A DNA stretch of 41,095 nt from a bacterium (lineage in GTDB: Bacteria; AUK180). The notes beneath the pieces are model-generated. The model did not search any database, was not told the DNA's origin, and saw only the letters and a program-made list of their open reading frames with translations. Where the stretch lies: positions 1-41,095 of the forward strand of contig JAGLGN010000033.1 of the NCBI GenBank assembly GCA_023144005.1. Reading direction: 5' to 3'. Position numbers and translations under genes: made by a program. Position 1 is the first letter of the stretch, and every line of letters begins with the position of its first letter. Below, piece by piece: positions 1 through 41,095 of this stretch.

Positions 1-225
1 TAACGATCGCTCACTCCTTCCGGAATTCTCGGTTGGGCGCACGGCTGCGTCGTGCTCGAGTGTGGGGGAGAAGCAGAGAAAAGAGAGTAGAAAAAAACGA
101 ATAGAAGGAGAAGAAAAGGTAAACTATTCTGGATCAGCAGCGCTTTTGCTAATTTATCCCCTTCTCTTCACCTTTCAACTTTTGAACTTGGAACCTTTGA
201 ACCTTGAACGCTTTGATACTGCGAA
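1..225 (+). repeat. Dispersed repeat, right-hand part of a copy
   Basis: Positions 1 to about 208 match 22996-23188 in the same orientation with scattered substitutions and a few indels. Shared landmarks are the start taacgatcgctcactcc, the GC-rich gcgcacggctgcg hairpin, the segment cagcagcgcttttgctaatt, and the closing series of ttgaacttggaacctttgaa-like words. The copy begins mid-element, so the left part lies outside the window. It ends next to the stop of the first gene. A 7-bp inverted repeat (207-213 with 224-230) could act as a weak terminator. Confidence 0.85.
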
Positions 226-230
226 GCGTT

Positions 231-788
231 TTACCAACTCACAAGATATCTGACACCGTTTACTACTCTTTTAAACTCATATTTGGCGGATGGATGCCCG
301 CATACCTTGGCTGCGGTAGCATAGAATCCACCCGCTATATAGATATCCGCTTCGGCATATTCAGGAGCGCCTTTAAGAAGGATCTCAGCGGAATTGTCAG
401 AAAGTATTCGCACTTCCATGTCACCCGAATTGTAGAATCTTTTGTGGAGCACGGATATTTTGGTTAAAAATCTTATGAAATCCTTTCTTGCGACAAAGGC
501 GTGATAGATCCCCTCTAGAACATTTCTTGAAGAATATTCACCAAGCGCTTCCAGGGAGGAGAGCTGGCCGTTAAAGCATTCGGCTGCGATCAGTTCAAGT
601 ATTTCAATATACAGTTCATAAGGATACCAGCCGGAGTTCATGATGGGAAATTTATCATGATCCTTCACCTTTGAGCGTATTGTATCTGATGTCTCTTCCG
701 AATAATACTCGTCAAGGTATCGAAACAGCGAGGTGATGGAAATGCCCTTCACCATGTATTTATGAATCAGATTACTAGAATCAGTCAT
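231..788 (-). CDS. DUF2378/heme-NO-binding-fold-like protein
   Basis: A 185-residue soluble protein with no signal peptide or membrane segment. The pattern resembles the DUF2378 (TIGR02265) family, related to the HNOB/V4R fold. It has an N-terminal helical part, a middle YPYELYIEILELIAAECF helix followed by a conserved-looking leucine/glycine stretch (about 58-85), then a beta-rich C-terminal half ending in a glycine-containing AGGFYATAAKVCG strand-helix. I see no obvious heme-ligating histidine motif, so ligand binding is unproven. Its ATG overlaps the stop of the upstream nitroreductase by 8 bases (ATGACTGA), so it is translated from the same mRNA as the last gene of the proS operon. The family assignment rests on pattern memory and is moderate; function unknown. 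Confidence 0.5.
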   Translation of the reverse strand: MTDSSNLIHKYMVKGISITSLFRYLDEYYSEETSDTIRSKVKDHDKFPIMNSGWYPYELYIEILELIAAECFNGQLSSLEALGEYSSRNVLEGIYHAFVARKDFIRFLTKISVLHKRFYNSGDMEVRILSDNSAEILLKGAPEYAEADIYIAGGFYATAAKVCGHPSAKYEFKRVVNGVRYLVSW

Positions 789-1347
789 ATATTTTCATTA
801 TCTCCTCTACGGGTTTTCGGGATTTCTTCCCCGAAGTCAACCCGTAACCCAATGGCAGTATCACCTGCGGTTCATAATCGGGGCTGATGTCTAATATCTC
901 ATTGAGAAATCCCAATCGGTCCGGCGTATATGTAAGCGTGGCTAAGCCCTCGGCTTTGGCAGCGAGAATGAACCATGATATGCTCAACCATGTCGATTCG
1001 ACATGATATGGCGCGGAATTATGTGAAAATACACAGACGAGGAACGGAGCGTCGCTTAAAAAGGATTTAGTGATCCTGCAGCCCATCGAATTGAATTCCT
1101 CTTTTGCCTTAGTATTGATCTTATTATAGAATTCCGTCTCGATACTCTCACATTCCAGGGTGATCCTGGTTCTAATATCCTTATTTGAAACGGCACAGTA
1201 AAGCCAAGGCTGTTTATTCAGTCCCGAAGGGGCCTTGCCCGCCTCTGTAACGATCTTCTCCACAAGAGACAGGGAATAGTCCTTTTTAGGGTCAAAACGC
1301 CTTTCAGAACGGGAATTTGAAAAGATATCGGTAATTTCCGGCATCAT
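781..1347 (-). CDS. Nitroreductase family FMN oxidoreductase
   Basis: A 188-residue protein of the nitroreductase family, flavin-dependent NAD(P)H oxidoreductases that act as dimers. The N-terminus carries the family's SRRF-like FMN phosphate-binding stretch (SRSERRFDP, about 12-20). It is followed by EAGKAPSGLNKQPW (about 35-48), the typical APSG.NxQPW motif, and a C-terminal PLGYG plus KSRKPVEEI motif as in the family. Length is normal for a compact member. The start ATG shares one base with the proS stop (TGATG), so translational coupling is likely; a second ATG follows immediately. Substrate cannot be predicted. Co-transcription with proS looks incidental. Confidence 0.85.
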   Translation of the reverse strand: MMPEITDIFSNSRSERRFDPKKDYSLSLVEKIVTEAGKAPSGLNKQPWLYCAVSNKDIRTRITLECESIETEFYNKINTKAKEEFNSMGCRITKSFLSDAPFLVCVFSHNSAPYHVESTWLSISWFILAAKAEGLATLTYTPDRLGFLNEILDISPDYEPQVILPLGYGLTSGKKSRKPVEEIMKIYD

Positions 1348-3035
1348 CAGGCCCTTGGGATATTTTCAAAGAGCTTATCTTCGTCAATATCCGATTTTTG
1401 AGATGTTGACCGGTTCAGAAGCTCCAACTTGCCTGATTCCAGGAATTTCCTTCCCACAACTACCCTGTATGGTACTCCAAGAAGGTCGGATTCAGCGAAT
1501 TTTATTCCGGCGTTTAGATCGCGGTCATCAATAATCACATCGTAATTCATGGATATAAGCTTCTTATAGAGTTCTTCCGCCTTTCCCCGTACCTTATCAT
1601 CCTTGACATTTAAAGGCAATATCTCTACATGGAAAGGCGCTATTTTCATAGGCCAGTACATTCCGTTCTCTTTGTTATACTTCTGTTCGATTACAGCAGC
1701 CATAGTCCTCCCGACACCGATGCCATAGCAGCCCATCTGAAATGGCAGGCTTTTACCGTTCTCGTCAAGGAATTTGGCATTCATCGATTTGGAGTATTTC
1801 GTTCCCAGTACAAATATATGTCCGACTTCAATACCTCTGAAACTACTCAGCAGCTCTTCGCATTTCGGGCACTTATCACCTTCTTGACAATAAGCGCAGT
1901 CGATGAATTTGGCGACTTGAACATCTCTCTCCAGATTGACATTCTTCAGATGTGTATCCGTCTTGTTACCGCCAACCACAAAATTGGACATACCCTCTAC
2001 TGAGGTATCAGCGAACAACTTCTCAACCTTAAGGCCTACGGGTCCTGCGAAGCCTATGGGAGCATCGGTCGCCTTGACGATATCGTCCTCAAGCGCAAGG
2101 TCTATGTCGTCTGTTCTGAAGAAGGATCTCAACTTATCAAGATTGATCTCTCTATCTCCACGGATAAGAAAACCCAATATTTTGCCTTTCACCTGAAGCA
2201 GTATGGTCTTTACTATCTTTTCCTTGGGAGTATCGAGAAAATCAGCCACCTCTTCAACGGTTTTGACATTTGGGGTGTCAACCGCGCTCATATCCTTCAT
2301 ATCCTCAGAAGGATTTTCCACGATTCCCGCGGCTTTTTCGACATTGGCGGCATAACCGCATTTACAGGCGAGGATCAGATCCTCTCCGGATTTGGCATGC
2401 ACCATGAATTCCTTGGAGGTGGAGCCGCCGATAGGCCCTGATTGCGCTTCTACCTCGGAATACTCCAATTGCAGATCAGTAAATATATTGTTGTACGCCT
2501 TTTCTGCCTTCGTATATGTTTCAATTGCTCCCTCTTCCGTTGCGTCAAAAGAGTACGCATCCTTCATCGTGAATTCCCTTCCTCTCATAACACCGAATCT
2601 GGGGCGGATCTCGTCTCTGAACTTGGTCTGTATCTGATAGAGGCACATCGGGAGTTCTTTATAGCTCTTGACGTTCTTTCTGACGATCTCCGTTACTATT
2701 TCTTCATGTGTCGGGCCTAGAACAAAGTCTCTGTCATGACGGTCTTTTATCCGCATCATCTCTTTCCCATATACATCCCATCGGCCTGATTCCTTCCATA
2801 ACTCGCTTGGGGAAAGTATCGGCATGAAGATCTCGTGGAAACCGATCTTGTCCATATGCTTTCTTATGATCTTCTCGATCTTCTTTTGTATTTTTATTCC
2901 CAATGGCAGAAGGGTATATACGCCTGCTGCAAGTTTTCTAATATAGCCGCCTCTGACCATTATCTTATGAGAAACGATCTCGGCATCTTGAGGATCTTCC
3001 TTTTGTGTTGGTATAAAATATTGACTTCGTTTCAT
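1347..3035 (-). CDS. proS: Prolyl-tRNA synthetase, bacterial type with editing domain
   Basis: Class II aminoacyl-tRNA synthetase charging tRNA-Pro in the cytoplasm; 562 residues, close to the E. coli enzyme. Visible motifs are GPTHEE (107-112), motif 2 FRDEIRPRFGVMRGREF (139-155) and motif 3 GCYGIGVGR (435-443). The roughly 160-residue insertion between motifs 2 and 3 (about 225-385) is the YbaK-like INS domain that hydrolyses Ala-tRNA-Pro. It contains VEEVADFLDTPKEKIVKTIL. The C-terminal anticodon-binding domain runs from about 465 to 560. CxxC pairs near 379-392 are family-like. The SD CAGGAG precedes the ATG and a good promoter lies 25 bp upstream. First gene of a three-gene operon. Confidence 0.98.
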   Translation of the reverse strand: MKRSQYFIPTQKEDPQDAEIVSHKIMVRGGYIRKLAAGVYTLLPLGIKIQKKIEKIIRKHMDKIGFHEIFMPILSPSELWKESGRWDVYGKEMMRIKDRHDRDFVLGPTHEEIVTEIVRKNVKSYKELPMCLYQIQTKFRDEIRPRFGVMRGREFTMKDAYSFDATEEGAIETYTKAEKAYNNIFTDLQLEYSEVEAQSGPIGGSTSKEFMVHAKSGEDLILACKCGYAANVEKAAGIVENPSEDMKDMSAVDTPNVKTVEEVADFLDTPKEKIVKTILLQVKGKILGFLIRGDREINLDKLRSFFRTDDIDLALEDDIVKATDAPIGFAGPVGLKVEKLFADTSVEGMSNFVVGGNKTDTHLKNVNLERDVQVAKFIDCAYCQEGDKCPKCEELLSSFRGIEVGHIFVLGTKYSKSMNAKFLDENGKSLPFQMGCYGIGVGRTMAAVIEQKYNKENGMYWPMKIAPFHVEILPLNVKDDKVRGKAEELYKKLISMNYDVIIDDRDLNAGIKFAESDLLGVPYRVVVGRKFLESGKLELLNRSTSQKSDIDEDKLFENIPRA

Positions 3036-3059
3036 ATCTACTCCTGATTATTCGGTACT

Positions 3060-3088
3060 ATTGTACTAAAAAGGGTGGATATTTGCAA
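3060..3088 (-). promoter_or_regulatory. Promoter of proS operon
   Basis: On the minus strand the -35 TTGCAA (3083-3088) is separated by 17 bases from the -10 TACAAT (3060-3065). The inferred start of transcription is near 3053, giving a leader of about 18 bases that contains the SD AGGAG. Confidence 0.7.
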
Positions 3089-3498
3089 GAAAGGCAATGA
3101 ACAATGATGCTTCGTAGAGGCTAGAGGCTGGAGGTTGGAGGTTAATAGAGGGAAATGAAGAATGAAGAATTAACATAAAAATAAGAGAATGATGGGAAAA
3201 TATATGTGGGGAATGTTTTCGTGTGATTTTAAACATTGCGTAGAGTTTACAATTGTTTCACAATTCTCAACTCTCCGCTTGGTACTTCTACATCGGGACA
3301 GACGAACTCCAGCGGAGTACGACATGTCCCCTATCTTGATTGGGGTGCGGCGTGAAACGATTGTAACAGAAGATATAAAGTGGTAAGCGAAATAGCGATT
3401 TTCCGGTTACGGATGTGTTTCTTTTTTCCTTACACACTTGTGCCTTGTGCACTTGTCACTTGTGCTCTGCGAAGCAAAGCCTCTACCCTCTATTTACT
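3089..3498. repeat. Non-coding mosaic of dispersed repeat modules
   Basis: No gene is visible. The stretch is a patchwork of segments found elsewhere in the window. 3117-3140 has gaggttggaggtt-type words, as at 32151-32182. About 3199-3232 is an inverted match to 16622-16650 (cacacgaaaacattc). 3269-3359 is an inverted match to 15681-15775 with roughly 80% identity by eye (shared word ttggggtgcggcgtga). 3384-3426 is a direct match to 9725-9767 (40 of 43). 3436-3469 is a direct match to 16779-16812. The order of modules differs between loci. Confidence 0.75.
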
Positions 3499-4536
3499 TC
3501 AGCTTGCTCCGAGTTTTCTCAGAAATTCCGCCCGTTCATCCCATAGTTCGTCAGTTGCTATATCCAGAGCGGTTTTTCCGGCTAAATTCGCCGCATTGAT
3601 ATTCACTCCCCTTTCAACGAGAAGCTTCATCATTTTAAAGTCCTTTTCTTTAAGTGCATACATCAGCGTGGTATTTCCTTCATTATTATAGGCATGTATA
3701 TCGCAATATGTAACAAGTGTATGTCTGATAAGGGCGCTCTTTCTCCAATCTCCACCGAGGTGGTATAAGAGCAAAGCATTGCATTCGTAATGATCTCTTG
3801 CATTGGGATCAGCTCCGGCCGCAAGAAGCACATTCATGATCTCAGCACTCCCGTCGTAAGCGGCATGCAGAAACGCCGTCATACTATCGTCTTCTTCTGC
3901 TATATTCACATCAGCGCCGAAAGCTATCAGAACAGCGGTGCTGATCCCCTCGCCATAAACATGATGGAACATCAGCGGAGTGCGCCCGTATTCACCGAGA
4001 CAATTCACATCAGCGCCTTTTTCCACGAGGGAAAGTATCTCAGGTATCACAGCATTATCCAAGAGAGACTCATTCAGGTTTTTTCTCCTCTCTTTACTTA
4101 TATCAGCGGTTAAGTCAAGATCCGCCAGCTTCCTTTTTACTGCCTCTATCTTTTTCCGTAATCCCATTTTTCTCTTAAGGACATTTGAACACCAGACCCC
4201 TTTTTCTATAAGTTTAAATTTTCTCTTCAGCACAAGCAGAGAAATGATGCGTCCTCCGTAGATTATGATAAAAGTTGTTGCGGTACCAACAGCCCACCAG
4301 AAGCGCTTTACAATAAGAGAGCACGGTATTCCAAAAAGGTTTCCAAGGAAATAACTTACACTCACCACAATGAAGAAGATGAACCCTAGATACAATATGA
4401 TATTAGCAATCGGGAAATAGGACCAATAGTTGAACAATATTATTAAGAATAAAAATATCACCACCAAGGCGGCAGTATTTAGAAGTGGCGCGTCGGTAAA
4501 TAGCGCAGTAAAGAATGCGGCGAGTTCAGCAAACAT
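3499..4536 (-). CDS. Membrane-anchored ankyrin-repeat protein
   Basis: The N-terminal third is hydrophobic with three probable membrane segments (about 18-40, 45-68 and 83-105). A basic, coiled linker follows (about 105-150, rich in K and R). From about 155 to 345 there are four to five ankyrin repeats, seen as VEKGADVN...GRTPLM, IAFGADVNIAEEDDSMTAFLHAA, LLAAGADPNARDHYECNAL, and LVERGVNINAANLAGKTALDIA. Ankyrin repeats bind proteins; the topology puts them on one face of the membrane, probably cytoplasmic given the positive linker. I chose the ATG at 4536 because the SD GAGGG lies 6 bases before it; an upstream ATG at 4542 directly abuts the SD. Partner unknown. It follows the PorV/CsgG gene by 54 bp. 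Confidence 0.85.
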   Translation of the reverse strand: MFAELAAFFTALFTDAPLLNTAALVVIFLFLIILFNYWSYFPIANIILYLGFIFFIVVSVSYFLGNLFGIPCSLIVKRFWWAVGTATTFIIIYGGRIISLLVLKRKFKLIEKGVWCSNVLKRKMGLRKKIEAVKRKLADLDLTADISKERRKNLNESLLDNAVIPEILSLVEKGADVNCLGEYGRTPLMFHHVYGEGISTAVLIAFGADVNIAEEDDSMTAFLHAAYDGSAEIMNVLLAAGADPNARDHYECNALLLYHLGGDWRKSALIRHTLVTYCDIHAYNNEGNTTLMYALKEKDFKMMKLLVERGVNINAANLAGKTALDIATDELWDERAEFLRKLGAS

Positions 4537-4590
4537 GATCATCCCTCTGAAACGATCTCATGTTATCCATTAATAATATATCCGGCCCTC

Positions 4591-5988
4591 TCAATTAACC
4601 TGTTTCAGGATAGAGTCTATGAGTTCGTCCACTCTGGGTTTGTCCTTTTCTTTAACTTCCATCGTAGCCGAGGCCTCAATACGCGAGGTTTCAACATCCA
4701 CAAGTTTGATTCGGATATAGTATATCTTGTTTATAAGGCTTATCTTTCCAACGATCATCTTGTTAACAGCAAGTATCTTACCGACTTTAACCGCGCATTC
4801 CGCGGAAGTACATCCCGCTTTTTGGAATGACATCTCCTGCATGATGAGATTTATCGCGCTTCTTTCGATAACCGTAAACCTTCCCGTCCCGACAAGTCCG
4901 TCACTGATAAAGTCCGCGATCAGCTCTGTGTACCCCTCAGATGTATCGGAGGATTCAAAACTCATTATAGCCACAGAATACTTCTTTTGAACACGCTGTG
5001 CTTTCGGGAATCTCTGCTTCGAAGGTTTTGCGGGTTTACGCTTCTTAACCCTGGGAGCTGCTTTTTCAGGAACACCTCCAAAGGAAAAGCCCAGAGAAAA
5101 ATAATTGTAATTACCGTACTCACCAAGAGAGAAGTTATAATCCAATACCATGTCCTTGTATTTCACGCCCACACCGGCGTTAAGACCAAGAGGTGTGATC
5201 GCGCTGTCGGTATAGAGATAGCCGAGACGTAAATAGAACATATCCATAAGTACATACTCCCCTCCGATACCAAAGTGCAAGTTGTTAGTGGGTTTTGATA
5301 TAAAAACAGAGGTGAGGAGATTGAGATTCAATTTGCCCGACATCATTCTTGCCCCGGCAGTCAGATTTATTCTGGAAGGATCCACTGAGTCCTCATCAGC
5401 GGATATGGGAATGATGTCTATTGCGGAAAGTCCGAAGTTCATATTGTTCAATTTGTATTCAGCTCCGAGGCTTCCATAGATAAAACTTCTCTTATCCGTT
5501 CCAAGATCCTCCACGGCAGGAAGGTTTTCGGTGAAATATGTAAAGTGAGCGCCCACGGAGAGATTTTCATTTATTCCGCGGACATACCCCGCCTTAATAA
5601 TACTGTTGCCGGCAACCTGCGCCGACTCTTGTATGAGTGCTCCATATTCATCTATACGGTCATAACTCGGATTACCGATAGAAGTATAGGTCAGATATGC
5701 GGCATTCGCAGGATCGAGTTTAATACCGACCTGCATCTGAGTGATCTGCCTGCTTTCAAACAGCCCGGGGAAAAATGATAATTTCAGGCCGTATCGTGCA
5801 TTCATATTCAATGCGCTGGCAGGATTGTAGAAAGTGAACGGTAGAGCTTGTGAAGATGCTGCGCCGCCGGGAACTGAAAGGACAAGCCCGTCAACAGGAA
5901 TGAGAACATCAGAATATCCGGTAGAGGAATTGATGATACTGCCGCAAAGTAGACATACAAATAAAACTGCTATTATCTTTTTCATCAT
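4591..5988 (-). CDS. PorV-like outer-membrane barrel fused to a CsgG-like domain
   Basis: A 465-residue exported protein. A signal peptide covers about 1-24 (KKIIAVLFVCLLCGS). Residues about 25-305 read like the PorV/PorQ (UPF0164-type) beta-barrel family: LPFTFYNPASALNMN near the N-terminus, then alternating hydrophobic strands and turns ending in YFSLGFSFGG. A basic, proline-rich linker (about 306-338, KKRKPAKPSKQR) leads into a C-terminal domain of about 125 residues of the CsgG/FlgO/TolB-like family. This domain starts VAIMSFESSDTS and contains FTVIERSAINLIMQEM, GCTSAECAVKVGKILAVN and KMIVGKI. PorV proteins act with type IX secretion in Bacteroidota; CsgG-like domains sit in the periplasm. 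It is 6 bp downstream of the giant secreted protein, so the two are probably co-expressed. Confidence 0.8.
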   Translation of the reverse strand: MMKKIIAVLFVCLLCGSIINSSTGYSDVLIPVDGLVLSVPGGAASSQALPFTFYNPASALNMNARYGLKLSFFPGLFESRQITQMQVGIKLDPANAAYLTYTSIGNPSYDRIDEYGALIQESAQVAGNSIIKAGYVRGINENLSVGAHFTYFTENLPAVEDLGTDKRSFIYGSLGAEYKLNNMNFGLSAIDIIPISADEDSVDPSRINLTAGARMMSGKLNLNLLTSVFISKPTNNLHFGIGGEYVLMDMFYLRLGYLYTDSAITPLGLNAGVGVKYKDMVLDYNFSLGEYGNYNYFSLGFSFGGVPEKAAPRVKKRKPAKPSKQRFPKAQRVQKKYSVAIMSFESSDTSEGYTELIADFISDGLVGTGRFTVIERSAINLIMQEMSFQKAGCTSAECAVKVGKILAVNKMIVGKISLINKIYYIRIKLVDVETSRIEASATMEVKEKDKPRVDELIDSILKQVN

Positions 5989-5994
5989 CTACCC

Positions 5995-8900
5995 CTATTT
6001 CCTGAAATATACAGGTTTGATTTCATGATCTCCCCCGTCAGCCCGTTCGATCAGAATAAAATACAGCCCGGAGACCAATTCATTGCCATTCTCATCGATC
6101 GTAATATCACCCTCTAAGTATCCGTCCTCTTCAATGTCCCAGCCCATAACTTGTTCGCCGCCGGCATTGAGGAGTTTGACAAAATCACCGGCAAATACAT
6201 TTGTAACTCTGAAAGTATCCCTGACTGGATTGGGAATGATAGTTGTATCTTCATACCCTTTGGACCCCAGGAAATCAGTAGATAAAGCATTTGCGGAAAA
6301 GTCTGTAAACACATAATTTACGGGATTGAAAGTATACCCGCCATATGTTGCGGTAATAGTATAATTGCCCCCTGCATCCAAATTGGGGAACGAATAATTT
6401 CCACCGCCGCTTGTCAGAGTGGAATCGCTGAAATCCCCTGAGATAGACACGGTTACACCGTCCAATCCCTGCATATTCAGGTTTTCTGTAACAACTCCTG
6501 AAATGGTAAATGTGTTCAGAGTCCCTATGAAATCACTATCGGTAACATGACCCGTAAGATTGTTGTGATCTATCTCCGTAGGAGTAAAAACATAATGCTG
6601 AAGCGAAGCAATTATTTTGTAATTGCCGCCAGCCGCCAATTGTGTAAATACATAATACCCAGTGGCGGAAGTGCTCAAGGATGCTGTATCTGAGCCCGTC
6701 ATATTCACTGATACGCCCGCAAGCGGGTTTCCGATACCGTTCTCAATAATTCCTGAAATATTCCATTCATTGTATGAAGCGGTAAAATCCTGGGACGGTG
6801 TATCCGCAGCGATATCCACGATATCCCTTTGTACAGGGCTGAAAGAGTAATTTGTCATGGTCGGTGTAATAGCGAATGTTGTCCCGCCGAGAAGTCCGGT
6901 GAAAATAAAATTTCCCGAAGAATCTGTTGCGGTGGAGACAGTGGTATCCCCGGAAAGGTCAACGGTAACTCCCTGAAGCGGAGAAGCATTGTAAGTAATT
7001 GTGCCGGAAACATCATAAGTATCACGGGTCGCAACAAAGTTCTGTGCTTGGTCCGTTGTAGCATCAACGAATGTCTGATCTGTCGGAGCGAAGGTATAAT
7101 GTGTCATGGACGGAACAATAGTATAAGTGGCACCGGACAGAAGCCCGAGAAAGGAGTAATCGCCATTAAAATCTGTTAAAGTAAATCCCGTAGAATCACC
7201 GGAAAGGTCAATAGTAACATCCATAAGATCGCTACCCCGCCAAGTAATATTCCCTTCGAGCAAAACAGTATCGGGAGATCCGATAAATGTCACGGTATCG
7301 ACTTGATCTGCATCCAGGTCGGCCACAACCTTAGAGGTAGGAGCAAATGAGAAATTGGCCTTTGTAGGAGTTAACGTATATGTGGTACCGGCTTCCAGCG
7401 CTGGAAATGAGAAGTCCCCTAAAATATTGGTCGTGGTCGAAACCGGAGTTCCGCCGGTAACGGTTATCTGAACCCCTTCGAGCGGAGAAGTGTCCGGATT
7501 TTCCGCATTACCTGAAACAATATATGTTTTCAGCGTTCCGGTATAATCCTGTGAATTGTTGTCAGCGTCAAGTGCTGGGTAATTTCGCTCTGTCGGAGCA
7601 AATGAATAATAATCCGATGTCGGAGTGGCAGTATATGTCGCGCCTGCCGGGAGATCTGAAAATTCATAATAGCCCACGCCGTCAGTCACCGTGTTCAGGG
7701 TCGTATCACCTGTCAGATTTACCGTAACGCCGGAAATGGGAGATGATGCACCGTCTTGGATGTTGCCCGAAATATCGTATCTGTACAATTGTACATCAAA
7801 ATCACAATCTATTACATTGCCGGATAACGGTGAATAAGTATGATTCAAGATCGTTGAGAAAGAAAAAGGCCTTGAAACTGAAACGACATAAGTACATCCA
7901 GCATCCAAGTTGGAAAAGCTGAAATTCCCGGAACCATCGGTAGTCGTATTTTCAGTTGCATCCCCTGAAAGATGGACCGTCACCCCGTCCGCAGGACCTC
8001 CTGTATCCAGATCATTTACCGTTCCGCTGATATCATATTGAACCGGAGTTGCCGCAAAATTGCAATTTGTAACATCAGTAGAAATGGAGCTGTAATAATA
8101 GTCCACGGGACTATAAGTGTAATATGGATCGCTGGGAGTAACGGTGTATGAATAAGTGGTAGTTCCTGTCGGCAGATTCTTGAAAATGAAATACCCGGTA
8201 ACTGATGTTGCCAGAGAATCGGTAACCGAACCCGTAAGATCAATTGTGATATCGGCAACTGGGCTTCCGCCATCCGTAACAACACCGGAGATATGATTTG
8301 CGGTTTCGCCGTAAAAATTCACGCTCACATTGTCCATGACATTGGAGAATGTTCTCTCATTTGATGGCGGAAAGGCGTAATGATCGTATTCGACAGTGAT
8401 CGTATAAGTTGCTCCGGGAGGGAGATTGAAGAAACAGAAATATCCTCCTGCATCTGTAATCGTTTCCGCATTTGAGTCCCCTGAAAGCGTGACAGAAGCG
8501 CCCGTAATACCCATCGGTGCCTCATCATAGACAAATCCGCTGACCATGACATTGCTGATTTTGGCATGATACAACGTTTGGTTATTGTTATTGTAATATG
8601 AGATCTGAGGCATATTATTGTCATCAAGCGCCAGGAAGCAGTACTCTCCCGTCATAGCGGAACCGTCCACTATATCTTCTTCCCATACAGGGCCGACTTT
8701 CCTGGTAAATTTCAATCGCATCGAATTATCGTCATAAAAAGCGATATTCGGGACCCCGTCGGAACCTATTTTGATCGAGGAATACATTCCCGAGGGGCTG
8801 GTGGAAGTAGCATTTTCATAACTCCAGGCGCCGGCAGTATTATAACCGTACCTTAAAAAGCTCGTGGTCTCGTCCTTATAGGAAATATGCGGTTTATCAT

Positions 8901-9606
8901 TTTCATCAAGATCAAGCGAGGGGTTCGATGCCATCGCTCCGCCGTCGAGTACCTCGGATTCCCACCCGGAACCGATATTTTTAGTATATTTGATACATTG
9001 CAATGTATCGTTTCGATAGGCGATATGCGGATAATCGAGGGAATCAAGATCCAGCGATGGGTCATACCCCACCATCCCGGAAGAATCAACAACATCATAT
9101 TGCCAGTCAGAACCATCGTAATAACAGTAGAGAAGGTCCGTATTCTCCATATCAAGGTAGGCAATATGAGGATTGCCGACGGAATCAAGATCAAGCGAAG
9201 TGTAGTATCCCACACCCATCGCCCCCGCGATAGAATGTACGACCTCTGTGCTCCAAGGGCCGCCACTGTTCGTAGCATATTTAAGATCCATTTCCCAGAA
9301 ATCTTGATATGAGATATGGACTTTATCAAGGGCATCGATCTTTATGGAAGTGTGCATTCCTGTTCCCGATGAATCAAGTACTGTATAATTCCAATTTGAT
9401 CCATTCCAAAAAGCATATTTCAGCCAACCGTTTGTACTGTCATAGTATGAAATATGCGGATATCCGTTTGAATCAAGGTCTATGGAGGAGTACTGGCCTA
9501 CCATTCCGGAAGAATCGACAATATTGTAATTCCAAGTTGCCGCAGATATGGAAACGCAGAGCATAAGAAAAACAAACGCAAGAGTTAAAATCCGGGTTCT
9601 CTTCAT
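5995..9606 (-). CDS. Giant secreted repeat protein with C-terminal sorting domain
   Basis: A 1203-residue protein with a clear signal peptide (about 1-22, RILTLAFVFLMLCVSISA). Residues about 23-350 contain seven units of about 46 residues built on SSIDLDSNGYPHISYYD-like cores, resembling beta-propeller or BNR-type blades. Residues about 352-1110 contain nine carboxypeptidase-regulatory-like (CarboxypepD_reg/SdrD-B type) domains of about 84 residues. Each has the plan ISGxVxD...GVTVxLSGD...TDxxGxFxFxxLxAGxTYTxTP. The last 85 residues (IIPNPVRDTFRV...GNELVSGLYFILIE...PVYFRK) match the type IX-like C-terminal sorting domain. Likely exported to the surface or medium as an adhesin or matrix protein (inference). 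Own promoter; followed by the PorV/CsgG fusion, a plausible export partner. Confidence 0.85.
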   Translation of the reverse strand: MKRTRILTLAFVFLMLCVSISAATWNYNIVDSSGMVGQYSSIDLDSNGYPHISYYDSTNGWLKYAFWNGSNWNYTVLDSSGTGMHTSIKIDALDKVHISYQDFWEMDLKYATNSGGPWSTEVVHSIAGAMGVGYYTSLDLDSVGNPHIAYLDMENTDLLYCYYDGSDWQYDVVDSSGMVGYDPSLDLDSLDYPHIAYRNDTLQCIKYTKNIGSGWESEVLDGGAMASNPSLDLDENDKPHISYKDETTSFLRYGYNTAGAWSYENATSTSPSGMYSSIKIGSDGVPNIAFYDDNSMRLKFTRKVGPVWEEDIVDGSAMTGEYCFLALDDNNMPQISYYNNNNQTLYHAKISNVMVSGFVYDEAPMGITGASVTLSGDSNAETITDAGGYFCFFNLPPGATYTITVEYDHYAFPPSNERTFSNVMDNVSVNFYGETANHISGVVTDGGSPVADITIDLTGSVTDSLATSVTGYFIFKNLPTGTTTYSYTVTPSDPYYTYSPVDYYYSSISTDVTNCNFAATPVQYDISGTVNDLDTGGPADGVTVHLSGDATENTTTDGSGNFSFSNLDAGCTYVVSVSRPFSFSTILNHTYSPLSGNVIDCDFDVQLYRYDISGNIQDGASSPISGVTVNLTGDTTLNTVTDGVGYYEFSDLPAGATYTATPTSDYYSFAPTERNYPALDADNNSQDYTGTLKTYIVSGNAENPDTSPLEGVQITVTGGTPVSTTTNILGDFSFPALEAGTTYTLTPTKANFSFAPTSKVVADLDADQVDTVTFIGSPDTVLLEGNITWRGSDLMDVTIDLSGDSTGFTLTDFNGDYSFLGLLSGATYTIVPSMTHYTFAPTDQTFVDATTDQAQNFVATRDTYDVSGTITYNASPLQGVTVDLSGDTTVSTATDSSGNFIFTGLLGGTTFAITPTMTNYSFSPVQRDIVDIAADTPSQDFTASYNEWNISGIIENGIGNPLAGVSVNMTGSDTASLSTSATGYYVFTQLAAGGNYKIIASLQHYVFTPTEIDHNNLTGHVTDSDFIGTLNTFTISGVVTENLNMQGLDGVTVSISGDFSDSTLTSGGGNYSFPNLDAGGNYTITATYGGYTFNPVNYVFTDFSANALSTDFLGSKGYEDTTIIPNPVRDTFRVTNVFAGDFVKLLNAGGEQVMGWDIEEDGYLEGDITIDENGNELVSGLYFILIERADGGDHEIKPVYFRK

Positions 9607-9632
9607 AAATTCCTCACTTTCTTTATATAATG

Positions 9633-9661
9633 ATTATATTTTATTTTTCCTTTATTTTCAA
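9633..9661 (-). promoter_or_regulatory. Promoter of the giant secreted protein operon
   Basis: Minus strand -35 TTGAAA (9656-9661), 17-base spacer, -10 TATAAT (9633-9638). The inferred start is near 9626, about 20 bases before the ATG at 9606, with the SD GTGAGGAAT inside that leader. Confidence 0.7.
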
Positions 9662-9724
9662 TTACCTAACTAAGAAAGTATTAATATCGCAAAGAAATTC
9701 AATAACAATTTGCGGTGTATTGAG

Positions 9725-9767
9725 TAAACGAAATAACGACTTTCCGGTTACGGATGTGTTTCTTTTT
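9725..9767 (+). repeat. Dispersed module shared with 3384-3426
   Basis: This 43-base segment differs from 3384-3426 at three positions; the shared core is tttccggttacggatgtg. At both places it lies downstream of convergent or unrelated genes. The following bases 9793-9813 form a 7-bp hairpin (ttcgttc/gaacgaa) near the 3' end of the DUF2914 gene, but there is no T-run to make a convincing terminator. Confidence 0.75.
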
Positions 9768-9816
9768 CCACTTCGTTCATCTTACGTCGTACTTCGTTCG
9801 CAGTGTGAACGAACTT

Positions 9817-10311
9817 CTATCTGATTATCTGAGTCTTCTCCTCGATCGGCGCTGCGGGTTTTGTCTCTACTTCGGCGCTGGTCACGGTAAATGTGACTTC
9901 TTTAAGAACATTACCGTCAGCATCAACGATCTTCACTGTCCATTCCCCTACCCAGGTGTGCCATAGTGTCTTAGAGGCCCATGTTCTCCAGGGAGATCCC
10001 GCGATATTCAGTTCCACACTGGCCTTTTTCTCGCCTTTGTAATACCATTCCTGATAGATTTTCTGCGGGTCGTCAGCACTTGCTCCCGTAACCTTCACCC
10101 AGCAATAGACTTTATCGGTTGTATTGGGAAATTCAGTTGTAGCATCCACAGCTACACGGTCTTCCACAGCGGTACATAACTTGATCTCAACGATTTCCAA
10201 AGTCGGCTCAGCTGCTTTCACTTCCACTACTTCCGTTTCGGCAAATACAGGCGCCAAACCGGTAGTCAAAAAGAAGATCATGGCAATAAGTAGTACATTT
10301 TTCAATTTCAT
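9817..10311 (-). CDS. Exported DUF2914 protein
   Basis: A 164-residue protein with a signal peptide (about 1-24, ending PVFAET). The mature part matches DUF2914: a first strand with CTAVEDRVAV (about 47-56), CWVKVTGA (about 70-77), the QEWYYKGEK segment (about 87-95), the characteristic SPWRTWASKTLW (about 106-117), then GEWTVKIVDADGNVLKEVTFTV (about 122-143). Function of the family is unknown; members are periplasmic or membrane-linked, and the fold is probably Ig-like. Basis of call is the conserved W-R-T-W and G-x-W motifs. The SD GGAGGTG lies 5 bases before the ATG. Apparently monocistronic. Confidence 0.85.
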   Translation of the reverse strand: MKLKNVLLIAMIFFLTTGLAPVFAETEVVEVKAAEPTLEIVEIKLCTAVEDRVAVDATTEFPNTTDKVYCWVKVTGASADDPQKIYQEWYYKGEKKASVELNIAGSPWRTWASKTLWHTWVGEWTVKIVDADGNVLKEVTFTVTSAEVETKPAAPIEEKTQIIR

Positions 10312-10374
10312 AGAACACCTCCACGCGGTTATCTTAGCATATTTGATGAAGTTTTCATAATAAATATCCTTTAA

Positions 10375-10436
10375 AAGAATAGCAGAACTAACCGCCCTTT
10401 CATTTGAATTGGCAAATGGTGGGCGATAGTGGACTC
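10375..10436 (-). repeat. Partial tRNA-Val copy and spacer, left direct repeat
   Basis: This segment matches 10786-10850 with small indels. Read on the minus strand it contains the last 20 bases of tRNA-Val including CCA, a short spacer, then the first 13 bases of the tRNA (GGGCGGTTAGTTC) followed by TGCTATTCTT. It lies about 411 bp from the right copy. Together they bracket the hairpin-rich segment, like the att duplications left by integration at a tRNA 3' end or the remains of tandem tRNA copies. Confidence 0.8.
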
Positions 10437-10785
10437 ATCAGTCTGCCATGCAGACTGCGTGTTAAGTGTAAAGTGGGATAATACAATAAAGAAGTGGATG
10501 ATAACAAAATATCCGTAATTTTGTTTATCCCTTTAGCTTCTATCGTAACAATAATTAGGCACTGTATAATATCAGCCTGCGGGACGTGAGGTTGATTATG
10601 TAAACCTGTAACAACATATGAAATTAGATTATTAGGTTTACAAAATGCGAGCTCCGTCCCCGGATAAGCAATGCGTGCTGAGTCAATCTGAACAGACTCA
10701 GCTTGGAGTTTTGCCAAAAACTCTGCAACCAACGCAAAGTTTTCAAAAGAAATCTCATTGAAAACTTCAAGCTATTCTTCTCGAC
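10437..10785. other. Hairpin-rich insert between tRNA-Val fragments
   Basis: No convincing gene. The segment holds seven short perfect inverted repeats in a row, the last one running into the right direct repeat. They are CAGTCTGC/GCAGACTG (10439-10457), AACAAAAT/ATTTTGTT (10503-10525), GTAAACCT/AGGTTTAC (10600-10641), GCTGAGTC/GACTCAGC (10677-10702), GAGTTTT/AAAACTC (about 10706-10724), AAGTTTTCA/TGAAAACTT (10737-10767) and GCTATTCTT/AAGAATAGC (10771-10794). A minus-strand open frame of 110 codons from TTG at 10732 crosses the hairpins but has no SD or recognisable family. A structured RNA or a small integrated element is possible. Confidence 0.6.
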
Positions 10786-10850
10786 AAGAATAGCAGAACT
10801 AACCGCCTTTACCTCATTTGATTAGGGAAATGGTGGGCGATAGTGGACTC
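10786..10850 (-). repeat. Partial tRNA-Val copy and spacer, right direct repeat
   Basis: Right-hand member of the 62-65 bp direct repeat pair. Its right end (10831-10850) is the true 3' end of the intact tRNA-Val gene. Its left end carries a second copy of the tRNA's first 12 bases (10796-10807, one G shorter), followed by TGCTATTCTT, which forms one arm of a hairpin with the neighbouring insert. Confidence 0.8.
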
Positions 10851-10907
10851 GAACCACCGACCTCATGCGTGTGAAGCATGCGTTCTAACCAACTGAACTA
10901 ACCGCCC
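10831..10907 (-). tRNA. tRNA-Val (CAC)
   Basis: Minus-strand cloverleaf of 77 bases with an encoded CCA end. Acceptor stem GGGCGGT pairs with ATCGCCC (one G-T). The D arm is GTTC/GAAC. The anticodon stem is CATGC/GCATG with loop TTCACAC, so the anticodon is CAC, reading the valine codon GTG. The T arm is GGTGG-TTCGAGT-CCACT. Discriminator base is A. Transcribed from a TTGATT-17-TATAAT promoter just upstream. Confidence 0.97.
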
Positions 10908-10941
10908 ACCATTTCCCCTGTCACAGAACAAATCGAAATGT

Positions 10942-10970
10942 ATTATACTCGTTCTCCCCAGAATAATCAA
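10942..10970 (-). promoter_or_regulatory. Promoter of tRNA-Val
   Basis: Minus strand -35 TTGATT (10965-10970), 17-base spacer, -10 TATAAT (10942-10947), about 34 bases before the mature tRNA 5' end. This lies between the tRNA and the stop of the upstream barrel gene. Confidence 0.65.
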
Positions 10971-10993
10971 GGGAAACTAATCACATCCCGAGC

Positions 10994-12385
10994 CTAAAAA
11001 TCAATACTAAAAAGCAGCGTAGGTGTCAAGCTTGAAACAGGATCATATGTTCCGGTAATCTCGTTATACTGGTAGATCCTCTTGTAATCCATGGACAAAA
11101 GAAGAAATTTGTTTATCGCATAATCAATCTTCGCAACAATAAAACTTCTGTCATCTATAGTGAAAATATCCTTCGGATGGTCAACTGCCATCTGAGTATA
11201 TACAAGTGTAGCTTTTACTTTGTCTATAAAGCGCGTAGCATCAAGTTTAATACGCAATACGCCGTTCGCGGGTCCTTCAAGATCTTCATAACTGCCGCTG
11301 ATCAGTATCTTGTCCATGAGATTTCCCGCGATCTCTCCGAAAATACCGCTTCTTCTGCCTTCAAGTGTGCCATCTTTTGTAAGTGCGGCTAAGCCCTGAA
11401 GTGCGTCATATTTTGATACCAATGTGCCGGCATAGTTCCATCTGTCCACATCATAGGTTTCATCAAAATAATTTATTATAAAATCGGGGGTGATATTTCT
11501 ATATTCCATTGAGATCTGAATATTAAAAATGGTTTTGGCATATGCGCCCACGAATAATCCGCTTCCTGCTTTATCCTGGAATCCCGCTGCGCCGTAAACT
11601 CCAGTGGTAAGGACGCCGAATTTCGTTAAAGGAACATTAACATCAACAGCATACGAGGAAAATGCTTTGTAGTCCGTTATCGGATCTCCTGACTCATCCT
11701 CTAATACCGCAGTAACGGTGTCGCCCAATTCATCGCTCCATATAAGTCCTGTGGCAATATTCGAAGGGGCTTTTACATCACCTGCATAGGAGAGGCCGAG
11801 CTCAGCTCCTGAAAGGAAAAGAAGCTTGGTCTTCTTAAGTGGCCTGTAAAAGAGCCGGGCACCGATCACATAAGGAGCGGTGATATCATTGATCATAAGT
11901 TCAATGCCCGCCATTCCGAAATCCAATGCACCTTCGATACCCCGCTTCTCCTGATCAAGGACAGCGGTATTGTCGTATCCGGACATGAGGACGCCGGGGG
12001 TCAGGAAAGCCCCCTTCAATTCGCCGAATCGGAAGAAATATTTAGTTCCCCTGCCGCCGAATTTGATAAATCTTATCTTTCTGATTATACCTTCAACAGT
12101 ATCCCAGTCCTCTGAGTAAAATTCCCCGTCGGAAAGATTGTATTGGAATTGAAGGTCCAGACCCAATGAGATCATCCCAAGATTCAATTCGGGCGAGATC
12201 GAAGAGAAGAACCAGTATTCCTTCTCGGAAGGATTATCCGGGTCTGTCAGTATCTTCGGGCCCAGAAAAATATCTAAACCATTCTCCCCTACCAGTTCAT
12301 CATAGAAGAATGTGGAAGCATGGCTGGCAAATCCTGTTAACAATAAAGCAAGAGTAAGTACAAATATCACGGTTTTTCTTTTCAT
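10994..12385 (-). CDS. Outer-membrane beta-barrel protein
   Basis: A 463-residue protein with a signal peptide (about 1-23, KTVIFVLTLALLLTGFASHA). The rest is alternating amphipathic strands rich in aromatic residues, with repeated segments such as YFFRFGELKGAFL, GIFGEIAGNLMDKILISGSYED and KATLVYTQMAV. It ends in LLFSIDF, and a C-terminal phenylalanine is the usual barrel-assembly signal of outer-membrane proteins. I do not recognise the exact family; a porin-like or channel role is inference. The ATG at 12385 is preferred over an in-frame TTG 12 bases upstream because the SD GAGGTG lies 5 bases before the ATG. Single gene with its own promoter. Confidence 0.8.
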   Translation of the reverse strand: MKRKTVIFVLTLALLLTGFASHASTFFYDELVGENGLDIFLGPKILTDPDNPSEKEYWFFSSISPELNLGMISLGLDLQFQYNLSDGEFYSEDWDTVEGIIRKIRFIKFGGRGTKYFFRFGELKGAFLTPGVLMSGYDNTAVLDQEKRGIEGALDFGMAGIELMINDITAPYVIGARLFYRPLKKTKLLFLSGAELGLSYAGDVKAPSNIATGLIWSDELGDTVTAVLEDESGDPITDYKAFSSYAVDVNVPLTKFGVLTTGVYGAAGFQDKAGSGLFVGAYAKTIFNIQISMEYRNITPDFIINYFDETYDVDRWNYAGTLVSKYDALQGLAALTKDGTLEGRRSGIFGEIAGNLMDKILISGSYEDLEGPANGVLRIKLDATRFIDKVKATLVYTQMAVDHPKDIFTIDDRSFIVAKIDYAINKFLLLSMDYKRIYQYNEITGTYDPVSSLTPTLLFSIDF

Positions 12386-12403
12386 ATCACACCTCAATAA
12401 TAA

Positions 12404-12432
12404 ATTTTAACTAAAAAACACCAATAAGTCAA
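12404..12432 (-). promoter_or_regulatory. Promoter of the barrel gene
   Basis: Minus strand -35 TTGACT (12427-12432), 17-base spacer, -10 TAAAAT (12404-12409). Inferred transcription start near 12397, a leader of about 12 bases. Confidence 0.7.
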
Positions 12433-12460
12433 AAAAAGTAATTTGTTCCCGAAACGATGA

Positions 12461-13360
12461 TCAGCCGAAATGTTCTTCTTTTTTAAGAAGGATCTCCCAT
12501 TTCTCATCAAATGTTCTCTGGAGATATTCGATCTCTTCTTGCGGAAGATGTTTGAATCTGCCCTGCATTGCCAGGTACTCATCAAGCGGCTTACGGTTTT
12601 TGGGTTTAATATTGATCTTGTACTTGCCGTTCTCCACTTCATAGAGAGGAAAAATGTTGGTTTCAACTACCATCTTCGCCAGATGAATTGTCATCGCAGG
12701 ATCAGATTTCCACCCTGTAGGACAGGGAGCGTAAACATGTATGAACTTAGTTCCTTTGATCTTCTGAGCCTTTAGATACTTCTTGATCATGTCCTCTGGA
12801 TAAGCGATAGAGGCCGTCGCCAGATAGGGAATGCCGTGTGCTACCATAATGGAATCAAGGTCTTTTTTCCAGCCCTTTCTATAGTGTTTGACCGGAGTAG
12901 TAGTTGTCCAGGCACCGTGGGGAGTTGCCGAAGATCTCTGAATGCCGGTATTCATATAGGCCTCATTATCGTAAACCGTATAAATAATATCGTCATTTCT
13001 TTCAGCTGCGCCGGAAAGCGCCTGAATGCCGATATCAAAGGTACCGCCGTCACCCGCCCATGCCATAACCGTTGTATGGTCATTGCCGATGGCTTTCAAT
13101 CCATTGGTCACACCCGAGGCAACTGCGGCTGCAGTTTCAAACGCCGTATGATATATGGGTATATTCGTTGCTGAATACGGAAATGGCCCGTCAATAACTG
13201 CCCAGCAGCATGCGGGAATATCAACGATGATATCTCTTCCAAGAGCTTTCAGCGCATATCTCATAGCAAGTGAGGCTCCGCATCCCTGGCATGCAAGATG
13301 ACCCGGCTGTAAAACCTCTTCCTTAGGAATACTTAATCTGAGTTCTTTCTTCTCGTTCAT
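12461..13360 (-). CDS. porB: Pyruvate:ferredoxin oxidoreductase, beta subunit
   Basis: The 299-residue thiamine diphosphate-binding subunit. PorABGD decarboxylates pyruvate to acetyl-CoA and CO2 and reduces ferredoxin. Visible are GHLACQGCGASLAMR (about 18-32) with the first Fe-S cysteines, PACCWAVIDG, the TPP/Mg motif GDGGTFDIG (about 106-114) with the downstream VYDNEAYMNTG, and a late CPTGW cysteine. The residues after DNEAYMNTG (IQRSSATP.GA.TTTTP) are those of pyruvate-type rather than 2-oxoglutarate-type enzymes (inference from family patterns). Its ATG overlaps the porA stop by 4 bases. Last gene of porG-porD-porA-porB. Confidence 0.95.
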   Translation of the reverse strand: MNEKKELRLSIPKEEVLQPGHLACQGCGASLAMRYALKALGRDIIVDIPACCWAVIDGPFPYSATNIPIYHTAFETAAAVASGVTNGLKAIGNDHTTVMAWAGDGGTFDIGIQALSGAAERNDDIIYTVYDNEAYMNTGIQRSSATPHGAWTTTTPVKHYRKGWKKDLDSIMVAHGIPYLATASIAYPEDMIKKYLKAQKIKGTKFIHVYAPCPTGWKSDPAMTIHLAKMVVETNIFPLYEVENGKYKINIKPKNRKPLDEYLAMQGRFKHLPQEEIEYLQRTFDEKWEILLKKEEHFG

Positions 13361-14511
13361 TTCTTCACTCCTATAAAATAGGTTTTATTCGGTTCAGATG
13401 TTTCCGCCTTCTCAACTATCTCTTTTATAACGGTGGTAGAGACATCTCGGCCTCCCAGGCCTGCTATCATCCCATATGTGTCTATTCTCAAATTCGCGTC
13501 ATAGAGGGCACCCTTTATTTCTGTGTAGAAAGCACCTTCATTCCCGTATGAGTAATCCCTGTCGATGACAACGACCCTCTTTGCGTTCTTCAAGGCATCG
13601 ATGATCTGCTCCGCCGGGAACGGCCGAAACACTCTTATCTTGAGATTGCCGACCTTCTTGCCCTCTTTTCTTAATCTGTCAACCGATTCCTTTGCGGTTC
13701 CTGCGATTGTTCCGAAAGTTACGAGGACGGTCTCAGCATCATCGATCTTGTATGACTCGGTCATATCATAGTATCTTCCAAAAATATCTCCGAATTCTTT
13801 TCCTACTTGCGTGATCTTCTTTTTTGCGACTTCCATTGCCTCGAACATCTTATAGGTGAACTCAAAATAATGCTCCGGGGAGGTCAAAGCACCGAAGGCA
13901 CGCGGATTTTTCGGGTCCAGCTTATATTCGGGGTCATATGCAGGTAAAAATTCTTTTGCCTTGTCATTATCGATGAGATCAACGACCTCGGATGTATGAG
14001 AAAGGAAAAATGCGTCAAGGTTTACCATCATAGGAAGAAGAACATCATTGTCTTCCGCGATCTTGTATGCCATAAGAATAGAGTCGTAAACATCCTGATT
14101 GTTCTCCGCATAGACCTGCATCCAACCTGTATCTCTCTGTGAAATTGAATCCTGCGCATCCGCCCAAATGGACCATCCGGGCGCGACCGCTCTGTTAACA
14201 TTGGCTAAAACTATTGGTAATCTTGCACGAGCAGCCCAATGAAGAACCTCGCACATCAGCAATAATCCCTGAGAAGAAGTGGCCGTAAATGTCCTTATTC
14301 CCGCCGCCTGAGCGCCGATACATGCCGCCATGGCGGAATGTTCCGACTCAACCTTTACAAAACTCGCGTCCAGCTCACCATCGGCTACCAATTCGGAAAG
14401 CTTCTCCACGATCAAGGTCTGCGGAGTGATGGGATAGGCGGCAACAAACTTAACATCTGAGGTCATGGCACCGTAGGATGCAGCGAAATCTCCGTTCATT
14501 ACAGTTTTCAT
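13357..14511 (-). CDS. porA: Pyruvate:ferredoxin oxidoreductase, alpha subunit
   Basis: The 384-residue PorA subunit. It carries the pyrimidine-binding part of the active site (about 1-240): AASYGAMTSDVKFVAAYPITPQT at the start, where AYPITPQT is the hallmark, VESEHSAMAACIGAQAAG, TATSSQGLLLM, and QDSISQRDTGWMQ. A C-terminal transketolase-like domain follows (about 250-384) with VLVTFGTIAGTAKESVDRLR and RPFPAEQI. Lies 7 bp after porD and overlaps porB by 4 bp, so the four subunits are made from one mRNA. Central to fermentative acetyl-CoA formation, probably feeding the acyl-phosphate step served by the kinase at 38471-39556. Confidence 0.95.
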   Translation of the reverse strand: MKTVMNGDFAASYGAMTSDVKFVAAYPITPQTLIVEKLSELVADGELDASFVKVESEHSAMAACIGAQAAGIRTFTATSSQGLLLMCEVLHWAARARLPIVLANVNRAVAPGWSIWADAQDSISQRDTGWMQVYAENNQDVYDSILMAYKIAEDNDVLLPMMVNLDAFFLSHTSEVVDLIDNDKAKEFLPAYDPEYKLDPKNPRAFGALTSPEHYFEFTYKMFEAMEVAKKKITQVGKEFGDIFGRYYDMTESYKIDDAETVLVTFGTIAGTAKESVDRLRKEGKKVGNLKIRVFRPFPAEQIIDALKNAKRVVVIDRDYSYGNEGAFYTEIKGALYDANLRIDTYGMIAGLGGRDVSTTVIKEIVEKAETSEPNKTYFIGVKK

Positions 14512-14518
14512 ACTAACC

Positions 14519-14803
14519 TCACTTCGTTTCGTCTTGCCGTGTTATGGCATCAACAGGACAATTTGCGATACATATACCGCATCCTTTGCAATAATCATAG
14601 TCCACTTCCGGTGGATTTGTAGGGAAAATTGCGGGCTCCGGGCAGAATTTCCAGCATATTCCGCAGCCGATGCACTTTTCTCCATCAATTATGGGCCTGA
14701 AGTTTCTCCAAGAAGATGTCTTATTCACCCTCATCGAACCTAAAGAAACAGGCATTGGAGGAAATTCGTCAACCTTATTCAATTCTATCTTTTTCTCTTC
14801 CAC
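14519..14803 (-). CDS. porD: Pyruvate:ferredoxin oxidoreductase, delta (ferredoxin) subunit
   Basis: A 94-residue subunit carrying two [4Fe-4S] clusters that pass electrons out of the enzyme. Two complete cysteine sets are visible: CIGCGICWKFCP and CKGCGICIANCP. The N-terminal part (VDEFPPMPVSLGSMRVNKTSSWRNFRPII) is typical of PorD. I place the start at a GTG (14801-14803) because the SD AAGGAG lies 6 bases before it and just after the porG stop. A longer in-frame ATG at 14884 would run 27 codons back into porG with no SD. Confidence 0.93.
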   Translation of the reverse strand: MEEKKIELNKVDEFPPMPVSLGSMRVNKTSSWRNFRPIIDGEKCIGCGICWKFCPEPAIFPTNPPEVDYDYCKGCGICIANCPVDAITRQDETK

Positions 14804-14813
14804 TGATATCTCC

Positions 14814-15371
14814 TTATTTAACCTGATTGAAGGTAGCTTCAGCTGCAGCAGCATTCTTTTCCTGATACCTCGGGATTGTATCAAAGATGGCTTTTTTCAC
14901 AGATCCGATCGTCACAAGGCCTGTAACCTTTGCAATAGCACCTACAATTGCAGTATTAACGATTGGTGCGCTTGCGCTGCCGAGTTTGTGCTCAATTGCG
15001 ATCTTAGTGGCATCGACAGTGAAAACTTTAATACCGTTTTTTCCGTGAAAGTCAAAATCTTCCGGTTTTTTACTAGAGTTGATTACCACCTTGCCGTTTT
15101 CCTGAAGTCCGTCCAGAATATTCACTCCTTCTGCACCGATAAGTGTGGGATCAAGAACAACAAGGACATCCGGTTCGTAAATATAGGAATGAATTCTGAT
15201 GACATCATCGCTGATACGGGTAAACGCCTGCACCGGTGCGCCCCTTCTTTCAACACCGAAAAACGGGAATGATTGGACAACTTTACCGTCATAGAAAGCG
15301 GCGCGGGCAAGTATTTCCGCAGCCTTGACTGCGCCCTGACCACCTCTTCCGTGAAGTCTGATTTCAATCAT
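14814..15371 (-). CDS. porG: Pyruvate:ferredoxin oxidoreductase, gamma subunit
   Basis: The 185-residue gamma subunit. It opens with the family signature [21 protein letters not shown], followed by [19 protein letters not shown] (about 41-59) and a Rossmann-like region ([12 protein letters not shown]). Gamma subunits hold the alpha/beta core together and belong to the domain that contacts CoA. First gene of the operon; the SD TGGAGG lies 5 bases before the ATG. A TATAAT lies about 25 bp upstream and an extended palindrome about 86 bp upstream, which could be regulatory. Confidence 0.95.
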
Positions 15372-15395
15372 AGATCCTCCATTTGAGAAAGTTTA

Positions 15396-15425
15396 ATTAT
15401 AGAATATGATAACATATTAAAATTT
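15396..15425 (-). promoter_or_regulatory. Probable promoter of porGDAB
   Basis: A perfect -10 TATAAT (15396-15401) is followed by an inferred start near 15389 and an 18-base leader. The -35 region is A/T-rich and does not resemble TTGACA. This suggests an activated promoter or an UP-element-like sequence. Confidence 0.4.
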
Positions 15426-15456
15426 AATATCAAGTGAAATCCCTAGCCGCCAATAT

Positions 15457-15475
15457 ATATATACGCCGTATATAT
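15457..15475. promoter_or_regulatory. 19-bp palindrome upstream of porG
   Basis: ATATATACG-C-CGTATATAT is a perfect 9-bp inverted repeat around one central base, about 56 bp upstream of the porG -10. Its position and symmetry fit a dimeric regulator's operator. Simple AT-rich self-complementarity is the alternative. Confidence 0.4.
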
Positions 15476-15789
15476 TTACATTTACGGCATTATTGCAAAA
15501 TCAGCAGTTTATTATTTAACAAATGCTCGACTAACTGCAGCATTCCGGTAGATCAACAGGAAAGTGCACAAGTATTCACGTGTGAAGTGTGAAGTGCAAA
15601 GTGAGGAGAAGAAAGCAATATCCACACCCGTTAACGAAAAACAGTTATATCGTTTACCCCATTAATTCTCCTGTCACAATCATATCACGCCGCACCCCAA
15701 ACAAGATATGGGACGCGCCGTACTCCGCAGGAGTTCGACTGTCCCGGTGCAAAAGTTCCAAGCGAAGAGTTGGACAGGTAGCGGAGCCA
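15476..15789. repeat. Non-coding stretch with inverted module copies
   Basis: No gene is visible. 15581-15632 (gtgtgaagtgtgaagtgcaa...) is an inverted, imperfect copy of 32228-32292. 15681-15775 is an inverted copy of 3269-3359, sharing gccgcacccca and the small hairpin tactccgcaggagt. The stretch runs directly into the repeat array that begins at 15790. Confidence 0.7.
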
Positions 15790-16606
15790 GTGCTCTGATT
15801 CATAAAGACGGTAACAATGGCTGATGCTATTTTAATCCGTATTCAAGGAGCGAGGAACGCCGCATACCCACGGCGGTATGTAAGTAATTAGTGCTCTGAT
15901 CCATAAAGACGTTAACAATGACTGACGCTATTTTGCTCCGTATTCAAGACGCGAGGAGCGCTGCATACCCACAGCGGTATGTAAGCAACTATAGTGCTCT
16001 GATTCAAAATCCGATAACAATGGCTGATGCTATTTTGTTTCGTATTCAAGGAGCGAGGAACGCTGCATACCCACAGCGGTATGTAAGCAACGAGCAACGT
16101 AGAAGACGGCAAAAGAGTCCCAGCCCGAAGGGAATATCATCTTTGGTCAATTTCTTCCTCTCTCTTCGCTCACGGACCACAGAGGGTACGCCGCACTCAT
16201 TGTTCGTTGGAATTGACTCAAATCTAAAAATTCCATTGTCATCTGATTTTAAATCAGAGCACTTGAAACGCAGAAAACAGAAAAAGAGCTTCAGCCCGAA
16301 GGGAATATTACCTTTGGTCAATTTCTTCCTCTCTCTTCGCTTACGGACCACAAAGGGTACGCTGTACTCATTGTTCGTTGAAATGAACTCAAATCCAAAT
16401 ATTTCATTGTCAACGTATTTATAGATCAGAGCACCTGCAACGCAGAAGACAAGAAGAGAGCTTCAGCCCGAAGGGAATATCATCTTTGGTCAATTTCTTC
16501 CTCTCTCTTCGCTCACGGACCACAGAGGGTACGCTGCGCTCATTGTTCGTTGGAATTAACTCAAATCTAAACATTCCATTGTCATCGTATCTATGAATCA
16601 GAACAC
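15790..16606 (+). mobile_element. Array of MITE-like half-units (3 A + 3 B)
   Basis: Three A units (15790-15890, 15891-15993, 15994-16090; about 100 bp) are followed by three B units (16091-16262, 16263-16434, 16435-16606; 172 bp each). Each A begins gtgctctgat(t/c)cat or close to it. Each B ends in the inverse, (a)atcagarcac. A3+B1 together equal the complete 271-bp element at 33011-33281, in the opposite orientation. TA precedes A2 and A3 and follows B3, as expected for a TA-targeting transposon family. An open frame runs through A2 to B2 (15918-16424) and a similar one through B3. No transposase is encoded. Confidence 0.8.
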
Positions 16607-16952
16607 TAAACTCTTTGCCTCACTATTATCACACGAAAACATTCTCCACACATCTTTTAATGTCATTCTGAAGGAGCATAAGCGACCGAATAATCCATCT
16701 CTCTTGCACGTGTGACGTATGGTGTGTAGCGTTTCACGTGAAGAAAATCAAATACCAATTTCTCTTATTCTACTCTCAACTTGTGCCTTGTGCACTTGTT
16801 GCTTGTGCTCTGTTCGCTACCTTGCGAACTACTGTTTACATAATATACGCTATGTGGAATAAATATGTTCGGGCAATAAAAGGGATTCTTTGACATCAGC
16901 TCAAAGAAATTACATCATATTTTTTCAGTTTATAGTTAAAGCAGTATTGCTT
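16607..16952. other. Non-coding stretch after the array
   Basis: From the array's last terminus a 40-codon frame MNQNTKLFASLL... (16594 onward) stays open but resembles no protein. The stretch includes cacacgaaaacattc (shared inverted with about 3215), a gtcattctgaaggagc word of a kind common in bacterial intergenic repeats (from memory), and 16779-16812, shared directly with 3436-3469. No promoter or RNA gene was recognised. Confidence 0.6.
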
Positions 16953-17483
16953 CTATTTAAGAGATTTACTCGGTGTATCGGGGAATATTTTATCTTTCAG
17001 CTGAATATAGATAAGGGCATTTACTCCGCCTGTAATAAGTCCGAGAAGTATCGCAAGGGACAATAGATTCATACTCGGAACTGTCCATAGCAAAAAGGAA
17101 AGAGTGAGAAGCTGTATCACATTATGAACGATCCCGCCGGCGATGCTGATCCCATATACCGAAAATATCCCCGTTCGATAGAAAAGCAGCATCACAGTAT
17201 ATGAAAATAATGCTCCCGCCATCCCCATAGGAAACATGGGCGTAATGATCCTGCCGAAAAGAAGTGAAGCGACAGCTGTCTTCATGAGAGTAGTAATGAG
17301 AGCGAGTTTGTATCTTCTGTTGAATATCAGATGCATGATCACTATATTGGCGGCTCCCAATCTTAGAAACGGGATCGGCTTGGGGATCGCGCTTTCGATT
17401 ACTCCTACAAGTGATGCCAGTAGTATGTAATATAATACGGTCAGATCCCCTTTTCCTACTTTGTAATCATCCGGAAATCGCAT
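16953..17483 (-). CDS. Gx transporter / heptaprenyl diphosphate synthase component I family membrane protein
   Basis: A 176-residue integral membrane protein with about five hydrophobic segments. It matches the family PF07456: the first helix with ASLVGVIESAIPKPIPFLRLGAANI, then FGRIITPMFPMGMAGALFSY and SIAGGIVHNVIQLL. Many databases name it heptaprenyl diphosphate synthase component I. The family is also described as Gx transporters and is often next to NusG domain II proteins, exactly as here. A substrate-uptake subunit is therefore more likely than a prenyl synthase (inference). The ATG lies 4 bases after SD AAGGAGAGG and overlaps the upstream gene by 17 bp. Confidence 0.85.
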   Translation of the reverse strand: MRFPDDYKVGKGDLTVLYYILLASLVGVIESAIPKPIPFLRLGAANIVIMHLIFNRRYKLALITTLMKTAVASLLFGRIITPMFPMGMAGALFSYTVMLLFYRTGIFSVYGISIAGGIVHNVIQLLTLSFLLWTVPSMNLLSLAILLGLITGGVNALIYIQLKDKIFPDTPSKSLK

Positions 17484-17853
17484 CGACCTCTCCTTTGCCG
17501 CCTATGCGGATCAATATCTCGTTCGGTACACAGATTATTCTTTCCCCTGCTCGAAAGATATCTCCCCTATGCATGCATATCTTATCTCTGCATTCTGTTT
17601 CTATTATCCGTAATTTTCCGTTACTTACGCGAATGTGCAAATCACCCTGCGCGCCTTTTACTGTATAATATTTGTCTTTTGATAGATCGATCTTCAGAAT
17701 GTGTTCATTTTTAAAATAAACAAGGGCATAACGGCCGGTATCTGCTGTTATGCCCCTATAGAACATAAATAATACGATCGTCACCATTAGAATGATGAAG
17801 ATCAGGTCTGCGGCTCTCAGCCGTTGATCAGGTTCCCATTTCCCAAGAGGCAA
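17467..17853 (-). CDS. NusG domain II membrane-anchored protein
   Basis: A 128-residue protein with one N-terminal membrane helix (about 16-34, [19 protein letters not shown]). The outside domain of about 90 residues is of the NusG domain II type (PF07009). It is recognised by the conserved [35 protein letters not shown] (in parts, about 83-118), including the paired cysteines C88 and C93 and the late C. It is a stand-alone domain, not the transcription factor NusG. The start is a TTG (17851-17853) with SD AAGGAG 4 bases before it, inside the 3' end of ahcY. Genes of this type commonly accompany Gx transporters. Confidence 0.88.
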
Positions 17854-19078
17854 GATACTCCTTCTGTTCTTCGGTCAATACATCGATATCAATACCTAAG
17901 GTTTTAAGTTTCAGCATCGCTATACCGGAATCTATCTCTTCCGGAATGGTATAAACCTGTTTTTCGAACGTCTTGTAATTATTCCAGATATATTCTGCGG
18001 AGAGCGACTGATTGGCAAATGACATATCCATCACCATTGCGGGATGGCCTTCCGCCGCCGCGAGATTAATCAATCTTCCGTCTGCGAGAAGATTGATCTT
18101 TTTGCCGTCAGAAAGAACATATGTATTCACAAATGGTCTGGCTTCAAAGGATTCCTTTGAGATCTTCTCCAAAGCCGCTTTATTTATTTCTACATCAAAA
18201 TGTCCGGAATTACATACGATGGCATTGTCCTTCATTTTTTCAAAATGATGCTTATCAATAACATTAATGTCTCCGGTAGATGTTATGAACACATCTCCAT
18301 GAGAGGCAGCCTCTGCCATCTTCTGGACTTTGAAGCCATCCATAACCGCTTCCAGTGCCTTCACGGGGTCTATTTCGGTTACCGTTACATTAGCGCCCAT
18401 TCCCCTGGCTTTGGTTGCTATGCCTCTGGAGCACCATCCGTATCCGGCAACGACAACATCTGATCCTGCGAAAAGAACATTTGTGGCTCTGATGACACCA
18501 TCAAGGGTTGACTGCCCTGTTCCGTATCTATTGTCAAAGAGATGCTTGGTCAAAGCATCGTTCACCGCGATAATGGGGTACTTCAATGCGCCGTTTTTAG
18601 CCATTGCCTTTAATCTGATAACACCCGTTGTGGTCTCTTCGGTACCGCCCAGGACAGGGAAGGTATGATTACCCTTATGGTAAACGGCAACAAGATCCGC
18701 GCCGTCATCCATTGTCACCTGGGGCTTCATTTCCAGGAGTGAGTTCAAATGATCATAATATGTGTCATTATCCTCTCCATGAATCGCGAATACACTTATT
18801 TCATAATGTTTCACCAACGCTGCGGCTGTTTCATCCTGTGTAGAAAGAGGATTAGAAGCTGCGAGGCGCACTTCGGCTCCGCCCGCTTTCAGGGTCCTCA
18901 TTAGATTCGCTGTCTCTGTCGTAACATGCAGGCAAGCTGCGATCCTGACACCTTTAAGGGGTTTTTCTTTTTCAAAACGCTCGCGTATTGAGCGCAGAAC
19001 AGGCATATTCCTTTCTGCCCACTCGATCTTACTCTTTCCAACATCCGCTAAGTTAATGTCTTTGATGTGATATTCCAT
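17828..19078 (-). CDS. ahcY: Adenosylhomocysteinase
   Basis: A 416-residue NAD-dependent enzyme splitting S-adenosylhomocysteine into adenosine and homocysteine, completing the methylation cycle beside metG. Visible are [21 protein letters not shown] (in parts, about 50-70), TEETTTGV (146-153), [19 protein letters not shown] (172-190) and the NAD-binding [11 protein letters not shown] (211-221). The C-terminal [10 protein letters not shown] and [15 protein letters not shown] are family hallmarks. The short, roughly 416-residue length is of the type seen in many anaerobes and archaea. The ATG at 19078 is chosen over a GTG at 19084 because SD GAGGAG is spaced 5 bases from it. It starts 2 bases after the metG stop. 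Confidence 0.97.
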
Positions 19079-19080
19079 TT

Positions 19081-20595
19081 TCACTCCTCTTTTAAACGCA
19101 TAAAAATTGGCTCACCCTTCTCCAGCAGCTCGTCGGTCTTCAAACGGCCCCATTCAAGATGCCCATCAGAAGTAAAGTCCCATTTATATTTCAGTTTATT
19201 TAATATTTTATCGGCTGTATCCGGGATTACCGGATAAAGCATTATCGCTGTAAGGCGAAGAGATTCAAGAACGGTATAAAGTATGGCGGAGGTTCTTTTT
19301 AAATCATTTTTACCCGTTCTAAAAGGTGCCGCATCATTGATGTAGGCATTCACCTCGCGCAGATAATCAATTACCGCGCCGATCGCCTTCGGAAGGCGCA
19401 TCTGTGTAAAAGCACTCTCATATTCCTCATGATACTGCGTGAATTTTGCTTTCAAGGCCTCTTCCATTTCACCATATTCAATCTCATCGAGGAGCTTCCC
19501 ATCAAGGTATTTTTCCAGCATCGTTAATGTCCGGTGTAATGTATTTGATACTATATTCACCAATTCATTATTAAATTTTTCTATCAGCCGTTGTTCGCTG
19601 AATTCAGTATCCAGCCCTTCCGGTAGTCCTGAAACTAAAAAATATCGAAGAGAATCAATGCCGTATTTATCCGCTAATTCAAAGGGATCGATGACCATAC
19701 CGCTTCTTTTTGACATCTTTCCTCCCTTCATCAGCCAAAACCCGTGCGCGTAAACGGTAGGCAAGGGAAGGTCAAGAGCTTCAAGTATCGAATACCAGAA
19801 TAGTGTATGGAACCAGAGTATGTCTTTACCTATCACATGAAGGTCAGATGGCCAAAAACGATTGAATTCTTCCATATTCTCAGGGTAACCGATCGCTGTA
19901 ATATAATTCATTATAGCATCGAACCATACATAGCAGACCTGCTCAGGGTCGAAAGGTAGTTTTATTCCCCAGTCAAAATGAGCTCTCGAAACGGATTTAT
20001 CCTCCATTGAATCTTTGATCTTACCCATGATTTCCTTATATCTGAGCCGGGGCTTGATCAAGCCGGGATCTTCCGCCAGTTTCTTTTGCAGAACCGGAAG
20101 GAATTTTGACATAGAAAAGAAGTAATTCTCCTCATCCACCCAATTAACTTCACCGCCGCAAGATGGACATTTTCCTTCTTCAAGTTGTTTTTCATTCCAA
20201 AAACTTTCACATGGAACACAGTGATATGCTTCATACTTCCCTGAATAAATATACCCTTTGTCGTACAATTTCTGCAGGATCATACCGACGCGTTTTTCAT
20301 GTTCGGCATCGGTGGTCCTGATAAATTTATCATAATCAACATTCAGAAGCTTCCAAAGCTCTTTGAAGTACTGCACATTTTCATCCGCCAGTGCCTGCGG
20401 CGACTTGCCGGCTGCCTTCGCGGCCTCAAAGATCTTCTGTCCATGTTCGTCGGAACCTGTAAGAAAAAATGTATCAACTCCCCTCATCTTATGAAACCTG
20501 TTAAGAACATCGCTGAACACGGTAGTATAAGTGTGCCCTATGTGCAGCTTAGAGTTAACATAATAAAGGGGCGTAGTAATATAAAATTTCTCCAT
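19081..20595 (-). CDS. metG: Methionyl-tRNA synthetase
   Basis: A 504-residue class I synthetase charging tRNA-Met. It has the HIGH motif (18-21), KMSKRS (293-298), and a zinc knuckle with C126, C129, C143 and C146. The helical anticodon domain runs from about 355 to 504 and no C-terminal EMAP-type tRNA-binding extension is present, so this is the short form. The ATG at 20595 begins [14 protein letters not shown] as in the family, with the SD GAGG before it; an in-frame upstream codon would add 11 residues with no homology. First gene of metG-ahcY-NusG domain II-Gx. The start at ahcY overlaps its end region, linking Met use with SAH recycling. Confidence 0.97.
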
Positions 20596-20618
20596 GCTAA
20601 AACCTCGTAATTGGCTAC

Positions 20619-20647
20619 ATTTTAACACATAAGAGAGAGTATTTCAA
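20619..20647 (-). promoter_or_regulatory. Promoter of metG-ahcY operon
   Basis: Minus strand -35 TTGAAA (20642-20647), 17-base spacer, -10 TAAAAT (20619-20624). Inferred start near 20612, a leader of about 17 bases. The leader is too short for a SAM or SAH riboswitch. The -35 directly abuts the stop of the upstream lipoprotein gene. Confidence 0.7.
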
Positions 20648-20649
20648 AT

Positions 20650-21024
20650 TTATTCCGGGGGTGCGGAGCTGGAGTCTATCGCAATATCAACGGGATTGCT
20701 GGACGCAATATGGGTGCCGCTGATATCATATCCCCTGACGGTAATGCTGATTGTAGAGTTATTGTAAGGAACTGTATCTAAGGCAAATGTATATGGAGAG
20801 GTGGTAAGTGTGGATTTATACGCGCTTCCTACAAATAGTTTGATTGATTTGATTGAGGAGTTATTTACCTGGGTCTTTACCGAAATTTCTCCGTAATGAA
20901 CTGTGCCCCAGCCCGGATATGTTATTGAGATATCATCAACTTCGGGAGTAGTGATATCTGTTCTACACCCGATTAGAAGGAGCAGAATAATAGCAAGCAG
21001 TAATATGGAGTTCCTTTTGTTCAT
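20650..21024 (-). CDS. Small lipoprotein with Ig-like domain
   Basis: A 124-residue protein with a lipoprotein signal: KR, then a leucine-rich helix and the lipobox LLIGC with C20. The mature part (about 30-120) has the strand pattern of bacterial Ig-like (Big) domains: DDISITYPGWGTVHYGEISVKTQV, KSIKLFVGSAYKSTLTTSPYTF (both shown in part), then STISITVRGYDISG. Likely anchored in the outer or inner membrane facing the periplasm or outside. A consensus promoter lies so close that the mRNA would start at the ATG itself; there is no SD. Diverges from the FHA gene. Function unknown. Confidence 0.8.
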   Translation of the reverse strand: MNKRNSILLLAIILLLLIGCRTDITTPEVDDISITYPGWGTVHYGEISVKTQVNNSSIKSIKLFVGSAYKSTLTTSPYTFALDTVPYNNSTISITVRGYDISGTHIASSNPVDIAIDSSSAPPE

Positions 21025-21029
21025 GTTAA

Positions 21030-21058
21030 ATTATATATTTTTAAGAGTCTATTGTCAA
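21030..21058 (-). promoter_or_regulatory. Promoter of the Ig-like lipoprotein (leaderless)
   Basis: Minus strand -35 TTGACA (21053-21058), 17-base spacer, -10 TATAAT (21030-21035), both perfect consensus. The expected +1 at 21023-21024 coincides with the A of the ATG, so the transcript should have no 5' leader. Confidence 0.75.
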
Positions 21059-21092
21059 ATAGGCGAGCGCCATGTCTTGCGCTCGCGCGCTC

Positions 21093-21121
21093 TTGAATTA
21101 TTCATTAAAATAATATAAAAT
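21093..21121 (+). promoter_or_regulatory. Promoter of the FHA gene
   Basis: Plus strand -35 TTGAAT (21093-21098), 17-base spacer, -10 TAAAAT (21116-21121). Inferred start near 21128, leaving about 11 bases of leader that include SD AAAGGAG. The GC-rich gcgctcgcgcgc just upstream separates it from the divergent promoter. Confidence 0.6.
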
Positions 21122-21138
21122 ACATAAAAGGAGATGTA

Positions 21139-21783
21139 TTGGACACCATAATTATCAAAGAGGGCGAAAGTGTTGTGCAGACAATTAAGCTCGAAAAAGA
21201 CCGCTTTCTGATCGGCTCCGATCAGGAATGTGATATATTTTTAGATAATCTTCTCGTTTCCGCCTCCCATGCAGAATTAGTGAAAACAGATAACGGCTGG
21301 TTCTTCAATGATCTGGGTTCCGATGACGGCTCATTTCTCGACGGTGTGAAGGTCGAAGAACATTACCTTGAAAATGCGGATGAGATACAGATAGGCAATT
21401 TTGTCCTTATCTATGACTGCGGCTTCCTCGCGGAAGACGAGACAGAGACCAAGATAGTTTTCGATTCTGAAAATCAGGACCCTGCTTCTTCAGTGAATGT
21501 GCCGAAGATCATTGGAAGACAGAACGACGGCAAAAGTGTAGAGTACCTCATACATAAATCAACGGTTGTTATAGGAAGAGCTCTGGGCGCCGATATCGTT
21601 ATTGAAGATATTACGATCTCGAGAATGCACGCCAAAATACTTTTTCAGAACGGGAAATACTATGTCAAAGACCTGGATTCGAGAAATGGCCTGTATGTGA
21701 ACAAAAAGCAGGTATCAGTATCAGAGGTCAAGAACGGAGATATTATTACCTTCGGAACCTACGCAGTGAAATTTGTCATTTAG
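21139..21783 (+). CDS. Double FHA-domain protein
   Basis: A 214-residue cytoplasmic protein made of two forkhead-associated domains, modules that bind phosphothreonine peptides. FHA2 (about 134-214) is canonical: IGRALGADIVI, ISRMHAKI (SRxH at 161-164) and DLDSRNGLYVN with N183. FHA1 (about 3-95) keeps the fold (LIGSDQECDIFLDN, HAEL) but has SASH instead of SRxH at 41-44 and DDGSF instead of NG. It has lost the usual phosphate-contact Arg and Asn and may not bind pThr. The start is a TTG with SD AAAGGAG 5 bases before it. No kinase gene is in the window. Followed at 25 bp by the radical SAM gene. Confidence 0.9.
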   Translation: MDTIIIKEGESVVQTIKLEKDRFLIGSDQECDIFLDNLLVSASHAELVKTDNGWFFNDLGSDDGSFLDGVKVEEHYLENADEIQIGNFVLIYDCGFLAEDETETKIVFDSENQDPASSVNVPKIIGRQNDGKSVEYLIHKSTVVIGRALGADIVIEDITISRMHAKILFQNGKYYVKDLDSRNGLYVNKKQVSVSEVKNGDIITFGTYAVKFVI

Positions 21784-21790
21784 TATTCCG

Positions 21791-21823
21791 ACATTGTTAC
21801 TGTCTTTATGAATCAGAGCACTA
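21791..21823 (-). repeat. Isolated A-end of the MITE-like element
   Basis: cattgttactgtctttatg followed by aatcagagcacta equals the reverse complement of the first roughly 32 bases of an A unit, with one substitution. It ends at TA. Only this terminus remains; no B unit is nearby. The terminus's outward ATG is the start codon of the next gene. Confidence 0.75.
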
Positions 21824-22689
21824 ATTCTCCTGCTTCCATCTCACAAAATTTAAATAAGATCGCAGAGAATTGTTCTCTCTGTCCCCTGAATTGCGGAGTT
21901 GACCGACTGAATGGAGAGCTGGGTGCGTGCGGAGTAAACTCACTCAGGATATCTTCGATCAATCTTCATCATGGCGAAGAGCCGCCGATCTCCTGCGGAA
22001 GCGGTTCAGGAACGGTGTTTTTCTCCGGCTGCAGTTTGAATTGTTTTTTCTGTCAGAACTATCCGATCTCGGCTCTGAAGTACGGCAAGGAGTTCTCGGA
22101 AGAAGAACTGATAGAAGAACTTCTTTTACTGCAGGATAGGAAAGCCGCGAATATCAATCTCGTCACACCTACGCATTTATCACACCTTATCATTCCCGTG
22201 ATCGCTAAGGCAAAGAAGAACGGGCTCTCCATACCTATTGCTTATAATACCTCCGGCTATGAATCCCCTGCTATTTTGAAACTGATCGATCCGATGATCG
22301 ACATCTATCTCTATGATATGAAGTATTCGAGTGATCAACTTGCAATTAAGTGCTCAAATGTGACAAATTATGTTGAAAACAATAGAGAGAGCTTTCAGAT
22401 ATTGATAAGGAGCAATAATGAGATCATTGAAGAAGGTAAAATGCTTAAAGGAGTTATCATCCGGCATCTCGTCCTTCCCGGGCAATTAAATAATACATTT
22501 GAAATTCTTGAGTATTTAAGTGCTTTCAAGGAAAAGCTGCACCTCTCGCTTATGTTTCAATATTTTCCCGCTTATAAGGCGGCAGACAACCCCGAATTCG
22601 GGCGCAAGATCAGCTATGATGAGTATAACAAAGTGTTAGAACAATTCGACCGGCTTGGATTTGAAAAGGGTTGGGTACAGGAATTGTAA
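21808..22689 (+). CDS. Radical SAM protein, PflX-like (COG1313)
   Basis: A 293-residue radical SAM enzyme related to pyruvate formate-lyase activases. An N-terminal cysteine set CSLCPLNCGVDRLNGELGACG (in parts, about 22-42) precedes the radical SAM CxxxCxxC motif CSLNCFFCQN (about 73-82), which holds the [4Fe-4S] cluster that cleaves SAM. Further signatures are NLVTPTHL, YNTSGYES, DIYLYDMKY and FQYFPAYKA. Substrate unknown for this family. The ATG lies inside the terminus of a repeat element, has no SD, and is the only ATG, GTG or TTG in frame between the FHA stop and the cysteine motif. The N-terminal MNQST is thus element-derived. Confidence 0.88.
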   Translation: MNQSTNSPASISQNLNKIAENCSLCPLNCGVDRLNGELGACGVNSLRISSINLHHGEEPPISCGSGSGTVFFSGCSLNCFFCQNYPISALKYGKEFSEEELIEELLLLQDRKAANINLVTPTHLSHLIIPVIAKAKKNGLSIPIAYNTSGYESPAILKLIDPMIDIYLYDMKYSSDQLAIKCSNVTNYVENNRESFQILIRSNNEIIEEGKMLKGVIIRHLVLPGQLNNTFEILEYLSAFKEKLHLSLMFQYFPAYKAADNPEFGRKISYDEYNKVLEQFDRLGFEKGWVQEL

Positions 22690-22704
22690 TGTTCTGATTC
22701 ATAT
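22690..22704 (+). repeat. Isolated terminus of the MITE-like element
   Basis: tgttctgattcatata directly follows the stop codon of the radical SAM gene and matches the element terminus g(t)gttctgattcata. It is inverted relative to the terminus at 21791-21823, so the gene is bracketed by two ends. No recognisable A or B interior follows. Confidence 0.6.
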
Positions 22705-22754
22705 ACGGAGGCTAGAGGTTCGAGTTTAGTGCAGAAAAAGGAATCACATCCGTC

Positions 22755-22775
22755 ATTCCCTACTCGATTGGGAAT
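22755..22775. repeat. ATTCCC-N9-GGGAAT palindrome
   Basis: attccc-tactcgatt-gggaat forms a 6-bp stem with a 9-base loop, in the context gtcattccc...gggaatccatc. Similar words are common intergenic palindromes in Gram-negative genomes, such as the dRS3-type ATTCCC-N8-GGGAAT of Neisseria. It marks the left side of the next dispersed repeat. Confidence 0.6.
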
Positions 22776-23190
22776 CCATCTTTTCATTATTAGCATATGT
22801 TTTTCTCACATCATTTTATGATGTTCAAAAAGAAATATAGTATATTATTGTTCCGGAAGGTGTTCTCTTTTCTTTTCGCTTTTTCCTTCGAACCGAAGCA
22901 TGCACTCATTAAAATGCATGAACTCGTTAGGAAGTATCCTCTCTCAAACAGCATGTCATTTTTCCTCGAACATTCGTTCCTGCCTCTAAAAGCTCTAACG
23001 ATCGCTCACTCCTTCCGGAACTCTCGGTTGGGCGCACGGCTGCGCCGTGCTCGAGGGTGGGGCGAAACATAGAAAAGAGAATGGAAGGAGAAGAAAGGCC
23101 AACTATTCAGTATCAGCAGCGCTTTTGCTAATTTATCCCCTTCTCTTCACCTTTCAACTTTTGAACTTGGAACCTTGAACTTTTGAACAT
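22774..23190 (+). repeat. Complete copy of the dispersed repeat seen at both window ends
   Basis: 22774-22803 matches the last 30 bases of the window (27 of 30), and 22996-23188 matches the first roughly 208 bases. This copy therefore shows the whole unit of about 415 bp. It contains a perfect 7-bp hairpin gcacggc-tgc-gccgtgc, where copy 1 has one changed base. It ends in ttgaacttggaaccttgaac words beside the stop of the secreted FN3-like gene. No good open frame and no transposase; non-coding repeat of unknown mobility. Confidence 0.8.
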
Positions 23191-23198
23191 TATGAATA

Positions 23199-24707
23199 TC
23201 AATAAACGCCGAACCTTCTAATAAGACCCTCGCCGTCAGCATATTCCACATATAAAAAGTAAATACCCGAAGCGAGATCAATATTGATCGTAGCCTCATT
23301 CTTTCCGCTGACATCCTTTTCCAGTATCAAATTGCCGGATGAATCAAATATCTTCAGGACACAATCCCCGCAAATAGCGGATATCCGCATCTCTCCGGCT
23401 TTCTTCATAGGATTCGGAGATAGCGTTAAAAGCTCTCTTTCAGCGACGGGAGCGGTGATCCTGAAACAAAATTGCTCCAGAGAGTCGCTATGCAGCCCTC
23501 CGGAATCAGTTGCAGTAATGTACCAGGTATAGGAATGGAAATTCTCCACTTCCGTAAGTGTATAGAAATTTGAGAATATCGGGCTGACAGTGATCTCGCC
23601 CCCGCTATCGGGTAGAAGATGCAGTGTATAGGAAACACCGTCCCATGGGTCGGGGTCCTGCGATGGGTTCCAGACCAATTCAGGATGAAGCGTTTCCAGG
23701 ATCGCGCTGTCCGATGGGGAAAAGAGACTGAAAGGATACGGGTTCTCATTCGCGATGTCCACGCTGAATGTCTGAGATGAATATCTGCTGATCCGGGTAG
23801 TTCCCCTTTCCGGATCATATGCATAGACCTGCCACTCAAACAATGAATTATCGTTATCGGTACCGAAGGGCTTAACGAATTGCGTATCCGACCCAACATT
23901 CTGCATCACATAGAGATCAGCCGCGCTAACTTCCCTTATCCTGATCTCATATGTCGGAGTGTCGGCGGAGTGTGCCCTATCCCATGAAAATGTAACATTT
24001 AGTGTATCTACCTTTGAAAAAGACAAAGGAGAGAAGAGCTCGAAGGAAAATGTCTTGAAGTTCTCTATCGCGGAAGCGCGTGTATTTAATGCGGTATCGG
24101 ATGCGATAACCTGCCAATAATACGACATGTCTTCCTTTAACACCCCCAGAGAATATGAGTTGGTTTCGCCTGCGATATACGACACATAAGTATCCATTCC
24201 GGATGATGTTGAAAGAAAGACAGTATATGTCACCGTATCCCAAGGATCATTATCATGAGAGTGCTGCCAGGTCAATTCCGGATTTTCTTTCTCTATCTGT
24301 ATATTTCCGATCGGAAATATCAGATTGAATGCTTCGGGATCTTCTTCAACTTCATTTACACCAAACCATGAAATAGAGTCGCTGTCAGTTTTCTCCAGAT
24401 CCTGATCCTCCGCTGAAACATACCACCAATACTCTGAATTTTCCTGGATGAGGGCTGAGCCATAGGTATCAACTGTAGAAAAGGCTTTTGTATAATCAGA
24501 GCAATTATCCGATATCCAGACGGTATAGGTTACAGGACCTGCTTCCGGATCAATCGAGCTTTCCCAGGAAAAAAGAACATTATCGGAGTTTAATATTTCC
24601 TGATCCGGAGATATTAGATCAAATGCCCCCGGAGGAGCAGCGAATATCGGGACAATAAACAGGATCATCAATGATAGCAAAATATTGATCTTCATAGTAT
24701 TCCTCAT
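23199..24707 (-). CDS. Secreted FN3-like protein with type IX-like sorting domain
   Basis: A 502-residue exported protein (signal peptide about 5-23, NILLSLMILFIVPIFA). Four or five FN3/Ig-like repeats of about 95 residues follow. Each begins with FxLxxPxxxxxL and contains FSWxxSxDPxxxxVTYTV and YWWYVxAxD motifs; for example LIFPIGNIQIEKENPELTW and LFSPSDSAILETLHPELVW open two of them. The final 75 residues (LTLSPNPMKKAGEMRIS...LKIFDSSGNLI...LASGIYFLYVEYADGE) are a type IX-like C-terminal sorting domain. The first ATG overlaps the stop of the upstream SpoIID-like gene by 4 bases; a second in-frame ATG lies 12 bases on. Last gene of the tgt operon. Role unknown, probably surface-linked. Confidence 0.83.
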   Translation of the reverse strand: MRNTMKINILLSLMILFIVPIFAAPPGAFDLISPDQEILNSDNVLFSWESSIDPEAGPVTYTVWISDNCSDYTKAFSTVDTYGSALIQENSEYWWYVSAEDQDLEKTDSDSISWFGVNEVEEDPEAFNLIFPIGNIQIEKENPELTWQHSHDNDPWDTVTYTVFLSTSSGMDTYVSYIAGETNSYSLGVLKEDMSYYWQVIASDTALNTRASAIENFKTFSFELFSPLSFSKVDTLNVTFSWDRAHSADTPTYEIRIREVSAADLYVMQNVGSDTQFVKPFGTDNDNSLFEWQVYAYDPERGTTRISRYSSQTFSVDIANENPYPFSLFSPSDSAILETLHPELVWNPSQDPDPWDGVSYTLHLLPDSGGEITVSPIFSNFYTLTEVENFHSYTWYITATDSGGLHSDSLEQFCFRITAPVAERELLTLSPNPMKKAGEMRISAICGDCVLKIFDSSGNLILEKDVSGKNEATINIDLASGIYFLYVEYADGEGLIRRFGVY

Positions 24708-25813
24708 TTCTTCAATTGCGAGATATTTTTAAGCTCAATGCCTCTGAAGTAGAATTCCAAAATGTACTTCTGGCCATGGCCTAATTCAGCTAATCTGTTC
24801 GCGCCGTATTGACACATGCCGACCCCGTGGCCATACCCTCTGCCACTGAAGATCACATTATATCCGTCGAGTTCGATCCCCGTTATAAACAGAGATTTCA
24901 GCTTATTTGCGCCCATAAGGGCTCGGAAATCCTTCCCTGACATTGAACATACTTCTCCGTATGGCCCTTGAAATATTAATTTCTTTACCCTTCCGGCCTT
25001 GCTTTTTCCGCTATGCCCGATATCCTTAATGAATGGGGCATCCATATCGCAGGACTTATTTATAACTTCAGTGAAGTCGTCCATCGTCAATGAGTATTCC
25101 CATTCATATCTGGGAGAATCCATACAATATGTGCACTCTACGGTTGAAAGGTAGGGAAAACCCTTTCCCCAAAGGTTTTCCGAACTTTCGGTGTAACCCC
25201 CGCAGGTGGAATGGTAGAAAATAACGATCGGATAGCCCTTATAAGTTGCAACTATACTCTCTGTTTCCTTCACAATGCGGGTAATATTTGCGGGAATATT
25301 GACATTCCCCTTGTAGATCTGGTAATTGGTAGTGCTCCCCAGGTCAAATACCGAGCGTTTCTTCAGAATGTGATAATACCCGAAGGTACGGGCAAGGATC
25401 GCCTGAGCTTTTAATGCCTCGGTATTCCATGACACAGGCATTTCACCGGGAACTACACCGGCAACATATTCCTCAAGGTCCAATTTCTGAATTGCTGAGA
25501 TCTTCCCTTTGTATTTCAGTATCTTGATCTGTCCGGAATAGTAATTACCCTTGATCCGCATACTTGAACCCTTTACGGTAACTGACTGCACATCATCTCT
25601 TTCTTCCCCGTAGAATACAGTGATGCCGTTTGAGGCCGAGGATATAGAGATGTTTCCGCTGATCACTCTTTCACTTTTGCCTTTAGCCCTCACTTTCATA
25701 TTGTTTCCATGAAGCTGAATGAAACTGCCGGTAGCAATACGAACCCTGATATTCGTCGAATCAGTACACAATACAAGAAAAATTAAGATGATTAGTACAA
25801 ATGCCTTTTTCAA
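24704..25813 (-). CDS. SpoIID/LytB-domain protein
   Basis: A 369-residue exported protein with an N-terminal hydrophobic signal (about 3-17, KAFVLIILIFLVLC; possibly a lipoprotein at C16, though the box is not ideal). Residues about 110-360 form the SpoIID domain: LDLEEYVAGVVPGEMP, WNTEALKAQAILARTF, YHSTCGGYTESSENLWG and the C-terminal GRGYGHGVGMCQYGA. SpoIID of Bacillus is a lytic transglycosylase acting on denuded glycan; LytB is a related enhancer. In a diderm non-sporeformer it probably trims peptidoglycan (inference). Overlaps its neighbours by 4 bp on both sides. Confidence 0.92.
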   Translation of the reverse strand: MKKAFVLIILIFLVLCTDSTNIRVRIATGSFIQLHGNNMKVRAKGKSERVISGNISISSASNGITVFYGEERDDVQSVTVKGSSMRIKGNYYSGQIKILKYKGKISAIQKLDLEEYVAGVVPGEMPVSWNTEALKAQAILARTFGYYHILKKRSVFDLGSTTNYQIYKGNVNIPANITRIVKETESIVATYKGYPIVIFYHSTCGGYTESSENLWGKGFPYLSTVECTYCMDSPRYEWEYSLTMDDFTEVINKSCDMDAPFIKDIGHSGKSKAGRVKKLIFQGPYGEVCSMSGKDFRALMGANKLKSLFITGIELDGYNVIFSGRGYGHGVGMCQYGANRLAELGHGQKYILEFYFRGIELKNISQLKK

Positions 25814-26847
25814 TGTCTTGAATCACTCCTTTTTATGCTTTCTATGATCTCCATTGCCCCAGGAGATCGGAGGAAGTCATAAGTCGTTTTAGGTACGAGA
25901 TTCTCAATCCTATCCCAACGCCCGTTTCTGATCTCATCACGAACAGCGGATGCGGAAATGCAATCTTCACCGATACCCTTTCTTACTATCTCAACAAGTT
26001 CTATGCCGAATTCCGGCAGAACGGCTTTCATAGTGTTATTATACGAAGATGTGGTCTCGCAATACGGCTCGGTTCCCACAAACCGTACATTTATCCCGAG
26101 TTTCGGGGCAATATGTCTGGCAAATATCCTGATATCAAGAATTGTCTGCTGCTTAACGATTTCAACATTGTCTTCATTTCTGAGAAAGTAGCTGGGAAAA
26201 GTGGAGTTGGAAATGATATATTCTCCTCCGCTTAACACATATGCGTTCTTAATATGCGAAACTCCCTTTTCAATGAGTTCATATCTCGCCTTATACGGAA
26301 ATAGTGACCGGTCCTCACGCACAACAAATACATAAAGATTGTCCACTTCGGCCGCCGCCTTCTCAATCAGGTATTGGTGGCCAAGCGTGAAGGGATTGCA
26401 GTTAACCACCACAGCCCCGTTATTGCCCGCGCGTTTATGCTTACGCATTTCTTCCAAATAGCCCTTCAAGCCATGCGGGCCGATCTCCAAAAGAACAAAT
26501 AAGCGTTCTGACCTTTCTACCTCACGAAAGCCAAGCCCTTCAAAGAGAGCGGCATTCGTCGGGGTAGTAAATAAAAAGAGATGATGTATCCCTCTCTGAT
26601 TCTGATAGCTTATCAGCTCATTTACGATCTTTGTGGTAAGGCCGCCTTCCTGAAATTTCGGATCTACACCAATACATTTGAGGATGTTGCCGGAAAGAGA
26701 ACCGGTGCCGATAAGTTCATCACCGTTAAATAGCCCTACCGTATACTCGACATCCTCTTCAAGCACAAGCCCCAACCGTGAGAGTAATGACTCCGCTTTA
26801 TCCAGCTGCGCACCCTTTAGCACCATTAATGTATAATTGTCAAACAT
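25810..26847 (-). CDS. citC: [Citrate (pro-3S)-lyase] ligase
   Basis: A 345-residue protein of the CitC family, which acetylates the prosthetic group of citrate lyase's acyl carrier protein using acetate and ATP. Residues about 1-130 are a GNAT-like acetyltransferase domain (ELIGTGSLSGNILKCIGV, FKFQEGGLTTKIV-type acetyl-CoA loop, FEGLGFREVE). From about 140 a nucleotidyltransferase domain begins with NCNPFTLGHQYLIEKAA, whose xLGH motif binds ATP. It ends with CISASAVRDEIRNGRW, the matching ISxSxVR motif. Length is normal. No citD, citE, citF or citX is in the window, so it is separated from its usual partners. It abuts the amrS stop without a gap. Confidence 0.9.
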   Translation of the reverse strand: MFDNYTLMVLKGAQLDKAESLLSRLGLVLEEDVEYTVGLFNGDELIGTGSLSGNILKCIGVDPKFQEGGLTTKIVNELISYQNQRGIHHLFLFTTPTNAALFEGLGFREVERSERLFVLLEIGPHGLKGYLEEMRKHKRAGNNGAVVVNCNPFTLGHQYLIEKAAAEVDNLYVFVVREDRSLFPYKARYELIEKGVSHIKNAYVLSGGEYIISNSTFPSYFLRNEDNVEIVKQQTILDIRIFARHIAPKLGINVRFVGTEPYCETTSSYNNTMKAVLPEFGIELVEIVRKGIGEDCISASAVRDEIRNGRWDRIENLVPKTTYDFLRSPGAMEIIESIKRSDSRH

Positions 26848-27852
26848 CTAAAACACCCCGTCCAAAACCGTGCCGCATTTGGGGCATTTGTTGCCGTCCA
26901 GATCTATTCTGACATCATAACCTGTTCTTGTGATCAATGTCTTTCCGCAAGAAGAACAAATGGTATCAGATACATCTTCAAAATAAAAATTGCCTACATA
27001 TACATACTTCAAGAATTCCATCGCCCTCTTTCGGGCAGCGAGCAATGCTTCCGGGGTCGTGGGAGGGTTCTTCTCCAAATTCATGGGGAAGTATCTTGAA
27101 ATATGAAAAGGGATCTCCGCACCCAAATTCTTTATCCAGATCGCCATTTGCTCGATCTCGTCTATCGAATCCACATGGCCTGTGACCATCAGATGTGTTA
27201 TTTCTATGTGAACCCCCGCATTGTACATTCTTGAGATGGTATTCAAAGTAACTCCGAGGTCTCCTCCGACATAATCCCTGTATGTCCCTGCATCAATAGA
27301 TTTAAGGTCAACATTAGCGGCATCGATAAAGGGCATCAATTTGTCAAGAGGAGCTGGATTGATCTGTCCATTGGTCACCAGAACATTCTTCAATCCATCC
27401 CGGCGCGCAAGCTCCGCGGTCTCCAGCATAAATTCATAGTTAACCAAGGGTTCATTATATGTAAAAGCTATTCCAAAAGACCCCCTGTCAACAGCGGTCT
27501 TTACGATGGATTCAGGAGTTGCATTGGGTATAAGCACGAAATCCTTGCAGTCCGGTTCGCCTGCGCCGGAGATCGATACATTCTGACAAAAGGGACATTT
27601 AAGATTGCATCCGAATGACCCTACGGAAAAGATCATCTTTCCGGGGAAATAGTTATATAGAGGTTTCTTCTCTATCGGATCCAGCCCAGCACCGGAAATT
27701 ACTCCGTAACTGTTGGCAAAGAGTTTCCCCTCTTCACATGTCCTTACCCCGCAGAAACCCTTGCCGCCATCTTCAATAATACATGATCTTGGACAGAGCT
27801 CGCACTTCACTGAATTATCCGAAACCTTATGATAAAATAACGCCTCTTTCAT
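26848..27852 (-). CDS. amrS: AmmeMemoRadiSam system radical SAM enzyme
   Basis: A 334-residue radical SAM enzyme of the AmrS/PflA-like type. It has an N-terminal CELCPRSCIIEDGGKGFCGVR (in parts), then DPIEKKPLYNYFPG and the cluster motif CNLKCPFCQN (CxxxCxxC). ITFTYNEP-like FTYNEPLVNYEF, the glycine-rich NGQINP segment and a C-terminal zinc ribbon (CSSCG...CPKCG, about 300-328) follow. Named for its co-occurrence with AMMECR1 and Memo proteins, neither of which is in this window. Reaction unknown. Overlaps the DUF4416 gene by 4 bp. Confidence 0.92.
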   Translation of the reverse strand: MKEALFYHKVSDNSVKCELCPRSCIIEDGGKGFCGVRTCEEGKLFANSYGVISGAGLDPIEKKPLYNYFPGKMIFSVGSFGCNLKCPFCQNVSISGAGEPDCKDFVLIPNATPESIVKTAVDRGSFGIAFTYNEPLVNYEFMLETAELARRDGLKNVLVTNGQINPAPLDKLMPFIDAANVDLKSIDAGTYRDYVGGDLGVTLNTISRMYNAGVHIEITHLMVTGHVDSIDEIEQMAIWIKNLGAEIPFHISRYFPMNLEKNPPTTPEALLAARKRAMEFLKYVYVGNFYFEDVSDTICSSCGKTLITRTGYDVRIDLDGNKCPKCGTVLDGVF

Positions 27853-28382
27853 CTTCCACCGCTCCGGGAGCTTATCTTGAGATAGTCCCTGGCCTGCATA
27901 ATGAATTCCTGAGTGTCTTCGCGCTGATAATCCCTGTATGTCCAGGGCAGCAGCTGAAATTTCTTGTCTCTGTAATAAAGGGTCACTTCCGCGTATATCC
28001 CGTCTTTTAAATATATCCTATGAAAGAAATTCTTTGTGGAAGCAAGGACCACATTCGCGAGCGAGATATACCCTACATCGAAATTCACCCTTCTTTTGCC
28101 CCCTTTGCTGAATTTATCTTCAAGCTCATTGGAGCGTATCTTGAATGAAGGAAGATCAGCGGGATCAAAGAGTTTGTCCGTGTAGATATAGTATTTTCCG
28201 ATCCTTTCACCCATCTCTTCATCATAATAATCCGTGATCGCCGAAAAATCTATGAGCGGAGATCGGCCTTTTATGTTGCCGAAACAGGAAAATGGTGCCC
28301 AGTCGTCGATATAGCCCTGCTCGTATGGAACCATGATGCCAGCAAATAAGAGAACCCGGGAGGCAGGTACTATATCACCCAT
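27849..28382 (-). CDS. DUF4416 protein
   Basis: A 177-residue soluble protein of the DUF4416 family. Recognisable segments are LLFAGIMVP near the start, [21 protein letters not shown] (in parts, about 45-65), [40 protein letters not shown] (in parts, about 97-119), then [17 protein letters not shown] and LPWTYRDYQ. The family is small, widespread in anaerobes and uncharacterised. The start ATG sits within the last 8 bases of hslV, so it is translationally coupled. Confidence 0.88.
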
Positions 28383-28911
28383 CCAACTCCTCTATTGTCA
28401 GATTTGAATTGGTGTATATACAGATCTCCGACGCTATGATCAGCGCTTTTTCTACAATATCACGGGCCGAAAGGTCTGTGTTCTTATACAATGCCATCGC
28501 GGCGGCATGAGCATATGAACCGCCGGAGCCGATCGCCAGGATATCATCTTCTCTATTCAGCACATCGCCTGTCCCTGAAATAAGAAGGGAGGAAGAACTG
28601 TTGACCGCGATCATCATCGCCTCCAATCTCCTCAGCATTCGATCTGTCCGCCATAATTTCGCGAGTTCTACCGATGCCTTCAGGAGATTATCCGGATAAT
28701 TTTTCAGAAATCCCTGCAATTTTTCAAAAAGAGTGAAGGCATCCGCGGTCGCGCCGGCAAAACCGGTCACCACATTGAATTCATCCAATTTCCTTATCTT
28801 TTTCGCATCGCTTTTAACAATGGTGTCTCCGAGTGTTACCTGGCCGTCTCCACCCACAACAACCTTTCCATTCCTTCTGACCGATAGTATTGTAGTTCCT
28901 TTGAACATCAT
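28375..28911 (-). CDS. hslV: ATP-dependent protease subunit HslV
   Basis: A 178-residue proteasome-like peptidase subunit that works with the ATPase HslU in the cytoplasm. It has [25 protein letters not shown] (in parts) at the N-terminus, [57 protein letters not shown] and [14 protein letters not shown]. The catalytic N-terminal Thr follows a short MMFKG leader that must be removed, as in Thermotoga-type HslV rather than the MTT start of E. coli. The ATG at 28911 touches the SD AGGAGG; the next ATG (28908) is better spaced. hslU is not adjacent. Confidence 0.95.
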
Positions 28912-30005
28912 TCCTCCTGAAAAAGCAGTGTTCCTATCTTTTCCGCAGCATGTGAAGCATAGTGTTCCGTTCCAAGTATATCATTGAGTTCTTCCGCTAC
29001 TTCCCGCTTCTTGGCGGATATATCATCCTTAAGAGAGCTATTTATGAACTCCCCGATAAGATCGGAATTTGCGCGATGCTGGATGAACTCAGGGAACTCT
29101 TCACGGTTCAATAAAATATTAGGCAAGCCGATATGTTCGATTTTCGCAAGTTTTTTGGCGATCATATAAGTAATTGGGCTCACCTTGTATATTATTGCGA
29201 AAGGGATTCCCAGCAAAGCCGCTTCAAGTGTTGCGGTACCCGACGATATGAGAGCGCATCGGCATTGAGAAAGGAGTTCCAGAAAACGCGAAGTAAAGAC
29301 CTCCGCTTCTGTCCCGCTTTCCTTCACGATCTTCCTTGTAAATCCCAGCAGATCCTCAGGTACATTTACCACGATCGGGATCCCGACGTCGCATTTGTGT
29401 ACGCTTTCCAGCATTACCGGGAGATTCCGCATTACCTCATTACCTCTGGAGCCGGGAAATAGCCCGAATTTTTCGCGCACTCCCTCTTGATCTGACATTT
29501 TAAATTTCAAGATCCTGTCCTTTACAGGATTTCCGACATAATAACAATCGCTCCCATAGATCTCTCTTTCAAAAGGAATGATCGAAAGCATCAGATCGGA
29601 GTACTTTCTTACCTTGAATTTTCTCTTTTCTTTCCAAGCCCAAACCTGGGGCAGAACATAGTAACAGGTTTTAAATCCCTTTATTTTCGCCCATTTGATC
29701 ATATTGAGATTGAATCCCGGATAATCAATAGCAATGATAAGATCGGGATGCTGCTCAATTATCGCCTTCTTGATCATCTTTCTGATCTTCAGAAGATGCG
29801 GGAGCTTTTTAAGAACCTCGGTAAAACCGGTAACACTCAACTTCTCAATGGAAAGCAGCTGACGGCATCCCCCGGCTTTCATTTGAGAGCCGCATATTCC
29901 TGTAAATTCCATATCGCTGCCGGCATTACCGCTCAAAGCCCTGATAAGATCAGCGCCGCGGGTGTCCCCGGATTCCTCTCCTATCAGAAAGAAGACCTTT
30001 TTCAT
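28908..30005 (-). CDS. lpxB: Lipid-A-disaccharide synthase
   Basis: A 365-residue GT19 glycosyltransferase joining lipid X to UDP-diacylglucosamine on the inner face of the inner membrane, a committed step of lipid A synthesis. It has [20 protein letters not shown] (about 4-23), [86 protein letters not shown] and [18 protein letters not shown]. The ATG at 30005 ([14 protein letters not shown]) is chosen because homology begins there and it overlaps the upstream stop by 4 bases; a longer in-frame ORF start at 30104 lies inside the previous gene. Evidence for an LPS-bearing outer membrane. Confidence 0.96.
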
Positions 30006-30589
30006 GAAAAGAGCGGCTCCAGTAATCGGATCAGTCGAAGGCATATACGAAAACGCATCTCCAATAGGACAATAACGGGCAGGAGTGTCTCCAGAACATA
30101 CCATATCTTCAAAGAAGGCAATTGCTCATTCTCACGCTGAAAGAGATCCTTGAAACTGAACTTGACGCGGGGAATGAACAAAGGCGTTTTAGAGCGGTAT
30201 ACATTGTATCCGGAAAATCGTTTCTTCAGGAAATATTCCTTTTTTCCGATAACGATCAGCATCAAGATGATAAATAGCAGAAGCGCGATTATCACTTGAT
30301 AAACATTATTCATATACAAAAGGATCGCAAGGAATTGAAGGGCAATACCAAACTCGTCGGGGTGCCTGGAAAGCTTATAGAAGCACTCCGCTTTTTTGGC
30401 TTGAACGAAAATCGCTCTTCTTGAGGAAAAGATCCTGAACAGGGCACCGAAAAGGATGAAAATAAGGGTAATGATGAATTTCCAATTTGCGGGATCATGC
30501 TTCCCCATTATGATCATTACAAAAATGAAGATCTCGAAGAGATATTTAAACCATCTCTCCCCTTTATACACATACCCTGTTCCATTCAT
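30002..30589 (-). CDS. Isoprenylcysteine/phospholipid methyltransferase-like membrane protein
   Basis: A 195-residue membrane protein with about five hydrophobic helices. The ICMT/PEMT/NnrU-type signatures are present: KLSRHPDEFG (about 72-81, the RHP motif that binds SAM) and later EYFLKKRFSGYNVYRSKTPLFIPR (in parts, about 118-141). The position between yajC and lpxB suggests envelope lipid metabolism, but the substrate is unknown. A C-terminal extra helix (about 165-190) goes beyond the usual minimal fold. Starts 3 bp after yajC and overlaps lpxB by 4 bp. Confidence 0.7.
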   Translation of the reverse strand: MNGTGYVYKGERWFKYLFEIFIFVMIIMGKHDPANWKFIITLIFILFGALFRIFSSRRAIFVQAKKAECFYKLSRHPDEFGIALQFLAILLYMNNVYQVIIALLLFIILMLIVIGKKEYFLKKRFSGYNVYRSKTPLFIPRVKFSFKDLFQRENEQLPSLKIWYVLETLLPVIVLLEMRFRICLRLIRLLEPLFS

Positions 30590-30592
30590 GAA

Positions 30593-32100
<1,508 letters not shown>

Positions 32101-32102
32101 TC

Positions 32103-32130
32103 ATTATAGCATATAAAGGCTGATTTGCAA
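32103..32130 (-). promoter_or_regulatory. Promoter of the tgt operon (near-leaderless)
   Basis: Minus strand -35 TTGCAA (32125-32130), 16-base spacer, -10 TATAAT (32103-32108). Expected +1 near 32096, two bases before the tgt ATG at 32094; no room for an SD. Confidence 0.75.
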
Positions 32131-32379
32131 GATGTTACTAGGGAGAAAATTGAGGTTAGAGGCTTGAGGTTGGAGGTTGGAGTTTGGCTAGAGAATGGGA
32201 GAATGAAAAATGAATAATGAAAGAGGAGCGGGTGTGAATATTGCTTTATTCTCCTCACTTTACACCTCACACACCACACTTCACACTTTCTTTTGCACTT
32301 GTCCCTTCTCCACCTATAAACCTATCACCCTATCAACCTATCGCCCTATCACCCAATATTCCCTTTTCACTACTTGTTA
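32131..32379. repeat. Non-coding module mosaic before tgt
   Basis: No gene. 32151-32182 is a run of gaggttggaggtt-like words similar to 3117-3140. 32228-32292 is an inverted, imperfect copy of 15581-15632. 32311-32352 is a degenerate tandem of cctatcaacctatc-type words of about 8 bases. It lies between the tgt promoter and the phosphatase stop. Confidence 0.7.
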
Positions 32380-33024
32380 TCAGTCATCTCCTATTATTAT
32401 ATCGGTAATTCCTAATGTGCTATTTAATGAAGTCAGAACAAAGCCCGACTCAGGTGAATGCTCTAACGTGGAAATCGAGCAATTATCCAGCCGGAGCTTC
32501 CAAAAATACGGCGCGTTCATTCCCAGTAGACCTGCAATTAAACACTTGAATACGCTGCGGTGTGAAACTATGGCAAAAACGCCGGGCGTCTGGTCATTCC
32601 CTATCAGATCCCTAAGTCCCGCTACAGCCCTTTCCCGTACATCACTGATCATCTCTCCCCCGGGTATAAGCAGGTCTTCGGGAGTACTGAGCCATTTGCG
32701 CCATAGATCGGGATATTGCTTTTGTACATCCGCCTTTGCCTTTGCTTGCCATTCCCCCACATCAATATTCTGAAAGCTGACACATTGCGTGACAGGTGCA
32801 CCGATCTCTGAAGATATTATGTCAGCGGTCTCGATCGATCTTTTCAAAGGTGAGGAAAATATTGCTTCAATACCGAGACCTTTCAGCTTTAATGCTGTTG
32901 TCAACGCCTGTTTACGCCCATTTTCATTTAATGGAATATCCGCTCTGCCTCTGAAGATCGACTCTTTATTATATACTGTTTCTCCATGCCTGATCAGATA
33001 CACTACCCTAGTGTTCTGATTCAT
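32380..33024 (-). CDS. Histidine phosphatase superfamily (phosphoglycerate mutase-like) protein
   Basis: A 214-residue phosphatase. The catalytic RHGETVYN (about 13-20) holds the phospho-accepting His; FRGRADIPLNENGRKQA, SSPLKRSIETADII, GEWQAKAKADV and the second His in VSHRSVFKCLI follow. The last motif has Arg where most members have Gly (SHG). Substrate is not predictable; cobalamin or sugar-phosphate phosphatases are options. Its ATG lies in the terminal inverted repeat of the MITE-like element and gives MNQNT before the native VVYLIRHGE. A GTG just before YLIRHG may be the ancestral start. It follows recX across the 271-bp element. Confidence 0.88.
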   Translation of the reverse strand: MNQNTRVVYLIRHGETVYNKESIFRGRADIPLNENGRKQALTTALKLKGLGIEAIFSSPLKRSIETADIISSEIGAPVTQCVSFQNIDVGEWQAKAKADVQKQYPDLWRKWLSTPEDLLIPGGEMISDVRERAVAGLRDLIGNDQTPGVFAIVSHRSVFKCLIAGLLGMNAPYFWKLRLDNCSISTLEHSPESGFVLTSLNSTLGITDIIIGDD

Positions 33025-33281
33025 AATTGCGACTCCAATGGAATGTTTAGATTTGAGTCAAATCCAACGAACAATGAGCGTGGCGTGCCCTTTATGGTCC
33101 GTAAGCGAAGAGAGAGGAAGAAATTTACCAAAGATAACATTCCCTTCGGGCTGAGGTTCTTTTCCTCCCTTCTGCGTTGCTCATTGCTTACATACCGCAG
33201 TGGGTGTGCTGCGCTCCTCGCGCCTTGAATACGGAACAAAATACCATCAGCCATTGCTGTCGCCTTTATAAAACAGATCAC
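33011..33281 (-). mobile_element. MITE-like element, complete copy
   Basis: A 271-bp A+B unit between recX and the phosphatase gene. Ends are gtgttctgattcataa (33011) and the inverse of gtgatctgttttataa (33281), matching at 13 of 16 positions. Both sides are flanked by TA (33009-33010, 33282-33283), as expected for a TA target duplication (IS630/Tc1-like behaviour, inference). Its minus-strand frame (GTG at 33281, 86 codons) begins on the recX stop and ends in a TGA overlapping the phosphatase ATG (ATGA). The frame contains MADGILFRIQGARSAA and SPKGMLSLVNFFLSLR, shared with the array at 15.8-16.6 kb. No transposase. Confidence 0.8.
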
Positions 33282-33889
33282 TATTCACTTCCGATCACCT
33301 CTCTTATCATATCGTATCTGAATCCCCGCCTTGTCAGGTGATTCAATGCCAGCTGCCTCTTTTTCATCGGATTGCTCTCTTTTCTTCTCGCCATATATTT
33401 ATCAAAGGCCTGCCGGCATACCTCGTGGAAATCCACCTTTTCAAATAAAACCTCTTCCGCTTTCAGCCCTTTTTCATACATTTTCTTTCTGATATATGAC
33501 GGTCCGTACCCCTTGCGGGTCAATGACCTGATCATCGCTTCAGCTGCCCTTTCATCGCAAAGATAATTATTCTCAGACAGTTTATCAATGACCTCATTGA
33601 TAACATCCTGAGGCACCTGCCTCTGCTTCAAACGCTTTCTTAATTCCGCCTCGGAACGCTCCGAATTTCCAAGCCAACGGAGGCAGTAGGAAAGCTCATA
33701 TTTATATAAAGATGTTAAAATCTCCTTATACATATCATCATCTATGTCCTTGATCCTTCGCAGCCTATATCTTGATACTATTCTTTTAGGAAGGTATAGC
33801 TTTTCACCACTTTCAAAAGCTATCAGGACTCGAGTAGTTCGACTTAAGCCTACCTCAATCGAGGAGTTGGTATTAATTATTCTTCTCAT
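33281..33889 (-). CDS. recX: RecX regulatory protein
   Basis: A 202-residue helical protein of the RecX family, which modulates RecA filaments. The typical three-helix repeats are seen: ALNYCLRWLGNSERSEAELRKRLKQR-like SYCLRWLGNSERSEAELRKR (about 67-86), VINEVIDKLSENNYLCDERAAEAMIR (in parts, about 96-121), KGYGPSYIRKKMYEKGL and the last helix with LNHLTRRGFRYDMIREVI. Its TAG stop is formed by the TA target site and the first base of the MITE-like element; the pre-insertion sequence would also have given TAG. The ATG overlaps the batB stop by 4 bp. recA is not in the window. Confidence 0.9.
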   Translation of the reverse strand: MRRIINTNSSIEVGLSRTTRVLIAFESGEKLYLPKRIVSRYRLRRIKDIDDDMYKEILTSLYKYELSYCLRWLGNSERSEAELRKRLKQRQVPQDVINEVIDKLSENNYLCDERAAEAMIRSLTRKGYGPSYIRKKMYEKGLKAEEVLFEKVDFHEVCRQAFDKYMARRKESNPMKKRQLALNHLTRRGFRYDMIREVIGSE

Positions 33890-34872
33890 ATCAACATCAA
33901 AAATACCGAGATCATAAATAGCAGAAAAGCTGCCATAAGAAACCTTACATATATATTCTTTGTCAAGAAAAAATCACGCTTCGAACTCTTTTGCTTCAAC
34001 CCGCCTTTGGAGACCGCCTCGTATAATTTCTTCCCCGTGACCGCGGTTGAGCTGAAGTACTTCCCCGAAGTGGAGCTTGCGATCCTTTTCAGGTTTTCCT
34101 TATTCAATTTGGAGATAACCTCTTTTCCTTTGTACTTCTTATAACGCTTTCGATCATAAAAAAAGCCGCTTACCACTTCTGGAATGCGTGCACCCTTTTC
34201 AGTTCCGGTACCTACCGTATATGCCTTTATATGCGCACCCTTCAATTTTGTCAGGATATCTGAAAGATCCTCATTCTCAAGGTTCTCACCGTCGGAGAAA
34301 ACGGCAATGGCACCACCGTCTGCTGCCTTCTGACGATTCATAGCCGCAAAAGCCCTTTCCAGGCCGGTCTTAAGAGAACTGCCGCCAGAAACCAGCAATG
34401 ATGTGTCTATATCTTCAATAAAATTCTTTACCGCATCATGATCCGTTGTCAATGGGCAGTAGAACACCGATTTGTCCGCAAAGAGGACTATGCCGAAACG
34501 ATCGCTCCCCGAGGCAGCAACAATATCCTTCATCAGCATCTTCGCCCTTTCCAAGCGATTCGGCATTACATCCTCCGCAAGCATCGAGGTCGAGATATCA
34601 ACAACAAAGAGTATATTCCCCCCGGAAACAAGTTCTTTCATCTTCTCATTGGGAATGGAAGGCCCCATCAATGCGATAACAACTAAAATTACAGAGATTA
34701 TTCTCACCCCGAGAGAGAACAGGGATTTGATGCCGAAAGTAAAATTGAAATTATTCTTCCACCTGGGATCTCTAAAGGCCTTGTAATGCTTTATCGCCTG
34801 TGTAAAAAGCATATACGCAAGAAATATTACGGGTATAAGCAGAAATATGTACAAGGGCTGTTGTATTGTCAT
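33886..34872 (-). CDS. batB: BatB-like VWA-domain membrane protein
   Basis: A 328-residue protein with N-terminal membrane helices (about 7-25 and 52-70), a von Willebrand A domain (about 85-260) and a last helix (about 308-327). The MIDAS metal site DISTS (D92, S94, S96) is complete, with a later GGSSLKTGL and FSDGE. The architecture is that of the Bacteroides aerotolerance BatA/BatB pair. The VWA domain faces the periplasm and is thought to act in envelope stress or protein assembly. Overlaps batA by 4 bp and recX by 4 bp. Confidence 0.83.
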   Translation of the reverse strand: MTIQQPLYIFLLIPVIFLAYMLFTQAIKHYKAFRDPRWKNNFNFTFGIKSLFSLGVRIISVILVVIALMGPSIPNEKMKELVSGGNILFVVDISTSMLAEDVMPNRLERAKMLMKDIVAASGSDRFGIVLFADKSVFYCPLTTDHDAVKNFIEDIDTSLLVSGGSSLKTGLERAFAAMNRQKAADGGAIAVFSDGENLENEDLSDILTKLKGAHIKAYTVGTGTEKGARIPEVVSGFFYDRKRYKKYKGKEVISKLNKENLKRIASSTSGKYFSSTAVTGKKLYEAVSKGGLKQKSSKRDFFLTKNIYVRFLMAAFLLFMISVFLMLI

Positions 34873-35828
34873 AGGCGCAGCAACTCCCTGTAATTCAGGA
34901 TCAGAAGGTCAAATATCATCAGAAAGAAAAGAAGCAGGGTCAACAGCCGGTATTTAGGGTAGAAGACCTTCTTCGTGACAGTAGCTACCTTTTTCTTCTC
35001 AAGCCGCTCTATCCGCCTGTATGCGTCCTTAAGGCCCTTTTCATCATTCCCCCGGAAATATACTCCCCCTGTGCTTCTCGCAACCTCAGTGAGCAATTTC
35101 TCATTGAGTTTTGAAACGCTTTTGTGAGTGATGCCGAATATATCCTTCTGAGTGAAGACATGGCCCTCAATCGTTCCCATCCCTACCGTATATATCCTTA
35201 TATTTTCCTTTGCCGCGATTTCTGCAACACGCTTGGGGGGCGCACCTTTATTACTCTCACCGTCGGTTAGAAGAACTATGACCCTTTCCTTTGAACGTCC
35301 GCTCTTTTCAAGTCTATTTATTGCCACACCAAGGGCATCTCCGATAGCAGTACCTCCGATGCGCACCATTCCTGTTTCCGCCTCGCTGAGCATCACCCGA
35401 AGGAGTTCCGAGTCAAAGGTAAGCGGAGATTGAGTAAAGGCAAATCCGGAAAACAGTATCAGTCCCATCCTGTTTCCGCTCATTCTCTCAATAAATTCAG
35501 AAACTACCCCCTTAGCTGATTCCAGACGGTTGGGAGCGAAATCTGTGGCTTCCATGCTTCCGGATACATCAAAACAGATCATAAGATCCAGCGTAAGGCG
35601 TTCCTGACGCTTCTCCTGCCAGGAATATCCCGGTTTTGCCAATAGTAAAATAAATATGATGAGGATAAGAGGGATCAGGAAGATGAAGTACTTATCCCGA
35701 TGTTTCTTTTTAGAATACTGTGCTGATGAAAAAAAAAGGGCCTTTCCCCTCTTGAGGAAAAGCCCTGTTATGATCGAGATAACCGGGATTATCAGAAGCA
35801 GAAGAAGATCCCAGTTGTTAAATGTCAT
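34869..35828 (-). CDS. batA: BatA-like VWA-domain membrane protein
   Basis: A 319-residue protein with two N-terminal helices (about 8-25 and 47-64), a VWA domain (about 78-255) and a C-terminal helix (about 295-315). The MIDAS DVSGS (D87, S89, S91) is intact; FSGFAFTQSPLT, GGTAIGDALGVAINRL and LLTDGESNKG complete it. BatA proteins normally lie after moxR and a DUF58 gene; here the upstream gene is rpmA, with which it shares one base. The moxR/DUF58 partners must be elsewhere or missing. Confidence 0.85.
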   Translation of the reverse strand: MTFNNWDLLLLLIIPVISIITGLFLKRGKALFFSSAQYSKKKHRDKYFIFLIPLILIIFILLLAKPGYSWQEKRQERLTLDLMICFDVSGSMEATDFAPNRLESAKGVVSEFIERMSGNRMGLILFSGFAFTQSPLTFDSELLRVMLSEAETGMVRIGGTAIGDALGVAINRLEKSGRSKERVIVLLTDGESNKGAPPKRVAEIAAKENIRIYTVGMGTIEGHVFTQKDIFGITHKSVSKLNEKLLTEVARSTGGVYFRGNDEKGLKDAYRRIERLEKKKVATVTKKVFYPKYRLLTLLLFFLMIFDLLILNYRELLRL

Positions 35829-36085
35829 TACACCTTGTCAGTGTAAACGTTAGCGAACCTTCCGTGGCGGTTTCGGGTGAATTTCACATATCCCTGCTCC
35901 AGAGCAAAAAGAGTATGATCTCTGCCGATACCAACATTCTTACCGGGTTTAAAGCGGGTTCCTCTCTGCCTTACCAGAATTGTTCCTGCTTTGATGAGCT
36001 GTCCGTCGAATCTCTTGACCCCTAAATATTTAGGATTACTGTCTCGACCGTTCCTAGATGATCCTGATGCCTTTTTATGTGCCAT
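35828..36085 (-). CDS. rpmA: 50S ribosomal protein L27
   Basis: An 85-residue ribosomal protein near the peptidyl transferase centre. It has the family start [26 protein letters not shown] (in parts) and [12 protein letters not shown]-type [20 protein letters not shown]. There is no N-terminal extension of the kind cleaved by Prp in Firmicutes, in line with a Gram-negative. Follows rplU by 9 bp. The usual third gene obgE is replaced by batA. Confidence 0.97.
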
Positions 36086-36094
36086 AAGTCTCTC

Positions 36095-36397
36095 CTAACC
36101 TACCTTGATGTCCTTGATCATTACCTGAGAAAGTAATTGTCTGTGACCCTTGGTAAGATGGTAATTTTTTCTTCTTTTGAATTTAAAAGCGATGACCTTC
36201 TTGTCTTTGAAATTTTTGATGACCTCACCGTCAACGATGATCTTTGAAGGATCAACTATTTTCATCTTATCGTCCATTGCGAATTTGACATCAAAATTTA
36301 TCGCCTCGCCGGCTTTGATCTTTAAATACTCGACATTAATGGTGTCGCCCTTTTTTACCTTATACTGTTTTCCGCCAGTAGCTATAACTACAAACAT
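36095..36397 (-). CDS. rplU: 50S ribosomal protein L21
   Basis: A 100-residue ribosomal protein beginning [14 protein letters not shown] and ending [21 protein letters not shown] (in parts), both family hallmarks. The ATG at 36397 is chosen because the SD GGAGG lies 5 bases upstream; an in-frame TTG at 36409 overlaps the SD. A perfect-consensus promoter lies just upstream. First gene of rplU-rpmA-batA-batB-recX. Confidence 0.97.
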
Positions 36398-36417
36398 AAA
36401 AACCTCCAATAGAAGAC

Positions 36418-36445
36418 ATTATAACAGTTTTAAATCAGATGTCAA
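36418..36445 (-). promoter_or_regulatory. Promoter of rplU-rpmA-bat-recX
   Basis: Minus strand -35 TTGACA (36440-36445) and -10 TATAAT (36418-36423), both perfect, with a 16-base spacer. Expected +1 near 36411 leaves about 14 bases with SD GGAGG, too short for a structured L21 leader. Confidence 0.8.
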
Positions 36446-36504
36446 GCTTAAAACGCAGATATTTCGCAATAACCCCCAATAATTTGCGGGCGACTTGCAA
36501 TTAT

Positions 36505-36960
36505 CTACTCTTTGAAATTATTATCCAGAACACTGAGAATGTGCCTGATATCCAGGCCGACATCCGTAAGTTTTTTAATGTAGGCGTCTTTATCCTCTGT
36601 TACAAAATAATTTACAACAACCTGAAGAAATGATTTCACATTCTCCGCAAAATCAATAAATTCATTCTTAATATCACTTTGCACCACTGTTTCTTTATAT
36701 TCTTCGACGAATTTTTGAAGTTTCGCGGAGATCATCTCAGCATCTCCGATCACCTTCTTCTCCAGTTTTTTATTATCTTCCGCGGAATATTCACTTTTTG
36801 CTACCAGGAGAAAGCGCTTCAGATCAGGATATTTCTCCTCCAGGGAGAGAACAAAGCCCCTGTGTATGTCTAATAGGAAATCATCAAATATATTATCCTT
36901 GACAAGATTCTTAGAGTCCCTCTCAATACTTTTAATCAATTTCACCCGGTCTTTATCCAT
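36505..36960 (-). CDS. Unrecognised 151-residue acidic helical protein
   Basis: Highly charged, Lys/Asp/Glu-rich and predicted mostly helical; no signal peptide, membrane segment or known motif. Segments such as RVKLIKSIERDSKNLVKD, LKRFLLVAKSEYSAEDNKKLEKKVIGDAEM (in parts) and FIDFAENVKSFLQVVVNYFV have the heptad-like spacing of helical bundles. It starts on the base after the stop of the 64-residue membrane protein and is the last gene of the butyrate kinase chain. Codon use looks like that of its neighbours, so it is probably a real gene. Function unknown. Confidence 0.75.
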   Translation of the reverse strand: MDKDRVKLIKSIERDSKNLVKDNIFDDFLLDIHRGFVLSLEEKYPDLKRFLLVAKSEYSAEDNKKLEKKVIGDAEMISAKLQKFVEEYKETVVQSDIKNEFIDFAENVKSFLQVVVNYFVTEDKDAYIKKLTDVGLDIRHILSVLDNNFKE

Positions 36961-37155
36961 CTATTTCACAAAAACAAATACAAGTATATAAAATATAAGA
37001 GTGACAACTATTGAAATGATCGCGGGAAGCTTATAAAATGAGAGCCCCAGTTCAATGGGCTCTATCTCCTCTTCTTCAAATACCTGCGGTTTGATCTTTT
37101 CTTTTTCAATTTTCTTTATCGCCCTTTCAGGGCTTCTTCTCTTACTTCTTTTCAT
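36961..37155 (-). CDS. Small single-pass membrane protein
   Basis: A 64-residue protein. The first 38 residues are strongly basic then acidic (KRSKRRSPERAIKKIEKEK, then FEEEEIEPIELG); the C-terminus is one membrane helix (about 42-63, LPAIISIVVTLIFYILVFVFV). The positive N-terminus should stay in the cytoplasm. It overlaps the end of the parvulin gene by 14 bp and abuts the next gene. No family recognised; the tight packing supports it being real. Confidence 0.7.
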   Translation of the reverse strand: MKRSKRRSPERAIKKIEKEKIKPQVFEEEEIEPIELGLSFYKLPAIISIVVTLIFYILVFVFVK

Positions 37156-38470
37156 TGTCCTTGTGTACCCCCTTATATTCGGGATAAAGTATCACTATGT
37201 CTGCGGCAGCGATCATTTCTTCTGTCAATTTTCTGTATCCTACATCCCTTATATACCTTTTCATATCCTCAGCGATATCCTCAACAGTGAACGGGATTAT
37301 TTCCGCGGGAAGCCGATCCTCACAGAGAAGCAGGTGATAACCGTACTCATCTGTTTTTACAACTTTTTTATATATTTCTCCCTTCTTCAGGGTGAAAGCG
37401 GCGTCGGAGAATGACGCGGGCATTACTTTTCTGGTGATGGGGCCCAATCTACCGGCAACATCCTTGATTATATCCGGGCCTTTCTGATATTCTCTGGCCT
37501 TGACACGAAATAGCTCCTGAGGGTCTTTTGTCGAAAGTATTTTCTTCAAAAGGTCAGCTGCTTCTTTCTCTTTTTCAGCATCGATCTTATCCTGAGAATC
37601 TATCAGGATATGCCGTATATCAACTCTTTCAGGTTTTGAATAGAATTCATCCAAGTGATCATCGTAGAATTTTCTTACATTCTCCGGATTTATGGGAGAA
37701 GCTTCAAAAAGGTACTGGCGCTTCATATATTGGAGCACCTGCCTTTCTTTGAAGGTTTCGATCGACCGCTGTATCCTTTTCTCAGGGACCAGGTCCTCTA
37801 TATCAATAAATATCAGCTTCCGGGCGATAAGGTCATCCAGCAGCTCGCTCAAACTTGCATCATCCCCTTTCTTCTTCTGATAAACGAAGTATCTGTTGAG
37901 CTCATTATTTGTGATCTTTGCCTCATCGTCTATTACAGCGACGACCAAAGAGGATTTCATCGGAGAATACTTGGAAAAATCCAGATATTCTTCGCTGATC
38001 TCTATCTTATGTTTAGTCCGCAATTTTGAACCTTTTCTTGAGATTTCCTTATCCACTTCTTTCCCGATCAATTCGTTTCTGATCATTTTCTCGACATCTT
38101 CAAATTTTTTATCCTTGAAGCGTTCGGAGTTCTTGTAAACTTCCTCTATTTGGGCTTCCGCTATTTCTGTTGCATCTCTGATATCACTGATGTAGATATT
38201 GAAAGCAAGTGACGATCTGAGTTTCTCTACTCTCTGAGTAAGATCGTCGGCTTCAAATTTACCGAGCTCTTCCGCCTTCTGAAGTAAAAGAGCATCTATG
38301 ATCAGCTTATCGGTAATGGTGTTCAACTGACCTTTCTCCTTAGAAACACTATGAAGTTTCTCGGTAATTTCGATCTTCTCCCCATTTACTTTCGCCACAA
38401 CAACAACTTTCCTTCTGCAACCGGTGAAAATGATCAATAGCGCAAAAAGGACTACAAGTATCCTTCTCAT
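37142..38470 (-). CDS. Parvulin-type peptidylprolyl isomerase lipoprotein
   Basis: A 442-residue lipoprotein (signal RRILVVLFALLIIFTGC with C18 as the lipid site). The N-terminal half is a SurA/PrsA-like chaperone region, with KVNGEKIEI near 28-36 as usual, charged helices, and a second NNELNRYF segment near 190. A parvulin rotamase domain (about 280-390) holds RVDIRHILIDSQDK, VAGRLGPITRKVMPASFSDAAFTLKKGE (in parts) and YGYHLLLCEDR. These fold outer-membrane or exported proteins in the periplasm. Starts directly after the butyrate kinase stop with no gap, an unexpected pairing. Confidence 0.88.
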   Translation of the reverse strand: MRRILVVLFALLIIFTGCRRKVVVVAKVNGEKIEITEKLHSVSKEKGQLNTITDKLIIDALLLQKAEELGKFEADDLTQRVEKLRSSLAFNIYISDIRDATEIAEAQIEEVYKNSERFKDKKFEDVEKMIRNELIGKEVDKEISRKGSKLRTKHKIEISEEYLDFSKYSPMKSSLVVAVIDDEAKITNNELNRYFVYQKKKGDDASLSELLDDLIARKLIFIDIEDLVPEKRIQRSIETFKERQVLQYMKRQYLFEASPINPENVRKFYDDHLDEFYSKPERVDIRHILIDSQDKIDAEKEKEAADLLKKILSTKDPQELFRVKAREYQKGPDIIKDVAGRLGPITRKVMPASFSDAAFTLKKGEIYKKVVKTDEYGYHLLLCEDRLPAEIIPFTVEDIAEDMKRYIRDVGYRKLTEEMIAAADIVILYPEYKGVHKDNEKK

Positions 38471-39556
38471 TTAAAGCTCCTTCTTATATTCATGAATTTC
38501 TTCTTTCTCTTCCAATGCCATCACAGCTCCTTCCGCAAGGGCGATCATTTCAAATTGTCCGGGAAAGAGAACGACTTGGCAAATGAATGAAACCCTCTTC
38601 TCAATACCCTCTACCAATTGGGGGCATCTTGCCATACCGCCGGTCAAAAAGATAGCGGAAACATCGCCTTCAAGGACGGTAGACATTTCACCTATGCTCT
38701 TTGCCACACGATATGCCATCGCGTCAAGGTAGAAAGTAGCATCCTTATCTCCCGCGACCACACGGTCTTCCACTTCACGCAGGTCTGAAGTGCCGATATA
38801 TCCCATTAGTCCCGACTTCTTCGTGAATTCTTTTTTCAACTCAGCCATTGTCATACCGGAGTTAAAACACATATCCATCAGCCCTTCAATGGGAAGGGTT
38901 CCCGCTCTTTCGGTCGTGAAAGGCCCCTCGCCTAAGAGGGCATTATTTACATCTATGAACCTGCCTTTTTTGATCGCGACAACAGATATTCCTCCGCCCA
39001 AATGGACACCTACCATATTAATCTCACGGAATTCCTTGCCGATCTTATGCGCGACCTCTCTGGCCGTTCTTCTGATATTCAGATTGTGAGCGCGGACAAT
39101 GCGCTCTATCTTCGGGTGACCTGAGACCTTTGCGGGTCCCTCCATTTCATTCACCGACACAGAATCAACGATGAAGGCGGGGACATTTGCTTCCTTGGAA
39201 AGCTTCAAAGCGATTATAGCGCCAAGATTCGAGGCGTGCTCGCCATATCTGCTTTCACTCAGATCATCCGTCATTGCCTGGTTAACGGCATAAACCGATC
39301 CGGGAATAGAGTGCAGGAGGCCGCCGCGGGCGGAGATCGCAGAAAGGTCGGAGATCGTATATCCGGCATTTTTGAACGCATCCATTATGATCTTCTCGCG
39401 GAAGTCGCCCTGATCGGTGATCTTTTCGAAGGGAGCAAGCTCTTCTCTCGAATGCAGCAGCTCCTTCTCGATCACCATATCTTTTTTTTCAATATCGAAT
39501 ATCCCGTACTTGGTCGATGTCGATCCGGGATTGATCACCAAAATCACTTTGCTCAT
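38471..39556 (-). CDS. buk: Butyrate kinase
   Basis: A 361-residue ASKHA-fold kinase interconverting butyryl phosphate + ADP and butyrate + ATP. Seen are VINPGSTSTKYGIFD at the start (phosphate loop), SARGGLLHSIPG, GEHASNLGAIIA, VGVHLGGGISVVAIKKGR, LLGEGPFTTERAGTLP and IFLTGGMARCPQLV. Length fits Buk (about 355-360) rather than acetate kinase (about 400). Branched-chain or other short-chain acids are possible substrates. The ATG at 39556 has SD TGGAGG 5 bases before it; a longer start at 39568 overlaps that SD. No phosphotransbutyrylase (ptb) is in the window. It provides substrate-level ATP, consistent with the POR operon. Confidence 0.93.
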   Translation of the reverse strand: MSKVILVINPGSTSTKYGIFDIEKKDMVIEKELLHSREELAPFEKITDQGDFREKIIMDAFKNAGYTISDLSAISARGGLLHSIPGSVYAVNQAMTDDLSESRYGEHASNLGAIIALKLSKEANVPAFIVDSVSVNEMEGPAKVSGHPKIERIVRAHNLNIRRTAREVAHKIGKEFREINMVGVHLGGGISVVAIKKGRFIDVNNALLGEGPFTTERAGTLPIEGLMDMCFNSGMTMAELKKEFTKKSGLMGYIGTSDLREVEDRVVAGDKDATFYLDAMAYRVAKSIGEMSTVLEGDVSAIFLTGGMARCPQLVEGIEKRVSFICQVVLFPGQFEMIALAEGAVMALEEKEEIHEYKKEL

Positions 39557-39585
39557 CGTTTCCTCCATTGCATATATGACCTTTT

Positions 39586-39614
39586 CTTATATCAAATATA
39601 TGTGAATAATTCAA
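39586..39614 (-). promoter_or_regulatory. Promoter of buk
   Basis: Minus strand -35 TTGAAT (39609-39614), 17-base spacer, -10 TATAAG (39586-39591). Expected +1 near 39579, leader about 23 bases with SD. This separates buk from the bactofilin gene upstream. Confidence 0.6.
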
Positions 39615-39626
39615 ATAAATTTTTAC

Positions 39627-39986
39627 TCAGGCTTTCTTGATCTTAGGGGCAGGAGTTTTCCCCATGATGCAGTTACCATTGAAGTTAGCGCCCTTATCGA
39701 CCTGAAGCAAAGTGGTAGAAACATCACCTTCGACATTGGAGGTGGCATTCAGCTCAAGATAATCATTGATAGTGATATTGCCCTTCACCTTTCCTCCAAT
39801 GATACCTTTAGAAGCTCTGATGTCCCCTTTGATCCAACCCTTTTCTCCGATGATGAGCATTCCGTTACATTCGATACTGCCATTGACATGTCCGTCTATA
39901 CGGATCGAGCCCTTGGATTCGAGATTGCCGGTTATCTTAGTATCAGTACCAACAGTGAGGTCTATTTTTTCATTAACGTCTTTCAT
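39627..39986 (-). CDS. Bactofilin
   Basis: A 119-residue bactofilin (DUF583), a self-polymerising cytoskeletal beta-helix. Repeats of about 17-18 residues are visible: GTDTKITGNLESKGSIRIDG, HVNGSIECNGMLIIGEKG, WIKGDIRASKGIIGGK, VKGNITINDYLELNATSN and VEGDVSTTLLQVDKG. N- and C-terminal tails (MKDVNEKID; TPAPKIKKA) are short and unstructured. It follows the M23 peptidase by 2 bp. This is a common pairing in which bactofilin positions peptidoglycan hydrolases to shape the cell. Confidence 0.95.
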   Translation of the reverse strand: MKDVNEKIDLTVGTDTKITGNLESKGSIRIDGHVNGSIECNGMLIIGEKGWIKGDIRASKGIIGGKVKGNITINDYLELNATSNVEGDVSTTLLQVDKGANFNGNCIMGKTPAPKIKKA

Positions 39987-39988
39987 AA

Positions 39989-40891
39989 TTATTCCATATT
40001 GTAATCAAGGATAAAGTTTACGGGATTCACGGGTTTATTGTTTATCAGCACTTCGTAGTGCAGGTGCGGACCTGAGGAATTGCCCGTATTGCCCCTGGTC
40101 GCTATGATATGGCCCCTTTTGACCACTTGCCCCATTTTAACATCAAGTGTATTCAAATGGGCGTATTTCGTGGAGAAGCCGAATCCGTGCTTTATCTCGA
40201 TAAGTTTACCGAATCCGTATGGGTTATTCTCTGATCGTGTAACAATACCGTCCGCCGTAGCTCTTACAGGAGTGCCCGTAGGTCCGGCGATATCAAGTCC
40301 TTTATGAAAAACCCTTTTTCCCGTGAGAGGATGTGTTCTGTAATGGAATCCTGAGGAAATATAGCCTTTAACCGGCCAGATCGAAGGAGTCGCGCAGATG
40401 AGGGAATTGTTCTTGTAGATGAATTCCTTGATCTTTATGAAGGAATCTTCCTTTTTGGAAAATTCACTCTTCAAACTCTGAACTATCGATTCCCGTATGC
40501 CATTCAATCTCTCGGTATTATAACTATCGTGATAAAGAGAGTAAAGTCCCGGACCACCCAAAGATTCTTTTGGATTTTTATTCATTCCCAAAAGGAGAGA
40601 TACCTCTTCCTCAAAAAGCTTGACCCTTTCATATTTCACGACCATTGAAAGCAGATTATCAGAGATTATCTGATTCTCTCCGGTAAGCATCTGATTCTCT
40701 TCAATGATCCTGATATAATCATCCATCTGTCTTTTCAGAGATATGTAATCATAGGAAAGGAAGATGAATGAGATAAGAAGAATGGAGAAGATAGACAGTA
40801 TCAACGCCTGCAGGGGCTTGGTTAAATGAAGCTTGCGAATGTTTCCTTGCCCCCTGGGAATAATTAGAATTTCTTTCTCTTTAATTCTCAT
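39989..40891 (-). CDS. M23-family peptidoglycan endopeptidase, membrane-anchored
   Basis: A 300-residue protein with a basic cytoplasmic tail, one membrane helix (about 27-48), a coiled-coil region (about 50-105) and an M23 (LytM-type) metallopeptidase domain (about 170-295). Zinc and catalytic residues are complete: H196 and D200 in HKGLDIA, H245 in YAHLN, and H276/H278 in HLHYE. An active DD- or DL-endopeptidase is expected, acting on peptidoglycan in the periplasm. No SD precedes the ATG; the promoter's +1 is about 2 bases upstream, so the mRNA is probably leaderless. Co-transcribed with bactofilin. Confidence 0.94.
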   Translation of the reverse strand: MRIKEKEILIIPRGQGNIRKLHLTKPLQALILSIFSILLISFIFLSYDYISLKRQMDDYIRIIEENQMLTGENQIISDNLLSMVVKYERVKLFEEEVSLLLGMNKNPKESLGGPGLYSLYHDSYNTERLNGIRESIVQSLKSEFSKKEDSFIKIKEFIYKNNSLICATPSIWPVKGYISSGFHYRTHPLTGKRVFHKGLDIAGPTGTPVRATADGIVTRSENNPYGFGKLIEIKHGFGFSTKYAHLNTLDVKMGQVVKRGHIIATRGNTGNSSGPHLHYEVLINNKPVNPVNFILDYNME

Positions 40892-40899
40892 TCTGCCAT

Positions 40900-40928
40900 A
40901 TTCTACTGGATTTATACCTATTTGTCAA
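40900..40928 (-). promoter_or_regulatory. Promoter of M23-bactofilin (near-leaderless)
   Basis: Minus strand -35 TTGACA (40923-40928), 17-base spacer, -10 TAGAAT (40900-40905). Expected +1 near 40893, two bases before the ATG at 40891. Confidence 0.75.
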
Positions 40929-41006
40929 GTTTTTTTGCATATAGTATTTTGATTCATAATGTTAAATGTTGATTGAAAGTATCTGAGATAAGAATCTCTG
41001 TGTTCT

Positions 41007-41048
41007 ATCTTTGAATTGTCAATATGAAATTGACAATTCAATAAAGAT
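41007..41048. repeat. Long AT-rich inverted repeat
   Basis: ttgaattgtcaat (41011-41023) and attgacaattcaa (41029-41041) form a perfect 13-bp stem with a 5-base loop. The outer atcttt/aaagat can extend it with a small bulge. No T-run follows, so a Rho-independent terminator is doubtful; an operator or an element end is equally possible. Confidence 0.6.
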
Positions 41049-41065
41049 TATTTGATGGAGTTTTG

Positions 41066-41095
41066 ATCCGTCTTTTCATTATTAACATATGCTTT
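41066..41095 (+). repeat. Dispersed repeat, left end of a further copy
   Basis: The last 30 bases match 22774-22803 at 27 positions (shared tcttttcattatta), the left end of the complete copy there. The rest of this copy would lie beyond the window. Confidence 0.7.

Follow-up and report, generated by a model that had tools for sequence, protein, structure and literature searches.

A hairpin-filled, tRNA-ended repeat behind a bacterial tRNA-Val gene and its likeness in layout to a widespread family of structured RNA units

The stretch behind the tRNA-Val(CAC) gene of the window (the whole 41,095-nt stretch analysed here, contig C27 of genome G000, which amounts to 2.67 Mb in 38 contigs) raises the question of what lies between the two ends of a second, split tRNA-Val copy. 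A sequence-only reading of the window had offered three answers: a tiny integrated element using the tRNA as its attachment site, a decayed tandem tRNA, or a structured RNA with tRNA-like ends. The evidence for this locus favors a mixture of the latter two over the integrated element. To our knowledge, the rtT repeats of Escherichia coli have long been the lone case of tRNA-tail repeats. All parts of the Val locus are read on the minus strand, and their coordinates are given in Table 1.

Table 1. Features of the tRNA-Val locus in window coordinates, with the basis of each assignment.
Feature	Position	Strand	Basis
Promoter-like TTGATT-17-TATAAT, 5′ of tRNA-Val	10942-10970	-	consensus scan only
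Intact tRNA-Val(CAC), encoded CCA	10831-10907	-	ARAGORN; Rfam RF00005, 67.7 bits
23-nt spacer, tRNA-Val to unit	10808-10830	-	sequence
Unit 1, tRNA-ended hairpin repeat	10417-10807	-	homologous to two tandem units in L010 (G001)
Exact copy of tRNA-Val nt 2-13, 5′ side of closing stem	10796-10807	-	exact match
Hairpin 1, 9 bp	10771-10794	-	perfect-hairpin count
Hairpin 2, 10 bp	10737-10767	-	perfect-hairpin count
GTTGGTT, the tRNA D-loop core heptamer, between hairpins 2 and 3	10727-10733	-	sequence
Hairpin 3, 7 bp	10706-10723	-	perfect-hairpin count
Hairpin 4, 8 bp	10677-10702	-	perfect-hairpin count
Stretch without counterpart in G001 units, in place of anticodon arm and most of T arm	10437-10665	-	alignment end
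Dispersed intergenic repeat piece	10459-10514	-	11 other places in the window's genome
Exact copy of tRNA-Val last 20 nt, T-loop to CCA	10417-10436	-	exact match
Third copy of tRNA-Val 5′ end (nt 1-13), start of decayed second unit	10385-10397	-	exact match

As the sequence-only reading had it, the intact tRNA-Val is followed by a split copy, the parts of which are 359 bp apart because tRNA nt 2-13 recur exactly at 10807-10796 and the 3′-terminal 20 nt reappear at 10436-10417. The direct repeat of 62 to 65 bp that it placed around the insert, containing the tRNA 3′ end, is also present, with 10375-10436 (62 nt) matching 10786-10850 (65 nt); within it, 10375-10399 repeats 10786-10810 at 96%. 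Its series of seven perfect hairpins came out as six perfect hairpins, each 7 bp or longer, and a seventh stem that is imperfect and longer-range, pairing 10595-10607 with 10634-10646 at 92% complementarity. Perfect hairpins of this kind (at least 7 bp, loop of at most 12) averaged 0.22, with a maximum of 3, in 1000 dinucleotide-preserving shuffles of the 398-nt stretch. The heptamer between hairpins 2 and 3 may be a remnant of the D-loop, and the stretch of roughly 230 nt that follows hairpin 4 contains perfect hairpins at 10503-10525 and 10439-10457. At its 3′ end the unit carries the host tRNA from the T-loop on, which can form a closing stem with the 5′ flank: in the predicted fold of the minus strand of 10420-10808 (z = -6.4) the tRNA-derived ends pair with each other, and in a G001 unit (predicted fold, z = -5.7) the tRNA-derived ends are paired as well; the predicted duplex between the ends of the Val unit is -14.5 kcal/mol.

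The unit does not contain a complete tRNA fold, as ARAGORN and Rfam return only the upstream tRNA in both the window and L010. No known protein family is encoded in it, the sole open reading frame of at least 80 aa within it (10400-10732, minus strand) has no Pfam match, and no recombinase was found in the unit or among the seven neighboring open reading frames scanned. Terminator-like consensus matches between 10250 and 11100 are confined to the two repeated tRNA-Val starts. Two catalytic RNAs were considered and set aside: a hammerhead ribozyme, prompted by CTGATGA near 10440, scored 14.6 bits against an Rfam gathering score of 48.5, and for a self-splicing intron in the tRNA copy the Rfam scans gave no group I or II intron match. 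The dispersed repeat at 10459-10514 has the core TTGTATTATCCCACTTTACACTT and occurs in G001 too; similar strings, CCCACTTTACACATCACAC, come after the serine units in L063 and L067 described below. Elsewhere in the window, 5995-9606 encodes a protein of 1203 aa in which the carboxypeptidase-regulatory-like domain PF13620 matches at eight stretches.

The make-up of the unit becomes clearer in G001, which alone of the searched relatives is of the same genus and which shares the upstream gene (98% protein identity) and the tRNA-Val with the window. Near the end of its contig (JAGLWT010000087.1) lie two tandem Val units with a 206-bp period, each consisting of 13 nt of the tRNA 5′ end (one mismatch), four hairpins flanking a D-loop-like GTTGGTT, and a 3′ part identical to the tRNA 3′ half at 47 of 47 nt, with the anticodon and T arms retained. 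From these simpler units, the Val unit can therefore be read as a copy of tRNA-Val whose D-arm region is occupied by an array of hairpins; in the window unit, about 230 nt substitute for the anticodon arm and the greater part of the T arm. The four perfect hairpins are conserved between the two species, and across the three Val units none of the nine variable inner columns falls in a paired column (139 inner columns, 68 of them paired; P = 0.0018). The unit as a whole differs strongly between these two species of one genus, and the spacer between the upstream gene and the tRNA is far more diverged than the unit. The comparison supports a mixed reading of the Val locus, in which a tandem tRNA-Val copy would have had its D-arm region filled with hairpins of invariant stems and varying loops.

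The sequence-only reading had proposed looking for an empty site, for homologs by covariance search and for compensatory changes. Empty sites exist: in G003 and G004, which belong to two related genera, tRNA-Val adjoins the same gene and no unit follows, and the G002 contig stops inside the upstream gene and was not counted. Searched with R3, a covariance model built on the Val unit, 372 genomes gave homologs in G000 and G001 alone. No stem position is altered across the three Val copies, and compensatory changes are strongly evident in a second family of units, of the same layout, behind other tRNAs of the same genome. The encoded CCA of tRNA-Val(CAC) is present in G000 and G001, where units follow, and absent in G003 and G004, where none does (loci 10831-10907, L011 1501-1574 and L039).

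The arrangement closely resembles that of the E. coli tyrT/tyrV rtT (RttR) repeats, RF00391, tandem units with a period of about 178 nt directly behind the tRNA. The E. coli units terminate in the final 19 nt of tRNA-Tyr, and the window unit, also directly behind its tRNA, in the final 20 nt of tRNA-Val. The two differ at the other end, where rtT is complementary to the tRNA-Tyr end (-19.8 kcal/mol) and the Val unit repeats the 5′ end of its tRNA, and the hairpin content of rtT differs from that of the units found here. In E. coli K-12 (L139, 711-1329) each rtT start is 10 nt complementary to the T-stem and acceptor 3′ strand of tRNA-Tyr, which allows every repeat to close by pairing with the tRNA tail that it carries. 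RF00391 has no match in the window or in L063, L067, L104, L105, L010, L132 and L134 (134 to 138 bits on the E. coli control), and the models of the second family, R1 and R2, have none at the E. coli tyrV-rttR locus; with no match by sequence or by model either way, we class the window unit as rtT-like in its layout, outside both the RtT RNAs and R2. PMC4986893 describes RtT as an RNA liberated from the tRNA operon transcript and linked to amino-acid limitation. The Rfam motifs TD-1 (RF03155) and TD-2 (RF03162) have three hairpins in the same order and with a similar linker as the Val unit; TD-1 scores 28 bits on L010 1637-1743 (gathering score 64.5) and TD-2 17.9 bits in the window (gathering score 48.7), which makes them leads rather than memberships.

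The second family came from the tRNA neighborhoods of the two genomes, of which 42 loci were read, covering all tRNA places of G000 and part of those of G001. Behind tRNA-Ser genes in both genomes lie units that end in the 3′ end of their own tRNA and have an interior in common, and in G004 such a unit, with compensatory changes, follows tRNA-Gln. Model R1, built from six cores that were aligned without structure, shows two-sided changes in 11 of 39 pairs and matches 4 of the 7 genomes searched from the window's phylum, as well as 7 of a sample of 386. The wider model R2 has matches in 6 of 16 genomes searched from a second phylum; in a third it matches 138 of 340 genomes, spread over 24 of the 100 genera covered, with at least 9 copies scored in the most copy-rich genome of the third phylum. 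In an alignment of 23 units (matches at E ≤ 1e-8 in 20 chosen loci; 16 of the 23 matches had also built R2 and match it by construction), 23 of 39 pairs carry two-sided changes and 96.0% of cells are paired, as against 78.8% in shuffled controls and at most 45.0% with slid partners; this alignment was fitted to the structure and so leans toward it. Two of its pairs are G-U in 21 and 20 of the 23 sequences, respectively, which points to an RNA of the tRNA-sense strand. At gathering score, no Rfam family matches a conserved-fold unit in the six loci scanned, and laxer scans gave no match confined to such a unit. The sRNA model sX4 (RF02223, gathering score 70) partly matches tRNA-Ser together with the stretch downstream of it, at L063 1310-1483 (28.3 bits) and L132 1639-1760 (35.5 bits). 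We found no description of such a family in the literature searched, a search that took in few subscription papers. R1 has no match to the Val unit in L010 and L001 and R2 none in the window and L010, at E values up to 10; on these searches and on layout, the Val unit is to be regarded as sharing the arrangement of the conserved-fold units and not their family.

Members of this family mostly sit directly behind a tRNA or tmRNA. Among 34 places, 25 follow a tRNA or tmRNA of the same strand. Nine do not: for seven of these the contig extends at most 150 nt upstream, and two (L147 and L150, 28.6 bits, with no upstream tRNA) are probably false, and were counted as misses and left out of the alignments. 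For the third phylum, the 30 places with a locus that scored best, and are thus not a random sample, were checked: 28 sit within 100 nt behind a tRNA, the two misses being L173 and L176. Hosts include Ser, Gln, Val, Met, Tyr, Arg, Leu, Ala, Asp and Cys tRNAs, as well as one tmRNA that Rfam confirms. The tmRNA case (L136 1133-1644, in G078) has its unit 19 nt behind the tmRNA and the tmRNA 3′ end at the end of the unit. Most copies carry the host 3′ end from the T-loop on as their 3′ flank, and in some this copy is lost or worn (for example L165, L167, L169, L178 and L189).

The 5′ flank tends to match the host as well. Across 44 chosen units, each with an ARAGORN tRNA close upstream (leaving aside the tmRNA unit, truncated units, second tandem copies, L173 and L176), it forms a predicted duplex averaging -10.5 kcal/mol with the 3′ end of its own host, compared with -6.2 kcal/mol for other isotypes. 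The own host was the better partner in 1043 of 1256 comparisons, a result reached in 0 of 20,000 permutations, and likewise in 0 of 20,000 when only the 19 non-serine hosts are taken. The difference was weaker in an earlier test on fewer units, in which the 5′ flank was paired with the 3′ flank of the unit itself (-8.8 versus -6.9 kcal/mol; 42 of 20,000), and some members of the family, L132, L141, L144 and L182, have no 5′ match.

Interiors are common to different tRNA loci. The core behind tRNA-Ser(CGA) in G078 is 96% identical to that of L140 in G389, the host of which would be tRNA-Val(UAC), judging from its 3′ end and from L153, and 93% identical to the Ser(CGA) core of G389. The first Ser(GGA) unit of G000 is 94% identical to the Ser(UGA) units and 84% to its own tandem neighbor, and the hosts occupied, as detected in these incomplete genomes, differ between relatives. 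Such shared interiors would fit either transposition or gene conversion with refitted ends, two processes that the sequences do not separate. Phages and plasmids gave no match and viral contigs none by pattern, searches that diverged copies would escape. The T-loop breakpoint prompted the bare idea of reverse transcription primed at the tRNA end, against which it counts that the closing stem stops short of CCA in L063 and in E. coli. Directly behind tRNA-Asp in G001 (L083 2768-3176) is a gene for an 82-aa GIY-YIG nuclease, followed by a 27-nt copy of the tRNA-Asp 3′ end; G000 seemingly has just the decayed start of such a gene (L060, from 1305), and G005, of another family, also has one behind tRNA-Asp (L087 1382-1770). 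The nuclease was considered as a driver and not adopted, since 15 of 17 GIY-YIG places have no tRNA in the neighborhood examined and many are long open reading frames.

How the Val unit arose can be judged against three alternatives. That palindromes accumulated by functionless drift in spare tRNA-Val copies, unrelated to the other units, is a possible account, to which we give a minority share of our confidence. It would leave just what a tandem duplication leaves, a copy of nt 2-13 together with the tRNA 3′ half that G001 retains at 47 of 47 nt; it agrees with the more eroded state of the window copy, which carries a piece of dispersed repeat, and with an interior restricted to two genomes of one genus. 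Its main argument is that the 5′ end is copied from the tRNA 5′ end and shows no special antisense. Drift without function is harder to reconcile with four perfect hairpins conserved between species, with all nine changes lying outside stems, with a gene-tRNA spacer much more diverged than the unit and with the recurrence of the same layout behind many tRNAs.

tRNA and tmRNA genes are usual targets of integrases, and integrative elements use their 3′ ends as attachment sites. The Val unit resembles such elements in its direct repeat with the tRNA 3′ end and in the empty sites of relatives (G003 and G004), and the conserved-fold family is likewise found at a tmRNA as well as at tRNAs. A tiny DNA element of this sort, with its recombinase encoded elsewhere, the direct repeats as attachment sites and the hairpins serving as recombinase binding sites, is nevertheless unlikely. 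The Val unit differs from integrative elements in having neither recombinase nor genes, in its size of some 200 to 400 bp and in its conserved folded interior; the seven neighboring open reading frames scanned include no recombinase gene, phages, plasmids and, by pattern, viral contigs gave no match in searches that diverged copies would escape, the conserved G-U pairs of the second family indicate RNA, and the G001 unit comprises most of a whole tRNA, exceeding an attachment core. Less probable still is a dedicated sRNA that is cut out of the tRNA-Val transcript and acts in the cell much as has been proposed for rtT in E. coli. The identical layout of tyrV-rttR and the reported liberation of RtT from its operon transcript, with its link to amino-acid limitation, speak for it (PMC4986893); RF00391 finds nothing in the window or the units tested, the Val unit changes strongly within one genus, and the hosts of the conserved-fold family differ between relatives, all of which argue against a fixed regulator.

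The best overall reading is that these are structured RNA repeats on tRNA tails, probably mobile between tRNA genes. For the Val feature itself, we regard it as an evenly balanced proposition that it is a short tandem array of tRNA-ended hairpin repeats, one unit and the start of a decayed second, that arose by the following process. The units would be transcribed together with the tRNA and then released as structured RNAs with tRNA ends; the conserved-fold family would pass from one tRNA gene to another, by movement or by conversion, and have its ends adapted to each host; and the Val unit would have come about in the same way, or convergently, from a duplicated tRNA-Val, with an interior of its own. 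Our confidence goes no higher because the Val 5′ end repeats that of the tRNA, and in any duplicate of a tRNA the two ends would pair. It also counts against this explanation that R1 and R2 miss the Val unit, that R3 is confined to G000 and G001, that the window copy has neither the anticodon arm nor most of the T arm, that the G001 array lies at a contig end, and that either the 5′ match or the 3′ copy is missing from several conserved-fold members. More tentatively, we speculate that gene-less small RNA elements may colonize the stretch from T-loop to tail of tRNA and tmRNA genes in several phyla, duplicating the host 3′ end at each insertion, carrying a 5′ strand fitted to it in antisense and moving their interiors by an RNA-based process, with the Val unit as a divergent member and rtT in the same class. 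Under this proposal, the duplicated host 3′ end and the fitted antisense 5′ strand would leave the host tRNA intact and give the RNA of the element a tRNA end.

The Val locus is real, non-random and of a recognizable kind, and is of middling interest alone. The conserved-fold family is the more important result, being widespread, supported by strong covariation and tied to the tails of tRNAs and tmRNA. With it, the rtT-like layout is now seen in further phyla, as is an RNA family that Rfam does not match and that has many copies per genome and ends fitted to ten tRNA types and one tmRNA. We propose that a second structured RNA is a common product of tRNA operons or else that a class of tiny mobile RNA elements resides at tRNA genes.

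Follow-up and report, generated by a model that had tools for sequence, protein, structure and literature searches.

Within a 41,095-nt stretch of a 2.67-Mb genome (G000), referred to here as the window, a radical SAM gene begins inside the end of a dispersed repeat, which raises the question of how a conserved gene comes to have its first codon in a mobile element. The reading preferred here, to which we give a probability of roughly 84%, is that an insertion split an overlapping operon pair, made up of an FHA-domain gene and the radical SAM gene, and that an outward-reading element end replaced the native start of the latter. Comparisons were made with G001, the one genus-mate of G000 in the comparison set (both are metagenome assemblies), with G002-G004 of the same family and with G005-G006 of the same class.

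The radical SAM gene and the element end at its start

The radical SAM gene (21808..22689, + strand, 293 codons) encodes a protein of 293 aa starting MNQSTNSPASIS, which matched the Pfam profile Radical_SAM (PF04055) above its curated cut-off (41.5 bits vs 29.5, E=2e-10); NCBIfam activase models matched below cut-off only, and the COG1313/PflX-like identity is predicted. The protein is under purifying selection between G000 and G001 (dN 0.041, dS 0.240, dN/dS 0.17). Its upstream partner, the FHA-domain gene (21139..21783, + strand; Pfam FHA, E=1.2e-37), has a TTG start with the Shine-Dalgarno sequence AAAGGAG and a TAG stop. Read on from that stop, the radical SAM frame gives a stop followed by YSDIVTVFMNQSTNSPASISQNLNKIAENCSLC, and the ATG at 21808..21810 (+ strand) is the only in-frame ATG, GTG or TTG after the FHA stop, as the first-pass annotation of this DNA had claimed for the stretch up to the cysteine motif, and also the only one in codons 1-60 of the gene. 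Translation would be expected to start at this ATG, the sole possible standard start. It has no Shine-Dalgarno sequence, a feature present before many genes in G000; the FHA stop lies only 24 nt before it, so coupled translation is possible, and the ATG may rely on reinitiation after that stop. Scans for promoters and terminators around the element end did not reveal a convincing promoter reading outward from the tip.

The first-pass annotation had asked whether the family N-terminus begins after residue 20. In nearly all relatives homology to the query begins at residues 10-22, and residues 1 to ~9 are therefore non-family sequence. The leader before the CxxC motif is 21 residues long, inside the family range, which argues that the start was replaced and the gene not lengthened.

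The ATG lies in a solo element end of 37 nt (21784..21820, + strand), with the inner part left and the outer tip toward the radical SAM gene; the remainder of a ~275-bp element would have been deleted. Over 36 nt this end shows 92% complementarity with the outer end of an array copy (15789-15824), and its element part finishes ...CAGAGCA at 21820. An element end had previously been placed at 21791-21823; the end is real, but its limits are corrected here to 21784-21820, positions 21821-21824 (+ strand) being the putative right target copy, which is CTAA in G000 and ATAG in G001 and in translation completes T5 and opens N6. Junction comparison suggests that TTAG at 21780..21783 (+ strand), which holds the FHA stop codon, is the left copy of this 4-bp CTAG-like target, although among element copies a clean 4-bp CTAG duplication was seen at only one occupied/empty pair (C16:95468) and a general target-site duplication gave no significant signal over 36 end pairs.

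A second end of the same kind (22687..22705, - strand) borders the gene on its 3' side, with its tip TG abutting the TAA stop and its body to the right. It is absent in G001, where the protein has one extra residue and ends ELY, and its insertion may have made the present stop of the radical SAM gene.

The element family

The reference copy of the element is complete (33009..33284, + strand), has inverted terminal repeats of ~31 nt and folds strongly on itself (z=-3.9). An Rfam search of the window returned only a tRNA, so the folded element does not belong to a known RNA family. Matches to the reference copy numbered 56 in G000 and 55 in G001; there were none in G002-G004, G005-G006 or six further genomes. 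At ≤3 mismatches, each strand of the G000 genome holds 103 occurrences of the 18-mer TTTATGAATCAGAGCACT, the outer bases of the end (206 in total), whereas the reversed control gave 0. Several features of a prokaryotic MITE were found: the copies are ~275 bp long with no transposase gene, their ~31-nt ends are inverted, most pairs being arranged - then + and lying 253-256 bp apart, and they are dispersed, with empty orthologous sites in G001. Read outward, both tips give TTTATGAATCAG(A/G)RCA-CT, with variants that yield MEQYT, MKQHT and MDQNT; the tip proper ends ...CA and adjoins a CTAG-like flank of consensus CT(A)(G). TG...CA tips and a CTAG target recall IS481/IS3-type elements. A search for a partner transposase, covering rve (PF00665) only, found none in G000 and one in G001, which is without these ends.

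A tandem array of the element (15789..16608, - strand) carries extra copies of a 101-bp and a 172-bp end module, each repeated outward from a single full copy, and similar arrays were seen in G001 (C12, C15, C25 and C94). At 2770-2997 of the G001 locus L091, several other intergenic repeat bodies (CCTCTAGCC, ACTTGTGCC and CGTGAACGACTG types) finish in the same tip, so the family is one of different bodies with a common terminus. A tip-like sequence at 746-778 (18-mer, 2 mismatches) lies within the first codons of an HNOB-like gene (231-788) on the opposite strand. A different repeat is present at 1-216 and 22996-23195, ~23 kb apart, as two blocks (67 nt, 96%; 102 nt, 88%).

A histidine phosphatase gene (32380..33024, - strand; Pfam His_Phos_1) starts (MNQNTRVVYLIRHGET) in the reference copy, in the element end opposite to that represented by the solo end. 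The two had been labelled the B and A sides in the first-pass annotation, and consensus fits bear out that they differ: the solo end is closer to the end opposite the 172-bp module (14/24 vs 11/24, plus the 36-nt match), and the phosphatase end is the one adjoining that module (20/24 to its consensus). The accompanying proposal that both ends act alike also holds, in that each carries an outward ATG and both would serve as starts in the two genomes.

Relatives without the element and a candidate ancestral start

FHA orthologues (61-98%) occur in G001, G002 and G004, each directly upstream of the radical SAM gene. In G002 the two genes overlap as TAATG, and in G004 as TTGTCTGA, where the radical SAM start would be TTG. 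MNQST and the bases upstream of it, which according to the first-pass annotation should be missing from element-free orthologues if the element donated them, occur in neither of these family members; element-bearing G001 shares MNQS and does not share the 13 bases further inward. Between the FHA and radical SAM genes lie the 37 nt of element end in G000 and ~226 bp of other repeats in G001. TTTATGAATCAGAGCA is kept in both genomes, followed by CTAA or ATAG, and the DNA upstream is unrelated between the two; G001 thus retains the ATG and the next 10 bases of the tip with everything upstream changed. The start is less forced in G001, because four in-frame GTG/TTG codons lie upstream of its ATG, within the other repeat.

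When the insert and one 4-bp target copy are removed, the radical SAM frame is open back into the FHA gene in both G000 and G001. The joined flanks read NLSFSSPASISQNLNKIAENC and NLSFSHPASISQSLNKIAENC, where L is TTG, and give (L)SFS[S/H]PASISQ... in the two genomes, in the same register as the frame of G004. This TTG, located in the FHA 3' end (21773..21775, + strand) and in frame once the insert is removed, is the candidate ancestral start and probably the native one. ATT or CTG, which had been offered as ancestral starts, are disfavoured, the joined flanks being open to this TTG and the TTG of G004 lying one codon away. The insertion reading is based on this element-free overlap in relatives and on the frame restored by removal of the insert, together with the identity of the element, its restriction to the genus, the sole start, the tip kept in G001 and the purifying selection on the protein.

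The proposed history is as follows. In the ancestor of the genus, a MITE-like element of ~275 bp with TG...CA tips and inverted ends would have inserted at a CTAG-like site containing the FHA stop, where the FHA and radical SAM frames overlapped, and would have cut off the native radical SAM start. Each tip, read outward, supplies ATG AAT CAG (A/G)GC A-, and the CT of the target completes five sense codons, MNQ(S/N)T; as tip and target CT are all sense codons, one insertion phase in three puts the element ATG in frame with the gene beyond. At the radical SAM locus the phase would have been the one in frame, and the element ATG would have become the start codon. Later, most of the element would have been lost in G000 and the body replaced by other repeats in G001, possibly through later recombination between tips, the tip being retained after loss of the body because it now carried the start. 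The order of these later deletions, like the transposition mechanism, is a proposed one.

Recurrence, rival explanations and precedent

Beyond 207 independent ends from both genomes, open frames of ≥200 codons were distributed 19:5:6 with an excess in the ATG frame (p=7e-4), and those of ≥150 codons 21:8:8 (p=0.003). These 207 ends are all those collected in the two genomes minus orthologues and preselected loci; L226-L237 and L062 were excluded from the G001 set since they had been chosen for in-frame ends. Element tips appear to start at least 10 other genes in this genus. Genes beginning in the same end include those for RNase III, NamZ, the phosphatase, a flavodoxin-like protein, a DUF2007 protein, a methyltransferase and a lipoprotein. 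The first five have no alternative start for at least 30 codons, save a GTG at phosphatase codon 8; the next possible start is at codon 32 in NamZ, 43 in the EFR1/flavodoxin-like gene, 34 in RNase III and 41 in DUF2007, and the lipoprotein gene is likewise counted among those needing the tip start. The ends at C20:56642 and C35:10780 are in frame but were not accepted as starts that the gene needs, a native signal-peptide start lying ~10 codons downstream; with a native start a few codons downstream of some in-frame fusions, not every in-frame tip is needed.

The same element is present in G000 and G001 at the methyltransferase and flavodoxin-like genes, and the same tip with a different body at the radical SAM, phosphatase and lipoprotein genes and at C35:191809. 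The sister has an empty site with a native start at C16:95468 and C1:38244; at the former, AATACTAGATTC in G001 corresponds to AATACTAG-element-CAATACACTAGATTC in G000, and MDPNTRF becomes MEQYTRF. At C35:17366 an internal deletion in G001 joins both tips of the G000 element in frame, and in G001 the MKTGLDL of NamZ follows immediately on the inner portion of a tip. At L111 of G001 a tip runs straight into a P-loop kinase-like frame (MDQHTASGAGKSTLSR) and replaces its first strand, possibly a damaged gene.

At the phosphatase, residues 8-201 match His_Phos_1 model positions 1-192, so that the domain begins at residue 8. The tip (33009-33044) reads GGAGTCGCAATTATG in place of GTCATCGTATTTATG, with GGAG 9 nt before the ATG, and the changed stretch GGAGTCGCAATTATGAATCAGAACACTAG is identical in G001, where the upstream body is not. 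This GGAG is a gained and conserved Shine-Dalgarno sequence at the proper distance, and as such is the best sign that a tip is really used as a start.

The tip might instead lie passively upstream of the radical SAM gene and in frame with it, the real start being a non-standard codon (ATT, CTG or ATC) or reinitiation after the FHA stop, and MNQST being annotation noise. The ATG without a Shine-Dalgarno sequence and the nearness of the FHA stop (24 nt), which makes coupling possible, speak for this, but we consider it unlikely: a single standard start exists, G001 kept the ATG and the next 10 bases while all upstream of them changed, and at other genes no ATG but that of the tip precedes the domain, one of these genes having gained a Shine-Dalgarno sequence. 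Reinitiation, too, would most simply use the element ATG. Less credible still is that the native N-terminus merely resembles an element end, the elements preferring such sites and donating nothing. In the sister, several genes do carry the same tip beside a different element body, and two G001 starts, at C16:95468 (ATGGACCCGAATACT) and C35:17366 (CTGAATAAGAACACT), are tip-like; however, chance would not be expected to give an identity of 18 bases (0 control matches), the element-free relatives G002 and G004 are without the tip sequence, and C35:17366 carries the footprint of an internal deletion that joined two tips of the G000 element. The ends at 21784-21820 and 22687-22705 bracket the radical SAM gene exactly at its start and stop, as they would if the gene were cargo of a composite element, yet their tips face the gene, which places the bodies of the elements outside it; in G002 and G004, where there is no element, the gene still adjoins FHA, and G001 does not have the 3' end. 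This cargo reading, the least probable of all, was rejected on tip orientation and synteny, and replacement of the native start by an inserted element end is retained.

The principle of a terminus-donated start is already known from MITEAba12 and other MITE N-terminal fusions. MITEAba12 of Acinetobacter/Moraxellaceae, read outward from its terminus, is reported to give neighbouring genes their first four residues, MQQS, at three sites (PMC6382973). The present element is like it in being small and non-autonomous with a terminal inverted repeat that gives the neighbour's ATG and first residues; in the present case the ATG of the outward terminus shares the frame of the adjacent gene and is its sole standard start, from which the protein is predicted to be made. 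MITEAba12 differs in sequence and host, in its length of 113 bp, in having a known parent IS (ISAba12) and in its outward promoter (PMC6382973), whereas the system described here involves ~10 or more genes, conservation between species, element-free relatives, deletion remnants and one acquired ribosome-binding site. RU-2/YAPL and RU-1/ERIC repeats form in-frame gene fusions, some of them N-terminal, such as YPO1552; in these it is the repeat's internal ORF that joins the gene, which is mostly a short or hypothetical one (PMC2759123, PMC2229807), whereas the genes described here are conserved and take up only a 13-nt tip. Rickettsia palindromic elements are tolerated in frame inside conserved protein genes as whole elements, and start-codon donation is not described in the review that covers them (PMC10969869). 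To this the present case adds scale, genomes that show the before and after states, and an adaptation of the phosphatase end that has been conserved.

A broader idea, which we hold as no better than tentative, is that the tips are portable start modules domesticated genus-wide, in which selection would hold the ATG and four codons, and recombination among the numerous near-identical tips would swap the upstream DNA; if so, a dozen or more genes would have exchanged their 5' UTR, repeat body and perhaps promoter with the frame untouched. At the radical SAM locus, the before/after genomes present a non-coding mobile element that would have broken an overlapping operon pair and left both genes usable, the left target copy holding the FHA stop and the tip providing the radical SAM start. 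For annotation, N-termini of the forms MNQ(S/N)T, MEQYT and MKQHT in this genus should be treated as element-derived. The apparent recurrence in at least 10 conserved genes, the tips that outlast their bodies and the one ribosome-binding site gained make start donation a testable evolutionary route rather than a curiosity, one by which mobile DNA would recurrently edit genes and leave them alive, though not without precedent.

Follow-up and report, generated by a model that had tools for sequence, protein, structure and literature searches.

The window, a stretch of bacterial DNA 41,095 nucleotides in length, carries on its minus strand a recX gene (33281-33889) followed by a gene for a histidine phosphatase of the His_Phos_1 family (32380-33024). 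Between them lies a 271-bp MITE-like element (33011-33281, plus strand, GTG...CAC) composed of an A module and then a B module. A TA flanks it on either side (left, 33009-33010; right, 33282-33283), and these are taken to be the two halves of a target duplication, which orthologous empty sites show at two further loci. The 16-bp ends of this copy, GTGTTCTGATTCATAA and GTGATCTGTTTTATAA, are inverted repeats identical at 13 of 16 positions. The left end (33011-33026, plus strand) faces the phosphatase and reads outward, on the minus strand, as ATG AAT CAG AAC AC. The right end (33266-33281, minus strand) faces recX and reads outward as TTATAAAACAGATCAC (also given as ATAAAACAGATCAC), with ATA instead of ATG. 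Inspection of 33009-33283 confirms the imperfect inverted ends and paired TA that an earlier note on this DNA had described; its further statement, that each terminus contains ATG-AAT-CAG-A(A/G)C-AC, fails for the right end of this copy and fits the family consensus. Together with one TA the element measures 273 bp, which is divisible by three, and this copy holds a long open frame on both strands (ORFs of 80 and 86 aa).

The phosphatase reading frame opens ATG AAT CAG AAC ACT AGG, within the element end, in the context GGAGTCGCAATT-ATG-AAT-CAG-AAC-ACT-AGG. As had been proposed, the element supplies the putative start codon (33022-33024, minus strand) and the N-terminal residues MNQNT, and position 1 of the Pfam model falls at residue 8. 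A GGAG motif lies 8 nt upstream of the ATG (33033-33036, minus strand); it is not in the family consensus and presumably arose for translation. On the other side of the element, the recX stop was likewise read correctly as a composite, with the TAG at 33283-33281 of the minus strand formed by the TA flank and the terminal G of the element.

In the genome of this window (G000) the family of the element has 64 matches, of which some 40 are nearly full-length. A genome search with the 16-base terminus at no more than two mismatches returned 160 termini, compared with 0 for the reversed pattern, and these counts together identify a repeat rather than chance. The element is also present in G001, the one same-genus genome having it; it is absent from the 59 other genomes searched, among them three other genera of the host family, and a plasmid collection gave no match. 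Both G000 and G001 are drafts split into many contigs, some of which end in copies of the element. A phosphatase 97% identical to that of the window occurs in record JAGLWT010000087.1 ("bacterium isolate RS_12_30").

Read outward, the consensus end is ATTTATGAATCAGAACACTA, an ATG followed by four stop-free codons. Read inward, it presents an immediate stop (TAG, from TA plus G) or a TGA two codons later, in two of the three frames. The consensus ends pair with one another over about 30 bp, and the modules A and B measure about 172 and 100 nt. Compound arrays are found as well, such as the A-A-AB-B-B array at 15788-16609 (minus strand), in which earlier copies hold further ones at their A|B site. 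Such arrays recur in G000 and G001 with the junction always at the same internal A|B site, and the best explanation is that one copy inserted into another at its A|B site; removal of the inner copy of one array in silico leaves an uninterrupted A|B junction without a gap. The arrays are probably few events amplified as units, since the same inner variant is found in several of them. Miniature versions of about 145 bp that lack the element middle occur at L120 13952-14096, L106 2235-2379 and L111 8876-9018. Copies of the element also sit inside other interspersed palindromic repeats of G000, at recurrent positions (L119, L015, L020, L005, L029 and L089), and uninserted copies of these host repeats exist.

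The element has the features of a bacterial MITE, being short and multi-copy, with terminal inverted repeats and no room for a transposase gene. Duplication of a TA target is seen at two pairs of orthologous loci with empty sites, L120/L165 and L136/L100 (with the pre-insertion codon of L136/L100 deduced). At the LeuRS locus, G001 reads AAATTA-CCCAATCGG, as compared to AAATTA-[element remnant]-TA-GCCAATCGG in G000. At L136/L100, a G001 gene is interrupted at the TA of a TTA codon by the copy at L136 4650-4923, and its orthologue is intact in G000, which suggests that the element was mobile fairly recently. At many copies one flank no longer shows TA, which makes flanking sequence by itself weak support for a TA target; the two empty sites carry the case. 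Insertion without target duplication, in the manner of IS200/IS605 or IS110, had been considered because the flanks vary and because of the way joined flanks align to other copies of repeats, and was dropped in view of these same two sites. Duplication of TA is shared with IS630/Tc1-mariner-derived MITEs, but the IS630-type transposase domain (DDE_3) is absent from both G000 and G001, and the element is not assigned as an IS630 derivative. DDE_Tnp_1 was likewise not found in G000, one partial DDE_3 match came from another genus, and a longer element with GTGTTCTGATTCAT-type ends was not seen in the sampled stretches. Because no matching transposase was found, the element is an orphan MITE-like family.

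A role at the RNA level was considered and dropped. The element folds with z = -3.8, and the terminal-repeat columns covary, such that both ends change together. Covariation is confined mainly to the terminal repeats, where matching ends are pairing ends, and therefore cannot separate RNA structure from co-evolving ends. No Rfam family matches the element, a tRNA being the sole Rfam hit in the window, and no sigma-70-like site for an outward promoter is present in the element region.

To understand how the ends relate to neighboring genes, a weight-matrix scan was applied to about 850 kb of G000 together with chosen stretches of G001, yielding 273 distinct termini, of which 206 carry the ATG. 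Sense-coding frames that run open across the boundary for 60 codons or more were counted and compared with an expectation of one third. In G000 these coding frames are distributed 19:7:4 between the ATG frame and the other two (p = 7e-4), in stretches picked around element copies and with a home-made coding score. Exclusion of genes with their own Shine-Dalgarno start just downstream leaves 13 of 16 in the ATG frame (p = 1e-4), where the Shine-Dalgarno rule and thresholds were set during the work. When an earlier set of termini was scored with a stricter coding threshold, the two genomes together gave 13:2:4, with orthologous loci among the counted cases not independent. The enrichment check suggested in the earlier note thus has a positive outcome, in that termini favor the frame which places their ATG in register with the downstream gene. 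Genes in the ATG frame include those for His_Phos_1, radical SAM, Lnt, RNase III, NamZ, methyltransferase, EFR1 ferredoxin and isochorismatase proteins. These results support start-codon donation, as read from sequence, at the phosphatase and other loci; in the sampled stretches roughly a dozen neighboring genes now appear to start at an element ATG, several of them where the remainder of the copy has decayed. One in-frame case, the P-loop protein at L134, has lost its first glycine, and there the insertion probably broke the gene.

Coding frames that enter an element end fall 18 times in the TAG frame, 13 times in the TGA frame and 6 times in the open frame. That is to say, 31 of 37 meet a TAG or TGA, and in-frame read-through like that of Rickettsia palindromic elements is not the pattern seen. 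The preference for stop frames is weak, as p = 0.017 for both genomes pooled becomes 0.11 in G000 alone. Solo ends in G000 occupy a start or stop role more often than paired ends (13/50 versus 15/128; odds ratio 2.6, p = 0.02).

Comparison with G001 addresses whether element ends persist once the remainder is gone. In G001, recX and the phosphatase are parted by unrelated filler and the element is missing. The phosphatase nevertheless keeps the terminal 29 nt of the element, GGAGTCGCAATTATGAATCAGAACACTAG, identical to G000, and the GGAG is retained as well. An in-frame TAA lies 8 codons upstream of the ATG and no other ATG, GTG or TTG precedes the RHGE motif, which leaves the element-derived ATG as the only standard start possible in G001. 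Within the changed stretch before the phosphatase, GTCGC is complementary to GCGAC at the other end of the copy, which argues that this stretch is element sequence and not an old leader. The earlier note had held that a relative with MNQNT and no element would speak against donation; G001 is literally such a relative, yet its MNQNT is itself the retained element end, so that G001 does not refute donation.

The same pattern of retention is seen at other genes. A solo end at 21787-21823 (plus strand) has its outward ATG at 21808, and this remnant is retained in G001 too. It provides the putative start of the radical SAM gene (21808-22689, plus strand), whose TAA stop comes from another solo end at 22687-22703 (plus strand); that second end is missing in G001, where the gene runs one residue longer. 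The start region ATTTATGAATCAGAGCA is common to both species, and the sequence upstream of it is unrelated. An FHA-domain-like gene upstream of radical SAM also ends in TAG, at the left edge of the remnant. For NamZ, CATTGT...GGTATTTATG is common to both species while the upstream sequence has been replaced, and G001 has an in-frame deletion after the ATG (MKTGLDLF against MNQNTSTGLDLF). The EFR1 ferredoxin gene follows a miniature copy of about 145 bp in both G000 and G001 and begins MNQNTKIFYF, with the family model starting at residue 7, right after the element-derived codons. The isochorismatase gene of G000 has a full copy and the start MNQNTKRELYF. In G001 the copy has collapsed and been rejoined in frame to an upstream ATG, so that the protein reads MMGLISDLNKNTKRELYF; the flanks suggest MMGFTKRELYF as the original start. 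A membrane-protein gene that lacks an element in G000 begins MKKHNRLITS there; in G001 it follows an array and begins MKQRTTRIIAS. Where a native ATG lies close behind an end, the ATG of that end is mutated, to GTA/GTG at L088/L040 and to AGG at L119/L131.

Across six compared genes dN/dS ranges from 0.06 to 0.21, with a value of 0.063 for the phosphatase against G001, which indicates purifying selection on these genes. Given the intact reading frames and low dN/dS, insertion appears to have proceeded without silencing these genes.

The observations are most consistent with a non-autonomous MITE that inserts at TA and whose in-frame outward ATGs became start codons, with the tips outlasting the decayed element, an explanation we hold to be very probable. 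Insertion at TA would duplicate the dinucleotide, and where it fell in a tight gene junction or among first codons it would terminate the gene upstream and give the one downstream a new start. Survivors would be those insertions whose outward ATG chanced to be in frame, this ATG turning into the start codon. The rest of the element would later be lost by decay or replacement, while selection on the gene retained the start-bearing tip. At the phosphatase locus, the element would close recX and start the phosphatase, with GGAG preceding the ATG. From these comparisons we infer that ribosomes initiate at element-derived ATGs.

The ATG could also have been shaped by selection on the element itself. 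A broader reading treats the tips, with a stop inward and an ATG outward, as a portable gene-boundary cassette that repeatedly replaces native starts and stops, where loss of the opposite end would unmask the ATG from its hairpin and the ATG would be maintained on active copies, raising insertion survival at junctions; we regard this reading as doubtful. A rival view, that the element evolved its ATG-bearing end as an adaptation, with gene-restarting copies less harmful and the ATG maintained on active copies, is unlikely. Subfamilies do alter the codons after the ATG in concert at both ends with the ATG mostly kept, and 206 of 273 ends carry it. Conservation of the ATG columns, however, is 0.78-0.95, no better than neighboring end positions and below the 0.95-1.00 of the CAG and CAC tips, and binding of the transposase probably constrains the ends in any case. 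A special, evolved status of the ATG at the ends is thus not supported. Since the ATG is not unusually conserved, its use looks like exaptation by survival; the in-frame cases are better accounted for if an insertion persisted where it left the gene with a start.

Translation might instead begin at native starts further in, the element being an ordinary intergenic MITE and its in-frame ATGs incidental upstream starts. This is the situation at LeuRS, a lipoprotein gene and L087, where a Shine-Dalgarno motif and ATG lie just downstream; for LeuRS and the lipoprotein the native start is the better one despite an in-frame element ATG. A Shine-Dalgarno motif is missing from most ends, and the predicted fold of full copies pairs the ATG with the opposite end (unpaired probability 0.00), both of which speak against efficient initiation in full copies. 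Solo ends are predicted to be more open (0.16-0.41), and loss of the far end may improve initiation. As a general account, incidental starts are quite unlikely: the frame bias is strongest once genes with Shine-Dalgarno starts are removed, the G001 phosphatase offers no alternative standard start, the EFR1 model begins directly behind the element-derived codons, and the ATG is retained in decayed ends. That MNQNT is the native phosphatase start, with the element inserted beside or recombined with a look-alike, draws on the presence of MNQNT without an element in G001 but is highly improbable, as it needs a chance match of 16 consecutive bases to the element end and faces the shared GTCGC complementary to the other end of this copy, the same remnant pattern at other loci, and homologues in other genera that open differently, as MKMNKIIYLLRHGE and MSEKKTIFLIRHGE.

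Start codons derived from terminal inverted repeats are not a new idea, given several precedents. The closest is MITEAba12 of Acinetobacter, whose outward terminal repeat gives neighboring genes at three loci their first residues, MQQS, and which can truncate genes by bringing a stop (PMC6382973). Repeat-supplied starts are common to both elements, but MITEAba12 is 113 bp and related to ISAba12 while the element described here is 271 bp, and the likeness is one of description with no sequence relation seen. The MITEAba12 report describes single fusions, without a frame test or decayed ends as start codons (PMC6382973). ERIC and RU-1 and RU-2 of enterobacteria, which are short, mobile and palindromic, contribute N- or C-terminal portions to annotated genes (PMC2759123); there an internal ORF is fused to the gene, whereas here a fixed five-codon tip serves as the putative start. 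In Streptococcus pneumoniae, RUP is a MITE that likewise lies at TA and for which mobilization in trans by an IS630 transposase has been proposed (PMC2229807, PMC10969869), and pneumococcal repeats also insert into one another (PMC10969869), as copies of the present element do. RUP differs in its length of 107 bp, its stops in all six frames and its known partner IS, no partner having been found here. For the QMITEs of Coxiella, the accessible portion of the report describes insertions that give genes stop codons or C-terminal residues, which resembles the stop donation seen here, and does not describe start donation (PMC5896051). Rickettsia palindromic elements are tolerated in coding genes via their reading frame (PMC10969869) and are read through inside proteins; the present element, in contrast, closes one gene and restarts the next. 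What this case adds is repeated occurrence, a statistical test of reading frame and decayed ends that persist as putative start codons, and a limited search of the open literature found no earlier report of recurrence, frame bias or remnant retention.

These comparisons describe a repeated and concrete route by which a mobile element may alter bacterial start codons and N-termini, including those of Lnt and RNase III, both housekeeping proteins. Where a copy has otherwise vanished, a leftover end of about 30 bp that acts as a start or stop codon would escape ordinary repeat annotation. Initiation at an ATG that mostly lacks a Shine-Dalgarno motif and is buried in a hairpin in full copies becomes testable, as does the filtering of ends by gene frame.

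Further solo ends are present in the window at 755-777 and 40942-40960, where a quick look gave no clear start or stop role. Filler of short GAGGTTGGAGGTT- and GAATGAAGAATT-like repeats occurs at L071 1350-1489 of G001 and in the window at 3115-3143 and 32150-32192. At corresponding gene junctions this intergenic filler differs completely from one species to the other.
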